Assembly (NCBI GenBank): GCA_949292725.1
Contig: CASFAQ010000004.1
Location: 1 to 44,767 of the forward strand
Source: an uncultured Eubacteriales bacterium
GTDB taxonomy: Bacteria > Bacillota > Clostridia > Lachnospirales > Lachnospiraceae
Reading direction: 5' to 3'
Length of the DNA stretch: 44,767 nucleotides
A program made the translations under genes and the position numbers. The notes under the pieces are model-generated. The model ran no database searches. It was not told the origin of the DNA and saw nothing but the letters and a program-made list of their open reading frames with translations. Shown here piece by piece: positions 1-44,767 of the stretch. Position 1 is the first letter of the stretch. Every line of letters starts with the position of its first letter.

Positions 1-331
1 ATATGATATTCTCCGTCAGATCCATGGTTACATAATCAACCGCACCGATTCTGATACTTTCCTGTGCGCACGCAATATCAAAAGGATCTATCACCATAAT
101 AATCGGCAGAACACTTAATCCATCACTACACAACGCATCAAGCGTCCCTGTATTATTCTCTGCAATGATAACCAGTTCGACATCATGGTTATCCTTAATA
201 TATTCATTAATAACATCACCGTCATTATCAATGAATTGCATATCAAATTTTCCATTCAGCACTTCAAGAAGCGAATAATATCCAGCCGTATCATCACATG
301 CAAGAAGAATCTTTATTCTGTTAATTCCCAT
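1..331 (-). CDS. Receiver-like (response-regulator N-terminal) protein, partial
   Basis: This reading frame starts at ATG 331 and runs leftwards off the window, so only about 110 residues are visible. The N-terminus (IKILLACDD) and the later IIMVIDPFD and GAVDYVTMD segments follow the alternating beta/alpha pattern of a two-component receiver domain, with the usual acidic pair. The position where the phosphoacceptor Asp is expected reads LVIIAENN, and the conserved Lys near the end is replaced (VTMD). The domain therefore looks degenerate, possibly an unphosphorylated pseudo-receiver. Whatever output domain follows lies outside the window. A GGATG element sits just before the start, and a good promoter lies at 387-415. 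The domain family is reasonably likely; its function is not known. Confidence 0.6.
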   Translation of the reverse strand, partial: MGINRIKILLACDDTAGYYSLLEVLNGKFDMQFIDNDGDVINEYIKDNHDVELVIIAENNTGTLDALCSDGLSVLPIIMVIDPFDIACAQESIRIGAVDYVTMDLTENII

Positions 332-386
332 ATATCATCCACATCCTTATGTCATAAAAACATTTTGTGTCCATTGATATGACAAA

Positions 387-415
387 ATTTTAACACATAT
401 TGCGAGTTAATTCAA
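387..415 (-). promoter_or_regulatory. Putative sigma-A promoter for the receiver-like gene
   Basis: On the minus strand, -35 TTGAAT (410-415) and -10 TAAAAT (387-392) are separated by 17 bases, with a TG one base before the -10. This would start transcription near 380, leaving a leader of about 50 nt before ATG 331. It is a sequence match only. Confidence 0.5.
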
Positions 416-435
416 TCGGTTAAGCTCAAAAACAC

Positions 436-918
436 CTATTTCTTAAAAAATTGCAAAATCTCTTGAAACACATAATCCGCACTCGCACTTCTGACTTCGT
501 TTCTTGACATACCGGAAAAAAGTTTCGTCACTGAATACACCTCATCACCAATCTTAAAACCAAAACAGACTGTTCCTACCGGCTTTGTCCTGCTGCCTCC
601 CAAAGGTCCTGCAATGCCCGATATACCAACGCCGACTTCTGCATTATTTCTTAATGCTACGCCCTTTGCCATCTCGCATGCAACCTCTTCGCTTACAACT
701 CCATACCTTTCTATCATATCGGCAGGAACGCCAAGATAATCCGTTTTAGACTGATTGGAATATGTCACGACCGAAGCCTCCAGAACATATGATGCATCAG
801 GAACTCCTATAAGCCTTGCGGCACATAATCCTCCCGTACACGACTCGGCAAACGATATATGCCATCCTTTTTCTTTGAAAAGCTCTACCAGTCTATATTC
901 ATCAGTACCATTACACAT
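436..918 (-). CDS. pncC: CinA C-terminal-domain protein (nicotinamide-nucleotide amidohydrolase PncC family)
   Basis: The 160-residue protein is a stand-alone CinA C-terminal domain. Members deamidate nicotinamide mononucleotide to nicotinate mononucleotide in the cytoplasm, which recycles the pyridine ring for NAD synthesis. The family motif FAESCTGG lies near residue 24, and GVGISGIAGPLGGS with KPVGTV form the second conserved block. Length matches the single-domain form rather than the roughly 400-residue CinA with its N-terminal MoaB-like domain. The start ATG 918 follows a GGTGAG element. It is divergent from the AraC gene, and the two promoter regions share the gap 919-1003. Confidence 0.88.
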   Translation of the reverse strand: MCNGTDEYRLVELFKEKGWHISFAESCTGGLCAARLIGVPDASYVLEASVVTYSNQSKTDYLGVPADMIERYGVVSEEVACEMAKGVALRNNAEVGVGISGIAGPLGGSRTKPVGTVCFGFKIGDEVYSVTKLFSGMSRNEVRSASADYVFQEILQFFKK

Positions 919-952
919 AATCTCACCATCATTTCTTATCCGTAATTTTTAG

Positions 953-980
953 TTGACATATGCACATCTTTCAATATAAA
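953..980 (+). promoter_or_regulatory. Putative promoter of the AraC-type gene
   Basis: A perfect -35 TTGACA (953-958) and -10 TATAAA (975-980) are separated by 16 bases. Transcription would start near 987, immediately ahead of the GAGGAG ribosome binding site (991-996), giving a very short 5' leader. Confidence 0.6.
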
Positions 981-1003
981 ATCAGATAAAGAGGAGAATG
1001 CCT

Positions 1004-1786
1004 ATGTTTTATGTAAAATATGCATGCGTGCATAGTATCAATCAGCACTATTTTGAATCCAATATGCAATCAGGTATATATTATGATTTAATTATATTAT
1101 TTCACACACCGTACTATTTTGGAACAAGTAAAAGCACTGCGACAGAACAGCTTCCAAACACTATGTTCTACATACCTAAGAATACTCCGTACTATTATAG
1201 TCCCGTTGTAGAAAGAGGCAGCATCTATGAGGACAGCCTTATTCAGTTTAACAAGGATGAATTCTTCATAAAAAATATGCATATACCGGAGCGCGAACCC
1301 ATATACATTAATGATTCTTTCTGGATGATACGTTTATTTGAATTCATATCCTATCACAATTACATAGGATCTGCTACCAGTATGAATATAATTGATAACA
1401 GTATGCAGACGATATTTCTTATGATGAGCGACTCACTAAAATGCAATTATCCGTCGGGTTCTACTTATCAGGACAAGCTCCAGACTCTTAGAAAAGAAAT
1501 ATATGAGCGTCCGGATCTTTCGTGGAACATGAATATGATAACACAATATCTTAATCTGAGCAGAGGTCACGTGCATAAGCTGTATAAGGATCTGTTCGGA
1601 ACCTCCTGTACGCAGGATATCATAAACAGCCGCATTCAGAAAAGTAAATATCTGCTTATCTACAGTAATCTTTCAATCTCAAAGATATGCATAGAGTGCG
1701 GTTATAATAATATCGAACATTTTAGCAGACAATTTACCAGAATAACCGGTCGCACCCCGTCAGAATATCGTAATCTTAACAGATAA
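1004..1786 (+). CDS. AraC-family transcriptional regulator
   Basis: The roughly 260-residue protein has a C-terminal AraC/XylS DNA-binding domain over its last 95 or so residues, with two helix-turn-helix units. The first is around MITQYLNLSRGHVHKLYKDLFG. The second is around ISKICIECGYNNIEHFSRQF and ends in the family signature TGRTPSEYR. The N-terminal 160 residues would be the sensing/dimerisation half, but I do not recognise a ligand class. GAGGAG ends one base before an in-frame ATG at 998 and seven bases before ATG 1004, so 1004 is the more plausible start. The gene converges on larB (3-base gap) and is divergent from pncC. Its targets are unknown; the neighbouring ZIP-larB pair is a possible one. 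Confidence 0.85.
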   Translation: MFYVKYACVHSINQHYFESNMQSGIYYDLIILFHTPYYFGTSKSTATEQLPNTMFYIPKNTPYYYSPVVERGSIYEDSLIQFNKDEFFIKNMHIPEREPIYINDSFWMIRLFEFISYHNYIGSATSMNIIDNSMQTIFLMMSDSLKCNYPSGSTYQDKLQTLRKEIYERPDLSWNMNMITQYLNLSRGHVHKLYKDLFGTSCTQDIINSRIQKSKYLLIYSNLSISKICIECGYNNIEHFSRQFTRITGRTPSEYRNLNR

Positions 1787-1789
1787 TCT

Positions 1790-2542
1790 CTATATCCTGG
1801 GATGATTGATTATGCTTGCCTGATAAGCGGCGCCGAATCCATTATCTATATTTACCACGCTTACATTAGCCGAGCATGAATTCAGCATTGAAAGCAGTGC
1901 CGAAAGTCCTGAAAAATTAGCCCCATATCCAACGCTTGTAGGCACTGCAATAACGGGGCAGTCACATATTCCGCCTATAACACTTGCAAGCGCTCCTTCC
2001 ATACCGGCAATTGCAATGACCACGCTGGCGCTCATAAAATCATCAAGATGCGCCATGAGCCGGTGAATTCCCGCAACTCCCACATCATATATACGCACAA
2101 CTTCGTTGCCAAACACTTCCGCTGTGATTGCCGCCTCTTCAGCAATTGGAATATCACTTGTTCCACCCGTTGCCACAACGATTTTTCCATGACCCGTTAT
2201 CCTTGGCATGCTGCCTACAACACCTGTTTTTGAAATTGGATCATATATCAGATCAACAGATTGTCCGATATACTCTGCTGCCACGGCCGATAACCTTGTT
2301 ATAAGTATGGTTCCGGTATTATTACTAAGCATTGCCTTTACTATACCTTCTGTCTGTTCCTTTGTCTTACCTTCCCCATATATAACTTCCGGCATCCCCT
2401 GGCGAATGCCTCTGTGCGTATCAATCTTTGCAAAATCAATATTATAAAACGGTTGCTGTCTGACAGCCAGCACAGCCTCGTCTATCGTTATGCTGTGGTT
2501 GCTCACCTTTTCAAGCAGTTCTCTTAACTCAATCTGGTTCAA
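1790..2542 (-). CDS. larB: LarB, pyridinium-3,5-biscarboxylic acid mononucleotide synthase
   Basis: LarB carboxylates and hydrolyses nicotinic acid adenine dinucleotide in the first step of the nickel-pincer nucleotide cofactor pathway of lactate racemase. The 250 residues carry the family hallmark DTHRGIRQGMPEVIYGEGKT near residue 42. A C-terminal AIR-carboxylase (PurE)-like domain follows, with VATGGTSDIPIAEEAA, GMEGALASVIGG and PVIAVPTSVGYG. The start is TTG 2542, placed six bases after a GGGGAG site; no in-frame ATG fits. It follows the ZIP transporter gene by 22 bases in the same direction, so they are probably co-transcribed. larC and larE, the partners of this pathway, are not in the window. 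Confidence 0.9.
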   Translation of the reverse strand: MNQIELRELLEKVSNHSITIDEAVLAVRQQPFYNIDFAKIDTHRGIRQGMPEVIYGEGKTKEQTEGIVKAMLSNNTGTILITRLSAVAAEYIGQSVDLIYDPISKTGVVGSMPRITGHGKIVVATGGTSDIPIAEEAAITAEVFGNEVVRIYDVGVAGIHRLMAHLDDFMSASVVIAIAGMEGALASVIGGICDCPVIAVPTSVGYGANFSGLSALLSMLNSCSANVSVVNIDNGFGAAYQASIINHPRI

Positions 2543-2564
2543 TCGTATCTCCCCTTCCGGTTAT

Positions 2565-3347
2565 CTATCCTAACGCAACATCCAGCACCATCATTATCGT
2601 AAATCCGACGGCAAAAAATACCGTTCCCATATTGGAATGACTTCCCTCAGACATCTCCGGAATAAGCTCCTCCACAACCACATATATCATTGCTCCTGCG
2701 GCAAAACTTAAAAGGTAAGGAAGCGCAGGTATTATAAGAGAGGCTGCACAGATCGTTATAAGTGCTCCAACAGGCTCCACAACACCTGATAAGACGCCGT
2801 AAGCAAATGATCTGCCTTTGCTTATTCTCTCTGAGCGTAACGGCATGGATATAATGGCTCCCTCAGGGAAATTCTGAATGGCAATTCCTATCGATAACGC
2901 CAAAGCCCCCATGACCGACATCCGGGTGTCACCTGAAATATACGCCGCATATACAACTCCCACGGCCATACCCTCAGGAATATTATGAAGCGTTACTGCA
3001 AGAACCAACATGGTGGCTCTTGAGAGATTACTCCTTACACCCTCCGTCTGGTTGCTCCTGTTATGAAGATGCGGAACGATCTTATCAAGAGCAAGCAAAA
3101 AAAGTATGCCTGCCCAAAACCCTGCCGCTGCAGGAAAAAAAGACCATTTACCCATGTTCGACGCATGGTCTATGGAAGGAATCAGCAAACTCCATATAGA
3201 TGCAGCAACCATAACTCCGGCTGCAAATCCTGTCAGGGCCCTGTGCACCATGTCGCTTATAGATGATTTGATAAAAAATACGCAAAGAGCTCCCAAAGAT
3301 GTTCCTATAAACGGAATCATCAGTCCGTACAAAACCGTTAAAGTCAT
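2565..3347 (-). CDS. ZIP-family divalent metal transporter (GufA/ZupT-like)
   Basis: This integral membrane protein of about 260 residues should import divalent metals such as zinc or related ions across the cytoplasmic membrane. The two ZIP metal-site helices are clear: TLHNIPEGMAVGV and AIQNFPEGAIIS, each with H/N-x-x-P-E-G. A further metal-site helix is GVVEPVGALI. About eight hydrophobic segments can be counted. I place the start at ATG 3347 because TGGAG lies seven bases upstream. A longer frame starting at 3371 has no ribosome binding site. A loop (HLHNRSNQTEGVRSN) separates helices three and four. larB follows directly, suggesting a link between metal supply and that pathway; the transported metal cannot be read from sequence. 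Confidence 0.85.
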   Translation of the reverse strand: MTLTVLYGLMIPFIGTSLGALCVFFIKSSISDMVHRALTGFAAGVMVAASIWSLLIPSIDHASNMGKWSFFPAAAGFWAGILFLLALDKIVPHLHNRSNQTEGVRSNLSRATMLVLAVTLHNIPEGMAVGVVYAAYISGDTRMSVMGALALSIGIAIQNFPEGAIISMPLRSERISKGRSFAYGVLSGVVEPVGALITICAASLIIPALPYLLSFAAGAMIYVVVEELIPEMSEGSHSNMGTVFFAVGFTIMMVLDVALG

Positions 3348-3477
3348 CCAAACACTCCATTCCACAATCATTATGTTATATATATTACCATATCAGGCAG
3401 AATTTATCTATATATTATAAACTTTTCTGCACATACTGATATCATCAATACATTGAATAATACCAGGAGGTTGCTAT

Positions 3478-4449
3478 ATGTGTACTGCTGCGGTATATAA
3501 GACTATGGATCACTATTTTGGGCGCACTCTTGACCATGATCGCTCATACGGCGAGGAAATCACGATAATTCCTCGAAACTATGTCATTCATTATAAATAT
3601 GAGGGTATTATCAATAACCATTTCGCGATAATCGGAATGGCCTGTGTTATGGATAACTATCCCCTGTATTATGACGCCGTCAATGAAGCCGGCCTTGCCA
3701 TGGCCGGACTTAATTTCACTGATAATGCAGTATATAATAATGCGGATAACAACAAATACAATATCGCTCCATTTGAATTCATACCCTGGATTCTGTGTCA
3801 GTGTTCTTCCATAGCAGAAGCAAAAGAACTTATCACAAGAACCAATATTATTGATATATCATTTAATAATCTTGCACAGGCCCGACTGCACTGGATCATT
3901 GCCGCGCATGGTGAAGCAATAACCATAGAGACCACCCAAAGCGGTATCTGTATTTATGATAATAAGATTGGCATCCTTACCAATAACCCTACTTTTGAGA
4001 TGCATCTTTTTAACCTGAATAACTATATGTCATTATCTCCTTATGAACCGCAGAACAGTTTCTGTAACGGGCTTTCATTGAATGCATACAGTCACGGCAT
4101 GGGCGCGCTTGGACTTCCGGGTGATTTCTCTTCCCAGTCACGCTTCATAAGGGCTGCTTTTGTAAAAGCAAACTCCGTATGCGGCGATACCGAGGAAGAG
4201 AGTGTAAACCAGTTCTTTCATATACTTGGTTCTGTCGAGCAGCCAAAAGGGTGCAATCGTCCTGAAGATGCTAATTATGAAATAACTCTCTATACATCCT
4301 GTTGCAATACGGACAAGGGAATATATTACTATACAACCTATGATAACCATCAGATATCATGTATAAATATGCATAAAGAAAACCTAAATACCGCCTCCCT
4401 TATAAAATATCCTCTAATAACACGCGAAAATATAATGTCACAGAACTGA
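3478..4449 (+). CDS. Choloylglycine hydrolase family protein (bile salt hydrolase / penicillin V acylase type)
   Basis: The 323-residue Ntn-hydrolase family protein begins MCTAAVY, so removing Met would expose the catalytic Cys2. Other family residues are visible: FGRTLDHD near 14-21 (Arg and Asp of the active site), GILTNNPTF near 165-173 (catalytic Asn) and GLPGDFSSQSRFIRAAF near 212-228 (Arg). There is no signal peptide, so it acts in the cytoplasm. Substrates in the family include conjugated bile acids, penicillin V and N-acyl homoserine lactones. Bile salts are the natural guess for a gut Clostridium, but the subtype cannot be decided here. Start: AGGAGG lies seven bases before the ATG. 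It stands alone on the plus strand and converges on the pilus operon. Confidence 0.87.
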   Translation: MCTAAVYKTMDHYFGRTLDHDRSYGEEITIIPRNYVIHYKYEGIINNHFAIIGMACVMDNYPLYYDAVNEAGLAMAGLNFTDNAVYNNADNNKYNIAPFEFIPWILCQCSSIAEAKELITRTNIIDISFNNLAQARLHWIIAAHGEAITIETTQSGICIYDNKIGILTNNPTFEMHLFNLNNYMSLSPYEPQNSFCNGLSLNAYSHGMGALGLPGDFSSQSRFIRAAFVKANSVCGDTEEESVNQFFHILGSVEQPKGCNRPEDANYEITLYTSCCNTDKGIYYYTTYDNHQISCINMHKENLNTASLIKYPLITRENIMSQN

Positions 4450-4463
4450 TACGATTCCATGTA

Positions 4464-5093
4464 TTATTTCACATAAAATACGAAAAATAGTATGCCCACC
4501 ATATAGATGCTTGGAACGAAGGGCTTTCGCATTCTTAACGAAAGGCTCCCGGGTTTTATGCATCCTATATATCTTATTATAAAAAGAAGACCCGAAACCG
4601 ATATATACAGCATATTGACAACGATACTGTTCATAATAATATGAACAGTATCCGCACTGCTGTTATATAATGCTACTTTTGACGACAGAAAAACGGATGT
4701 GAATATCAGGACATCACTATCTCCTTCTCCGAACCATCCTGCCTTAGAGCACAGCTTTAGTAATACCGCCATTATACATACCGAAACCATAAGCGCTGTA
4801 GTATATTCACTGCCTTGCTGTGTACACATAAGACAGATAAGGCACAAAATCGCCGGGCCAATAACGGCATATTCCATTTTCACATACACATATCCCGTAT
4901 AATAATCCACATAGGCAATCACCATAAGCCACATAAGATAAAGGATGTATAACGCTCTTGCGTATTCTGAGGAAAGTACTGCCAAAATAAATACAACCAG
5001 TTTAACAGCCGAAAAAATATACAGCCATTTTACCATGTCGTCTCTGTCAACCTTCTTTTTTGCCTCCGAAATATTATATAACAGACCTGTCAT
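4464..5093 (-). CDS. Prepilin peptidase, A24/CpaA-TadV type
   Basis: The 209-residue polytopic membrane protein should be the aspartyl protease that removes the leader of Flp-type prepilins. The two catalytic Asp motifs are present: AYVDYYTGYV near residue 62 (D-x-x-T-x-x-V type) and GWFGEGDSDV near 120 (GxGD). About six hydrophobic segments surround them. There is no N-terminal cysteine-rich methyltransferase domain, as expected for TadV/CpaA. It is the last gene of the pilus operon. Its ATG overlaps the TGA of the Ig-repeat protein (ATGA, 5090-5093), implying translational coupling, and AAGGAG precedes it. Confidence 0.85.
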   Translation of the reverse strand: MTGLLYNISEAKKKVDRDDMVKWLYIFSAVKLVVFILAVLSSEYARALYILYLMWLMVIAYVDYYTGYVYVKMEYAVIGPAILCLICLMCTQQGSEYTTALMVSVCIMAVLLKLCSKAGWFGEGDSDVLIFTSVFLSSKVALYNSSADTVHIIMNSIVVNMLYISVSGLLFIIRYIGCIKPGSLSLRMRKPFVPSIYMVGILFFVFYVK

Positions 5094-8000
5094 GAACTTC
5101 TCCTTAATCTTGTACGAAACTGCTCAGTTATACTTCCGTAAACCTCAAATGCAGGATATACCGTGTACTCCTGTTCACCCTTATATGCCTTTACAGTCAC
5201 ATGATATGGTCCCTCAGCTGTTCCTATCGGTATGACAAATCCTGTGCTGAACTGCAAAGACTTCCTCCCTGACACATCAAATTCTCTGTATAACGATGGA
5301 TCAACGGAGGACATATTTTCAGGAAAAAATGCTCTTATAACATCTGCATCCCCACTGTAACGTATCCTTAGGATTCCACGCTCTCCCGCACGAAATACCG
5401 CCTCACTCCTGCCATCGATACGAATTATATCCGCATTGAGCAATATATCGTTCTTATCGGTTGCTAGAGCATAATCCGAAACATTACCGGCATAATCCGT
5501 CATCTTAATATATATAACCGGAGAATGTCCTCTGTATTCCGACTGATCCACATATATTGTACATTTCTTGCTGTTTACATTATAGTACGAATCAACAAGC
5601 GAACCATCCCTGTATACTTCTATCGAATATACGCCTGAATCATCATCACTGATACACACATTACCCTTAAGCTCTGCCTTATTCCAGCCATCGTCACATG
5701 TAATATCAGCATATGGCACATCAAAATCCAGATTTAGATACAGATCAGAATTTCTCACATTTCCTGCTGCATCACTTAACTGAAATATATAATGTCTATG
5801 CGAGCTTTCAAGCGTATCAATAAAAGCGTCGGTAAAATTAAGAATTCCATTATTTGAGTCCGAACATTTCATAGTAAGCGGGATATCAAAATCAACCTCT
5901 CTTTTCACTCCATTTTTCACCTCATACAAACGTATTTTTGATATGTCGTTAAGTCCGCTTAATTCATCACAGGCATAGATATTACCATGCATTGCCTCCT
6001 TACCTATCCATTTATTATTAGGTATATTAAGACCTGTGAATGCATCTGCACAGATTATGGAAGGCGGTGTCCTGTCAAGTCTGTAGAACCTGACTATATA
6101 AGAATGGTTACCCGCAACATCATCTGCTCCGATACTGATAATGTTAACACCCTCATCATCTATAACATATTTTCCGTCAATTGTTGCCGTTACGGAGTTA
6201 TAGGATGTTACACCCGATATCTCCTCTCTGTTAACCTTTACTCCCACAGCATATATACCGCTGTAATTATCCTTTGCGGCAATCCCAAGGTTCAGATTGT
6301 TCCGATACCATTTACTATCATTAAATGAAGTATTAACCTTAATTACGGGTTTGGTCGTATCCTTCTTAAGCCCGAGATAGACCGGTTCCGACGCCACATA
6401 CATTCCTCCTGAGATAACATCTATTCCATAATAACCATCGGGCATATCCTTTATAATCTCCATGGGGTTAAGCGAGTACCTGTAATTATAGAGGCCGTGT
6501 GGGAGGGTACGGCTCATCACATCCTTTAGTGCAAATACAATTCTCTGGTTTGAAGGATTAGCGTTATCCTCGGACATGATTACAAGTGATGCAATCTCAG
6601 AATTACCTCCGTACACATCGGTCGTAATATCAGAAGCATTAAAACCGTTATGGTCACCCGTAATAACGGAATTCACTATATGCGCTGTCGGAATAAGAAA
6701 TGTCAGTTTACCAGAATGACTTACATTTCCGACATTATCTGTTGCTCTAATATAATAATCATATCCTTTTTCCGGTTTTATATAAAAATCCTTCTCCGAC
6801 CTTATCATAGTATTTCTTCCGGTGTAGTTAAGCTCAGAGATTATTACTCCGTCACTCCTGTATACGGCAACACTCTTTACTCCCGAACCATTATCATACA
6901 CTGATACCGGAACATAGGACGCTCCAACTGATGATATGTATTCAGGAATATACACATCAGGTCCTTTCCCGTCCGATACCATGCTTATCATACCGTCATC
7001 CCTGCTTTTATCGCACATATAATCGGTATCGCCAAGCGCCTCGGGATAAGTATAATTATAATAAACCCTACCCTCGGGCTTAATATATATAATATTGCCA
7101 TCCGGTACATTAAACCTGTACATCGCCATACTCGTGAATGCATAATTACAGTCGCTGTAAGTGCTTGTCAGATTATAATCCGTTCCTCTTAATATAAGCG
7201 GCTTATCAGATGTCGTGCCATCTTTTATAATTCCCGAATATGCAAGACTGCTGCCACCACCTTTCTGCGCTGTATAATATTTCTGGTCATCTCCCCAACC
7301 GGTAACCCCATATATATTATAGTTTGGATGAAAAGCCCTGTTGGCGGCATCCATATCATTAAAATAAGACTCAAAAGCAATATTGACATCCGCGCCTCTC
7401 TTTACATAATACACTCCATCCGCAGAATACACATTAACGCCTGTCGCATAAATATTTCTGGTTGCAATATAGTTATTCGTCGGGAACATGATGCTTTTCT
7501 TAAAAAAACTGTCAAGATCTTCCGGTCTCTTCCACTTGCGCGCCGCTTTTATGCCCGCAGCCGTTCTGAAAAGATAACTGTTGTTGGCTGCCGATATTGT
7601 CCTTCCATCATTTGATTCCTTTATTTTTCCACACAGCTGCACGTCATCCTCCACAACCGTCATTATAGCATCAAACGTATATATATTTTTATTTCTGTAT
7701 ATTTCATTCCATGTTATACTGCTGTTTCCATTAAATAATGTAAGCAGCTTACTTAGCTTTGCCCTTCTTAATACATATGTATACGACCCCTTCTTCACCT
7801 CGGATACTTCCTTTACATATGTTCCTCCAAGCATAACCTCTATTCTGTCAGTCTTACCTCCGACGTTAATGGTAATCGTATATCCTACGGTTCTGTATCT
7901 TGTGGAGTTGGACGCCGTAAGACCACGCGAACAAAAATATATATATCCGTCAGCCTCTCTGTATCTTGCGGGGCTGTCCTGCTCATCACCGTATTTGTTA

Positions 8001-8101
8001 TAGTATGAGTACGCATTGTCAAATGTTCCTGCCTGTATATTTGGGGAAGTTCCAAATACCACAAACATCAGAATACATATAATTAATATCCTTTTACCCA
8101 T
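5090..8101 (-). CDS. Large secreted protein with Ig-like repeats, in the Tad pilus operon
   Basis: The protein has about 1003 residues. A basic N-terminus and hydrophobic stretch (ILIICILMFVVFGT) ending in a likely cleavage after NIQA form a signal peptide. Roughly residues 25-380 form a region I do not recognise with certainty. Four Ig-like repeats follow at about 380-470, 584-678, 679-795 and 796-885. Each has a D-x-SG(V/I/L) element in the middle and a D-x-x-GN-(V/H)-(S/R) element near its end (DNVGNVS, DDVAGNHS, SDAAGNVR, TDYAGNVS). The second to fourth open with a variant of D-x-(T/V)-x-P. A last domain (890-1003) has no membrane anchor or LPxTG. ATG 8101 lies five bases after AAAGGAG; an upstream GTG at 8107 is too close. 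It is probably a pilus-associated surface or tip protein, by context only. Confidence 0.75.
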   Translation of the reverse strand: MGKRILIICILMFVVFGTSPNIQAGTFDNAYSYYNKYGDEQDSPARYREADGYIYFCSRGLTASNSTRYRTVGYTITINVGGKTDRIEVMLGGTYVKEVSEVKKGSYTYVLRRAKLSKLLTLFNGNSSITWNEIYRNKNIYTFDAIMTVVEDDVQLCGKIKESNDGRTISAANNSYLFRTAAGIKAARKWKRPEDLDSFFKKSIMFPTNNYIATRNIYATGVNVYSADGVYYVKRGADVNIAFESYFNDMDAANRAFHPNYNIYGVTGWGDDQKYYTAQKGGGSSLAYSGIIKDGTTSDKPLILRGTDYNLTSTYSDCNYAFTSMAMYRFNVPDGNIIYIKPEGRVYYNYTYPEALGDTDYMCDKSRDDGMISMVSDGKGPDVYIPEYISSVGASYVPVSVYDNGSGVKSVAVYRSDGVIISELNYTGRNTMIRSEKDFYIKPEKGYDYYIRATDNVGNVSHSGKLTFLIPTAHIVNSVITGDHNGFNASDITTDVYGGNSEIASLVIMSEDNANPSNQRIVFALKDVMSRTLPHGLYNYRYSLNPMEIIKDMPDGYYGIDVISGGMYVASEPVYLGLKKDTTKPVIKVNTSFNDSKWYRNNLNLGIAAKDNYSGIYAVGVKVNREEISGVTSYNSVTATIDGKYVIDDEGVNIISIGADDVAGNHSYIVRFYRLDRTPPSIICADAFTGLNIPNNKWIGKEAMHGNIYACDELSGLNDISKIRLYEVKNGVKREVDFDIPLTMKCSDSNNGILNFTDAFIDTLESSHRHYIFQLSDAAGNVRNSDLYLNLDFDVPYADITCDDGWNKAELKGNVCISDDDSGVYSIEVYRDGSLVDSYYNVNSKKCTIYVDQSEYRGHSPVIYIKMTDYAGNVSDYALATDKNDILLNADIIRIDGRSEAVFRAGERGILRIRYSGDADVIRAFFPENMSSVDPSLYREFDVSGRKSLQFSTGFVIPIGTAEGPYHVTVKAYKGEQEYTVYPAFEVYGSITEQFRTRLRRSS

Positions 8102-8726
8102 TTTCACTCCTTTCCAACCTGCATATCCTTATAGTTCCCAGAGAAAGCATCGAATTAAGATAACTTTCACTTTCTTTTTCTATAAGAATATTAAGAAGCA
8201 TTGCGCATCCTTTTCCGTCCTCTATCTCTGTTCCATCAGAGTTATATGCCCCCGCTACGTATACCGAATTCATAACATTAATGCACTCTCCCGTATTATT
8301 GTCTATAACGGAAATATCTATATAATCTCCTTTTCTTATAATTCCCCCCACAAACTGGGATATGTCGGTAGCCCTTATTCCGGCCACTACCGGATTATTC
8401 AACATCACGCCTATACTGTCTGCATCCGCAAGCATTCCCTCCGCAAGCACAGTGCCGGAAGATACATTATATTTAAACGCCTTACCCATGATGCTCTCCC
8501 TGTCCTTCACTGCATCCGACGGAATTATCAGATTGCCGGAGCCTTCAGGTTCAAATAAATCATCAATATTGTCTTCTGTTATTATGGTGCCTTTATTTAT
8601 TCCTGACACACAGGTCATAACGCTGTCATTATCCCCCTTAAAGACATATACAATAACAAATACAGATACAGCCATACCCACAATGGCAACAAGTATCCAT
8701 TTGGCATTACCCTTTTTTCTTTTCAT
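8094..8726 (-). CDS. SAF-domain pilus assembly protein (CpaB/RcpC-like)
   Basis: The 210-residue protein has one N-terminal membrane helix (WILVAIVGMAVSVFVIVYVF, about 11-30), then an extracytoplasmic part. That part matches the SAF fold of CpaB/RcpC: GINKGTIITEDNIDDLF near 43-59, followed by SSGTVLAEGML and VAGIRATDISQFVGGIIRKGDYIDI. CpaB proteins act at the cell envelope in Flp pilus assembly. It follows the 181-residue pseudopilin by 15 bases and overlaps the next gene's ATG by 8 bases. A GGTGG element precedes the ATG. Low overall identity to characterised CpaB is expected in Clostridia; the assignment rests on fold motifs and operon position. Confidence 0.75.
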   Translation of the reverse strand: MKRKKGNAKWILVAIVGMAVSVFVIVYVFKGDNDSVMTCVSGINKGTIITEDNIDDLFEPEGSGNLIIPSDAVKDRESIMGKAFKYNVSSGTVLAEGMLADADSIGVMLNNPVVAGIRATDISQFVGGIIRKGDYIDISVIDNNTGECINVMNSVYVAGAYNSDGTEIEDGKGCAMLLNILIEKESESYLNSMLSLGTIRICRLERSENG

Positions 8727-8741
8727 ATGCCACCTTACCTT

Positions 8742-9287
8742 TCAGTTATTAACAACATCCACTGAGGTTCTTACATGCACATAGCGTTCTATTCCAAATA
8801 ATGTCTTTACATTCATGCCTATATCGGCATATATGGTAGCCGACACTATGGGTGTACCATCCGGGGTTGTCTCGTCTCCGTCATATTTTTCACTTCTGTA
8901 TACGGGTTCCCCGGTTGTGTAACTACAGCTTGTAAGAGTGTCCTCAGCAATGTTGTAAACAATGTAATCATATACAACTACCCTGTCATATATACTTTTA
9001 CCGGACGGAGTATAATCATCATTAAGATTCATATTACTCCTGAGAGTATCTAAAAATACATCAAAACTCTTATTGCAATCGCTTATGTAAATGAACCTGC
9101 CCTTGGAATACTCATTAAGATCTATCAGCGCCGCCGAAAGACAGGCGCTGTCAATACTGTCTCGTGCAAGACTCTGATAATGTCTTATCTCCCTTGCAGA
9201 ATAAGAAAAGAGCATTACCATTCCGATGATCGTAATCATCATATATGCGCTAAGATATTCTATTCCTCCGGTTTTAATCCTCTTCAT
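8742..9287 (-). CDS. Pseudopilin-like Tad protein (TadE/TadF/TadG-like)
   Basis: The 181-residue protein starts with a short basic leader and a GG site (MKRIKTGG, then IEYLSAY), followed by a hydrophobic helix (AYMMITIIGMVMLFSY). The remaining 150 residues are predicted to be extracytoplasmic. This is the architecture of TadE/TadF minor pilins: a short leader, one helix and a globular domain. The globular part contains only scattered cysteines (DSACLS, SDCNKS, TSCSYTTG) and no motif I can name. AGGAGG lies four bases before ATG 9287. It lies between the other pseudopilin and the SAF protein, so a minor pilin or pilus-assembly role is inferred. Confidence 0.65.
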   Translation of the reverse strand: MKRIKTGGIEYLSAYMMITIIGMVMLFSYSAREIRHYQSLARDSIDSACLSAALIDLNEYSKGRFIYISDCNKSFDVFLDTLRSNMNLNDDYTPSGKSIYDRVVVYDYIVYNIAEDTLTSCSYTTGEPVYRSEKYDGDETTPDGTPIVSATIYADIGMNVKTLFGIERYVHVRTSVDVVNN

Positions 9288-9295
9288 AAGTCCTC

Positions 9296-9706
9296 CTAAT
9301 TCTTTGACGTAGTCTTCTTCTCAATAAATGTATCCTTATATACGATCTGCGTGCCGGTATCAAACATATCAAGCACCGATATTGTCTCTACCGGAAGCCT
9401 CATACTTATACAAAGCTTTATGGTTGTTCCGTATTCACATCTTCCCATGGTAGTTCCCGAGAGATTGATTCTGTCGCCGCCTATGCCCATAAGGTCGTTT
9501 ACAAGCTCATTGCCGGCTTCCGTCGTAAGATATCCGTCTGCCTCCATTCTGAGCATGTACTGTCTGGCTATCTGTTCCGCCCTCTCAAGCGTCTCTACGG
9601 AATTCATATATGTTATATACATCACAGAAAGCAGCGAAGTTGCAAACATACCAATAAATATCGGAAGCATTCTGGCAATTCCGCCCTGCTTTTTTACGCT
9701 TTTCAT
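9296..9706 (-). CDS. TadE-like pseudopilin
   Basis: The protein has about 136 residues. The leader SVKKQGG is followed by the hydrophobic helix MLPIFIGMFATSLLSVMYITYM and an extracytoplasmic domain. That domain has the TadE-like feel of a short helix (ETLERAEQIARQYMLRMEADG) and a beta-rich end. A basic tail (EKKTTSKN) ends it. GGAGG is followed after ten bases by ATG 9706; an in-frame GTG at 9712 is only four bases away and less likely. It sits between the flp pilin and the second pseudopilin, 8 bases from the latter. It probably supplies a minor pilus subunit. Confidence 0.65.
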   Translation of the reverse strand: MKSVKKQGGIARMLPIFIGMFATSLLSVMYITYMNSVETLERAEQIARQYMLRMEADGYLTTEAGNELVNDLMGIGGDRINLSGTTMGRCEYGTTIKLCISMRLPVETISVLDMFDTGTQIVYKDTFIEKKTTSKN

Positions 9707-9735
9707 ATACACTGCACCTCCGTCCGTTACTTCAT

Positions 9736-9954
9736 TTATAAACTGGTAAATAATGCGTTTATTTTATCGGAAAATGAACTTCCGACAGTGCTTATAACTG
9801 TCTCTAACTGATCCCTGAATACGACAGCCAGCACCACGGCTATCGCTCCTAACGCAAACTCCATTATGATCTCTTTACCGCCATGTTTTCTTACTTCATA
9901 ATTTCCATTGTTTTCTTTCCTGTTAACAAAATAATTTTTAACTCTTTTAATCAT
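9736..9954 (-). CDS. Flp-type pilin
   Basis: The small 72-residue protein has the layout of a major Flp pilin. A charged leader of about 26 residues ends in HGG, a hydrophobic helix (FALGAIAVVLAVVF) follows, and a short polar tail (SDKINALFTSL) ends it. The processing region reads GGKEIIMEF. The Glu-Phe pair is therefore at +6/+7 after the GG, not the +5/+6 of the classical G/xxxxEF(Y) site. I start it at ATG 9954, nine bases after GGAAAGG. In-frame ATGs at 9963, 9972 and 9987 would lengthen the leader. It directly follows tadC and is the natural substrate of the peptidase at 4464-5093. Confidence 0.7.
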   Translation of the reverse strand: MIKRVKNYFVNRKENNGNYEVRKHGGKEIIMEFALGAIAVVLAVVFRDQLETVISTVGSSFSDKINALFTSL

Positions 9955-9979
9955 AGTTTTCATCCTTTCCATTATGTAA

Positions 9980-10648
9980 TTAATCATTTAACATTCGTGC
10001 AATCTCCGTACCCATGGAGTATATGCCTATGGCTATTACCCCTATGAATATGAGAAGCTCCACAACCTCGATTCTTCTTTCGAGTCTCGCCTTTTCCTTT
10101 AGCGAATGGGCATGTCTGACCTGCCGTATCTGCTCGCTCATATCAGAGAGTATCTGTACCGTTTTACCACTTGTCTGCGACTGGTTAAGAACTATACACA
10201 ATACGTCTATATGCCTGTTAGAGAATTTGTTGTTAAATTCGCTTACGGCTTCCTCCATTGTGCATTTGGTACTTATCTTATTACACAGTTCCATAAGTGC
10301 GGACTTAAGCCTCTTATTCGCCGTCATCATATAGCAGTCCATAAGTGAATCCTGTACAAATATACCTGCTCTGGCCTGAATCCTCAGAATGTCATATATA
10401 CTCTCTATATCGGACATCATGGCTTCATTGTCCGAGTTATTGGATATTACGATAATGAGTATCGGAGCAAACGCCCCTGAAACCATCGCCATTATGCATA
10501 TGTACATATTGATCATATATCCTATAGCGCCGCATATAATTCCCGAAAGCAGCATGGCAAAAAGGAATCTATAAGGCGTTATACCGGGAAACATGTACTC
10601 CGCTCCGTATTTTCTTAAAAAAACAACTATTTTGTCCTTAACTTTCAT
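9980..10648 (-). CDS. tadC: TadC-like type II/IV secretion inner-membrane platform protein
   Basis: The 222-residue protein has two N-terminal membrane helices (about 26-65), a cytoplasmic four-helix T2SSF domain and a C-terminal helix (LLIFIGVIAIGIYSMG). The T2SSF domain runs through DIESIYDILRIQARAG, LMELCNKISTKCTMEEAV and VLNQSQTSGKTVQILSDM. With TadB it forms the membrane platform on which the ATPase assembles the pilus. Its ATG at 10648 overlaps the tadB stop codon (TGATG), with AAAGGGG just upstream, so the two are translationally coupled. Length is somewhat shorter than proteobacterial TadC. Confidence 0.8.
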   Translation of the reverse strand: MKVKDKIVVFLRKYGAEYMFPGITPYRFLFAMLLSGIICGAIGYMINMYICIMAMVSGAFAPILIIVISNNSDNEAMMSDIESIYDILRIQARAGIFVQDSLMDCYMMTANKRLKSALMELCNKISTKCTMEEAVSEFNNKFSNRHIDVLCIVLNQSQTSGKTVQILSDMSEQIRQVRHAHSLKEKARLERRIEVVELLIFIGVIAIGIYSMGTEIARMLND

Positions 10649-11526
10649 CAACCCCTTTTATCAAAGAAAACCATTATTGCCATACATATTACGAGTATTA
10701 TGAAGCAATAAAAAAGAATAACATTGCCTATAAATGTGTTCATAAGAACACCCCACATACCGGAGGTAATCTTAGAAAACAGATAAACTATTCCAATTGC
10801 GCTTATAATAAGAATCACTATTTCCGCACGGCCGTTATTAATTATCGCCTTCCTGTCGGCCTTAATCGCAAGATAATCTGTCATGCTTAGCCTACAGTCC
10901 TTTATGACCATGTCATAATTGGCTTCATACTTAGAACACACCTGAATATTGCGGAGAAGCTCCCTGCATTTTGCATGCTCCATCCTTGCGGAAAGATTAT
11001 TAAACGCCGTCGTGGTATCTCCCAGACTTTCAGCCTCATTACAGAATTCCAAAAGCATTCCTTTTAACGGTTCATCAAGATAGATTATCGCCTTCTTAAA
11101 TATCTGGACTATATCGTCGTCCGTCTTACTGAAATTCTCAATCAGATTAAGAAAGGTCATGATATTGTCATTGAGACGGCTGTAATATATTCCGGAAAGT
11201 ATGTACAGAATAATGCCTGAAAGCAAAACTATGGAAACACCCATCGAAAACGCCATAATAAAGCTGTTAAATGCAATCATAACGACTACTCCGGCAAAAA
11301 CCGATAACACCGATATAAAACCTATATAAAGCTCTGCATTGATACTGCCTGCAATGTTTCGTATCCCACTATGATCAAGCATACGGTCAATTCTGTATAA
11401 AAACGACTTTCTGCCATGATTACCGCTTAGCTGCCTTTTCCGGTATTCTTCGATAAGCCTTCTTTTATATCTTCGGTCAATCCAGCCGATAAATATGCCC
11501 GTGTCCTCATCAGAAAATTCTTTCAT
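10648..11526 (-). CDS. tadB: TadB-like type II/IV secretion inner-membrane platform protein
   Basis: The 292-residue protein has two hydrophobic segments around residues 60-115 and a cytoplasmic T2SSF domain (TFLNLIENFSKTDDDIVQIFK, DCRLSMTDYLAIKADR). Two C-terminal helices are visible (VILIISAIGIVYLF, VILFYCFIILVICMAIMVFF). It should pair with TadC as the pilus platform. ATG 11526 is chosen because GGTGAG lies six bases upstream; a GTG at 11541 lies inside that site. It overlaps the end of tadA by 17 bases, which argues for tight co-expression. Confidence 0.8.
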   Translation of the reverse strand: MKEFSDEDTGIFIGWIDRRYKRRLIEEYRKRQLSGNHGRKSFLYRIDRMLDHSGIRNIAGSINAELYIGFISVLSVFAGVVVMIAFNSFIMAFSMGVSIVLLSGIILYILSGIYYSRLNDNIMTFLNLIENFSKTDDDIVQIFKKAIIYLDEPLKGMLLEFCNEAESLGDTTTAFNNLSARMEHAKCRELLRNIQVCSKYEANYDMVIKDCRLSMTDYLAIKADRKAIINNGRAEIVILIISAIGIVYLFSKITSGMWGVLMNTFIGNVILFYCFIILVICMAIMVFFDKRG

Positions 11527-12694
11527 ATATAAGCTCACCACCTTTGTATTCTCTTACCTCAGATATCTCTCTGACACAAAAATCTTTCATGTATACTATT
11601 GTCTTCATACCCATAAGCATCTTTCTTATATCATTCAATGAATAGTCACTCTCGTACTTTACATAATCCGCAAGCTTGTCTATAGCCTCACTGCTGCTCA
11701 TGGCATGCAGCGATGCCCAGCACTTGTGCCCCGTATAGCCGGCATTAAGCAGATACAGAGCTTCTCCGCCCTTTATCTCACCTATGATAAAATAATCAAG
11801 ATCCGTAAGCAATCCATTGCGGCTTAAATCCTTCAGGTCATACTTTATCTTGCCCTCTCCATGCGCCGACACAATATGCTGAAACATCAGATCCGGATGA
11901 ATATTACTGAACAGTTCCTCATTCTCCTGTATAACCAGACCGCTTCTGTCATGTGGTATATGCTCAAGCAGTGCATTCATAAGCGTCGTCTTTCCGCTGG
12001 CGCCCTTTCCCGCAAACAATATACCGCTTGATTCTTTAGCCGCATACCGAAGATATTCCGCCTTATCCTCATCAAGCATTCCAAGTTCCGTAAGTTCACT
12101 AAGCGTATGCTTCTTCTTTGGAATCTTTCGTATATGCATATATGGAGCATTGGTAGAATTGACAAATTCCGTAGATATATTGAATCTCAGAATAAAGTCC
12201 TTATTGCTTTCTTTATCGGTAAACGACTGTATTGCGTTAACGTCTGCCAGATTAGTCTTATTCTTAACCGCCGCCATGGACACGAATCTTTTGTAATCGG
12301 CATTACTCGGAAATCTGATATCGCATCCCATCCTCTTTCCTTTTCTCTTAACCCTTACATTATCAGCACTAAGAACCTTTATATCGGATACATCCGGGTC
12401 GCTGATAACCTCTTCCAATATGTAATAACCCCATATAAATTTGCTTAAATGCTTAATAATAGTAATTCTGTCCTCCGCAGCAAGTTCCTTATCCGCCAGG
12501 TATCTGTCTGCCGCATCAAGCAGGACCTTTCTCGGCTTTATTCCGCGTTGTACAAGCAAAAGCGTCTGCCTCTCAACATGGATAAAATAATGCAGAAGCT
12601 CGTCAAGTACATTATCAATTTCAATCTGTTTCAACATTAAAAATACATCACTCCCAATTCCATATTGCAGATAATCCTCCTTCTGCCAGATCAT
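11510..12694 (-). CDS. tadA: TadA/CpaF-family pilus assembly ATPase
   Basis: The 394-residue protein is a VirB11/PilT-like secretion ATPase that powers Flp pilus assembly at the cytoplasmic face of the membrane. A helical N-terminal domain is followed by EEVISDPDVSDIKVLSADNV (about 94-113), typical of CpaF. Next come the Walker A FAGKGASGKTT (about 227-237), the Asp-box/Walker B stretch LDYFIIGEIKGGEAL (about 299-313) and the His-box-like CWASLHAMSS (about 325-334). It is the first gene of the operon. The start is uncertain. ATG 12694 has no ribosome binding site, whereas an internal AAGGAGG lies downstream of it and an in-frame ATG at 12637 would give 375 residues. Confidence 0.87.
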   Translation of the reverse strand: MIWQKEDYLQYGIGSDVFLMLKQIEIDNVLDELLHYFIHVERQTLLLVQRGIKPRKVLLDAADRYLADKELAAEDRITIIKHLSKFIWGYYILEEVISDPDVSDIKVLSADNVRVKRKGKRMGCDIRFPSNADYKRFVSMAAVKNKTNLADVNAIQSFTDKESNKDFILRFNISTEFVNSTNAPYMHIRKIPKKKHTLSELTELGMLDEDKAEYLRYAAKESSGILFAGKGASGKTTLMNALLEHIPHDRSGLVIQENEELFSNIHPDLMFQHIVSAHGEGKIKYDLKDLSRNGLLTDLDYFIIGEIKGGEALYLLNAGYTGHKCWASLHAMSSSEAIDKLADYVKYESDYSLNDIRKMLMGMKTIVYMKDFCVREISEVREYKGGELIYERIF

Positions 12695-12805
12695 ATACTA
12701 TAAAACACTGCGTCTTATAAACGGAAATATCTGATCATCTGTTACAGGATAAACAAAGAAAAACCATCAGTTATCTCTTGAAATACTACTGTAGACTATC
12801 ATATG

Positions 12806-12838
12806 AATACATTAACATGTGCACATAATTAATGTATT
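12806..12838. repeat. Nested palindrome upstream of the tad operon
   Basis: Perfect 10-base inverted arms (AATACATTAA at 12806-12815, TTAATGTATT at 12829-12838) flank a second perfect palindrome, ATGTGCACAT (12817-12826). Together they make a 33-base near-symmetric element. It lies about 110-140 bases upstream of the tadA start and about 70 bases upstream of the pcrA promoter. The rest of the gap 12695-12956 is AT-rich. A TTGACA at 12867-12872 on the minus strand lacks a good -10 partner. The element could be an operator or a cruciform-type site; no protein is identified. Confidence 0.45.
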
Positions 12839-12904
12839 ACGCATGTTATCACACAATAATACGCCCTGTCAAGACTTTTTTTATTACAAAAATTCTTTTT
12901 TTAT

Positions 12905-12933
12905 TTGACTTAGTGCTTCTTATATGATAATGT
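12905..12933 (+). promoter_or_regulatory. Putative pcrA promoter
   Basis: TTGACT (12905-12910) and TAATGT (12928-12933) are separated by 17 bases, and a poly-T tract lies upstream. The predicted start near 12940 leaves a short leader with a GGAGG site (12946-12950) before the ATG. Confidence 0.5.
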
Positions 12934-12956
12934 AAACATATGTTTGGAGGAGCGCT

Positions 12957-15275
12957 ATGAACATACTTAACATACTTAACGACGCACAGATAGAGGCAGC
13001 AACGCATAATAAAGGACCGCTTCTTGTACTGGCAGGCGCCGGTTCGGGAAAGACAAGGGTCCTCACATACCGTATCGCATATCTTATAACGGAATATAAC
13101 GTAAGTCCGTGGAACATTATAGCCCTTACTTTTACAAATAAAGCTGCGGGCGAGATGCGCGAACGTATAGATGATATCGTAGGTGATGGTGCGGAGAATA
13201 TATGGGTTAGCACATTTCACTCCACCTGTGTAAGGATACTGCGTCGCTTTGGCGAATCGATAGGCTACGGACGCAACTTTACAATATATGATTCAGATGA
13301 CTCAAGATCTGTTATGAAAAGCATTATAAAGAAACGGAATCTGGATAAGAAAAGTATTAATGAGAAGAAAGTACTTTCAGTTATATCAGCCAATAAGAAC
13401 GAGCTTATAACTCCCTCTGCATATGCATCCCGTGCGGAAGGCGATTACAGAGCCTTGCTCTACGCAGAGCTGTACGCAGAATATCAGAACAGACTTATTA
13501 AGAGTAATGCTCTGGATTTTGACGACCTTATCATGAAGACGGTGGAGTTATTTAAGACGGACGAGAATGCTCTATCCTACTACCGGAGAAGATTCTCATA
13601 CATACTTGTGGACGAATATCAGGATACGAATACAGCACAGTTTGAACTTCTGAGACTGCTTGCTGAACCCGGTCCCGACAAGCCCGACTGCAATATATGC
13701 GTAGTAGGTGATGACGACCAGTCCATATATAAGTTTCGCGGTGCGAACATATATAATATACTGAATTTTGAGAAAATATTTCCCGATACGACAACCATCA
13801 GGCTTGAACAGAACTACCGCTCCACCGGTAATATCCTTAACGCAGCCAATGGAGTCATATCGCATAATACAATGCGCAAGAAAAAGAAACTCTGGAGCAA
13901 AAAGGATGACGGTGTCCCGATCAGTTATATACGATACGGGAGTGATTTTGAAGAGGCTGCCGGTACGGTAAACTCCATAAAACATGGAGTGGATTGCGGC
14001 GCCAACTACAGGGATTATGCCATACTGTACAGAACCAATGCCCAGTCCCGTATGTTTGAAGAGAACCTTGTCAATATGAATATACCGTATAAGATTGTCG
14101 GAGGACTTAACTTTTATTCCAGAAAAGAGATAAAGGATATAATCGCGTATCTTAAGACTATCGATAACGGACTTGATGATGTGGCCGTAAGACGTATTAT
14201 TAATATTCCAAGACGCGGAATCGGTCTTGCTACCATTAGCAGGATTGCAGACTACGCAGATACTCATTCGATAGGTTTTTATGAAGCTTTAAAGGATGCA
14301 GAATATATCGACGGAATCGGGCGGTTCAGATCTAAACTGATTGAATTTGTTACAATGATAGAGCATTTCAGGAGTCTCATTGCACAGGATGATTCTTCTG
14401 TTGAGGAACTTGTAAAATGTGTACTTACGGACACGGGATACATGGATATGCTGACAGAAGAAGGTACCGATGAGGCCAATGCACGCATTGAGAATATTGA
14501 GGAATTTATTAATAAAGCTATTACATATGATATGAGTGACAACGGAGATGATGCAGCGGAGGACTCGACCATACTTGGCCGTTTTCTTGAGAATGTCGCA
14601 CTCGTATCCGAAGCAGATACCATAAGCGAGGACAGTAACGTTGTTCTTCTTATGACACTGCATGGTGCAAAGGGTCTTGAGTTTCCGCACGTATTCATAG
14701 CAGGCATGGAAGACGGCATCTTTCCTTCAGATATGTCCATATACTCTATAGATTCATCCGAACTTGAGGAGGAAAGGCGCCTTTGTTATGTGGGAATTAC
14801 GAGAGCCATGGAGACTCTTACGATAAGCAGCGCCGCAAGAAGGATGAAGAACGGCGAGACCATGTTTAATGCCCCTTCCAGGTTCATACATGAGATTCCG
14901 CGATATCTCATTAGGGAATCGTCATCCGAAGGGTATATGAGTAATCCCATGGCTGTGCCGCGCAGGAAGTCGGACGACCATTCACCGGTATATCGGACTG
15001 ACTCCGATATACATAAACCATATGGTAAATCTTCCGGAAGGACTAACCTCTTCCTTAATAACCCTTATATAAGCAAGGGAATAAAGGGCGGCTTATCAGA
15101 CACCTCACATACATACGACATTAAGTGCGGTGACCGTGTACGTCACATCAAATTCGGCGAGGGTACGGTTACGGATATATCCGGCGATACAGACGATCGC
15201 AAGATATCTGTGAACTTTGACGAATGCGGAGTGCGTAAAATGAAAGCATTTTTTGCAAAACTTACAAAAATTTGA
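12957..15275 (+). CDS. pcrA: ATP-dependent DNA helicase PcrA (UvrD/Rep family)
   Basis: The 772-residue SF1A 3'-5' helicase acts in nucleotide excision repair, plasmid rolling-circle replication and removal of proteins from DNA. Motifs are visible in order: Q motif region LNDAQIEAA, Walker A LAGAGSGKTRVL (about 25-36), TFTNKAAGEMRER, ILVDEYQDTN, VGDDDQSIYKFRGA, LEQNYRST, MTLHGAKGLEFPHVFIAGMEDG, and EEERRLCYVGITRAMETL. The C-terminal tail (DIKCGDRVRHIKFGEGTVTD onwards) is the Tudor-like RNA polymerase-interaction domain. Start: GGAGG seven bases before the ATG. A small membrane-protein gene follows in the same direction. Confidence 0.95.
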   Translation: MNILNILNDAQIEAATHNKGPLLVLAGAGSGKTRVLTYRIAYLITEYNVSPWNIIALTFTNKAAGEMRERIDDIVGDGAENIWVSTFHSTCVRILRRFGESIGYGRNFTIYDSDDSRSVMKSIIKKRNLDKKSINEKKVLSVISANKNELITPSAYASRAEGDYRALLYAELYAEYQNRLIKSNALDFDDLIMKTVELFKTDENALSYYRRRFSYILVDEYQDTNTAQFELLRLLAEPGPDKPDCNICVVGDDDQSIYKFRGANIYNILNFEKIFPDTTTIRLEQNYRSTGNILNAANGVISHNTMRKKKKLWSKKDDGVPISYIRYGSDFEEAAGTVNSIKHGVDCGANYRDYAILYRTNAQSRMFEENLVNMNIPYKIVGGLNFYSRKEIKDIIAYLKTIDNGLDDVAVRRIINIPRRGIGLATISRIADYADTHSIGFYEALKDAEYIDGIGRFRSKLIEFVTMIEHFRSLIAQDDSSVEELVKCVLTDTGYMDMLTEEGTDEANARIENIEEFINKAITYDMSDNGDDAAEDSTILGRFLENVALVSEADTISEDSNVVLLMTLHGAKGLEFPHVFIAGMEDGIFPSDMSIYSIDSSELEEERRLCYVGITRAMETLTISSAARRMKNGETMFNAPSRFIHEIPRYLIRESSSEGYMSNPMAVPRRKSDDHSPVYRTDSDIHKPYGKSSGRTNLFLNNPYISKGIKGGLSDTSHTYDIKCGDRVRHIKFGEGTVTDISGDTDDRKISVNFDECGVRKMKAFFAKLTKI

Positions 15276-15335
15276 TAGTATAATCTTTATAGAAGTGTTA
15301 TAATACTAAAAAATATATACGAAAGGAGATATATT

Positions 15336-15578
15336 ATGGACAATAAATTCGATGAGATCATTAACGCTATTAAAGTAAATGAACTCTTTCACAAAAAAGA
15401 AGTTGAAGAGGATAAAAAGAATTGTATTCTGACGATACTTGCCATAGTCGGAATCGTTACCCTCATTGCCGGTATAGCATTCGCCGTATACAAGACTCTT
15501 ATCCGCAAAGACTGCAAGGGATATGATGATTTTGACTTCGACGACGACATCTTTGATGATGAAGAGGATGACAACTAA
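15336..15578 (+). CDS. Small single-pass membrane protein with acidic C-terminal tail
   Basis: The 80-residue protein is not recognised as a named family. Residues 1-30 are charged and helical (MDNKFDEIINAIKVNELFHKK). One membrane helix covers about 31-53 (LTILAIVGIVTLIAGIAFAVY), and the last 15-20 residues are nearly all acidic (DDFDFDDDIFDDEEDDN). The positive residues just after the helix (KTLIRKDCK) suggest a cytoplasmic acidic tail. The start has a strong AAAGGAG seven bases upstream, so it is very likely expressed. It is 60 bases downstream of pcrA and is followed by the terminator at 15604-15650, so it may share the pcrA transcript. Confidence 0.7.
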   Translation: MDNKFDEIINAIKVNELFHKKEVEEDKKNCILTILAIVGIVTLIAGIAFAVYKTLIRKDCKGYDDFDFDDDIFDDEEDDN

Positions 15579-15603
15579 GATAACATCTAAGAAAGCGTAT
15601 CTT

Positions 15604-15650
15604 AAAAGGATCAAAGCCCATGTTCGTTACAGACTCGCTTTGGTCCTTTT
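15604..15650. terminator. Bidirectional intrinsic terminator between the pcrA unit and rlmH
   Basis: Arms at 15604-15617 and 15637-15650 pair over 14 bases with one G-T/G-U mismatch, closing a 19-base loop. A-runs on one side and T-runs on the other let it serve both the rightward pcrA unit and the leftward rlmH gene. Confidence 0.75.
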
Positions 15651-15655
15651 ACATT

Positions 15656-16135
15656 TTATTTGTGATATGGCTCGTTTTTGATTATCCTGTATGCTCTGTA
15701 TATCTGTTCTGCCAGTATAACACGCATCAACTGGTGCGGATATGTCATCTTTGAGAAGCTTATATGTTCATCGCACAGACTGAGTATACTTTTATGTAAT
15801 CCCAGCGAACCTCCGATTATGAACTGTATATAACTTTTACCATAAAGCGCCGCATTATTTATCATTTCTGCAAATTCATATGAATCGTAAGCCTTACCGC
15901 GAATAACAAGTCCGGCTTTTAGCGCATTATCCTTTATATATCCCCTTAATCTCCCGGCTTCTTTCTCCAGAATAATATCAAGCATACTATCACTAATCTT
16001 ATCGGGAGTCTTTTCGTCCGCCACTTCAATAATCCTTATATTACAATATCTTCCCAGTCTTTTGACATATTCATTCACGGCATCCGTATAATATTTTTCC
16101 TTGATTTTTCCTACGCACAGTATATCCACATTCAT
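15656..16135 (-). CDS. rlmH: 23S rRNA (pseudouridine1915-N3)-methyltransferase RlmH
   Basis: The 159-residue SPOUT-family methyltransferase modifies pseudouridine 1915 in helix 69 of 23S rRNA, at the subunit interface of the 70S ribosome. Family features: MNVDILCVGKIKEKYY at the start, LVIRGKAYDSYEFA in the middle, then the SAM-binding FIIGGSLGLHKSI and the C-terminal knot FSKMTYPHQLMRVILAEQIYRAYRII, ending in PYHK. The length is exactly typical (about 159). It has its own promoter (16168-16196) and shares the terminator at 15604-15650. Confidence 0.96.
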   Translation of the reverse strand: MNVDILCVGKIKEKYYTDAVNEYVKRLGRYCNIRIIEVADEKTPDKISDSMLDIILEKEAGRLRGYIKDNALKAGLVIRGKAYDSYEFAEMINNAALYGKSYIQFIIGGSLGLHKSILSLCDEHISFSKMTYPHQLMRVILAEQIYRAYRIIKNEPYHK

Positions 16136-16167
16136 ATTATCTTACAGCCTCATTTCGATATAAATTT

Positions 16168-16196
16168 TTAATATTTTTTCAAGTTAATATTCTCAA
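16168..16196 (-). promoter_or_regulatory. Putative rlmH promoter
   Basis: On the minus strand, TTGAGA (16191-16196) and TATTAA (16168-16173) are separated by 17 bases, about 32 bases upstream of the rlmH ATG. It lies in the AT-rich gap 16136-16368. Confidence 0.55.
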
Positions 16197-16323
16197 CAAA
16201 TTTATTTTGTTTTATTAATTCATTCACACTTTATTCATTTATAAACAGTATAATCAGTGTCAGATAGTGAATAAAATCACTTTCTACTCCCACCCTATTA
16301 TATGCTATAGTAATTGTATTACT

Positions 16324-16357
16324 AGCAAACAGACCGGTTTCGACCGGTCTGTTTGCT
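16324..16357 (+). terminator. Perfect terminator hairpin with TTCG loop
   Basis: A 15-base perfect stem (16324-16338 with 16343-16357) closes on TTCG and is followed on the plus strand by TTTTAT. The U-tract is on the plus strand only, yet no plus-strand gene is visible upstream. On the minus strand it lies just past the mazF stop and could still act there, but no U-run follows in that direction. A smaller palindrome (TAGTAAT/ATTACTA, 16308-16324) abuts it. Confidence 0.7.
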
Positions 16358-16368
16358 TTTATACAGTA

Positions 16369-16782
16369 CTATGTATCAATTGACAGACTTATCTTTAACG
16401 CTTTTTCTACCTTACCAAGCGCTTCTGAATCCAGGTGGCATACGCGCTCCTTTAATCTTGACTTATCTATTGTACGCACCTGTTCAAGCAGAATTACGGA
16501 ATCTTTTACTATTCCATACTGCCTTGCATTAAGCTCAACATGGGTAGGAAGCTTTGCTTTATTCATTTTTGAGGTGATTGCGGCACATATTACAGTGGGG
16601 CTATGCTTATTGCCCATATCATTCTGAATTATCAGGACCGGTCTTACGCCTCCCTGTTCTGAACCAATTACCGGTCTAAGGTCTGCATAATATATATCTC
16701 CTCGTTTGATCAACAATGTCTGTTCACTCCATTTCCGAAAATACCTGTTAAAAGTATTTCCGAAACGACGGTCGTTATACAT
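16369..16782 (-). CDS. mazF: MazF/PemK-family endoribonuclease (EndoA-like toxin)
   Basis: The sequence-specific mRNA interferase is of the EndoA/NdoA type. The core is textbook: [47 protein letters not shown] and [17 protein letters not shown]. The open frame from ATG 16782 gives 137 residues, about 21 more than EndoA, and that ATG has no ribosome binding site. A TTG at 16716, ten bases after GGAG, would give 115 residues and matches the usual length, so it is a strong alternative start. No antitoxin gene fits between alr and mazF (33 bases). It ends the rex-nnr-alr operon. Confidence 0.9.
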
Positions 16783-16815
16783 TGTATTTTATTCATCATA
16801 ACGCGGATTTGTCAC

Positions 16816-17943
16816 TCATTTATCTAAATAAACCCTTGGTACACGTTTTCCCACGCCGCATACAAATTCATAATTAAATGAATTAGCCGGCGTCGAAAGT
16901 TCCTCAACCGTGATACATTTATCGCCATCCTGCCCTGCAAGAATAACCCTGTCACCTTTTTTTACATCCTTTATATCCGTAACATCGACCATGAACTGGT
17001 CCATACATATCCTTCCGGTTATAGGCGCATATTCCCCATGAATGATTACTCGTCCGACTCCCGAGAGCGCTCTGTTATATCCGTCAGCATATCCAACAGG
17101 CACCGTTGCAATAATTCTGTCACTGTCAGCCTCGTATGTGCCTCCATAGCTTATAAGAGAACCCTTCCTTACTGTTTTAACATAACTTACGCATGACTCA
17201 ATAGACATGGCGGGTTTAAGGTCTATCATACTCCTGTCAATATTCTCCGAAGGATAGAGTCCGTATATCGCAATTCCAAATCTGACCATATCAAGCGCAG
17301 CTTTTGAAAACTGTATGGATGCCGCGCTGTTACATACATGCCTGATCTTAAAATCAATTCCATGCATATGAAGTTTTTCGGCAAAAGCCATATATGTTTC
17401 AAATTGTTTTTCAGTATAAGAAAGATCTATTTCGTCTGCTTTTGAAAAATGGGTAAACAGGCCCTCAAGTTCCACATTAGGAAGCTCAGATATGCGAAGT
17501 ATATCGCTATACCCCTTATCATCACAGGTAAATCCAAGCCTTCCCATTCCGGTATCAAGTTTTATATGAAGCCTCGCCCTCTTACCAAGGCTTACAGCCG
17601 CATCTGACAGCATCTTTGCCGTTTCATAATCCGTTACTGCCTGAGATATATCATACTGTACGGCAGTTTTCAGATGCTTATTCGGAGTGTACGATAATAT
17701 AAGAATCATCTTATCCACTCCCTGTTCCCTCAGTGTAACAGCCTCATCAATAATCGCAACGCCGTAACCATCTGCTAAATCGTCCACATACTCAATAATC
17801 TTTCCGGCGCCATGACCATATCCGTCTGCCTTGACAATAAGCATGGTCTTAACATCCTTCTGAACATGCTTCTTAAGCTCCATTATATTGTGTCGAATAT
17901 TATTAAGATTAATAATTGCCTTTACTCTGTCGTATTCTATCAT
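16816..17943 (-). CDS. alr: Alanine racemase
   Basis: The PLP enzyme interconverts L- and D-alanine and supplies D-alanine for peptidoglycan. The protein has 375 residues from ATG 17943. The N-terminal barrel carries the PLP lysine in MLIVKADGYGHG (Lys near 38). The catalytic tyrosine lies in GSLISYGGTYEA, and ATVPVGYADGYNR plus GRICMDQFMVDVTD are further family blocks. A longer frame to 18018 exists, but 17943 has GGGGAG eight bases upstream, and its ATG overlaps the nnr TGA (ATGA). It is therefore coupled to nnr and followed by mazF. Confidence 0.95.
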   Translation of the reverse strand: MIEYDRVKAIINLNNIRHNIMELKKHVQKDVKTMLIVKADGYGHGAGKIIEYVDDLADGYGVAIIDEAVTLREQGVDKMILILSYTPNKHLKTAVQYDISQAVTDYETAKMLSDAAVSLGKRARLHIKLDTGMGRLGFTCDDKGYSDILRISELPNVELEGLFTHFSKADEIDLSYTEKQFETYMAFAEKLHMHGIDFKIRHVCNSAASIQFSKAALDMVRFGIAIYGLYPSENIDRSMIDLKPAMSIESCVSYVKTVRKGSLISYGGTYEADSDRIIATVPVGYADGYNRALSGVGRVIIHGEYAPITGRICMDQFMVDVTDIKDVKKGDRVILAGQDGDKCITVEELSTPANSFNYEFVCGVGKRVPRVYLDK

Positions 17944-19421
17944 TTTAAAATCTCCCCAAGCGAATCTATAATATCTGATGCCATCATCGCATAATGACCA
18001 CGCTTTACAGCTGCACAATCACCCGCAAGTCCATGCACGTATACTCCAAGCGCAGCAGCCGTAAATCGTTCAAGCCCCTGTGCCAGAAATGCGGCTATTA
18101 TTCCTGTCAGCACATCACCGCTTCCTGCTGTTGCCATTCCATCATTGCCGGAGGCATTGACATATATTCTGTTTCCATCTGAAACTATGGTTCTTGAATT
18201 TTTGAGTACAAGCACAAGATTATCGCTTGCATAACCCTTAGCAAATCCGGATATATCCTTAAGTATATTCTTTATCTCAATCCCACACAGACCTGACATT
18301 TCCTTCAGGTGTGGGGTAATCACTGCATTATCCGGCAGCGTCGCAGGATTATATCCTCTCCTTGCCATTATATTAATAGCGTCTGCATCATATACAACGG
18401 GTGACGTGGCATGCGAAATAACCATATCAAGAAGAATGCCTGCGTCCTCACTTGTACTTATTCCCGGACCAATAACGACCGAATCCGCACGTTCAAGCAT
18501 GTCGATTATGGCCTCTTCATACTCATATATATTATCGCCGTAGCACGAAATGACCGCCTCAGGCACATTTTGCTGCAGAATCACCCTGTTTGCCTCACAT
18601 GTAAGTATTCTGACAAGACCACAGCCGCTTCTATAGCATGCTTTTGCTGCTAATGCTGCCGCTCCGCTCATTCCATAACTGCCAGCGATGATGAGCGTTC
18701 TGCCGTATGTTCCCTTATTGGAATCCCTGTATCTTTCAGGAAGCAGCGAAAGATCCTCTCTTTCAAAATAAAACTTTCTGATATCACAGTCCATGATAGC
18801 CTTCTTAGGAAATGCCGAGGCAGATATATGAACCTTACCGGCATATTCGTTGCCCGGCGGAAGCATAAGCCCCATTTTCATAAGACCAAATGTAACTGTA
18901 GTATATGCATTAACCGCTATTCCCATAACGCTCCCGGTTGCGGCGTTGATACCTGACGGAACATCAACTGCATATACCCCGGCTTTTGATGCATTAATTT
19001 CCCTTATAATATTATGACAGATTCCGGATATGGGTCTGTTGAGCCCCACACCGAACAATCCGTCAATTATAACATCATATTCATCAGCATCCAATGTGTC
19101 AGTAAATACTATGCCCGACGCCCTTGCAATATTATATTGAAGTGCGCAAAGCTCTGACAATTCATCATATCCGCATGTAAGATATATTCTTACGTCATAT
19201 CCCTTTTCAAATAGAATACGGGCTGCACATATGGCATCTCCCCCATTATTGCCCATTCCGCACACTGCCAGAATTTCTGCATTATATGAAACATCATTTA
19301 TAATAACTTCCGCAATGTCATAAGCTGCGCGCTCCATTAGTATTGCCGGTGGAACCTTATATACGTTTGATGAAATATAATCAATTCTCTTTGCCTCATC
19401 TGCATCTGAAATATATTTCAT
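17940..19421 (-). CDS. nnr: Bifunctional NAD(P)H-hydrate epimerase / ADP-dependent NAD(P)H-hydrate dehydratase
   Basis: The 493-residue metabolite-repair enzyme has two domains. Residues 1-210 form the YjeF N-terminal epimerase, with LAVCGMGNNGGDAICAARIL and GLFGVGLNRPISG. Residues 225-493 form the ribokinase-like dehydratase, with TYGRTLIIAGSYGMSGAAAL, VIGPGISTSED, VYDADAINIMA, ITPHLKEMSGL and the ATP/ADP site AGSGDVLTGIIAAFLAQG. Together they restore hydrated NADH and NADPH. GGAGG lies six bases before the ATG. It lies between rex and alr in one leftward operon; pairing with the NADH sensor Rex is functionally sensible. Confidence 0.95.
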   Translation of the reverse strand: MKYISDADEAKRIDYISSNVYKVPPAILMERAAYDIAEVIINDVSYNAEILAVCGMGNNGGDAICAARILFEKGYDVRIYLTCGYDELSELCALQYNIARASGIVFTDTLDADEYDVIIDGLFGVGLNRPISGICHNIIREINASKAGVYAVDVPSGINAATGSVMGIAVNAYTTVTFGLMKMGLMLPPGNEYAGKVHISASAFPKKAIMDCDIRKFYFEREDLSLLPERYRDSNKGTYGRTLIIAGSYGMSGAAALAAKACYRSGCGLVRILTCEANRVILQQNVPEAVISCYGDNIYEYEEAIIDMLERADSVVIGPGISTSEDAGILLDMVISHATSPVVYDADAINIMARRGYNPATLPDNAVITPHLKEMSGLCGIEIKNILKDISGFAKGYASDNLVLVLKNSRTIVSDGNRIYVNASGNDGMATAGSGDVLTGIIAAFLAQGLERFTAAALGVYVHGLAGDCAAVKRGHYAMMASDIIDSLGEILK

Positions 19422-19441
19422 ACCATACCTCCATTATTATC

Positions 19442-20077
19442 CTATACATCATTATTATTCTTAATCCTGTACGAAAGACGCATAAGACTCTCAGCAAGGT
19501 GTACATTCTCGACAAGTACATCATCCGGTATGTTAAGGTCCGTAGGCGCAAAATTCCATATTGCCCTGACTCCCAATTCCACAAGATAGGCTGCCATCTT
19601 AGGCGCGCCACTCTTAGGAAGCGTAAGCGCCGCAATTGCGACGTCATGATTCTTAACATATTGTTCAAGCTTATCGGTGTGCATAACCGTGCACTCTCCA
19701 ACTCTCGTACCCTCAAGCTCTCTGTTAATGTCAAATATGGCGGTAAATAAAAATCCTCTTTTCTTAAAATCAGGATAATTAGCTATCGCTCTTCCAACAT
19801 TACCGGCGCCTATAATTATAACATTATGCGTCTGGTTGAGACCAAGTATCTTGGCTATCTCGTTATAGAGATACTCGACATTATATCCGTAACCCTGCTG
19901 ACCAAATCCACCGAAATTATTGAAATCCTGTCTTATCTGAGAAGCGGTAACCTTCATCCTTTCACTAAGTTCTTTAGAGGATATTCTCTCAATATCATTT
20001 TCTATCAGTTCTCCGAGATATCTATAGTATCGCGGCAGTCTTTTAATGACTGCCCTCGAAATAACCTTATCAGCCAT
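19442..20077 (-). CDS. rex: Redox-sensing transcriptional repressor Rex
   Basis: The 211-residue repressor senses the NADH/NAD+ ratio and typically controls fermentation and respiration genes. The N-terminal winged helix (about 5-75) includes RLPRYYRYLGEL, ISSKELSERMKVTASQIRQD and FGGFGQQGYGYNV. The Rossmann fold has VIIIGAGNVGRAIANY and ends in the domain-swapped helix HLAESLMRLSYRI. ATG 20077 lies five bases after GGAGG; a TTG at 20092 would add five residues and is less likely. A consensus promoter and a Rex-like operator lie immediately upstream, so autoregulation is likely. Confidence 0.96.
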   Translation of the reverse strand: MADKVISRAVIKRLPRYYRYLGELIENDIERISSKELSERMKVTASQIRQDFNNFGGFGQQGYGYNVEYLYNEIAKILGLNQTHNVIIIGAGNVGRAIANYPDFKKRGFLFTAIFDINRELEGTRVGECTVMHTDKLEQYVKNHDVAIAALTLPKSGAPKMAAYLVELGVRAIWNFAPTDLNIPDDVLVENVHLAESLMRLSYRIKNNNDV

Positions 20078-20111
20078 GATAACCTCCAACAAGTTCTACT
20101 AAGTCACAAAT

Positions 20112-20140
20112 ATTATATTAGATTGTTAAGGACTTGTCAA
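20112..20140 (-). promoter_or_regulatory. Consensus promoter of the rex operon
   Basis: On the minus strand, TTGACA (20135-20140) and TATAAT (20112-20117) both match sigma-A consensus perfectly and are spaced 17 bases apart, about 35 bases upstream of the rex ATG. Confidence 0.75.
20123..20140. promoter_or_regulatory. Candidate Rex operator
   Basis: TTGTTAA-GGAC-TTGTCAA (20123-20140) has the 7-4-7 layout of the clostridial Rex site. One half-site is perfect (TTGTTAA) and the other matches TTAACAA at five of seven positions. It covers the -35 box and most of the spacer of the rex promoter, where a bound repressor would block polymerase. Confidence 0.5.
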
Positions 20141-20194
20141 AGAAAATACACCGGAACCAACCTTAGGTTATAAATTATACAATCCAACATTTAC

Positions 20195-20223
20195 TGGACA
20201 TAACCCTCACTTTGTAGTAGAAT
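20195..20223 (+). promoter_or_regulatory. Putative promoter of the ABC-F gene
   Basis: TGGACA (20195-20200) and TAGAAT (20218-20223) are separated by 17 bases, about 36 bases upstream of ATG 20259. It is divergent from the rex promoter, about 55 bases away. Confidence 0.55.
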
Positions 20224-20258
20224 TTGGCTTGACAATCACGAGCAGACGGAGACCACCT

Positions 20259-22187
20259 ATGATACTTTCATGCAATCATATATCAAAATCCTTTGGAGAA
20301 AACACATTGTTTTCTGATGTGTCGTTTCATATAAATAATAACGAAAAGTGCGCCATTGTCGGAATAAACGGTGCCGGCAAAACAACCCTTCTAAAGATTA
20401 TTACGGGTGAAATCGCAGCCGATAGCGGAGAGGCAGTATTTTCTAAAGATACATCCTATGGGTACTTAAAACAGCAGGAAATAATATCATCCGATAACAC
20501 AATATATGACGAAATAGCCTCGGCAAAACAGGATATATTCAGCCTCGAAAAGCGTATACGTGTACTTGAGAATGATATGAAGCACGCAGAGGGCGATATG
20601 CTTGATAAGATGTATCAGGAATACAACAGGGCTTCAACCGAATATGAACGTCTTGGCGGTTATGCGTGCGAAAGCGAGATTAAGGGCATTATAAAAGGGC
20701 TTGGTTTTTCGGAGGAATCATTTGGCCAGAAAACTTCGACACTATCAGGTGGCGAAAGGACCCGTGTTGCGCTCGGGCGGATACTCTTATCCTCTCCCGA
20801 CCTCATAATACTTGATGAGCCTACCAACCACCTTGATATGAATTCCATAGCATGGCTTGAGAATTATCTCGCCGCATATAAGGGGGCCGTCCTGATAGTT
20901 GCACATGACCGGTATTTTCTCGATAAAACCGTGACAAAAACCATCGAACTTGATAATGGCAAATGCATGGTATTTAAGGGGAATTACAGTGCATATGCGG
21001 AGAAAAAGAAGGCTCTCAGGGATACTATGCTTAAGGCATACTACAAGCAGCAGCAGGAAATAAGTCATCAGGAGGAGGTTATCAAAAAGCTTAAAAGCTT
21101 TAACCGCGAAAAATCAGTAAAACGCGCAGAAAGCCGTCAGAAAATGCTATCCCGCATGGAAAAGATAGAAAAACCTTTTGAGCTTAACAGTGAAATGCAC
21201 ATTACTTTCAAACCCAAATACGAAAGTGGCAATGATGTCCTTTCGGTACTTGAACTGTCCAAATCATTTGACGGCAACAAACTTTTTAACAATATAAGCT
21301 TTGATATAAAGAAGGGCGAACGAATCGCCATAATCGGCAACAACGGCGCCGGTAAGACCACGATTCTCAAGATATTAAACGGCCTGATATCTGCCGATAC
21401 CGGCACGGTCCGCCTGGGAGCCAATGTACACATCGGTTATTATGACCAGGAGCATAACGTTCTTTCTCCTGACAATACCATATTCGATGAAATAAGCGAT
21501 GAATATCCCGATATGACTGTTACCGAGATAAGAAATGTGCTTGCGGCATTTCTTTTTACGGATGACGACGTATTCAAGCTGATAAGGGATATAAGCGGAG
21601 GTGAACGGGGACGTGTTTCCCTTGCAAAACTCATGCTGTCAGACGCCAATTTTCTCATACTTGACGAGCCCACTAATCACCTCGATATAATATCAAAAGA
21701 AATACTTGAGGAGGCGCTCACAAAATATACCGGAACCATTCTGTACGTTTCACACGACAGATATTTTATAAATCGTACGGCAACCGGTATACTTCATCTT
21801 ACAGGCGGACATATAGACTCATACATAGGCAATTATGATTATTTTCTTGAAAAAAAGGAAGATGTAGAGCGGGCACATTCTGCGTCACGCAAAATCTCCT
21901 TACCGAATGACGCCTCGTCAAAGTCCGCACAATCAAAAGATGATTGGGAAAAACAAAAAGAAAAAAAGGCCTACATCAGAAAAATAACCATGGCGCTTGC
22001 GGAATGCGAAAATAAAATAGCCTCAACTGAAAAACGAATGGCAGAAATTGATGATGAACTTTCAAAACCTGAAAACGGATACGACCCGGTTCTTTTATGT
22101 GACCTCACAAAGGAACGCGCAGCGCTTTGCACGGAACTTAACGAGCTCATGAGTGCATGGGAAGAGTATTATGCCATACTTGGCTGA
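20259..22187 (+). CDS. ABC-F family ATP-binding protein (Uup/YdiF-like)
   Basis: The 642-residue protein has two ABC ATPase domains in one chain and no membrane segments, as in the ribosome-associated ABC-F family. Walker A: GINGAGKTTLLK and GNNGAGKTTILK. Signatures: LSGGERTRVALGR and ISGGERGRVSLAK. DEPTNHLD occurs twice. A charged linker of about 80 residues (ALRDTMLKAYYKQQQEIS onwards) joins the domains. A C-terminal coiled coil (about 570-640) suggests the Uup/YdiF group rather than EttA or an antibiotic-resistance type. ATG 20259 follows GGAG by seven bases; a TTG at 20229 lies in the promoter region. It is divergent from rex. Confidence 0.9.
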   Translation: MILSCNHISKSFGENTLFSDVSFHINNNEKCAIVGINGAGKTTLLKIITGEIAADSGEAVFSKDTSYGYLKQQEIISSDNTIYDEIASAKQDIFSLEKRIRVLENDMKHAEGDMLDKMYQEYNRASTEYERLGGYACESEIKGIIKGLGFSEESFGQKTSTLSGGERTRVALGRILLSSPDLIILDEPTNHLDMNSIAWLENYLAAYKGAVLIVAHDRYFLDKTVTKTIELDNGKCMVFKGNYSAYAEKKKALRDTMLKAYYKQQQEISHQEEVIKKLKSFNREKSVKRAESRQKMLSRMEKIEKPFELNSEMHITFKPKYESGNDVLSVLELSKSFDGNKLFNNISFDIKKGERIAIIGNNGAGKTTILKILNGLISADTGTVRLGANVHIGYYDQEHNVLSPDNTIFDEISDEYPDMTVTEIRNVLAAFLFTDDDVFKLIRDISGGERGRVSLAKLMLSDANFLILDEPTNHLDIISKEILEEALTKYTGTILYVSHDRYFINRTATGILHLTGGHIDSYIGNYDYFLEKKEDVERAHSASRKISLPNDASSKSAQSKDDWEKQKEKKAYIRKITMALAECENKIASTEKRMAEIDDELSKPENGYDPVLLCDLTKERAALCTELNELMSAWEEYYAILG

Positions 22188-22195
22188 ACACGCCA

Positions 22196-23194
22196 CTAAT
22201 GCAATCTTTTTCTCAGTACGCCATTTAGTTTTATCTCAAAGAGCCTGTAGCTTAGATTGCCTATAAAATATACGGCTGCCATAGCCGCAAACGCTCCCAG
22301 AACAGCCTTTGCATCCGCCCGTCCGTCCGGACACAGAAATCTGTTATATAGACGTATTATAAAATAATGCAGCAGATACACTGAATAGCTTATATCACCC
22401 GCCCATACGAAAAATCCGGGCAGCTTAAGCCCGTATCCGCTTAAGAATACAAGATTAAATATTACCATTCCGACAATCCCGTATGCCACACATCTGTCAT
22501 TTTCCTCAAACACCTTATGGTAATCGATTATCCATAGAGACATATACAGACATCCTGCCGCAACCGCAAGTATGCCCCTTTTTATCCCGTTCATATTCTC
22601 GTAGTGCGATACCGTCCTACTTAATATCTCATATGAAACTATGCCGTAGACAAATTCAAGCATAATGGAATCTGTCCAGAAATCAAACACAGGATGCGTA
22701 AGACCGCATATATTTCCCAGTGTCACAAGAACAATGATGATTCCCGAAGCAATATATGCACGGTATCTTTTGCTTATCAACAGTGAAATATATACGATAA
22801 GATAAAAAAACATCTCATAATTCAGCGTCCATCCCACACGCACTATCGGTTGCACCACGCCATGCGAATCATATGGTATGAATAAGAATGATCTTACAAG
22901 GCTCATGATATCTGCCGTTGTTCTTTCGAACAGATTCGGCATCAAAATAATTCCCATAAAGGTTACGATAGTTATTACATAATAAAGCGGTACAAGTCTT
23001 ATAATCCTTTTGGCAAGAAAATGCTCCTTACTTATCTCAGTTATATACATCATTATAAAACCGCTAATGCAGAAAAATATATCCACACCAAACGCACCTC
23101 TGTTGATAAAAGCAATGTGATGAAGTATAACGCTAAACGCAGCTATTCCCCGAAGCATCTGTATACTGTCAAATCTGTTTGCATAAAACCCCAT
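22196..23194 (-). CDS. Acyltransferase 3 (OafA/YrhL-like) membrane protein
   Basis: The 332-residue polytopic membrane protein has about ten hydrophobic segments. The N-terminal hallmark IQMLRGIAAFSVILHHIAF (about 12-30) includes the conserved RG and His. GVDIFFCISGFIMM follows, and later WTLNYEMFFYLIV and GDISYSVYLLHYFIIRLY. Relatives O-acylate envelope sugars. The acceptor here is unknown because no glycan biosynthesis gene is nearby. It lies at the 3' end of the translation operon, 4 bases after ribF, with GGAGG ten bases before its ATG. It ends 8 bases from the convergent ABC-F stop. Confidence 0.87.
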   Translation of the reverse strand: MGFYANRFDSIQMLRGIAAFSVILHHIAFINRGAFGVDIFFCISGFIMMYITEISKEHFLAKRIIRLVPLYYVITIVTFMGIILMPNLFERTTADIMSLVRSFLFIPYDSHGVVQPIVRVGWTLNYEMFFYLIVYISLLISKRYRAYIASGIIIVLVTLGNICGLTHPVFDFWTDSIMLEFVYGIVSYEILSRTVSHYENMNGIKRGILAVAAGCLYMSLWIIDYHKVFEENDRCVAYGIVGMVIFNLVFLSGYGLKLPGFFVWAGDISYSVYLLHYFIIRLYNRFLCPDGRADAKAVLGAFAAMAAVYFIGNLSYRLFEIKLNGVLRKRLH

Positions 23195-23198
23195 ATTA

Positions 23199-24116
23199 TC
23201 AGTACCTCCGGATATACTTTATAGCGTCATTTTTATCTTTATGCATCTGCTTTCTAAGTTGCATAAGGTCGTCAAATTTCATCTCCGGTCTCTGAAAATG
23301 AAGCAATTTTACCACAACATTTTCACCGTACAGATTACTGTCAAAATCCATGATATGAGTCTCTATACCCAGACATTCATCACCGCTTATAGTAGGCTTT
23401 CTTCCTATATTGGTAACACCGGCGTATTCTTTTTGCTTATATACGACCAACGACGTATATACCCCGTTTGGAGGCAATATCTTACAGTCGTCTGCCACCA
23501 TATTTATCGTGGGCATATCAAGTGTTCTCCCAAGCTGCCGGCCACGTATCACCTGCCCAGACACAAAGAAAGGACCCCCAAGCATCCGCTCCGCATCTTC
23601 AAGTCCGGCCCCTGCTATCCTCTCTCTTATAAGCGTACTTCCTATCTCATGACCATCCATATATTCCTTTTTGATTACATCAAGCTTTATTCCACAACGC
23701 TTACATATATCAGAAAGAAGGGATACATCCCCTCTTCTATTATAACCGAATCGAAAATCCTCACCCACTATAAGAGCTTTCGCATTAAGCCTTTCTACGA
23801 TAACGTCGGCAAAAAAACTTTCTGCTTCCATCCGTGAGGTTGCCTCGGAAAACGGATATTCTACTATATAATCCAGTGGAAATGCCGACAGTATCATTTC
23901 CTTTTCAGAATTAGTATATATAAGCTTTTGTCCGGCTCCAAAAAAATTAAGCGGCGATATGTCAAATGTAAACAGAACCGGCACCAATCCCGACACACCA
24001 TATGCTACAGTATCGGTAATAAGTTTTCTGTGTCCAAGGTGAATGCCGTCAAATTTACCTATAGTAACTGCCGACGGTCTGTCAATATTGAAATTAGCTC
24101 CCTTAATTATCTCCAT
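23199..24116 (-). CDS. ribF: Bifunctional riboflavin kinase / FMN adenylyltransferase (FAD synthetase)
   Basis: The 305-residue enzyme makes FMN and then FAD from riboflavin. The N-terminal nucleotidyltransferase domain has VTIGKFDGIHLGHRKLI (about 17-33), VGEDFRFGYNRRGD and GSTLIRERI. The C-terminal flavokinase domain has GRQLGRTLDMPTINM, LPPNGVY and the acidic GDECLGIETHIMDF. It lies between truB and the acyltransferase in the long leftward operon, the same truB-ribF order as in many Firmicutes. AAGGGG lies upstream of the ATG. Confidence 0.95.
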   Translation of the reverse strand: MEIIKGANFNIDRPSAVTIGKFDGIHLGHRKLITDTVAYGVSGLVPVLFTFDISPLNFFGAGQKLIYTNSEKEMILSAFPLDYIVEYPFSEATSRMEAESFFADVIVERLNAKALIVGEDFRFGYNRRGDVSLLSDICKRCGIKLDVIKKEYMDGHEIGSTLIRERIAGAGLEDAERMLGGPFFVSGQVIRGRQLGRTLDMPTINMVADDCKILPPNGVYTSLVVYKQKEYAGVTNIGRKPTISGDECLGIETHIMDFDSNLYGENVVVKLLHFQRPEMKFDDLMQLRKQMHKDKNDAIKYIRRY

Positions 24117-24142
24117 TAGTATATTTCCCCTTCAAATACGTA

Positions 24143-25078
24143 TCAGAACATCCTGTACGCCCTGTATTCCCCACAGGCGCCCGACGGTCTGTATACTGCT
24201 GCAAAGCTTTCATCCGAATAGAATACCGAGATATCTCCTTCTCCCGTACAGATAAACGGCTTAAGCCTGCATTCTTTTTCAGATTTATCATAATCATCAA
24301 ACATATCCGCGCTTATAGTATTGCCATTTTTTACGCGAATATCGTACTGTTGTTTAAGTATAACCTTTTTCATACTAAGCACCTCATCAATGCCAGTGAG
24401 GTATCTGTTCAGCTCATCCATTCCCCTCTCTGCCAGAGTTTCTATTTCAGAAAGCGTATGCGCGTCATCGATATCAAAGCATCCGGAACGGGTTCTTATA
24501 AGTCCCTTCATACATGCGCCGCATCCAAGCTTCTTACCTATGTCATCACATAGAGATCTTATATATGTACCCTTGGATACATGTGCATATAATGTGAACT
24601 CATCCGCATCGCCATCATAATCCGAAGCCTTAATATCGTATATATGAACCGGTCTTGGTTCTCTTACAACTTCTATATCTTTTCTGGCAAGCTCATACAG
24701 TTTCTTTCCATCAACCTTAATCGCCGAATACATTGGGGGAATCTGCATGATATCTCCCGCAAAGTCCTCACATACCCTCTCTATCTCCGAAAAATCCCCT
24801 TCAAATAATGATTCAGAGATAACATTGCCTGATATATCAAGCGTATCCGTAACAACCCCAAGCTTTACTCTGGCAATATATTTCTTATCCTTATCCGTGA
24901 GAAACTCACAGAGTCTGGTAGCCTTTCCAAGGCATACCGGAAGGACTCCGACAGCATCCGGGTCAAGAGTTCCCGTATGTCCTATCCTTCTCTGTCCCGT
25001 TATCCTTCTAAGCCTTGCCACTACGTCATGCGACGTATATCCTTTTTCCTTGTATATATTAATTATCCCATTTAACAT
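24143..25078 (-). CDS. truB: tRNA pseudouridine-55 synthase TruB
   Basis: The 311-residue enzyme isomerises U55 in the T-loop of tRNAs. Family markers: GIINIYKEKGYTSHDVV, HTGTLDPDAVGVLPVCLGKATR with the catalytic Asp (about 39), KKYIARVKLG, and QIPPMYSAIKVDGKKLYELAR. SKGTYIRSLCDDIG is the next family block, and a PUA-like tail follows. It starts 9 bases after the nrnA stop. The GGAGG inside the end of nrnA is about 17 bases away, which is long, so initiation may depend on coupling. Confidence 0.95.
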   Translation of the reverse strand: MLNGIINIYKEKGYTSHDVVARLRRITGQRRIGHTGTLDPDAVGVLPVCLGKATRLCEFLTDKDKKYIARVKLGVVTDTLDISGNVISESLFEGDFSEIERVCEDFAGDIMQIPPMYSAIKVDGKKLYELARKDIEVVREPRPVHIYDIKASDYDGDADEFTLYAHVSKGTYIRSLCDDIGKKLGCGACMKGLIRTRSGCFDIDDAHTLSEIETLAERGMDELNRYLTGIDEVLSMKKVILKQQYDIRVKNGNTISADMFDDYDKSEKECRLKPFICTGEGDISVFYSDESFAAVYRPSGACGEYRAYRMF

Positions 25079-25087
25079 ATATCGATA

Positions 25088-26047
25088 TTATAAGGCCTCC
25101 TTAATGCTCTTTTCAATCTCGGATATAAGCTTTGGAATCTCAGAATCAAGCCCACCGTACAGAGTACAGCCGGACGCTTTTACATGTCCTCCGCCTCCGA
25201 ATACCGATGCTATTCTGCTTACATCAATATTACCGTTTGCCCTAAGACTCACTTTATATTCCCCGGCGGAAAGCTCATATACAAATACCGCAACCTTCAC
25301 ACCCCTGGTCATCCTGAGCTGACTGACTATACCCTCAAGATCCTGTGCATCTGCTTCATATTCCCTCATGATATCTGCAGTAGCCACGGATATGATACAG
25401 TCTCCGTCAAGTAAAAGACGGCTTTCAAGAAGGCACCTGCCAAGCATAAGATTCTGCTTATAAGTTTTTTCATAAAATGACTCATCTATAATCTTTGTTT
25501 TGTTGATTCCTTTTTCATCAAGAGCTCCCGCTATCTCCATTGTGCGCCTCTTCGCACAACTGTATTGAAATACGCCGGTATCATGTACAATCCCCGTATA
25601 CAGTGCTTCCGCTATCCTTGTATCTATCATATCATAGTCAAGAAGTTCATATATTACCTCGCAGGTAGAACTTGCGTCAGGAAAAACATAATTGATATCC
25701 GCAAAACCCGGATTACTTATATGATGGTCAATATTAATCGTTTTTTTCGCTTTATCAAAATAAATCTTTGCATCTCCAAGCCTTTCAGGATCGCTTGCAT
25801 CAAGCGAGATAAACAAATCGGCCGATATATCCCCAGGATCCGATGCAGCCTCATCCACAGCCCTTATATAAGCAAACACATCTGGAATCTTATCGAGACA
25901 GATAAATAATTCCTTTTGCGGATAAAGTTTCTTAATATAATTATACATTGCCGCACATGAGCCCACGCAGTCTCCGTCAGGACGTATATGACCTCCTATG
26001 ACGATTACGCAAGCCTCCTTTACTGCATTCCATATACTATTCTTCAT
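25088..26047 (-). CDS. nrnA: DHH-family phosphoesterase NrnA (oligoribonuclease / pAp phosphatase)
   Basis: The 319-residue DHH/DHHA1 protein degrades nanoRNAs and dephosphorylates pAp. Metal motifs appear in order: GGHIRPDGDCVGS (about 18-30), LDASDPERLGDA, TINIDHHISNPGFAD (DHH) and GIVHDTGVFQYS. The C-terminal DHHA1 domain ends in VFGGGGHVKASGC. It overlaps rbfA by 11 bases and is followed by truB, matching the rbfA-nrnA-truB order of many Firmicutes. The gene product is cytoplasmic. Confidence 0.93.
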   Translation of the reverse strand: MKNSIWNAVKEACVIVIGGHIRPDGDCVGSCAAMYNYIKKLYPQKELFICLDKIPDVFAYIRAVDEAASDPGDISADLFISLDASDPERLGDAKIYFDKAKKTINIDHHISNPGFADINYVFPDASSTCEVIYELLDYDMIDTRIAEALYTGIVHDTGVFQYSCAKRRTMEIAGALDEKGINKTKIIDESFYEKTYKQNLMLGRCLLESRLLLDGDCIISVATADIMREYEADAQDLEGIVSQLRMTRGVKVAVFVYELSAGEYKVSLRANGNIDVSRIASVFGGGGHVKASGCTLYGGLDSEIPKLISEIEKSIKEAL

Positions 26048-26420
26048 TCTGACCTTCTTCTTTCATGAGTCTGTTAATTTTACTTATCATATTTACACCA
26101 TATTCTATAGCGTCATCAAGTACAAATTTAATCTCGGGGGTATGTCTCAGATTGAGACCCTGTGCTGCTTTACTTCTGATAAACGGCGTGGCTTTTGAGA
26201 GAGCCTTCATTGCCTCTGATTTCTGCGTATCATCCCCATATATACTGATATATACATTGGCATATCTTAAATCACCCGTCACCTCGGCGCGTGTAACCGA
26301 CGTCATAAGAGGAATCCTCGGGTCCTTAACTTCCTCCCTTATGATTCTGCTTATCTCTCTTTGCATTGCTTCATTTATTCTTGTTTTTTTAATGGATTTT
26401 CTATGATTCCCATTGTGCAT
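26037..26420 (-). CDS. rbfA: 30S ribosome-binding factor RbfA
   Basis: The 127-residue KH-type factor binds the 16S rRNA 5' region during late 30S maturation. Core: KKTRINEAMQREISRIIREEVKDPRI, then SVTRAEVTGDLRYANVYIS and LNLRHTPEIKFVLDDAIEYG. A longer frame runs upstream to 26513, but ATG 26420 has GGAGG eight bases away and gives the normal length. It overlaps nrnA by 11 bases. A hairpin lies between infB and this gene (26457-26481). Confidence 0.94.
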   Translation of the reverse strand: MHNGNHRKSIKKTRINEAMQREISRIIREEVKDPRIPLMTSVTRAEVTGDLRYANVYISIYGDDTQKSEAMKALSKATPFIRSKAAQGLNLRHTPEIKFVLDDAIEYGVNMISKINRLMKEEGQNEE

Positions 26421-26456
26421 CCCACATACCTCCCATGATAATCTTTTTAACAAATA

Positions 26457-26481
26457 AGGGGCCGTTACCAACAGGCCCCCT
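26457..26481 (-). terminator. Terminator-like hairpin between infB and rbfA
   Basis: On the minus strand a GC-rich stem of about 7 base pairs (one bulged G) closes an 11-base loop and is followed by TTATTTGTT. The U-tract is weak, so partial termination or an RNA-processing site inside the operon is more likely than a full stop. Confidence 0.5.
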
Positions 26482-26496
26482 ATAATCGCATCAATT

Positions 26497-29031
26497 CTAT
26501 CTAGGCACTTCAACCATTACATACAACTCAACCTTATCCTCAACCTGTATGTCGTTAAATCCTTCAAACACTAGACCGCACTCATATCCGGCGGCAACCT
26601 CCTTAACATCATCCTTAAATCTCTTAAGAGATGCAAGATTGCCCTCGAATATCTGCTCCTCATTCCTGCTTATTCTTACCTTACAGTTTCTCTCAATCTT
26701 ACCATCCAGAACATAGGAACCGGCAATGGTGCCAAGACCCGAAGCCTTGAAAGTCTGTCTGACCTCTGCATGACCGATAACCTTCTCCTCATAGACAGGA
26801 TCAAGCATTCCCTTCATCGCTGACTCTATATCATTGATCGCATCGTATATAACCTTATACAGTCTAAGGTCAACTTTTTCTCTGTCAGCCGTCTGCTTTG
26901 CCATATTATCAGGTCTAACGTTAAATCCTATGATGATTGCGCTTGACGCTATGGCAAGCGATACGTCGGATTCATTGATGGCGCCGACTCCGCCATGGAT
27001 AATCCTTATGGCAACCTCTTCATTGGACAGCTTAAGAAGACTCTGCTTCACCGCTTCTACCGAACCCTGAACATCTGCCTTGACTATTATATTAAGCTCT
27101 TTTATATTACCTGCCTGAATCTGGTCAAACAGTCCGTCAAGAGACATAACGGATTTGGTATCTTCTATAAGCTTTGCCTTACTCTGATTGATATATGCAT
27201 CAACAATGGTCCTTGCCTCTTTTTCACTGTCCGTAGTAACAAATATCTCACCCGCATCCGGAACTTCATTGAGTCCAAGTATCTCAACCGGTGTTGAAGG
27301 CGTCGCTTCCTTAACACGTCTTCCCTTATCGTCCATCATTGCACGGACTTTACCATGGGATGAGCCTATAACTATATGGTCTCCTACATGTAATGTTCCC
27401 TTCTGTACAAGAATCGTTGCAACAGAGCCTCTTCCTTTGTCAAGACGCGCTTCTATTACTATACCTCTTGCATTTCTTTCAGGGTCAGCCTTAAGTTCAA
27501 TCATCTCTGCGGTAAGAAGAACCATCTCAAGCAGTGTGTCTATACCTTCGCCCGTCTTTGCCGATACCGGAACAAATATCGTGTTGCCGCCCCAGTCCTC
27601 GGACACAAGCTCATATTCCACTAATTCCTGCTTGACTCTCTCTATGTTTGCTCCCGGTTTATCTATCTTATTAACTGCTACAATTATCTCAACCTGTGCA
27701 GCTTTTGCATGGTTGATAGCCTCTATGGTCTGAGGCATAACACCGTCATCCGCAGCTACGACAAGTATCGCAATATCAGTGGATTTGGCGCCACGCATAC
27801 GCATTGATGTAAATGCCTCATGTCCCGGCGTATCGAGGAACGTTATCATCTCATCATTGCACGATACCATGTAAGCTCCAATATGCTGGGTTATTCCACC
27901 GGCTTCTCTTGCAATTATATTTGTATTCCTTATGGCATCAAGAAGGGAAGTCTTACCATGGTCTACATGACCCATTACACAGACTACCGGCGGTCTCTTG
28001 ACAAGCTTTGCCTCGTCTTCTTCATTTTCCTTAAGAAGCTCAGCGATAACATCAACCTTTTCTTCAATCTCAGCTATACAATTATACTCAAGAGCTATAT
28101 CCTCAGCTTCTTCAAATGATATCTCCTGATTAATGGATACCATCTGACCCTTAAGGAACAGTTTTTTAACTATCTGTGCCGGAGCAACCTTCAGTTTGTC
28201 TCCAAGGTCTCTGACAGTAAGCTTTTCAGGAAGTATGATTGTACGAATTGTATCTTCCGGATCTTCCTTCTTGACGGCTACCGGCTTAATAAAGGCTCCC
28301 TTACGATTAGGATCCTTTCTTCTGCCCTGCGAATCCTTCTTGCCGATAATCTTTGCATCTTCATCAAAAATGCCCTTATCCCTGCCGTATTTCTTATCTT
28401 TTTTCTGACTGTCCTTGCCGGATCTCTGGCTTCTTCCCGGCTTCTGCTCCTGCTTTATACTGTCAAAGCCCGACTGACTTTTCTTGAATCTGTCAATCAC
28501 TCTCTGGCTGTCGCCCTGCGGCTGTCTGCGTTCATTACCGCCCTGACGATATCCGCCGCTCTGATTTTTGTAATTATTATTCTTCCTGCCAGCGTCGCGG
28601 GTATTCCGCCTTTCACTGGAATAATTACCATTATTGGTATATCCACCCTGAGAATTGGTATTAGGCTTTCTATCCATATTCTTTTTTCTCAGATTTCTTT
28701 CGGAGGCAACATCCTTAGAGCCTGCTTTTTCTTCCACAGGCCTATCACTCTTCGGCTTATCATTTTTCGGCTTTTCATTCTTCGGCTTATCATTCTCTGT
28801 CTTTATATCGACAGTTTCTTTCTTAGTTGCTTTATCCTTCTTAGCCTCTGTCTCTGCCGGATTGGCAAATCTGCGTAAAAGAAATGCTATAGCCGCATCT
28901 TCTATACTACTGTTAGGGCTTTTTGCCTCAAAACCGTTATCATTCAAAAGCTTAATAAGGTCCGTACTTTTAATATCATTACCCTGCGCCTTTAAGCTTT
29001 TTGAAATTTCATGAATCTTCATCTTTGCCAT
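26497..29031 (-). CDS. infB: Translation initiation factor IF-2
   Basis: The 844-residue GTPase delivers initiator tRNA to the 30S subunit and promotes subunit joining. An IF2_N segment is at 1-55, and a long low-complexity linker rich in K, N, G, R and Q runs to about 250, including KPKN-type repeats near 82-96. A second IF2_N region is near 265-310. The G domain has GHVDHGKT (354-361), DTPGHEAF (400-407) and NKID (454-457). Domains II-IV follow, ending with the C2 fMet-tRNA-binding domain. AGGAGG lies eight bases before the ATG, which overlaps the end of ylxQ by 13 bases. Confidence 0.97.
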
Positions 29032-29348
29032 ATATCTGCTACCTCCTGGTTAATATTCTTAATAACTGCCCCAGCCAGACCCGAATCCAATATCGCCGCC
29101 ACCGCACGATAATCCCTTCCAATCGCATGCCCAAGCTCTTCCTTTGTCGAATAGCTTACAATTGGCACATCATAGAAGCTGCACATATTGTAGAATTTTT
29201 TCTTTGTATTATATGAGGCATCATTTGCCACGATTACAACATGTGCTTTTTGACTTTTTGCGGCATTTTCCACGGCGAATTCGCCGCTTACAACATTACC
29301 TGACTTCATCGCCAGACCAATGTAAGATAAAACTTTATCTCTAATCAA
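29019..29348 (-). CDS. ylxQ: YlxQ, ribosomal protein L7Ae family
   Basis: The 109-residue L7Ae/L30e/S12e-fold protein is a predicted K-turn RNA binder, conserved between ylxR and infB in Firmicutes. The sequence [39 protein letters not shown] and [19 protein letters not shown] matches the family. The start is TTG 29348, which overlaps the ylxR stop by 8 bases. There is no clear ribosome binding site, so it probably relies on coupling to ylxR. Its precise role is not established. Confidence 0.87.
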
Positions 29349-29610
29349 GCTCTGACATCTGCCTTTCTATAGTTTCATATACTTCATTCGGTATGATAGT
29401 ATCAAGCGAACGTTCAATTGCTTTTGTCTTCCTGGCCTTTTTAAAACACTCCAGTGAAGGACAGATATATGCTCCACGTCCATTCATTCTTCCCGTATCG
29501 TCAACAACAACGTCGTCTTCAGGGGTTTTAAGTATCCGTATCAAATCCTTCTTACTTTTTAGTTCCCGGCATCCAACGCATTGCCTGAGCACTACCTTCT
29601 TACTTTTCAA
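29341..29610 (-). CDS. ylxR: YlxR family RNA-binding/nucleic-acid-binding protein
   Basis: The 89-residue DUF448 protein has the usual signatures RQCVGCRELKSKKDLIRI and GRMNGRGAYICPSLECFKKA. The start is TTG 29610, six bases after AGGAGG, with no competing ATG. It is 11 bases downstream of nusA and overlaps ylxQ. YlxR proteins are small basic proteins proposed to bind RNA or act as regulators; this protein adds no further hints. Confidence 0.93.
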   Translation of the reverse strand: MKSKKVVLRQCVGCRELKSKKDLIRILKTPEDDVVVDDTGRMNGRGAYICPSLECFKKARKTKAIERSLDTIIPNEVYETIERQMSELD

Positions 29611-29621
29611 CCTAATCCTCC

Positions 29622-30677
29622 TTAAAATGACTCCTCAGGAACCGGTTCACTCTTAATATCTATCTTATAACCGGTAAGTCTTGCTGCAAGTCGTGCATTC
29701 TGGCCTTCCTTGCCTATAGCGAGTGAAAGCTGGAAATCAGGCACTACTACAGTTGCCATTTTTTCCTCTGTATCAACCTCTACCGAAAGAACTCTGGCAG
29801 GACTTAACGCATTCTCTATAAGAACCTCAGGTTCCTCACTCCAGTTAATAATATCTATCTTTTCTCCCCGAAGCTCCTCCACTATCGCATTAACTCTTGA
29901 GCCGTTAACTCCAACACAGGCGCCTACCGGATCAACATCCGGATTGGATGAATAGACAGACATCTTGGTACGCGAGCCGGCCTCTCTTGCAATGCCAACT
30001 ATCTCAACCGTACCGTCGGCAATCTCTGTCACCTCATTCTCAAACAGGCGCTTTACAAGCTCCGGATGAGTTCTTGACACAGTTATCCGCGGACCTTTAG
30101 TAGTATCCTTTACCTCCACTACATAGAGCTTAATCCTGTCAGAAGGTCTGAGACGCTCTGTCTTTACCTGCTCACTTTCCGTAAGGATCGTATCTATCTT
30201 TCCTATATTAACGGATACATTGTTTCCAATGACCCTTTGAACCACACCGGTAATAATATCCTTTTCCTTCTCATAATACTGGTTATATATAACCTTTCTT
30301 TCTTCCTCGCGTATCTTCTGTACAACTACCTGCTTTGCCTTCTGTGCCGCAATTCTTCCAAAATCCTTAGGAGTAACAACTATATCAACTACATCTCCAA
30401 TCTCCTTATCTTCTGAAATCTTTTTAGCATCGTCTAAGCCAATCTCCGTAGCAGGATCGTTCACCTGATCAACAATATTCTTCTCGGCAAATACAGTTAC
30501 TTCTCCTGTTTCCCTGTTAATATTGACCTTAATATTATCAGATTTGCCAAAATGGTTCTTGCATGCTGCCAAAAGAGAGTTCTCAATTGCTTCGAGTATA
30601 ATATCCTTACTTATCTCTTTTTCCTTCTCAAGTTCATCAAGTGCCTCAATCAACTCTCTGTTATCAGTATCATTCAT
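29622..30677 (-). CDS. nusA: Transcription termination/antitermination factor NusA
   Basis: The 351-residue RNA polymerase-binding factor has an N-terminal domain (about 1-125), an S1 domain around GVVQRVIGNNVSVNIGKIDTIL (about 135-200), and two KH domains. The first KH includes VDPVGACVGVNGSRVNAIVEELRGEKIDI and the second LSLAIGKEGQNARLAARLTGYKIDI. It ends there, without the acidic C-terminal repeats of the enterobacterial protein, as usual in Firmicutes. AGGAGG lies upstream of the ATG. It may regulate its own operon through the leader hairpin at 31219-31246. Confidence 0.97.
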   Translation of the reverse strand: MNDTDNRELIEALDELEKEKEISKDIILEAIENSLLAACKNHFGKSDNIKVNINRETGEVTVFAEKNIVDQVNDPATEIGLDDAKKISEDKEIGDVVDIVVTPKDFGRIAAQKAKQVVVQKIREEERKVIYNQYYEKEKDIITGVVQRVIGNNVSVNIGKIDTILTESEQVKTERLRPSDRIKLYVVEVKDTTKGPRITVSRTHPELVKRLFENEVTEIADGTVEIVGIAREAGSRTKMSVYSSNPDVDPVGACVGVNGSRVNAIVEELRGEKIDIINWSEEPEVLIENALSPARVLSVEVDTEEKMATVVVPDFQLSLAIGKEGQNARLAARLTGYKIDIKSEPVPEESF

Positions 30678-30690
30678 TGTATATAACCTC

Positions 30691-31179
30691 CTAAAAATCT
30701 ATTGACAGTCGTATCACAGATATATCCTTACAGGGAATAGCCCTTGTCTCCTCTCCAAGAAATACGGTAACTTCGTTACCATCATAACCGCAAAGCCTTC
30801 CGGTAAATTCCCTGGCCATAAGTCTTTTGCCACGCTCCATAAACTCTATAGGTCTATAAAGCTTTATATCAACATCCTCACCTATGCTTCTTTCAAAATC
30901 ACGCGGCTTCTTAAGCTGCCTCCCAAGCCCCGGTGAGCTGACTTCTAATATATAAGATTCTTCTATAAAATCATTCTCATCCAATATATCGCTAAACCAT
31001 CTGTTCACAAGTTCGCAATCATCAATTGTAATTCCACCCGGTTTATCAATATATGCGCGCAGAACCTTGCCGCCGCCTTCCTTAACATATTCAATATCCA
31101 CAAGTTCAAAATTATTCTCATTGATTACAGGAAGGATCAGTTCCTCAGCCCTTTTCTCATATTCCTCGCTTTTTCCCAA
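30691..31179 (-). CDS. rimP: Ribosome maturation factor RimP
   Basis: The 162-residue 30S maturation factor is the first gene of the operon. The N-terminal domain includes FELVDIEYVKEGGGKVLRAYIDKPGGI and SYILEVSSPGLGRQLKKPRDF. The C-terminal Sm-like domain includes FTGRLCGYDGNEVTVFL. No in-frame ATG exists near the start. TTG 31179 lies seven bases after AGGAGG, while the frame continues upstream through that site, so TTG 31179 is the true start by sequence logic. Confidence 0.93.
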   Translation of the reverse strand: MGKSEEYEKRAEELILPVINENNFELVDIEYVKEGGGKVLRAYIDKPGGITIDDCELVNRWFSDILDENDFIEESYILEVSSPGLGRQLKKPRDFERSIGEDVDIKLYRPIEFMERGKRLMAREFTGRLCGYDGNEVTVFLGEETRAIPCKDISVIRLSIDF

Positions 31180-31218
31180 CTCACAACCTCCTCTAAAATA
31201 ATATTTAAAACACAAAAG

Positions 31219-31246
31219 TTAAGAGTGAACGCGAGTTCACTCTTAA
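31219..31246 (-). terminator. Leader hairpin with U-rich tail ahead of rimP-nusA
   Basis: A perfect 12-base stem with a GCGA-type tetraloop (arms 31219-31230 and 31235-31246) lies in the 5' leader. On the transcribed minus strand it is followed by CTTTTGTGTTTTAAAT, a U-rich but interrupted tract. It could act as an intrinsic or NusA-stimulated terminator controlling the operon. Confidence 0.65.
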
Positions 31247-31269
31247 TCCTGTTAACTATTACCATGTAG

Positions 31270-31298
31270 AGTATAGCACTATTTTCATTACTCTGCAA
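31270..31298 (-). promoter_or_regulatory. Putative promoter of the rimP-nusA-infB operon
   Basis: On the minus strand, TTGCAG (31293-31298) and TATACT (31270-31275) are 17 bases apart, with an upstream TG giving an extended -10. The start near 31263 leaves a leader of about 84 nt that contains the hairpin at 31219-31246. Confidence 0.6.
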
Positions 31299-31330
31299 GC
31301 TTTTTTTAATAAGTTTTTTTCAAAAAAGAC

Positions 31331-31359
31331 TTGCATTTATTCAAAAGATAGTGTATGAT
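31331..31359 (+). promoter_or_regulatory. Putative promoter of tRNA-Glu
   Basis: TTGCAT (31331-31336) and TATGAT (31354-31359) are 17 bases apart, about 15 bases before the tRNA 5' end. Confidence 0.6.
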
Positions 31360-31373
31360 AGCAACTGTTGACT

Positions 31374-31445
31374 GGTCCGTTGGTCAAGCGGTTAAGACGC
31401 CGCCCTCTCACGGCGGAAACAGGGGTTCGATTCCCCTACGGACTG
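31374..31445 (+). tRNA. tRNA-Glu (anticodon CTC)
   Basis: A full cloverleaf can be folded. The acceptor is GGTCCGT with ACGGACT (a G-U first pair, discriminator G), the D-arm contains TTGGTCAAGCGGTTAAGAC, and the anticodon stem is CCGCC/GGCGG with loop CTCTCAC, giving CTC. The T-arm AGGGG/CCCCT closes on TTCGATT. CCA is not encoded. It is transcribed alone, divergently from the rimP operon, with its own promoter and the strong terminator at 31471-31518. Confidence 0.93.
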
Positions 31446-31470
31446 CTTCACTTTAATTAGCCCAACCCTT

Positions 31471-31518
31471 ATAAAGGGGGCTGTCGCACTAAATGATTAG
31501 CGCGACAGCCCCCTTTAT
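31471..31518 (+). terminator. Intrinsic terminator after tRNA-Glu
   Basis: A perfect 17-base stem (31471-31487 with 31502-31518) closes a 14-base loop and is followed by CATTTTGTG on the plus strand. It also lies just beyond the end of the leftward MarR-CBS gene and may serve both. Confidence 0.8.
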
Positions 31519-31531
31519 CATTTTGTGTATT

Positions 31532-32437
31532 TTAATATTTACCAAATTTGGCATATCTTTTCTCTACCTGTTCTTCAAGATACATTATAATATCTTTTCT
31601 TGTAATAATTCCTATAAAGCAGTCCCTGTCATCGACCATACAAAGGAAATTCTGCTTCATAAGACTATCGAGGAGCGTTTTGCTGTTCACTACGTCATGA
31701 ACCGCCGGATTGCGCTCGGTATTAACTATATCTGAAACCTTTGCATCATTATTATGCTCCATACCATAAGCGTCGATATACCACAACAGATCACCCTCGC
31801 TCACGGTTCCTTTATATACACCGTTCTTATTAATAACCGGTATGGTTGCAAATCCACTCTCCCTTAAGACCTCGATTACGTGTTTGATTGAATAATCGTC
31901 GATAACATATGTTACCGTGCTCTTTGGTCTCAGTAATCCAAGAATATTTAATGTATTCTGACTTCTTCCAAACATCATGTCAAAATACGCTTCTGTCTTA
32001 TCTATCTCTTCATCAATTATCTGCTTATATGTGCGCGCTACATTAAGAAAACCTTCTTTATCCCTGTCATCCGTTTCAGTTTCAAGTCGTTCTCTTATCT
32101 TTCTCATTCCCTCACGTTGCGTATTACACTTTTCACGTCCAAATTCGGTGACTTCAATATACGTTTTTTTAGTATCTGCGTCAAGCTTCCACAGAAGCCA
32201 GCCCTCCTCGCTCATCGCCCTGACAATCTCAGATACCTTCGGCATGGATATATCAAGCTCATTCTTAATATCCTCAAGATACAGACGCCCGCCTTCTGAG
32301 GCATCCTTTTCTGATCTCGAAATAATCTTCCAGAGAATTATGTATTCTGTACGCGATAAAACCCTGAAAACAGAAGAAATGTCAGCAAATTCGAGAAATT
32401 TATCGAAAACTCCAATATCTCTGTTGTTATTATCCAT
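31532..32437 (-). CDS. MarR-type helix-turn-helix protein with C-terminal CBS domain pair
   Basis: The 301-residue protein has a winged-helix N-terminus of MarR type (about 20-110) with LEDIKNELDISMPKVSEIVRAMSEEGWL as recognition region. A linker helix follows, then two CBS domains (about 170-295), with KHVIEVLRESGFATIPVINK and the second ending in CFIGIITRKDIIMYLEE. CBS pairs bind adenine nucleotides or related ligands, so this is a plausible ligand-gated repressor. GGAGG lies upstream of the ATG. The perfect palindrome over its own -10 box points to autoregulation. Ligand and other targets are unknown. Confidence 0.85.
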   Translation of the reverse strand: MDNNNRDIGVFDKFLEFADISSVFRVLSRTEYIILWKIISRSEKDASEGGRLYLEDIKNELDISMPKVSEIVRAMSEEGWLLWKLDADTKKTYIEVTEFGREKCNTQREGMRKIRERLETETDDRDKEGFLNVARTYKQIIDEEIDKTEAYFDMMFGRSQNTLNILGLLRPKSTVTYVIDDYSIKHVIEVLRESGFATIPVINKNGVYKGTVSEGDLLWYIDAYGMEHNNDAKVSDIVNTERNPAVHDVVNSKTLLDSLMKQNFLCMVDDRDCFIGIITRKDIIMYLEEQVEKRYAKFGKY

Positions 32438-32453
32438 ATAATACCTCCTTTTT

Positions 32454-32474
32454 TATTAAATATAGTATTTAATA
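32454..32474. promoter_or_regulatory. Palindromic candidate operator of the MarR-CBS gene
   Basis: Perfect 9-base inverted arms TATTAAATA (32454-32462) and TATTTAATA (32466-32474) are separated by 3 bases. The site overlaps the -10 box and the predicted transcription start of the gene at 31532-32437. Confidence 0.6.
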
Positions 32475-32499
32475 TACCTTAATTTTGCCATTTTTTCAA
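32471..32499 (-). promoter_or_regulatory. Putative promoter of the MarR-CBS gene
   Basis: On the minus strand, TTGAAA (32494-32499) and TATATT (32471-32476) are 17 bases apart. The start near 32464 falls inside the palindrome, and GGAGG follows at 32443-32447. Confidence 0.6.
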
Positions 32500-32533
32500 G
32501 AATGATAATTAAAAAGGCAAAAATGGCGTACAT

Positions 32534-35500
32534 TTATTTCAGATAATCCAATATTGACATCTGATTAGATTCTGAAAGGTCTCCAAACAGATTAAGTTCC
32601 TTCATCTTCTCTATAGTTTTATTTCCGATTTTGGTTCTGGTACGAAAATCGTCTATTGAGAAGAATTCTCCCTTAGCCGCTTCTTTAACCACAGCCTCTG
32701 CCGCTATTCCACCCAACCCGTCAATCGTATTAAGCGACGGCATGAGCTTTCCGTCAATTATAAGAAAACGATCCGCTCTGACTTTATATATGTCGATAGG
32801 TTCAAATTTGATATCTCTTGCATACATTTCCTGCACAATACGCATATCCTTTATAGTCTCTTTATCCTTTGCGGTAGGCTTATCCATATGCTCAAGCATA
32901 TACAGATGTTTATCCAGTATGTCCCTGCCCCTCGCCATGATTTCATAATCAAATGTTTTCGCCCTGATACTAAAGAACGCCGCATAATACGCAAGGGGAT
33001 TATACACCTTAAACCACGCAATTCTTATAGCCATCATTACATACGCGACTGCATGAGCCTTGGGGAACATGTATTTTATCTTAAGGCATGAATTGATGTA
33101 CCATTCCGGTATATTATTCTTATTCATAACATCCTTCATCTCATCAGTAAGACCCTTTCCCTTTCTTACGCTCTCCATTATCTTAAACGCAGCGCTATCT
33201 TCCACCCCTTCGCTTATAAGATAAGTCATGATATCGTCCCTTGTGCATATCGCGGTCGAAAGTGTACATTCGCCCGATCTTATAAGATCCTGAGCATTAT
33301 TGGTCCATACATCAGTTCCATGTGAGAGTCCTGATATACGAACAAGTTCGGAAAAGGTAGAAGGAGCCGTCTCTATGAGCATCTGCATAGAGAAACCCGT
33401 TCCAAATTCCGGTATCCCGAGACTTCCAAGTTTGCATCCGCCTATATCGTCAGGACGTATTCCAAGCGCCTTTGTACTGTTAAACAGCGACATCACTTTA
33501 GGGTCGCTAAGCGGAATTTCACTTACGTCAATCCCCGTTATATCCTGAAGCATCCTTATCATCGTAGGATCGTCGTGTCCGAGTATATCAAGCTTAAGAA
33601 GGTTGTGGTCTATGGAATGATATTCAAAATGTGTTGTTATTACATCCGCCGTCATATCATTTGCCGGTCTTTGTATGGGTGTAAATGAATATATATTTTC
33701 CCCCTTAGGTATAACAACTATGCCTCCCGGATGCTGTCCGGTCGTTCTTCTTATGCCGGTGCAGCCCCTTGCAATTCTTTCCATCTCTGCGCGGCGTTTT
33801 TTGATACCGCGCTCCTCATAATATTTCATCACATATCCGTAAGCTGTTTTTTCGGCAAGCGTACCTATGGTTCCGGCTCTGAAAGTATTGCCCTTACCGA
33901 ACAGAACCTCGGTATACTTATGCGCATTACTCTGATACTCTCCCGAAAAATTAAGGTCTATATCGGGTTCCTTATCGCCCTTAAATCCAAGAAAGGTTTC
34001 AAATGGTATATTATGCCCATCCTTGTTTAGCGGCTCATTACAGATCGGACACCTTGCATCAGGCATATCAAAGCCCGATTTGTCAGCAAACTCCTTTACA
34101 ATATCAGAGTCAAAATCAGAATATCTGCATTTAGGGCAGTAATAATGTGCCGGAAGCGGATTGACCTCCGTTATGCCCGACATCGTCGCAGCGAATGAGG
34201 AACCTACTGAACCTCTGGAGCCAACAAGGTATCCGTCTTCATTTGATTTCCACACAAGCTTCTGGGCTATTATGTACATGACAGAATAACCATTATTAAT
34301 AATTGAGTCAAGCTCTTTCGTAAGTCTCTCCTCAACGATCTTCGGAAGCTCATCGCCGTACATCTGGCGTGCCTTCTCAAAGCATATATTTCTAAGATCC
34401 CTGTCTGAATTCTCAAATACCGGCGGACATTTATCCGGTCTTACCGGTTCAATCTTTTCGATTCTGTCCGCTATCATATTCGTATTATCTACTACGACTT
34501 CGTAGGCTTTCTTCTCTCCAAGGTATGAAAATTCTTCGAGCATCTCATCAGTTGTATGAAAATATAACGGAGGCTGTCTGTCGGCGTCTTCAAATCCCTT
34601 TCCCGCCATTATTATCCTTCTATATATCTCATCCTCCGGATCCAGGAAATGTACGTCGCTTGTTGCGCATACCGGCTTATCATATATCTCTCCAAGTTCG
34701 ACTATTCTTTTATTGACATTGCGAAGATCATCCTCATCCGACATGCCGTATTTTCTGTCACGGAGCATGAACTCATTATTGCCCACCGGCTGTATTTCAA
34801 GATAATCGTAGAATTCAACCAGTCTTTCTATCTCCCCCTTTGTCTCCCCGCGTATCAGAGCCTGATAAAGCTCGCCCGCCTCACATGCCGAGCCCGTTAT
34901 AAGTCCCTCTCTGTATGTGCGAAGCAGACTCTTAGGTATCCTTGGCTGCCTGTTATAGTATGTAATATGCGAATCTGACACAAGACGGTACATATTAATA
35001 CGACCGACATCGGACGCCGCCAAAAGTATAACATGGTGCGGAGGCGTCTTTCTTATATAATCAACATTTCCAGCTGTAGCCTCATTTATCTCCCTCAGAT
35101 AATTGATTCCTTCTTTTTTCAGCATTTCAATAAGACGCAAGAATATACCGCTTGTAGCCTCCGCATCATCAACGGCTCTGTGATGGCTCTCAAGTGTTAC
35201 ACCAAGCGCTTTAGATACACTCTTAAGATTAAATGTCTTAAGTTCAGTAAGAAGCAGACGTGAAAGGGCAAGTGTATCACATATTGTAAAACTCATATCT
35301 TCACCCAGCTCACAGGCTTTTATTCTTATGAAATTGGTATCAAAATCAGCGTTATGCGCAACGAGTACCGAGCCCTTACAAAAATCAAGAAAACGCGGCA
35401 GCACCTTATCTATCGTATCCGCATCCTTAAGCATCGCGTCGGTTATATGTGTAAGCTCCTCTATCTCGTACGGTATGGATATTAATGGATTGACAAATTC

Positions 35501-36997
35501 CGAAAATCTGTCCGTAATAATTCCCCTCTCAACCCTCACTGCACCGATTTCTATTATTCTGTGCTTATATGGATTAAGACCCGTAGTCTCTATATCAAAT
35601 ATTACATACGAGTCATCAAGTGACTGTCCCGCCTCATTTCTTATAATGGGCTTTTCATCATCCACAAGATACCCTTCCAGACCATATATGATCTTGAAAT
35701 CCTTGGAATCCTTTATTTTTTCCTGTGCATGCATGGCAACAGGGAACGCCTGGACTACGCCGTGATCCGTAATTGCAACAGCCCCATGTTCCCATTCTAT
35801 CGCGCGTTTTAATATTTTATCCGGTGCGCTTACGCCGTCCATATCGCTAAACTGTGTATGGCAGTGAAGCTCTACCCTCTTTTTTCGGGACGAATCTGTC
35901 CTCACAGCTTTATTTGAAAACGGCTTGATGGGTTTGATTCCCCTGATACCCGTTATGGCTATATCATGCTCGTAGCTGTCCTCTGCGGCATTGCCCTTAA
36001 GCATTATAAATTTTCCTTCTTTGATATTGTCTTTCAGACACTCATAATCCGAAGGTCTTAGAAATAGTTTCGCCGATATCGTGTCAGTAAAATCAGTGAT
36101 ATTTATGCTTACAAGAAGATTGCCAGTCTTCAGCTCACGTATTTCGCTTTTATCGACCATTCCATGTATGACAACTTCCCCAAGCTCTTCACTTATATCG
36201 CCTATCGATATAATATCTCCGCTTACGTCCTTTCCGTATATCAGATCCGGGTCCGGTGCAGGCTTTGCCTTAAATTTGTCACGTGTATTTTTATACGAAG
36301 TCTTTTTCTTCGGAATTTTCTTTACAGCCTCCTTACGAGTATCTTTTGCGTCATCCTTTGTGGTTCTGCTGTCTCTTGCCACTACCGAGGCATCCGCTCC
36401 CCTTACATAATCATCCGGAGATACCATAAAGCTTTGCATGGAATGTACGTCAAACACCTCATACATCGCCGGTTCATCCGACTTCTCGTCATGTTCCCTG
36501 TTCGTGTACTCAAATTCCACGCATACATCCATGTCGAATCTTTTACGAAACATTTCCACAAACCATTTTTTAAGGCTCTGTTCCCTGTTGATTGCTATGA
36601 ATTTTTCCTCGGTTGTAATTCGTATAGCGGTTCTGTCGTCATCGATAGTGATATCGGAACCGGATACTATGTAATAGTCAAATATATTTGTATCCTTTAA
36701 CTCCTCAAGAATACTTCCCCTGTATAAATCTATTATGCGTGACAGAGGATAAGAACCTGAGAGCACAAAATGTACTTCTACATGCAGACTGTTAAAGCTC
36801 TCTGAAAAGATCTGCTTATACAGTTCTTCCTCAAGCGTAGCAATCCTTGGATATTCAATTATCTTGGGGCTGTCAAGATATACATTAACAAGTCCTTCGT
36901 CCTTGTTGATACTTATTCTGACAAGCTCAACATTACTAAATAAAGCAGACAATTCCCTGTCTGCTTTAAATGTTGTAAATCCATCAAATAAAAGCAT
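32534..36997 (-). CDS. polC: DNA polymerase III alpha subunit, Gram-positive PolC type
   Basis: The 1487-residue replicative polymerase contains its own proofreading exonuclease, which marks PolC rather than DnaE. Positions below count from an in-frame GTG four codons upstream. An N-terminal domain is at about 1-190, and an OB fold at about 260-355. The PHP domain begins VELHCHTQFSDMDG near 379, split by the exonuclease starting YVIFDIETTGLNP near 468. The palm follows, with GSRGSVGSSFAAT, a zinc-binding CPKC...CPIC element and the catalytic Asp stretch KEPDIDLNFSG. ATG 36997 follows GGAG by six bases; the GTG at 37009 has no ribosome binding site. It ends the pyrH operon. Confidence 0.97.
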   Translation of the reverse strand: MLLFDGFTTFKADRELSALFSNVELVRISINKDEGLVNVYLDSPKIIEYPRIATLEEELYKQIFSESFNSLHVEVHFVLSGSYPLSRIIDLYRGSILEELKDTNIFDYYIVSGSDITIDDDRTAIRITTEEKFIAINREQSLKKWFVEMFRKRFDMDVCVEFEYTNREHDEKSDEPAMYEVFDVHSMQSFMVSPDDYVRGADASVVARDSRTTKDDAKDTRKEAVKKIPKKKTSYKNTRDKFKAKPAPDPDLIYGKDVSGDIISIGDISEELGEVVIHGMVDKSEIRELKTGNLLVSINITDFTDTISAKLFLRPSDYECLKDNIKEGKFIMLKGNAAEDSYEHDIAITGIRGIKPIKPFSNKAVRTDSSRKKRVELHCHTQFSDMDGVSAPDKILKRAIEWEHGAVAITDHGVVQAFPVAMHAQEKIKDSKDFKIIYGLEGYLVDDEKPIIRNEAGQSLDDSYVIFDIETTGLNPYKHRIIEIGAVRVERGIITDRFSEFVNPLISIPYEIEELTHITDAMLKDADTIDKVLPRFLDFCKGSVLVAHNADFDTNFIRIKACELGEDMSFTICDTLALSRLLLTELKTFNLKSVSKALGVTLESHHRAVDDAEATSGIFLRLIEMLKKEGINYLREINEATAGNVDYIRKTPPHHVILLAASDVGRINMYRLVSDSHITYYNRQPRIPKSLLRTYREGLITGSACEAGELYQALIRGETKGEIERLVEFYDYLEIQPVGNNEFMLRDRKYGMSDEDDLRNVNKRIVELGEIYDKPVCATSDVHFLDPEDEIYRRIIMAGKGFEDADRQPPLYFHTTDEMLEEFSYLGEKKAYEVVVDNTNMIADRIEKIEPVRPDKCPPVFENSDRDLRNICFEKARQMYGDELPKIVEERLTKELDSIINNGYSVMYIIAQKLVWKSNEDGYLVGSRGSVGSSFAATMSGITEVNPLPAHYYCPKCRYSDFDSDIVKEFADKSGFDMPDARCPICNEPLNKDGHNIPFETFLGFKGDKEPDIDLNFSGEYQSNAHKYTEVLFGKGNTFRAGTIGTLAEKTAYGYVMKYYEERGIKKRRAEMERIARGCTGIRRTTGQHPGGIVVIPKGENIYSFTPIQRPANDMTADVITTHFEYHSIDHNLLKLDILGHDDPTMIRMLQDITGIDVSEIPLSDPKVMSLFNSTKALGIRPDDIGGCKLGSLGIPEFGTGFSMQMLIETAPSTFSELVRISGLSHGTDVWTNNAQDLIRSGECTLSTAICTRDDIMTYLISEGVEDSAAFKIMESVRKGKGLTDEMKDVMNKNNIPEWYINSCLKIKYMFPKAHAVAYVMMAIRIAWFKVYNPLAYYAAFFSIRAKTFDYEIMARGRDILDKHLYMLEHMDKPTAKDKETIKDMRIVQEMYARDIKFEPIDIYKVRADRFLIIDGKLMPSLNTIDGLGGIAAEAVVKEAAKGEFFSIDDFRTRTKIGNKTIEKMKELNLFGDLSESNQMSILDYLK

Positions 36998-37017
36998 ATG
37001 TATCTCCACCTACTGTT

Positions 37018-38076
37018 CTATCTATGAAGCAACTTATTGATCTCCACCATAAGTTCGTCAAGCAGTCTCTCCTCCGGCACTTTTTTTATTATTTCTCCTT
37101 TACTGAATATCAGGCCCTCGCCGCATCCTCCGGCTATACCGAAATCCGCTTCTCTTGCTTCTCCCGGTCCGTTGACTACGCATCCCATCACCGCGACGGT
37201 TATATCAAGGTCAATATCCTTTACCATATCCTCAACCTGTGATGCAAGAGATATAATATCTATATTGGTACGTCCGCACGTAGGGCATGACACAACCGAA
37301 ACTCCTTTTTTTCTTAATCCAAGTGTCTTAAGAATGAGCTTTGCCGAATATATTTCCTGTACCGGATCATCCGTAAGCGAAACTCTTATCGTATCCCCGA
37401 TACCCTCGTTAAGTATAAGCCCTATCCCAATGGCGGATTTGATATTGCCGGATATAAGCGTTCCCGACTCGGTTATGCCTACATGTATCGGATAATTCAT
37501 TTTCTCTGCAATCATTTTGTGCGCTTCCACACTCATAAGTACATTTGATGATTTGATGCTTACCACAAGGTTATCATAACCAAGCTCCTCTATCATGGTA
37601 AGCTTTAAGAGTGCGCTTTCGGTAATGCCCTCTGCGGTTACTCCACCATATCTGTCAAGCATTTCTTTTTCAAGAGAGCCGCTGTTTACCCCTACTCTTA
37701 TCGGAATATTACGCTTTCTTGCAGCGTCTACAACCATTGCAACGCGTTCCATGTCTCCTATATTGCCGGGGTTAATCCTTATTTTATCGGCTCCGTTTTC
37801 TATTGCCGCAATCGCCATTTTATAATCAAAATGTATATCCGCAATGAGTGGAATGCGTATCTGCTTTTTAATTTCTGCTATAGCCCTGGCAGCCTCCATC
37901 GTAGGAACGGTGCACCTTACAAGCTCACAGCCCGCATCCTCGAGTCTGTGAATCTGGTTGACAGTAGCTTTAACATCCTCTGTTTTTGTATTGGTCATTG
38001 ACTGGATGCGTATAGGATTGCCGCCGCCAAGCAGCACGCCTCCTACGGATACAGCCTTAGTATTATTACGATGCAT
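37018..38076 (-). CDS. ispG: 4-hydroxy-3-methylbut-2-en-1-yl diphosphate synthase (IspG/GcpE)
   Basis: The 352-residue iron-sulfur enzyme reduces MEcPP to HMBPP in the MEP isoprenoid pathway. A TIM-barrel half is followed by the cluster-binding half with VVSCPTCGRTNIDI and VMGCVVNGPGEA, which supply three cysteines and a Glu. The N-terminal GGNPIRIQSMTNTKTED is a family hallmark. ATG 38076 lies seven bases after AAGGGG; a frame to 38100 is longer but less supported. It lies between rseP and polC. dxr is two genes upstream in the same operon. Confidence 0.96.
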   Translation of the reverse strand: MHRNNTKAVSVGGVLLGGGNPIRIQSMTNTKTEDVKATVNQIHRLEDAGCELVRCTVPTMEAARAIAEIKKQIRIPLIADIHFDYKMAIAAIENGADKIRINPGNIGDMERVAMVVDAARKRNIPIRVGVNSGSLEKEMLDRYGGVTAEGITESALLKLTMIEELGYDNLVVSIKSSNVLMSVEAHKMIAEKMNYPIHVGITESGTLISGNIKSAIGIGLILNEGIGDTIRVSLTDDPVQEIYSAKLILKTLGLRKKGVSVVSCPTCGRTNIDIISLASQVEDMVKDIDLDITVAVMGCVVNGPGEAREADFGIAGGCGEGLIFSKGEIIKKVPEERLLDELMVEINKLLHR

Positions 38077-38101
38077 ATAACCACCCCTTTTAAGAAACAA
38101 T

Positions 38102-39268
38102 TCAGCCTACAATCTTAGATATATCATTAAACAATATAAATACCATCAGAATCATAAGCGCCGCAAATCCAATCAGTGTTATAAGTCCCTCTTTTTCCTG
38201 ATTGAGAGGTTTTCGTCGTATGACCTCTATTATCTGGAACAGAAGCCGTCCTCCGTCAAGTGCCGGTATCGGCAACAGGTTCATAACGCCCAGGTTCGCA
38301 GACAGCAGTATACAGAATGACATAAGCGTCAGCATCATCGACGACACTCCATACGCCTTCGTCTCATCAACCAGATCGCCTATCGTATTAACTATTCCTA
38401 CCGGACCCGATATCTCATCCTTGCTTACCTTGCCGGTAACCATCATACCGAGACTCTTAACCGTTGTAACAATCCAGTATTTTACTTCATACACCGAATA
38501 TTTAAGCACGCTTAAGGCATTGCCCTTTACCCTGTCCGAGCCGTGCACAAATCCAACACGGTAAGAGGATGATACCTCCTCTTCCTCCTGTATCGCCCCT
38601 TCGGCAAATCCGTCCGTAACCGACTCATCCACAACAAGCTTTGGCTGTACTGTAACCTCAAATGTTGTATCGCCTCTTTTTATTGTAAAGTCTACCGTTT
38701 CATTTTCGTTAAGTGGGTTAAATGTAAAATATGCGCTGATTTCTCTGTCCAGATTAATCTTTGAATTATTAATCTTTACTATCTCATCCCCGGGAAGCAC
38801 GCCTGCCTCTTTCATAGGCATATTATCCTCAACTGAGACAACCACAGGCTTATCGTATCCTGCAATTGATATGATTATAACAGACAGAACGAAAGCAAGT
38901 ATGAAATTAAAGAGCGGTCCGGCAAATACTATGGACATCCTCTGATACACACTCTTATTGCAGAATGCATTTTCAGATTCTACTACGTCGTCCTCTCCAA
39001 GCATTATACATGAACCTCCAAACGGAAGTATCTTCAATGAATACTTGGTCTTGCCGGCCCAGCCTTCTGCCGTCTCACATGCCTTTGTGGATGCAAAAAA
39101 TTTTATACGAAAACCCTTATCCGTCTTTACAAATGTCACTATCCTCGGACCCATTCCAAGTGAAAATTCAGTAACCTCAACGCCGTTAAGCCTTGCTAAA
39201 AGGAAATGTCCGAATTCATGTATTATAACTATTACACTGAATATAAGCAACGCTATTAATATTTTCAT
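38102..39268 (-). CDS. rseP: Site-2 zinc metalloprotease RseP/RasP
   Basis: The 388-residue intramembrane protease cleaves anti-sigma factors and signal-peptide remnants within the membrane. The first helix carries the zinc motif HEFGH (about 18-22), followed by GMGPRIV. A PDZ domain occupies about 140-235 with PMKEAGVLPGDEIVKIN. The C-terminal helices contain the second metal motif NLLPIPALDGGRLLFQ. It lies between dxr and ispG, the usual Firmicute order. GAGAGG lies ten bases before the ATG. Confidence 0.95.
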   Translation of the reverse strand: MKILIALLIFSVIVIIHEFGHFLLARLNGVEVTEFSLGMGPRIVTFVKTDKGFRIKFFASTKACETAEGWAGKTKYSLKILPFGGSCIMLGEDDVVESENAFCNKSVYQRMSIVFAGPLFNFILAFVLSVIIISIAGYDKPVVVSVEDNMPMKEAGVLPGDEIVKINNSKINLDREISAYFTFNPLNENETVDFTIKRGDTTFEVTVQPKLVVDESVTDGFAEGAIQEEEEVSSSYRVGFVHGSDRVKGNALSVLKYSVYEVKYWIVTTVKSLGMMVTGKVSKDEISGPVGIVNTIGDLVDETKAYGVSSMMLTLMSFCILLSANLGVMNLLPIPALDGGRLLFQIIEVIRRKPLNQEKEGLITLIGFAALMILMVFILFNDISKIVG

Positions 39269-39283
39269 AAAGTTCTGTCCTCT

Positions 39284-40417
39284 CTATCCTATCCTTTGAT
39301 ATATTTCATTCTGAATATCCAGAATCTCATCTACATCAGGATCCTTAATGACCTCATGTGATTCCATCATCATTCGTATGATATGTGTGATATCGGTAAA
39401 ACCAATCTGTCCGTCAAGAAATCTGGAAACTGCACACTCGTTGGCAGCATTAAATACCGTAGGCATGCTTCCTCCAAGTTTTCCTGCGCTTATCGCAAGA
39501 GACAGACCATCAAATGTATCATAATCAGGCTCTTCAAAATCAATATGCGCCAGCTTAAAGAAATCAAGCCGTTCACCCGAAAGATATACTCTGTCAGGAT
39601 AATATAATGCATACTGAATCGGAAGCCTCATATCCGGTGTTCCCATCTGCGCTATCACCGCGCCGTCAACAAACTCGACCATCGAGTGTATAACGCTCTG
39701 TGGCTGCACTACAACAAGTATATCATCTATGGACACATTAAACAACCATGACGCCTCCATAATCTCCAGCCCTTTATTTACCATTGTGGCTGAATCCACT
39801 GTTATCTTTTTGCCCATGCTCCAGTTCGGATGTTTAAGCGCATCGGCAAGTGTAACCTTCTTTAATTCTTCTTTATTCATTCCCCTGAACGGTCCACCTG
39901 AAGCGGTAAGAAGGATTCTTTTTAACTGTGAGCGTTTCTCGCCATTAAGAGACTGAAATATTGCTGAATGCTCACTGTCTACAGGAAGAATCCTTACATT
40001 CTTCTCCTTTGCAAGGGGCATGATTATATGTCCTGCCGTAACAAGCGTCTCCTTATTTGCAAGCGCGATGTCCTTTCCTGCCTTTACAGCCTCTATCACG
40101 GGTCTTACACCTATCATTCCAACGACTGCGCCCACAACCATATCAGTTCCCGCAAGCGTTGCGCATTCGATAAGCCCTTCCATTCCCGACACAAGGCGCG
40201 ATACTCCTCTAAAGCGTAATCTGTTAGCCTTCGCAGTCTTTTTGTCGTATATGCACACTACCTCAGGATGAAATTCCTTTGCCTGCTCATAAAGTGCATC
40301 AGCGTTCGTATTAACCGCAAGCGCTTTTATAGTAAAATCTTCCTGATTGGCCCTTACCACCTGCAGTGTCTGTATGCCAATTGACCCTGTCGAGCCAAGC
40401 ACGGATAACCTCTTCAT
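39284..40417 (-). CDS. dxr: 1-deoxy-D-xylulose 5-phosphate reductoisomerase
   Basis: The 377-residue NADPH enzyme converts DXP to MEP, the committed step of the MEP pathway. It starts MKRLSVLGSTGSIGIQTLQV (Rossmann). It also carries VGMIGVRPVIEAVKAGKDIALANKETLV, LPVDSEHSAIFQSL and the substrate loop ASGGPFRG. The region HPNWSMGKKITVDSATMVNKGLE holds further active-site residues. ATG 40417 has GGGAG five bases upstream; an ATG at 40435 overlaps the cdsA stop and is less likely. Confidence 0.96.
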   Translation of the reverse strand: MKRLSVLGSTGSIGIQTLQVVRANQEDFTIKALAVNTNADALYEQAKEFHPEVVCIYDKKTAKANRLRFRGVSRLVSGMEGLIECATLAGTDMVVGAVVGMIGVRPVIEAVKAGKDIALANKETLVTAGHIIMPLAKEKNVRILPVDSEHSAIFQSLNGEKRSQLKRILLTASGGPFRGMNKEELKKVTLADALKHPNWSMGKKITVDSATMVNKGLEIMEASWLFNVSIDDILVVVQPQSVIHSMVEFVDGAVIAQMGTPDMRLPIQYALYYPDRVYLSGERLDFFKLAHIDFEEPDYDTFDGLSLAISAGKLGGSMPTVFNAANECAVSRFLDGQIGFTDITHIIRMMMESHEVIKDPDVDEILDIQNEIYQRIG

Positions 40418-40431
40418 AGAATCTCCCTTCA

Positions 40432-41244
40432 TCACCCAAAGTTAATCGTATAGTTAAATGTACCCAGACAATATAATATGCAGTAAATTACCGGCGACAC
40501 AAAAATTATACTGTCAAATCTGTCCATAACGCCGCCATGTCCGGGAATCAGTTTTCCATAATCCTTAATTCCACAGTTTCTCTTAACAGCTGACGCAGCC
40601 AAATCTCCAATCTGTGATATAAGCGAACCGCAAAGACATATACCTGCAAATACAGCTCCCAAAAAAACATTATTTATATACAACCCGTATACAAATCCTA
40701 TGACGGAAGCTCCCAATGCTCCTCCGATGCATCCTTCTATGGATTTTTTGGGACTGAGCGTTCCTGGCATCTTATGTTTTCCTATGAGTATTCCCGTAAG
40801 ATATGCGCATGTATCAGAACCCCATGCACTTATGAATACCAGCCACATAAAATATATACCGCCGTCCATCACTCTTATCCGGTACAGGAATGACATCATA
40901 AATACCGCATAAAAAAAAGAAAAAAATGATCTTGCAGATGTGTCTACATCATATTTTGGCCATCTTATAACATATGTAGCCATAACCGTGGTAAAATATG
41001 CAACAATTATTATCGTGGACATGTCCGTAAGTCCAAAACCAAGCGCGGTATACAAAAGCAAACAGGCAGCATACGCCTCCCACGCCATGGCAGTTCTCTT
41101 AATCTTAAGGGCTTTCTGCAGTTCCGTAAATGCAATCAGAGACAGTATGCATGTAACTGCAAGCCATACGTGACCTCCCATAATAAGTGTTCCAAATATT
41201 ACGATAAGAAGTATCGCTCCGCTTATTGTCCTGGTTATAAACAT
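40432..41244 (-). CDS. cdsA: Phosphatidate cytidylyltransferase
   Basis: The 270-residue polytopic membrane enzyme makes CDP-diacylglycerol from phosphatidate and CTP for phospholipid synthesis. The family signature is complete: SQIGDLAASAVKRNCGIKDYG followed by KLIPGHGGVMDRFDSIIF (about 210-250). A second conserved stretch is GTLSPKKSIEGCIGGALG. About eight membrane segments are present. Only a weak GTGG site precedes its ATG. It sits between uppS and dxr. Confidence 0.94.
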   Translation of the reverse strand: MFITRTISGAILLIVIFGTLIMGGHVWLAVTCILSLIAFTELQKALKIKRTAMAWEAYAACLLLYTALGFGLTDMSTIIIVAYFTTVMATYVIRWPKYDVDTSARSFFSFFYAVFMMSFLYRIRVMDGGIYFMWLVFISAWGSDTCAYLTGILIGKHKMPGTLSPKKSIEGCIGGALGASVIGFVYGLYINNVFLGAVFAGICLCGSLISQIGDLAASAVKRNCGIKDYGKLIPGHGGVMDRFDSIIFVSPVIYCILYCLGTFNYTINFG

Positions 41245-41275
41245 AATATTAATACCACTTTCCCTTCATCCGATA

Positions 41276-41989
41276 TTACACTCCGCCGTATCTTCGTTCC
41301 CTTCCGGCATAATACTCGATGGCTTTTTTCAGCTCATTTTTATCAAAATCCGGCCAGAGAACATCTGTAAAATAGAATTCCGTATACGCCAGCTGCCACA
41401 GTAGGAAGTTAGAGAGTCTCTTTTCGCCACTCGTTCTTATGAGCAGATCCGGATCGGGAATACCCTTCGTATCGAGGTACTTTTCGTATATCGCCTCATC
41501 GATATCATCTGCATTATATTCGCCTGACATACATGCCTTTACACACCCTCTTACTGCCCTGAGCATCTCGTCCCTGCTTCCATAATTAAGCGCCACTGTA
41601 AAGTTAAGACCGGTATTATCCCTGGTCGTATCCTCAAGCAGTACAATCTTTTCCCTCATTTTCTCATCAAGAACACTTATGTCGCCGATAACACGCACAC
41701 GCATATTATTTCTGGTGCTTCTCTCAATACAGTTCTTAAGATACTTATCAAGCAGCTTCATAAGTGCGTCAACTTCACTCTGTGGGCGCTTCCAGTTCTC
41801 CGTTGAAAATGCATATACGGTAAGGTATTTTATTCCAAGGTCGTATGCGTCTTCGCATATCTGTTCAACCACCTTACTGCCCTGTACATGACCTGCATTT
41901 CTTGGAAGCAGTCTTTTTTTTGCCCATCTGCCATTACCGTCAAGTATGATGGCAACATGTTTGGGCACATTTATATCATTTCCAGACAT
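41276..41989 (-). CDS. uppS: Undecaprenyl diphosphate synthase
   Basis: The 237-residue cis-prenyltransferase makes the lipid carrier for cell-wall synthesis from FPP and IPP. Family blocks: HVAIILDGNGRWAKKR with the catalytic Asp, GHVQGSKVVEQI, YLTVYAFSTENWKRP, LNYGSRDEM, and near the end PDLLIRTSGEKRLSNFLLWQ and YTEFYFTDVLWPDF. ATG 41989 follows GGAGG by seven bases; a frame to 42052 overlaps the upstream gene and lacks support. A hairpin separates it from frr. Confidence 0.96.
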   Translation of the reverse strand: MSGNDINVPKHVAIILDGNGRWAKKRLLPRNAGHVQGSKVVEQICEDAYDLGIKYLTVYAFSTENWKRPQSEVDALMKLLDKYLKNCIERSTRNNMRVRVIGDISVLDEKMREKIVLLEDTTRDNTGLNFTVALNYGSRDEMLRAVRGCVKACMSGEYNADDIDEAIYEKYLDTKGIPDPDLLIRTSGEKRLSNFLLWQLAYTEFYFTDVLWPDFDKNELKKAIEYYAGRERRYGGV

Positions 41990-42015
41990 ACCTATCCTCC
42001 ATAGTTTTAAAAACA

Positions 42016-42037
42016 GGGCAGTACATACCAACTGCCC
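42016..42037 (-). terminator. Intraoperon terminator-like hairpin between frr and uppS
   Basis: A 7-base stem (GGGCAGT/ACTGCCC, 42016-42022 with 42031-42037) is followed on the minus strand by TGTTTTT. No promoter is obvious between it and uppS, so it may reduce rather than stop read-through. Confidence 0.55.
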
Positions 42038-42048
42038 TTTTGTATATA

Positions 42049-42597
42049 TCAAACTGTCATGATTTCTTTTGATTTGTCTTCCATCATATTATCGATCATT
42101 CCGACATATTTGTCAGTAAGCTTCTGGACCTTATCCTCAAGCTGTTTTGCCTCATCCTCTGATATCTCGTTAGCCTTTTGATTTTTCTTAATCAAATCGT
42201 TAGCTTCTCTTCTTATATTTCTTATGGCAACCTTGGCATTCTCAGCCTTTTTCTTAACGTCCCTGACAAGCTCCTTACGTCTCTCCTCAGTAAGTTCAGG
42301 GAATACAAGACGTATTATTCTTCCGTCATTGGAAGGGGTGATTCCTACGTCGGACACCATGATGGCTTTCTCTATCTCCTTGATAAGGGAAGCCTCCCAT
42401 GGCTGTATCTGTATAATTCTTGCCTCAGGCACCGATATATTGGCCACTGACTGGAGCGGCGAAGGCGCTCCGTAATAATCAACGGTAATCCTGTCAAGTA
42501 TATGCGGATTGGCACGTCCCGCACGTATCGACGTATATTCTTCTTTAAGACTTGCCAGTGATTTCTGCATTTTACTTTCAAATTCATTGATCTCCAT
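42049..42597 (-). CDS. frr: Ribosome recycling factor
   Basis: The 182-residue two-domain helical protein splits post-termination ribosomes with EF-G. Hallmarks: SLKEEYTSIRAGRANPHILDRI at the start, YYGAPSPLQSVANISVPEAR, IQPWEASLIKEIEKAI and GRIIRLVFPELTEERRKELV. Then comes the long helix VAIRNIRREANDLIKKNQKANEISEDE. Its length is standard. AGGAGGG lies seven bases before the ATG. It follows pyrH by 18 bases. Confidence 0.97.
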   Translation of the reverse strand: MEINEFESKMQKSLASLKEEYTSIRAGRANPHILDRITVDYYGAPSPLQSVANISVPEARIIQIQPWEASLIKEIEKAIMVSDVGITPSNDGRIIRLVFPELTEERRKELVRDVKKKAENAKVAIRNIRREANDLIKKNQKANEISEDEAKQLEDKVQKLTDKYVGMIDNMMEDKSKEIMTV

Positions 42598-42615
42598 TAT
42601 CTTACCCTCCTGATA

Positions 42616-43320
42616 TTAAACGGTTATAACGGTTCCTTTTGACCGTCCCGTTACTGCGTTAACTATACTGTCTTTCTCATCAAGCCCGAATATAAGCATC
42701 GGCATATTATTCTCCATACATAAAACGGACGCCGCAAGGTCTATAACTCCGAGCTTTCCGTCAACAATCTCAGCAAATGACAGCGTATCATATCTGACCG
42801 CATCCGGATTGGTCTTCGGGTCCGAATCATATACTCCGTCAACCGCCTTTGCTGCAAGAATGACGTCCGCCTCTATCTCGATTGCACGAAGGGCTGTTGC
42901 TGTATCCGTTGAGAAATACGGATGTCCCGTACCTCCGGCGAAGAACACGACCCTACCCTCATTAAACGCCTGCATTACTCCGTCTTTTGAAAACAGCGTT
43001 GTGAACGACCCGCATTCAAAAGGCGTCATAATAACCGTATTGACTCCCACGCTTCTTAATATCTCAGACATGTATATGCAATTCATAACCGTGGCAAGCA
43101 TTCCTATCTGGTCAGCCTTAGTACGGTCAATATTCTCACTGGTTCTTCCTCTCCAGAAATTACCGCCTCCGATAACGATGGCAACCTCAGTATGATTATC
43201 AACTATCTCTTTAATCTGCAATGCAGTATTCTTACATGTTGCTTCATCAAACCCTGATTTTTTATCACCTGAAAGGGCTTCCCCGCTCAGTTTTAAAAGA
43301 ACTCTTTTATATGCAGCCAT
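42616..43320 (-). CDS. pyrH: Uridylate kinase
   Basis: The 234-residue amino-acid-kinase-fold enzyme phosphorylates UMP to UDP. Motifs: RVLLKLSGEALSGDK, AIVIGGGNFWRGR, DQIGMLATVMNC, FFAGGTGHPYFSTDTATALRA, and AKAVDGVYDSDPKTNPDAVRY. ATG 43320 lies six bases after GGAGG; a longer frame to 43347 has no support. It is the first gene of the eight-gene operon that runs to polC, with a promoter at 43363-43391. Confidence 0.96.
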   Translation of the reverse strand: MAAYKRVLLKLSGEALSGDKKSGFDEATCKNTALQIKEIVDNHTEVAIVIGGGNFWRGRTSENIDRTKADQIGMLATVMNCIYMSEILRSVGVNTVIMTPFECGSFTTLFSKDGVMQAFNEGRVVFFAGGTGHPYFSTDTATALRAIEIEADVILAAKAVDGVYDSDPKTNPDAVRYDTLSFAEIVDGKLGVIDLAASVLCMENNMPMLIFGLDEKDSIVNAVTGRSKGTVITV

Positions 43321-43362
43321 ACATAACCTCCCCACAACCATTGCCACAAATCCATCCTACAT

Positions 43363-43391
43363 ATTATATACTACCTTCGTATATAACGCAA
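43363..43391 (-). promoter_or_regulatory. Putative promoter of the pyrH-polC operon
   Basis: On the minus strand, TTGCGT (43386-43391) and a perfect TATAAT (43363-43368) are 17 bases apart. The start near 43356 lies about 36 bases before the pyrH ATG. Confidence 0.6.
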
Positions 43392-43426
43392 CATTTTTAT
43401 CCTCAAAAACAGCGTGCCACGAAAAA

Positions 43427-43461
43427 GGGCGCAGGTAAACATTACTACTTGTCCTGCGCCC
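43427..43461 (-). terminator. Intrinsic terminator after the SGNH hydrolase gene
   Basis: A perfect 9-base GC-rich stem (43427-43435 with 43453-43461) and 17-base loop are followed on the minus strand by TTTTTC, 7 bases past the stop codon of the gene at 43468. Confidence 0.85.
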
Positions 43462-43467
43462 GGATTG

Positions 43468-44767
43468 TTATTTGTTCAGAGAATCCTTATATTCATCTGC
43501 ATTGGTATATCCAATGGCATATATTGTGAATTTTTTATTCTCCTGTCCTTCCGCCATCTTTATCTCGAACTCGTGCTCGGCTATCTCATCTTCCTTAAAT
43601 ACGACTCTTACTGTCGCATTATTCCATCCGTCATTCTGGTAACCGTTCATGGTCTCCTTAAGAACTCCGTCAACGTACAGCTCGGCAACACCAAATTCCT
43701 GACTTGAAGTAAGTTTATAGGCTATCATCATATTGCTGCATTTTACCGTCGCCTTAAAGCTCTCACTTCCGGAAGTATGCATCCAGCAGTCAGGGAACCA
43801 TGGAACACCTTCCTTACCTCCCTTTTTATACTGGAATGTAAGCTGCTGTGTATCAACGTCAGAAAAGCTTCCCGGATCAAGTGATACTATGGCTGAGGTA
43901 TCGTCAGGATTAACCGTCGCATCAATCATATTCATACCGGTAAATGATTTGCCATATACAGGCTCTACATCATCTATTATAAGGTCGTCATTGCCGCTCA
44001 CAACAGCCTCGTCCGCGATATAGAATACATTCATCATTGCGTCAGCCATGTATCTGTGTCCCGACACATTAGGGTGCAGTGTATCATCACTAAAGAACCA
44101 CTTCGTAGCGGCACAGTTCTTAGTGTCATTAGGATCTATAACTTCTGACAGACCATTTTTGATGCTGACCATAGGCAGGTTATATTTCTCACCCAGCGGG
44201 ATGTAATATTCCTGTTTGCCGGTATCAAAATTAACTGTGTGTGCAAACATCAATACCACTGCCGTCCCCTGTTCAAGAGCCTGACGGATAATACTTTCCA
44301 TACCCTCGCCCTGAGTGCACTCGTCGTAGTCATTTACGACAAATTCGATACAGAGCATATCAGGATATTTACCGTATTCCATCTGATTGATGATATCATT
44401 CTGATAACGTATCACGCCAAGCGACGACGGTGTTCCGCTCATACCTGCGTTGATGAAATGAACATTGCTTCCATCACCTGCGCCGTAAGCCGCCTTAAAT
44501 TCATTATACGATGTCTCCGCATAGCAGTCAGCATTAGTCGTAACTCCCGTAGCGCCCGCGCCCTCGGTAATAGAGCCTCCGATGTATGCCAGAGTTACGT
44601 CCTGTCCGCTTCTGGCTTTATCTATGACCTTCTTAAGTCTGTCAGTATTGCCTGCCGATATGAAAGTATCGTCTATCATTTTAGAGTAATCAGCTCCGGC
44701 AAACGGCTGAGTAACTATCTTCATATCACTAATGTTTAATGCGGATGATGATGTAAAATCAATACTG
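43468..44767 (-). CDS. SGNH/GDSL-family esterase or acetylesterase, partial at right edge
   Basis: At least 433 residues are visible. An ATG at 44724 lacks a ribosome binding site and the frame stays open to the window edge, so the true start lies beyond it. The SGNH hydrolase domain has block I VTLAYIGGSITEGAGATG (nucleophile Ser), a block II Gly in NAGMSGTPS and a block III Asn in CIEFVVNDYDE. Block V is the DxxH-type DDTLHPNVSGHRY. About 180 residues of a beta-rich domain follow it. Relatives deacetylate plant or envelope polysaccharides. No signal peptide can be seen because the N-terminus is missing. The gene ends at a strong terminator. Confidence 0.82.
   Translation of the reverse strand, partial: SIDFTSSSALNISDMKIVTQPFAGADYSKMIDDTFISAGNTDRLKKVIDKARSGQDVTLAYIGGSITEGAGATGVTTNADCYAETSYNEFKAAYGAGDGSNVHFINAGMSGTPSSLGVIRYQNDIINQMEYGKYPDMLCIEFVVNDYDECTQGEGMESIIRQALEQGTAVVLMFAHTVNFDTGKQEYYIPLGEKYNLPMVSIKNGLSEVIDPNDTKNCAATKWFFSDDTLHPNVSGHRYMADAMMNVFYIADEAVVSGNDDLIIDDVEPVYGKSFTGMNMIDATVNPDDTSAIVSLDPGSFSDVDTQQLTFQYKKGGKEGVPWFPDCWMHTSGSESFKATVKCSNMMIAYKLTSSQEFGVAELYVDGVLKETMNGYQNDGWNNATVRVVFKEDEIAEHEFEIKMAEGQENKKFTIYAIGYTNADEYKDSLNK

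Follow-up and report, generated by a model that had tools for sequence, protein, structure and literature searches.

The window, by which we mean the whole 44,767 nucleotide stretch of DNA that was analysed, is part of contig C4 in the 1.75 Mb MAG of a gut-type bacterium whose genus-mates are uncultured metagenomic Lachnospiraceae together with one isolate. The Tad pilus operon reported earlier on this contig is real, and the ORFs bear out the gene order and strand that had been claimed for it, namely tadA-tadB-tadC-flp-TadE-TadG-SAF/CpaB-like-Ig protein-prepilin peptidase, running on the minus strand from 12694 to 4464:

11510..12694, minus strand, TadA/CpaF-type assembly ATPase (PF00437, 82 bits; conserved subfamily, alignment A1)
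10648..11541, minus strand, TadB-like membrane platform protein (position and family conservation; no Pfam match over the cut-off)
9980..10651, minus strand, TadC-like membrane platform protein (T2SSF, 24.6 bits against a cut-off of 25.2)
9736..9987, minus strand, Flp-like major pilin with a GG leader followed by a hydrophobic segment (Flp1_like, 19.3 bits against 33.5; kept in the genus)
9296..9712, minus strand, TadE-like pseudopilin with the C-terminus TTSKN, family consensus STAK[NYHQ] (sequence comparison)
8742..9287, minus strand, TadG-like pseudopilin of 181 aa (gene order; no Pfam match and no vWA domain found)
8094..8726, minus strand, SAF/CpaB-like membrane-anchored protein (SAF, 13.7 bits against a cut-off of 21; weak FlgA/CpaB matches)
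5090..8101, minus strand, secreted Ig-chain protein of 1003 aa (ORF, genus conservation, alignment and AlphaFold2)
4464..5093, minus strand, TadV/A24-type prepilin peptidase (PF01478, 18.4 bits against a cut-off of 26.5; YVDYYTG and GEGD motifs by eye)

As most of the small operon proteins fall below Pfam cut-offs, they are named from gene order, weak profile matches and motifs. TadA is clear from its PF00437 score and reaches 97 bits with the TadA-family model, below the equivalog cut-off of that model; of the platform pair TadC lies just under its cut-off and TadB is named from gene order alone. GG-hydrophobic leaders can be seen by eye in Flp, TadE and TadG, as can the catalytic Asp motifs in the prepilin peptidase. 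The genes 3' of the peptidase in the window are not like those in its relatives, and as the genes beyond the peptidase vary the conserved unit is the operon and not the wider neighbourhood.

The initial annotation held that tadZ is missing, which is correct for the window's Tad operon, where no TadZ/CpaE was found, but not for the genome; contig C8 has a second Tad locus of more usual make-up, with a TadZ-like gene (19.2 bits, below the cut-off of 27.4) together with TadA, a TadB/C fusion and DUF5702. According to excerpts of a survey of Gram-positive tad loci, TadZ is dispensable in some of them (PMC3244431).

The large Ig gene overlaps its neighbours on both sides, as had been noticed. Its start was taken at the ATG at 8101 (the mechanical start is a GTG at 8107), which precedes the stop of the cpaB-like gene (ORF end 8094) by a few bases, and its own stop overlaps the start of the peptidase gene in the ATGA at 5090-5093. 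Within the gene the following parts can be told apart:

8030..8101, minus strand, Sec signal peptide, residues 1-24 (judged by eye from hydropathy and alignment)
6998..8029, minus strand, N-terminal module, residues 25-368 (a beta-rich domain, then an Ig-V-like domain)
5132..5452, minus strand, C-terminal beta-sandwich module, residues 884-990 (common to slot proteins; four genus members have lost it)
5102..5116, minus strand, putative C-terminal docking box RTRLR, residues 996-1000 (alignment; predicted unstructured)

A signal peptide without a wall anchor had been proposed, and this description holds. The N-terminal hydrophobic segment (MGKRILIICILMFVVFGTSPNIQA) is the only one, hydropathy over the whole chain, C-terminus included, giving no further hydrophobic stretch, and LPXTG is absent from the entire window protein and from the last 60 aa of 30 proteins with a similar tail; the Ig protein thus has neither the C-terminal LPXTG nor the hydrophobic segment by which sortase anchoring is recognised. 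The earlier reading of an Ig-repeat protein of about 1000 residues is likewise upheld by the predicted structure, even though the OmpL47/Big_13 sequence matches are sub-threshold: AlphaFold2 gives a rod of beta-sandwich domains (mean pLDDT 79.6), and in fold comparison residues 379-987 match Ig chains. On the strength of this model the protein would be classed as an Ig-like repeat surface protein, a chain of Ig-fold domains. The N-terminal module is well modelled (pLDDT 87) and has no convincing fold relative, the best Foldseek E being 1e-4 at a TM below 0.2 and the best Z, 6.8, covering the second half only; a PDB sequence search with it was without match. Its beta-rich domain recurs in proteins elsewhere in the family. 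The C-terminal module corresponds to no Pfam family, and one member has a single weak NCBIfam match to 'invert_tail'.

It had been proposed that conservation of the large gene within tad operons of related genomes be checked, and the outcome is that the gene is present in all ten genomes of the genus examined, with the order SAF protein, Ig gene, peptidase in every genus locus unbroken by a contig end. Loci of more distant relatives were collected with the TadA alignment, and in Lachnospiraceae and Clostridium the slot between the cpaB-like gene and the peptidase gene is filled by a secreted protein of between 480 and 1528 aa. The bodies of these slot proteins are barely alignable. A single-sequence search of genome contigs with the Ig protein gave no match and a whole-protein family search gave partial relatives only: the last 110-140 residues recur at this position in other Tad operons, whereas the first 200 recur in proteins encoded elsewhere. 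A3, a profile built on the last 140 residues, matches 12 of the 329 family genomes, and in 11 of these a close TadA relative is also present; the overlap with the 14 TadA-positive genomes gives a Fisher value of 4e-17, which is a guide value as the samples are only approximately nested and the genomes are related. Three TadA-positive genomes have no A3 match: G165 has a tailed protein whose domain has diverged, and in G264 and G313 no tailed protein was found.

Related tad operons do not routinely lack the gene. In most of the complete ones the slot is occupied by a tailed protein, and in four of the genomes where it is empty the Ig gene lies at a distance of 10 kb (G125), on a different contig (G051 and G366) or is cut by a contig end (G322). 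In Clostridium and some Lachnospiraceae the Ig gene does not adjoin cpaB. From this pattern of gene content we conclude that the Ig protein belongs to the Tad system and is not a passenger.

What nearly all the slot proteins have in common, despite bodies that can hardly be aligned, is a C-terminal ending of the form [RK]TR[IL]R. When their C-termini are set side by side RTRIR, RTRLR or KTRIR is found to be terminal or a few residues inward, usually within the last 5-10 residues. After the motif had been noted, all nine complete slot proteins in the operons collected next were found to have the tail, among them L071, L072 and L076, which in their bodies bear little relation to the window protein (the tail of L076 is RRRLR). 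The pattern [RK][TR]R[ILV][RN] occurs in the last 25 residues of 30 out of 1083 distinct ORFs of at least 200 aa, all 30 in or near a Tad locus and two of them (L121 and L141) outside the slot. The strict form RTR[IL]R is found at 25 C-termini and not once internally in 428,686 residues, a background that is local and not genome-wide as the ORFs were drawn from Tad neighbourhoods. The genome-wide check was a pattern search in the MAG's own genome, where only the Ig gene was found to end in the motif; in-frame matches at C8:38733 and C27:4440 were rejected, no plausible ORF ending at either.

The tail is spelled with 29 different sets of codons in 30 genes (for example CGC ACC CGT ATT CGA) and conservation is therefore at the level of the protein. 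It is also kept independently of the domain before it, since in the four genus members that have lost the C-terminal beta-sandwich the tail is still there, joined straight on to the Ig domain that came before the lost module. In the AlphaFold2 model it has a pLDDT of 34 behind a folded last domain. In side lineages the middle Arg of the tail (Arg3) has been lost, and this variation could be set against that of the other operon proteins.

The residue that best follows Arg3 lies near the C-terminus of TadG, at a position ranked first of 519 columns:

8757..8759, minus strand, codon of TadG Asp177 (SVDVVNN end), which covaries with Arg3 of the tail

Where the partner has RTR the C-terminus of TadG reads [VAT]D[IV], and this ending is absent in the few operons with a diverged tail; in a first comparison of 33 rows the association of Asp with Arg3 gave a Fisher value of 1.2e-4. 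A second genus, whose tail is without the middle Arg, was then added (Ig gene in 27 of 31 genomes, TadG taken from the same genomes). Most of these genomes were added after the Asp had been noticed, and they followed the prediction. In the pooled data TadG Asp is found in 29 of 30 operons with Arg3 and in one of 27 without it; in the diverged genus Glu often stands in its place (17 of the 27 operons lacking Arg3). The two exceptions are Clostridium acidisoli (L121), which has Arg3 without the TadG Asp, and G973, which has the Asp without Arg3. A clade with Lachnospira/Butyrivibrio-type TadG retains a D-I-Y-C end, although a tailed protein could not be found there (G551).

Amongst the 519 columns of TadG, TadE and CpaB from the same organisms Asp177 is the best predictor of Arg3 (phi 0.93), the runners-up being the start Met of CpaB (0.63, an artefact of ORF starts) and then a column at 0.59. 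As kinship is a background common to all columns, this margin of TadG is informative. Arg3 changes about four times independently on the TadG tree, and with so few changes significance is out of reach of independent-pair sign tests of the Arg-Asp pairing. The STAK motif at the C-terminus of TadE was also considered as a partner and rejected, as it occurs both with and without tailed proteins. The joint change of Arg3 and Asp suggests that the tail may be a plug that fixes the surface protein to the pilus.

It had been proposed that the large protein may be held by the pilus itself; that idea is strengthened by the tail, which had been missed, and by its covariation with the TadG C-terminus. 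The reading we prefer, to which we give about even chances, is of a pilus surface protein in two pieces, in which the Ig chain is secreted and then docks to TadG by a C-terminal linear motif. The operon would then encode a minimal Tad pilus and a dedicated client, the rod-like Ig protein without wall anchor, which would leave the cell by Sec, after which its unstructured tail would bind TadG through a contact that includes Arg3 and the Asp near the TadG C-terminus. Binding would attach the Ig protein to the filament, with the tip as the most likely site because pseudopilins sit there in other type IV filaments, and the N-terminal modules would face outward and serve as an adhesin or a binding head. 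What we infer here is the physical contact of tail and TadG, and also that the protein is displayed on the pilus, sits at the tip and adheres.

A different receptor is conceivable, in that the tail may bind a fixed component of the assembly machine, such as the SAF/CpaB-like protein, which would make the Ig protein a static collar on the cell surface or an alignment factor and no component of the filament. The two genes adjoin with an overlap of a few bases, and the SAF protein is membrane-anchored and extracytoplasmic; however the columns of CpaB track Arg3 poorly, the best being the start Met artefact and the next reaching a phi of 0.56 against 0.93 for TadG Asp177, and the Ig gene lies away from cpaB in Clostridium and some Lachnospiraceae, so that we consider such a collar possible but unlikely.

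Charge binds many Gram-positive surface proteins to wall polymers, and a short, Arg-rich tail at an extracytoplasmic C-terminus might likewise be a non-specific cationic anchor to anionic wall polymers or to the membrane, the link with the pilus being one of co-regulation only. It would seem somewhat less probable than the collar, as the exact order RTR[IL]R is kept beyond what mere charge would ask for, no other protein with the motif was found, either among the ORFs sampled or in the MAG itself, a single Arg of the tail tracks a single residue of TadG, and the tails of some lineages are poorer in Arg (DELMTVLR).

A little less probable again is that the Ig protein is a substrate which pilus extension and retraction export or set free, the tail being a transient secretion signal and the protein acting away from the pilus. 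TcpF and CofJ offer the precedent, as they are encoded in the operon and secreted, and a short peptide at one terminus is what the minor pilin recognises (PMC9565799), but in a monoderm without an outer membrane export driven by a pilus would be useful only for passage of the wall, and the long modular rod with its variable body resembles a displayed surface protein. That the motif is a nucleotide by-product, the Shine-Dalgarno sequence of the next gene read as Arg codons, is scarcely credible. Purine-rich AGG and AGA do predominate among the Arg codons (56 of 90 scored codon positions) and the window Ig gene does overlap the peptidase start, but the 29 codon spellings contradict it and the tail is present also where the next gene is not that of the peptidase.

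Tad pili of gut Firmicutes have been the subject of few studies. No earlier description of the RTR[IL]R motif was found in the open-access literature, and with the arguments for and against in near balance it may be a previously undescribed docking signal, by which TadG of monoderm Tad pili would hold a surface protein that is secreted separately and can be exchanged, the Arg-Asp pair specifying the contact. Such a system would be the counterpart, in two pieces, of the tip adhesins that join pilin and vWA. If the tail is a short, portable mark of pilus clients then the pilus-borne surface proteins of Lachnospiraceae could be listed from sequence, and the Arg-Asp pair offers a specific two-residue test of attachment.

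The operon has the same type of gene set as the Gram-positive tad operons of Imam et al. 2011, with Flp-like pilins and a TadV-type peptidase, and neither a secreted Ig partner nor the C-terminal motif is described in excerpts of that survey (PMC3244431). The tail is comparable to the LPXTG and MYXO-CTERM sorting tags in being short, conserved and C-terminal, on secreted proteins that are not otherwise related; unlike these it has no hydrophobic segment and no sortase or protease motif, and it goes with one pilus locus, the MAG having yielded just one protein of this kind.

In bringing a large extracellular domain to the filament by way of a pseudopilin the system would resemble CpaL/TadG of Caulobacter and Aggregatibacter. 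The CpaL of the Caulobacter Tad pilus has a pilin module and a vWA in one chain and is predicted to form a tip complex with minor pilins (PMC12607857), whereas here a bare TadG of 181 aa is accompanied by a separate Ig protein in which Pfam gives no vWA match. An adhesive head at a monoderm type IV filament is also known from PilB of the Streptococcus sanguinis T4P, described in the same source as a bimodular minor pilin with its vWA head fused to the pilin (PMC12607857); the Ig protein is a separate chain.

There is also a likeness in arrangement to TcpF-TcpB of Vibrio cholerae and CofJ-CofB of ETEC, in which a secreted protein is proposed to bind a minor pilin via the T4bP-SS (PMC9565799); in both cases there is an operon-encoded secreted protein with a short flexible terminal peptide and a proposed docking to a pilin. 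The signal of TcpF and CofJ is N-terminal, aromatic-based and belongs to diderm T4bP, whereas the motif of the Ig protein is C-terminal, Arg-based and belongs to a monoderm Tad system, and the client here is an Ig chain. Family searches of the operon proteins gave no homology to TcpF or CofJ, and the Ig protein lacks the N-terminal T4bP-SS peptide, bound by a trimeric minor pilin, that marks their members. As the defining features of TcpF/CofJ and of CpaL are both wanting, the system is likened to both and classed with neither. If our preferred reading of a docked Ig chain is true, the principle of a secreted protein received by a minor pilin would extend from diderm T4bP to monoderm Tad systems.

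The window pilus operon is adjoined by a gene of the choloylglycine hydrolase family, whose product may be a bile salt hydrolase:

3478-4449, + strand, match to PF02275 (choloylglycine hydrolase family) at 341.8 bits

Within the operon, the C-terminus of the TadE-like pseudopilin (window 9296-9712) is, as in most operons compared, a conserved motif of the type ST[AS]K[NYHQW], which is found both with and without a tailed partner (a secreted protein with an RTR[IL]R-type tail) in the operon. The N-terminal module of the window Ig protein (residues 8-211) is present also in proteins that have no tail, and in L040 and L043 a different TadA/TadBC-type locus lies near such a protein:

L040:7577-9292, tail-less protein with the N-terminal module
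L041:9022-11061, tail-less protein with the N-terminal module
L043:8847-10928, tail-less protein with the N-terminal module

The source genome carries a second Tad locus on contig C8 (L049), consisting of a peptidase, TadZ-like, TadA, a TadB/C fusion, DUF5702 and two pilin-like proteins; two different Tad systems are kept within 1.75 Mb:

L049:5100-6056, TadZ-like gene (19.2 bits, below the cut-off of 27.4)

In the TadA tree the Tad locus L119 groups within the Lachnospiraceae type, and its record is titled Thermoflexaceae (Chloroflexota); this MAG is possibly taxonomically mislabelled.

In the Clostridium loci L141:2558-9457, L121:749-7777, L117 and L118, genes for FHA-FtsK (EssC-like, ~1530 aa), a TadZ-like AAA protein and DUF6382 are followed directly by a related Tad operon, the tailed protein of L141 being encoded upstream of all three, and this direct succession suggests that T7SSb-like and Tad systems are combined in one locus.
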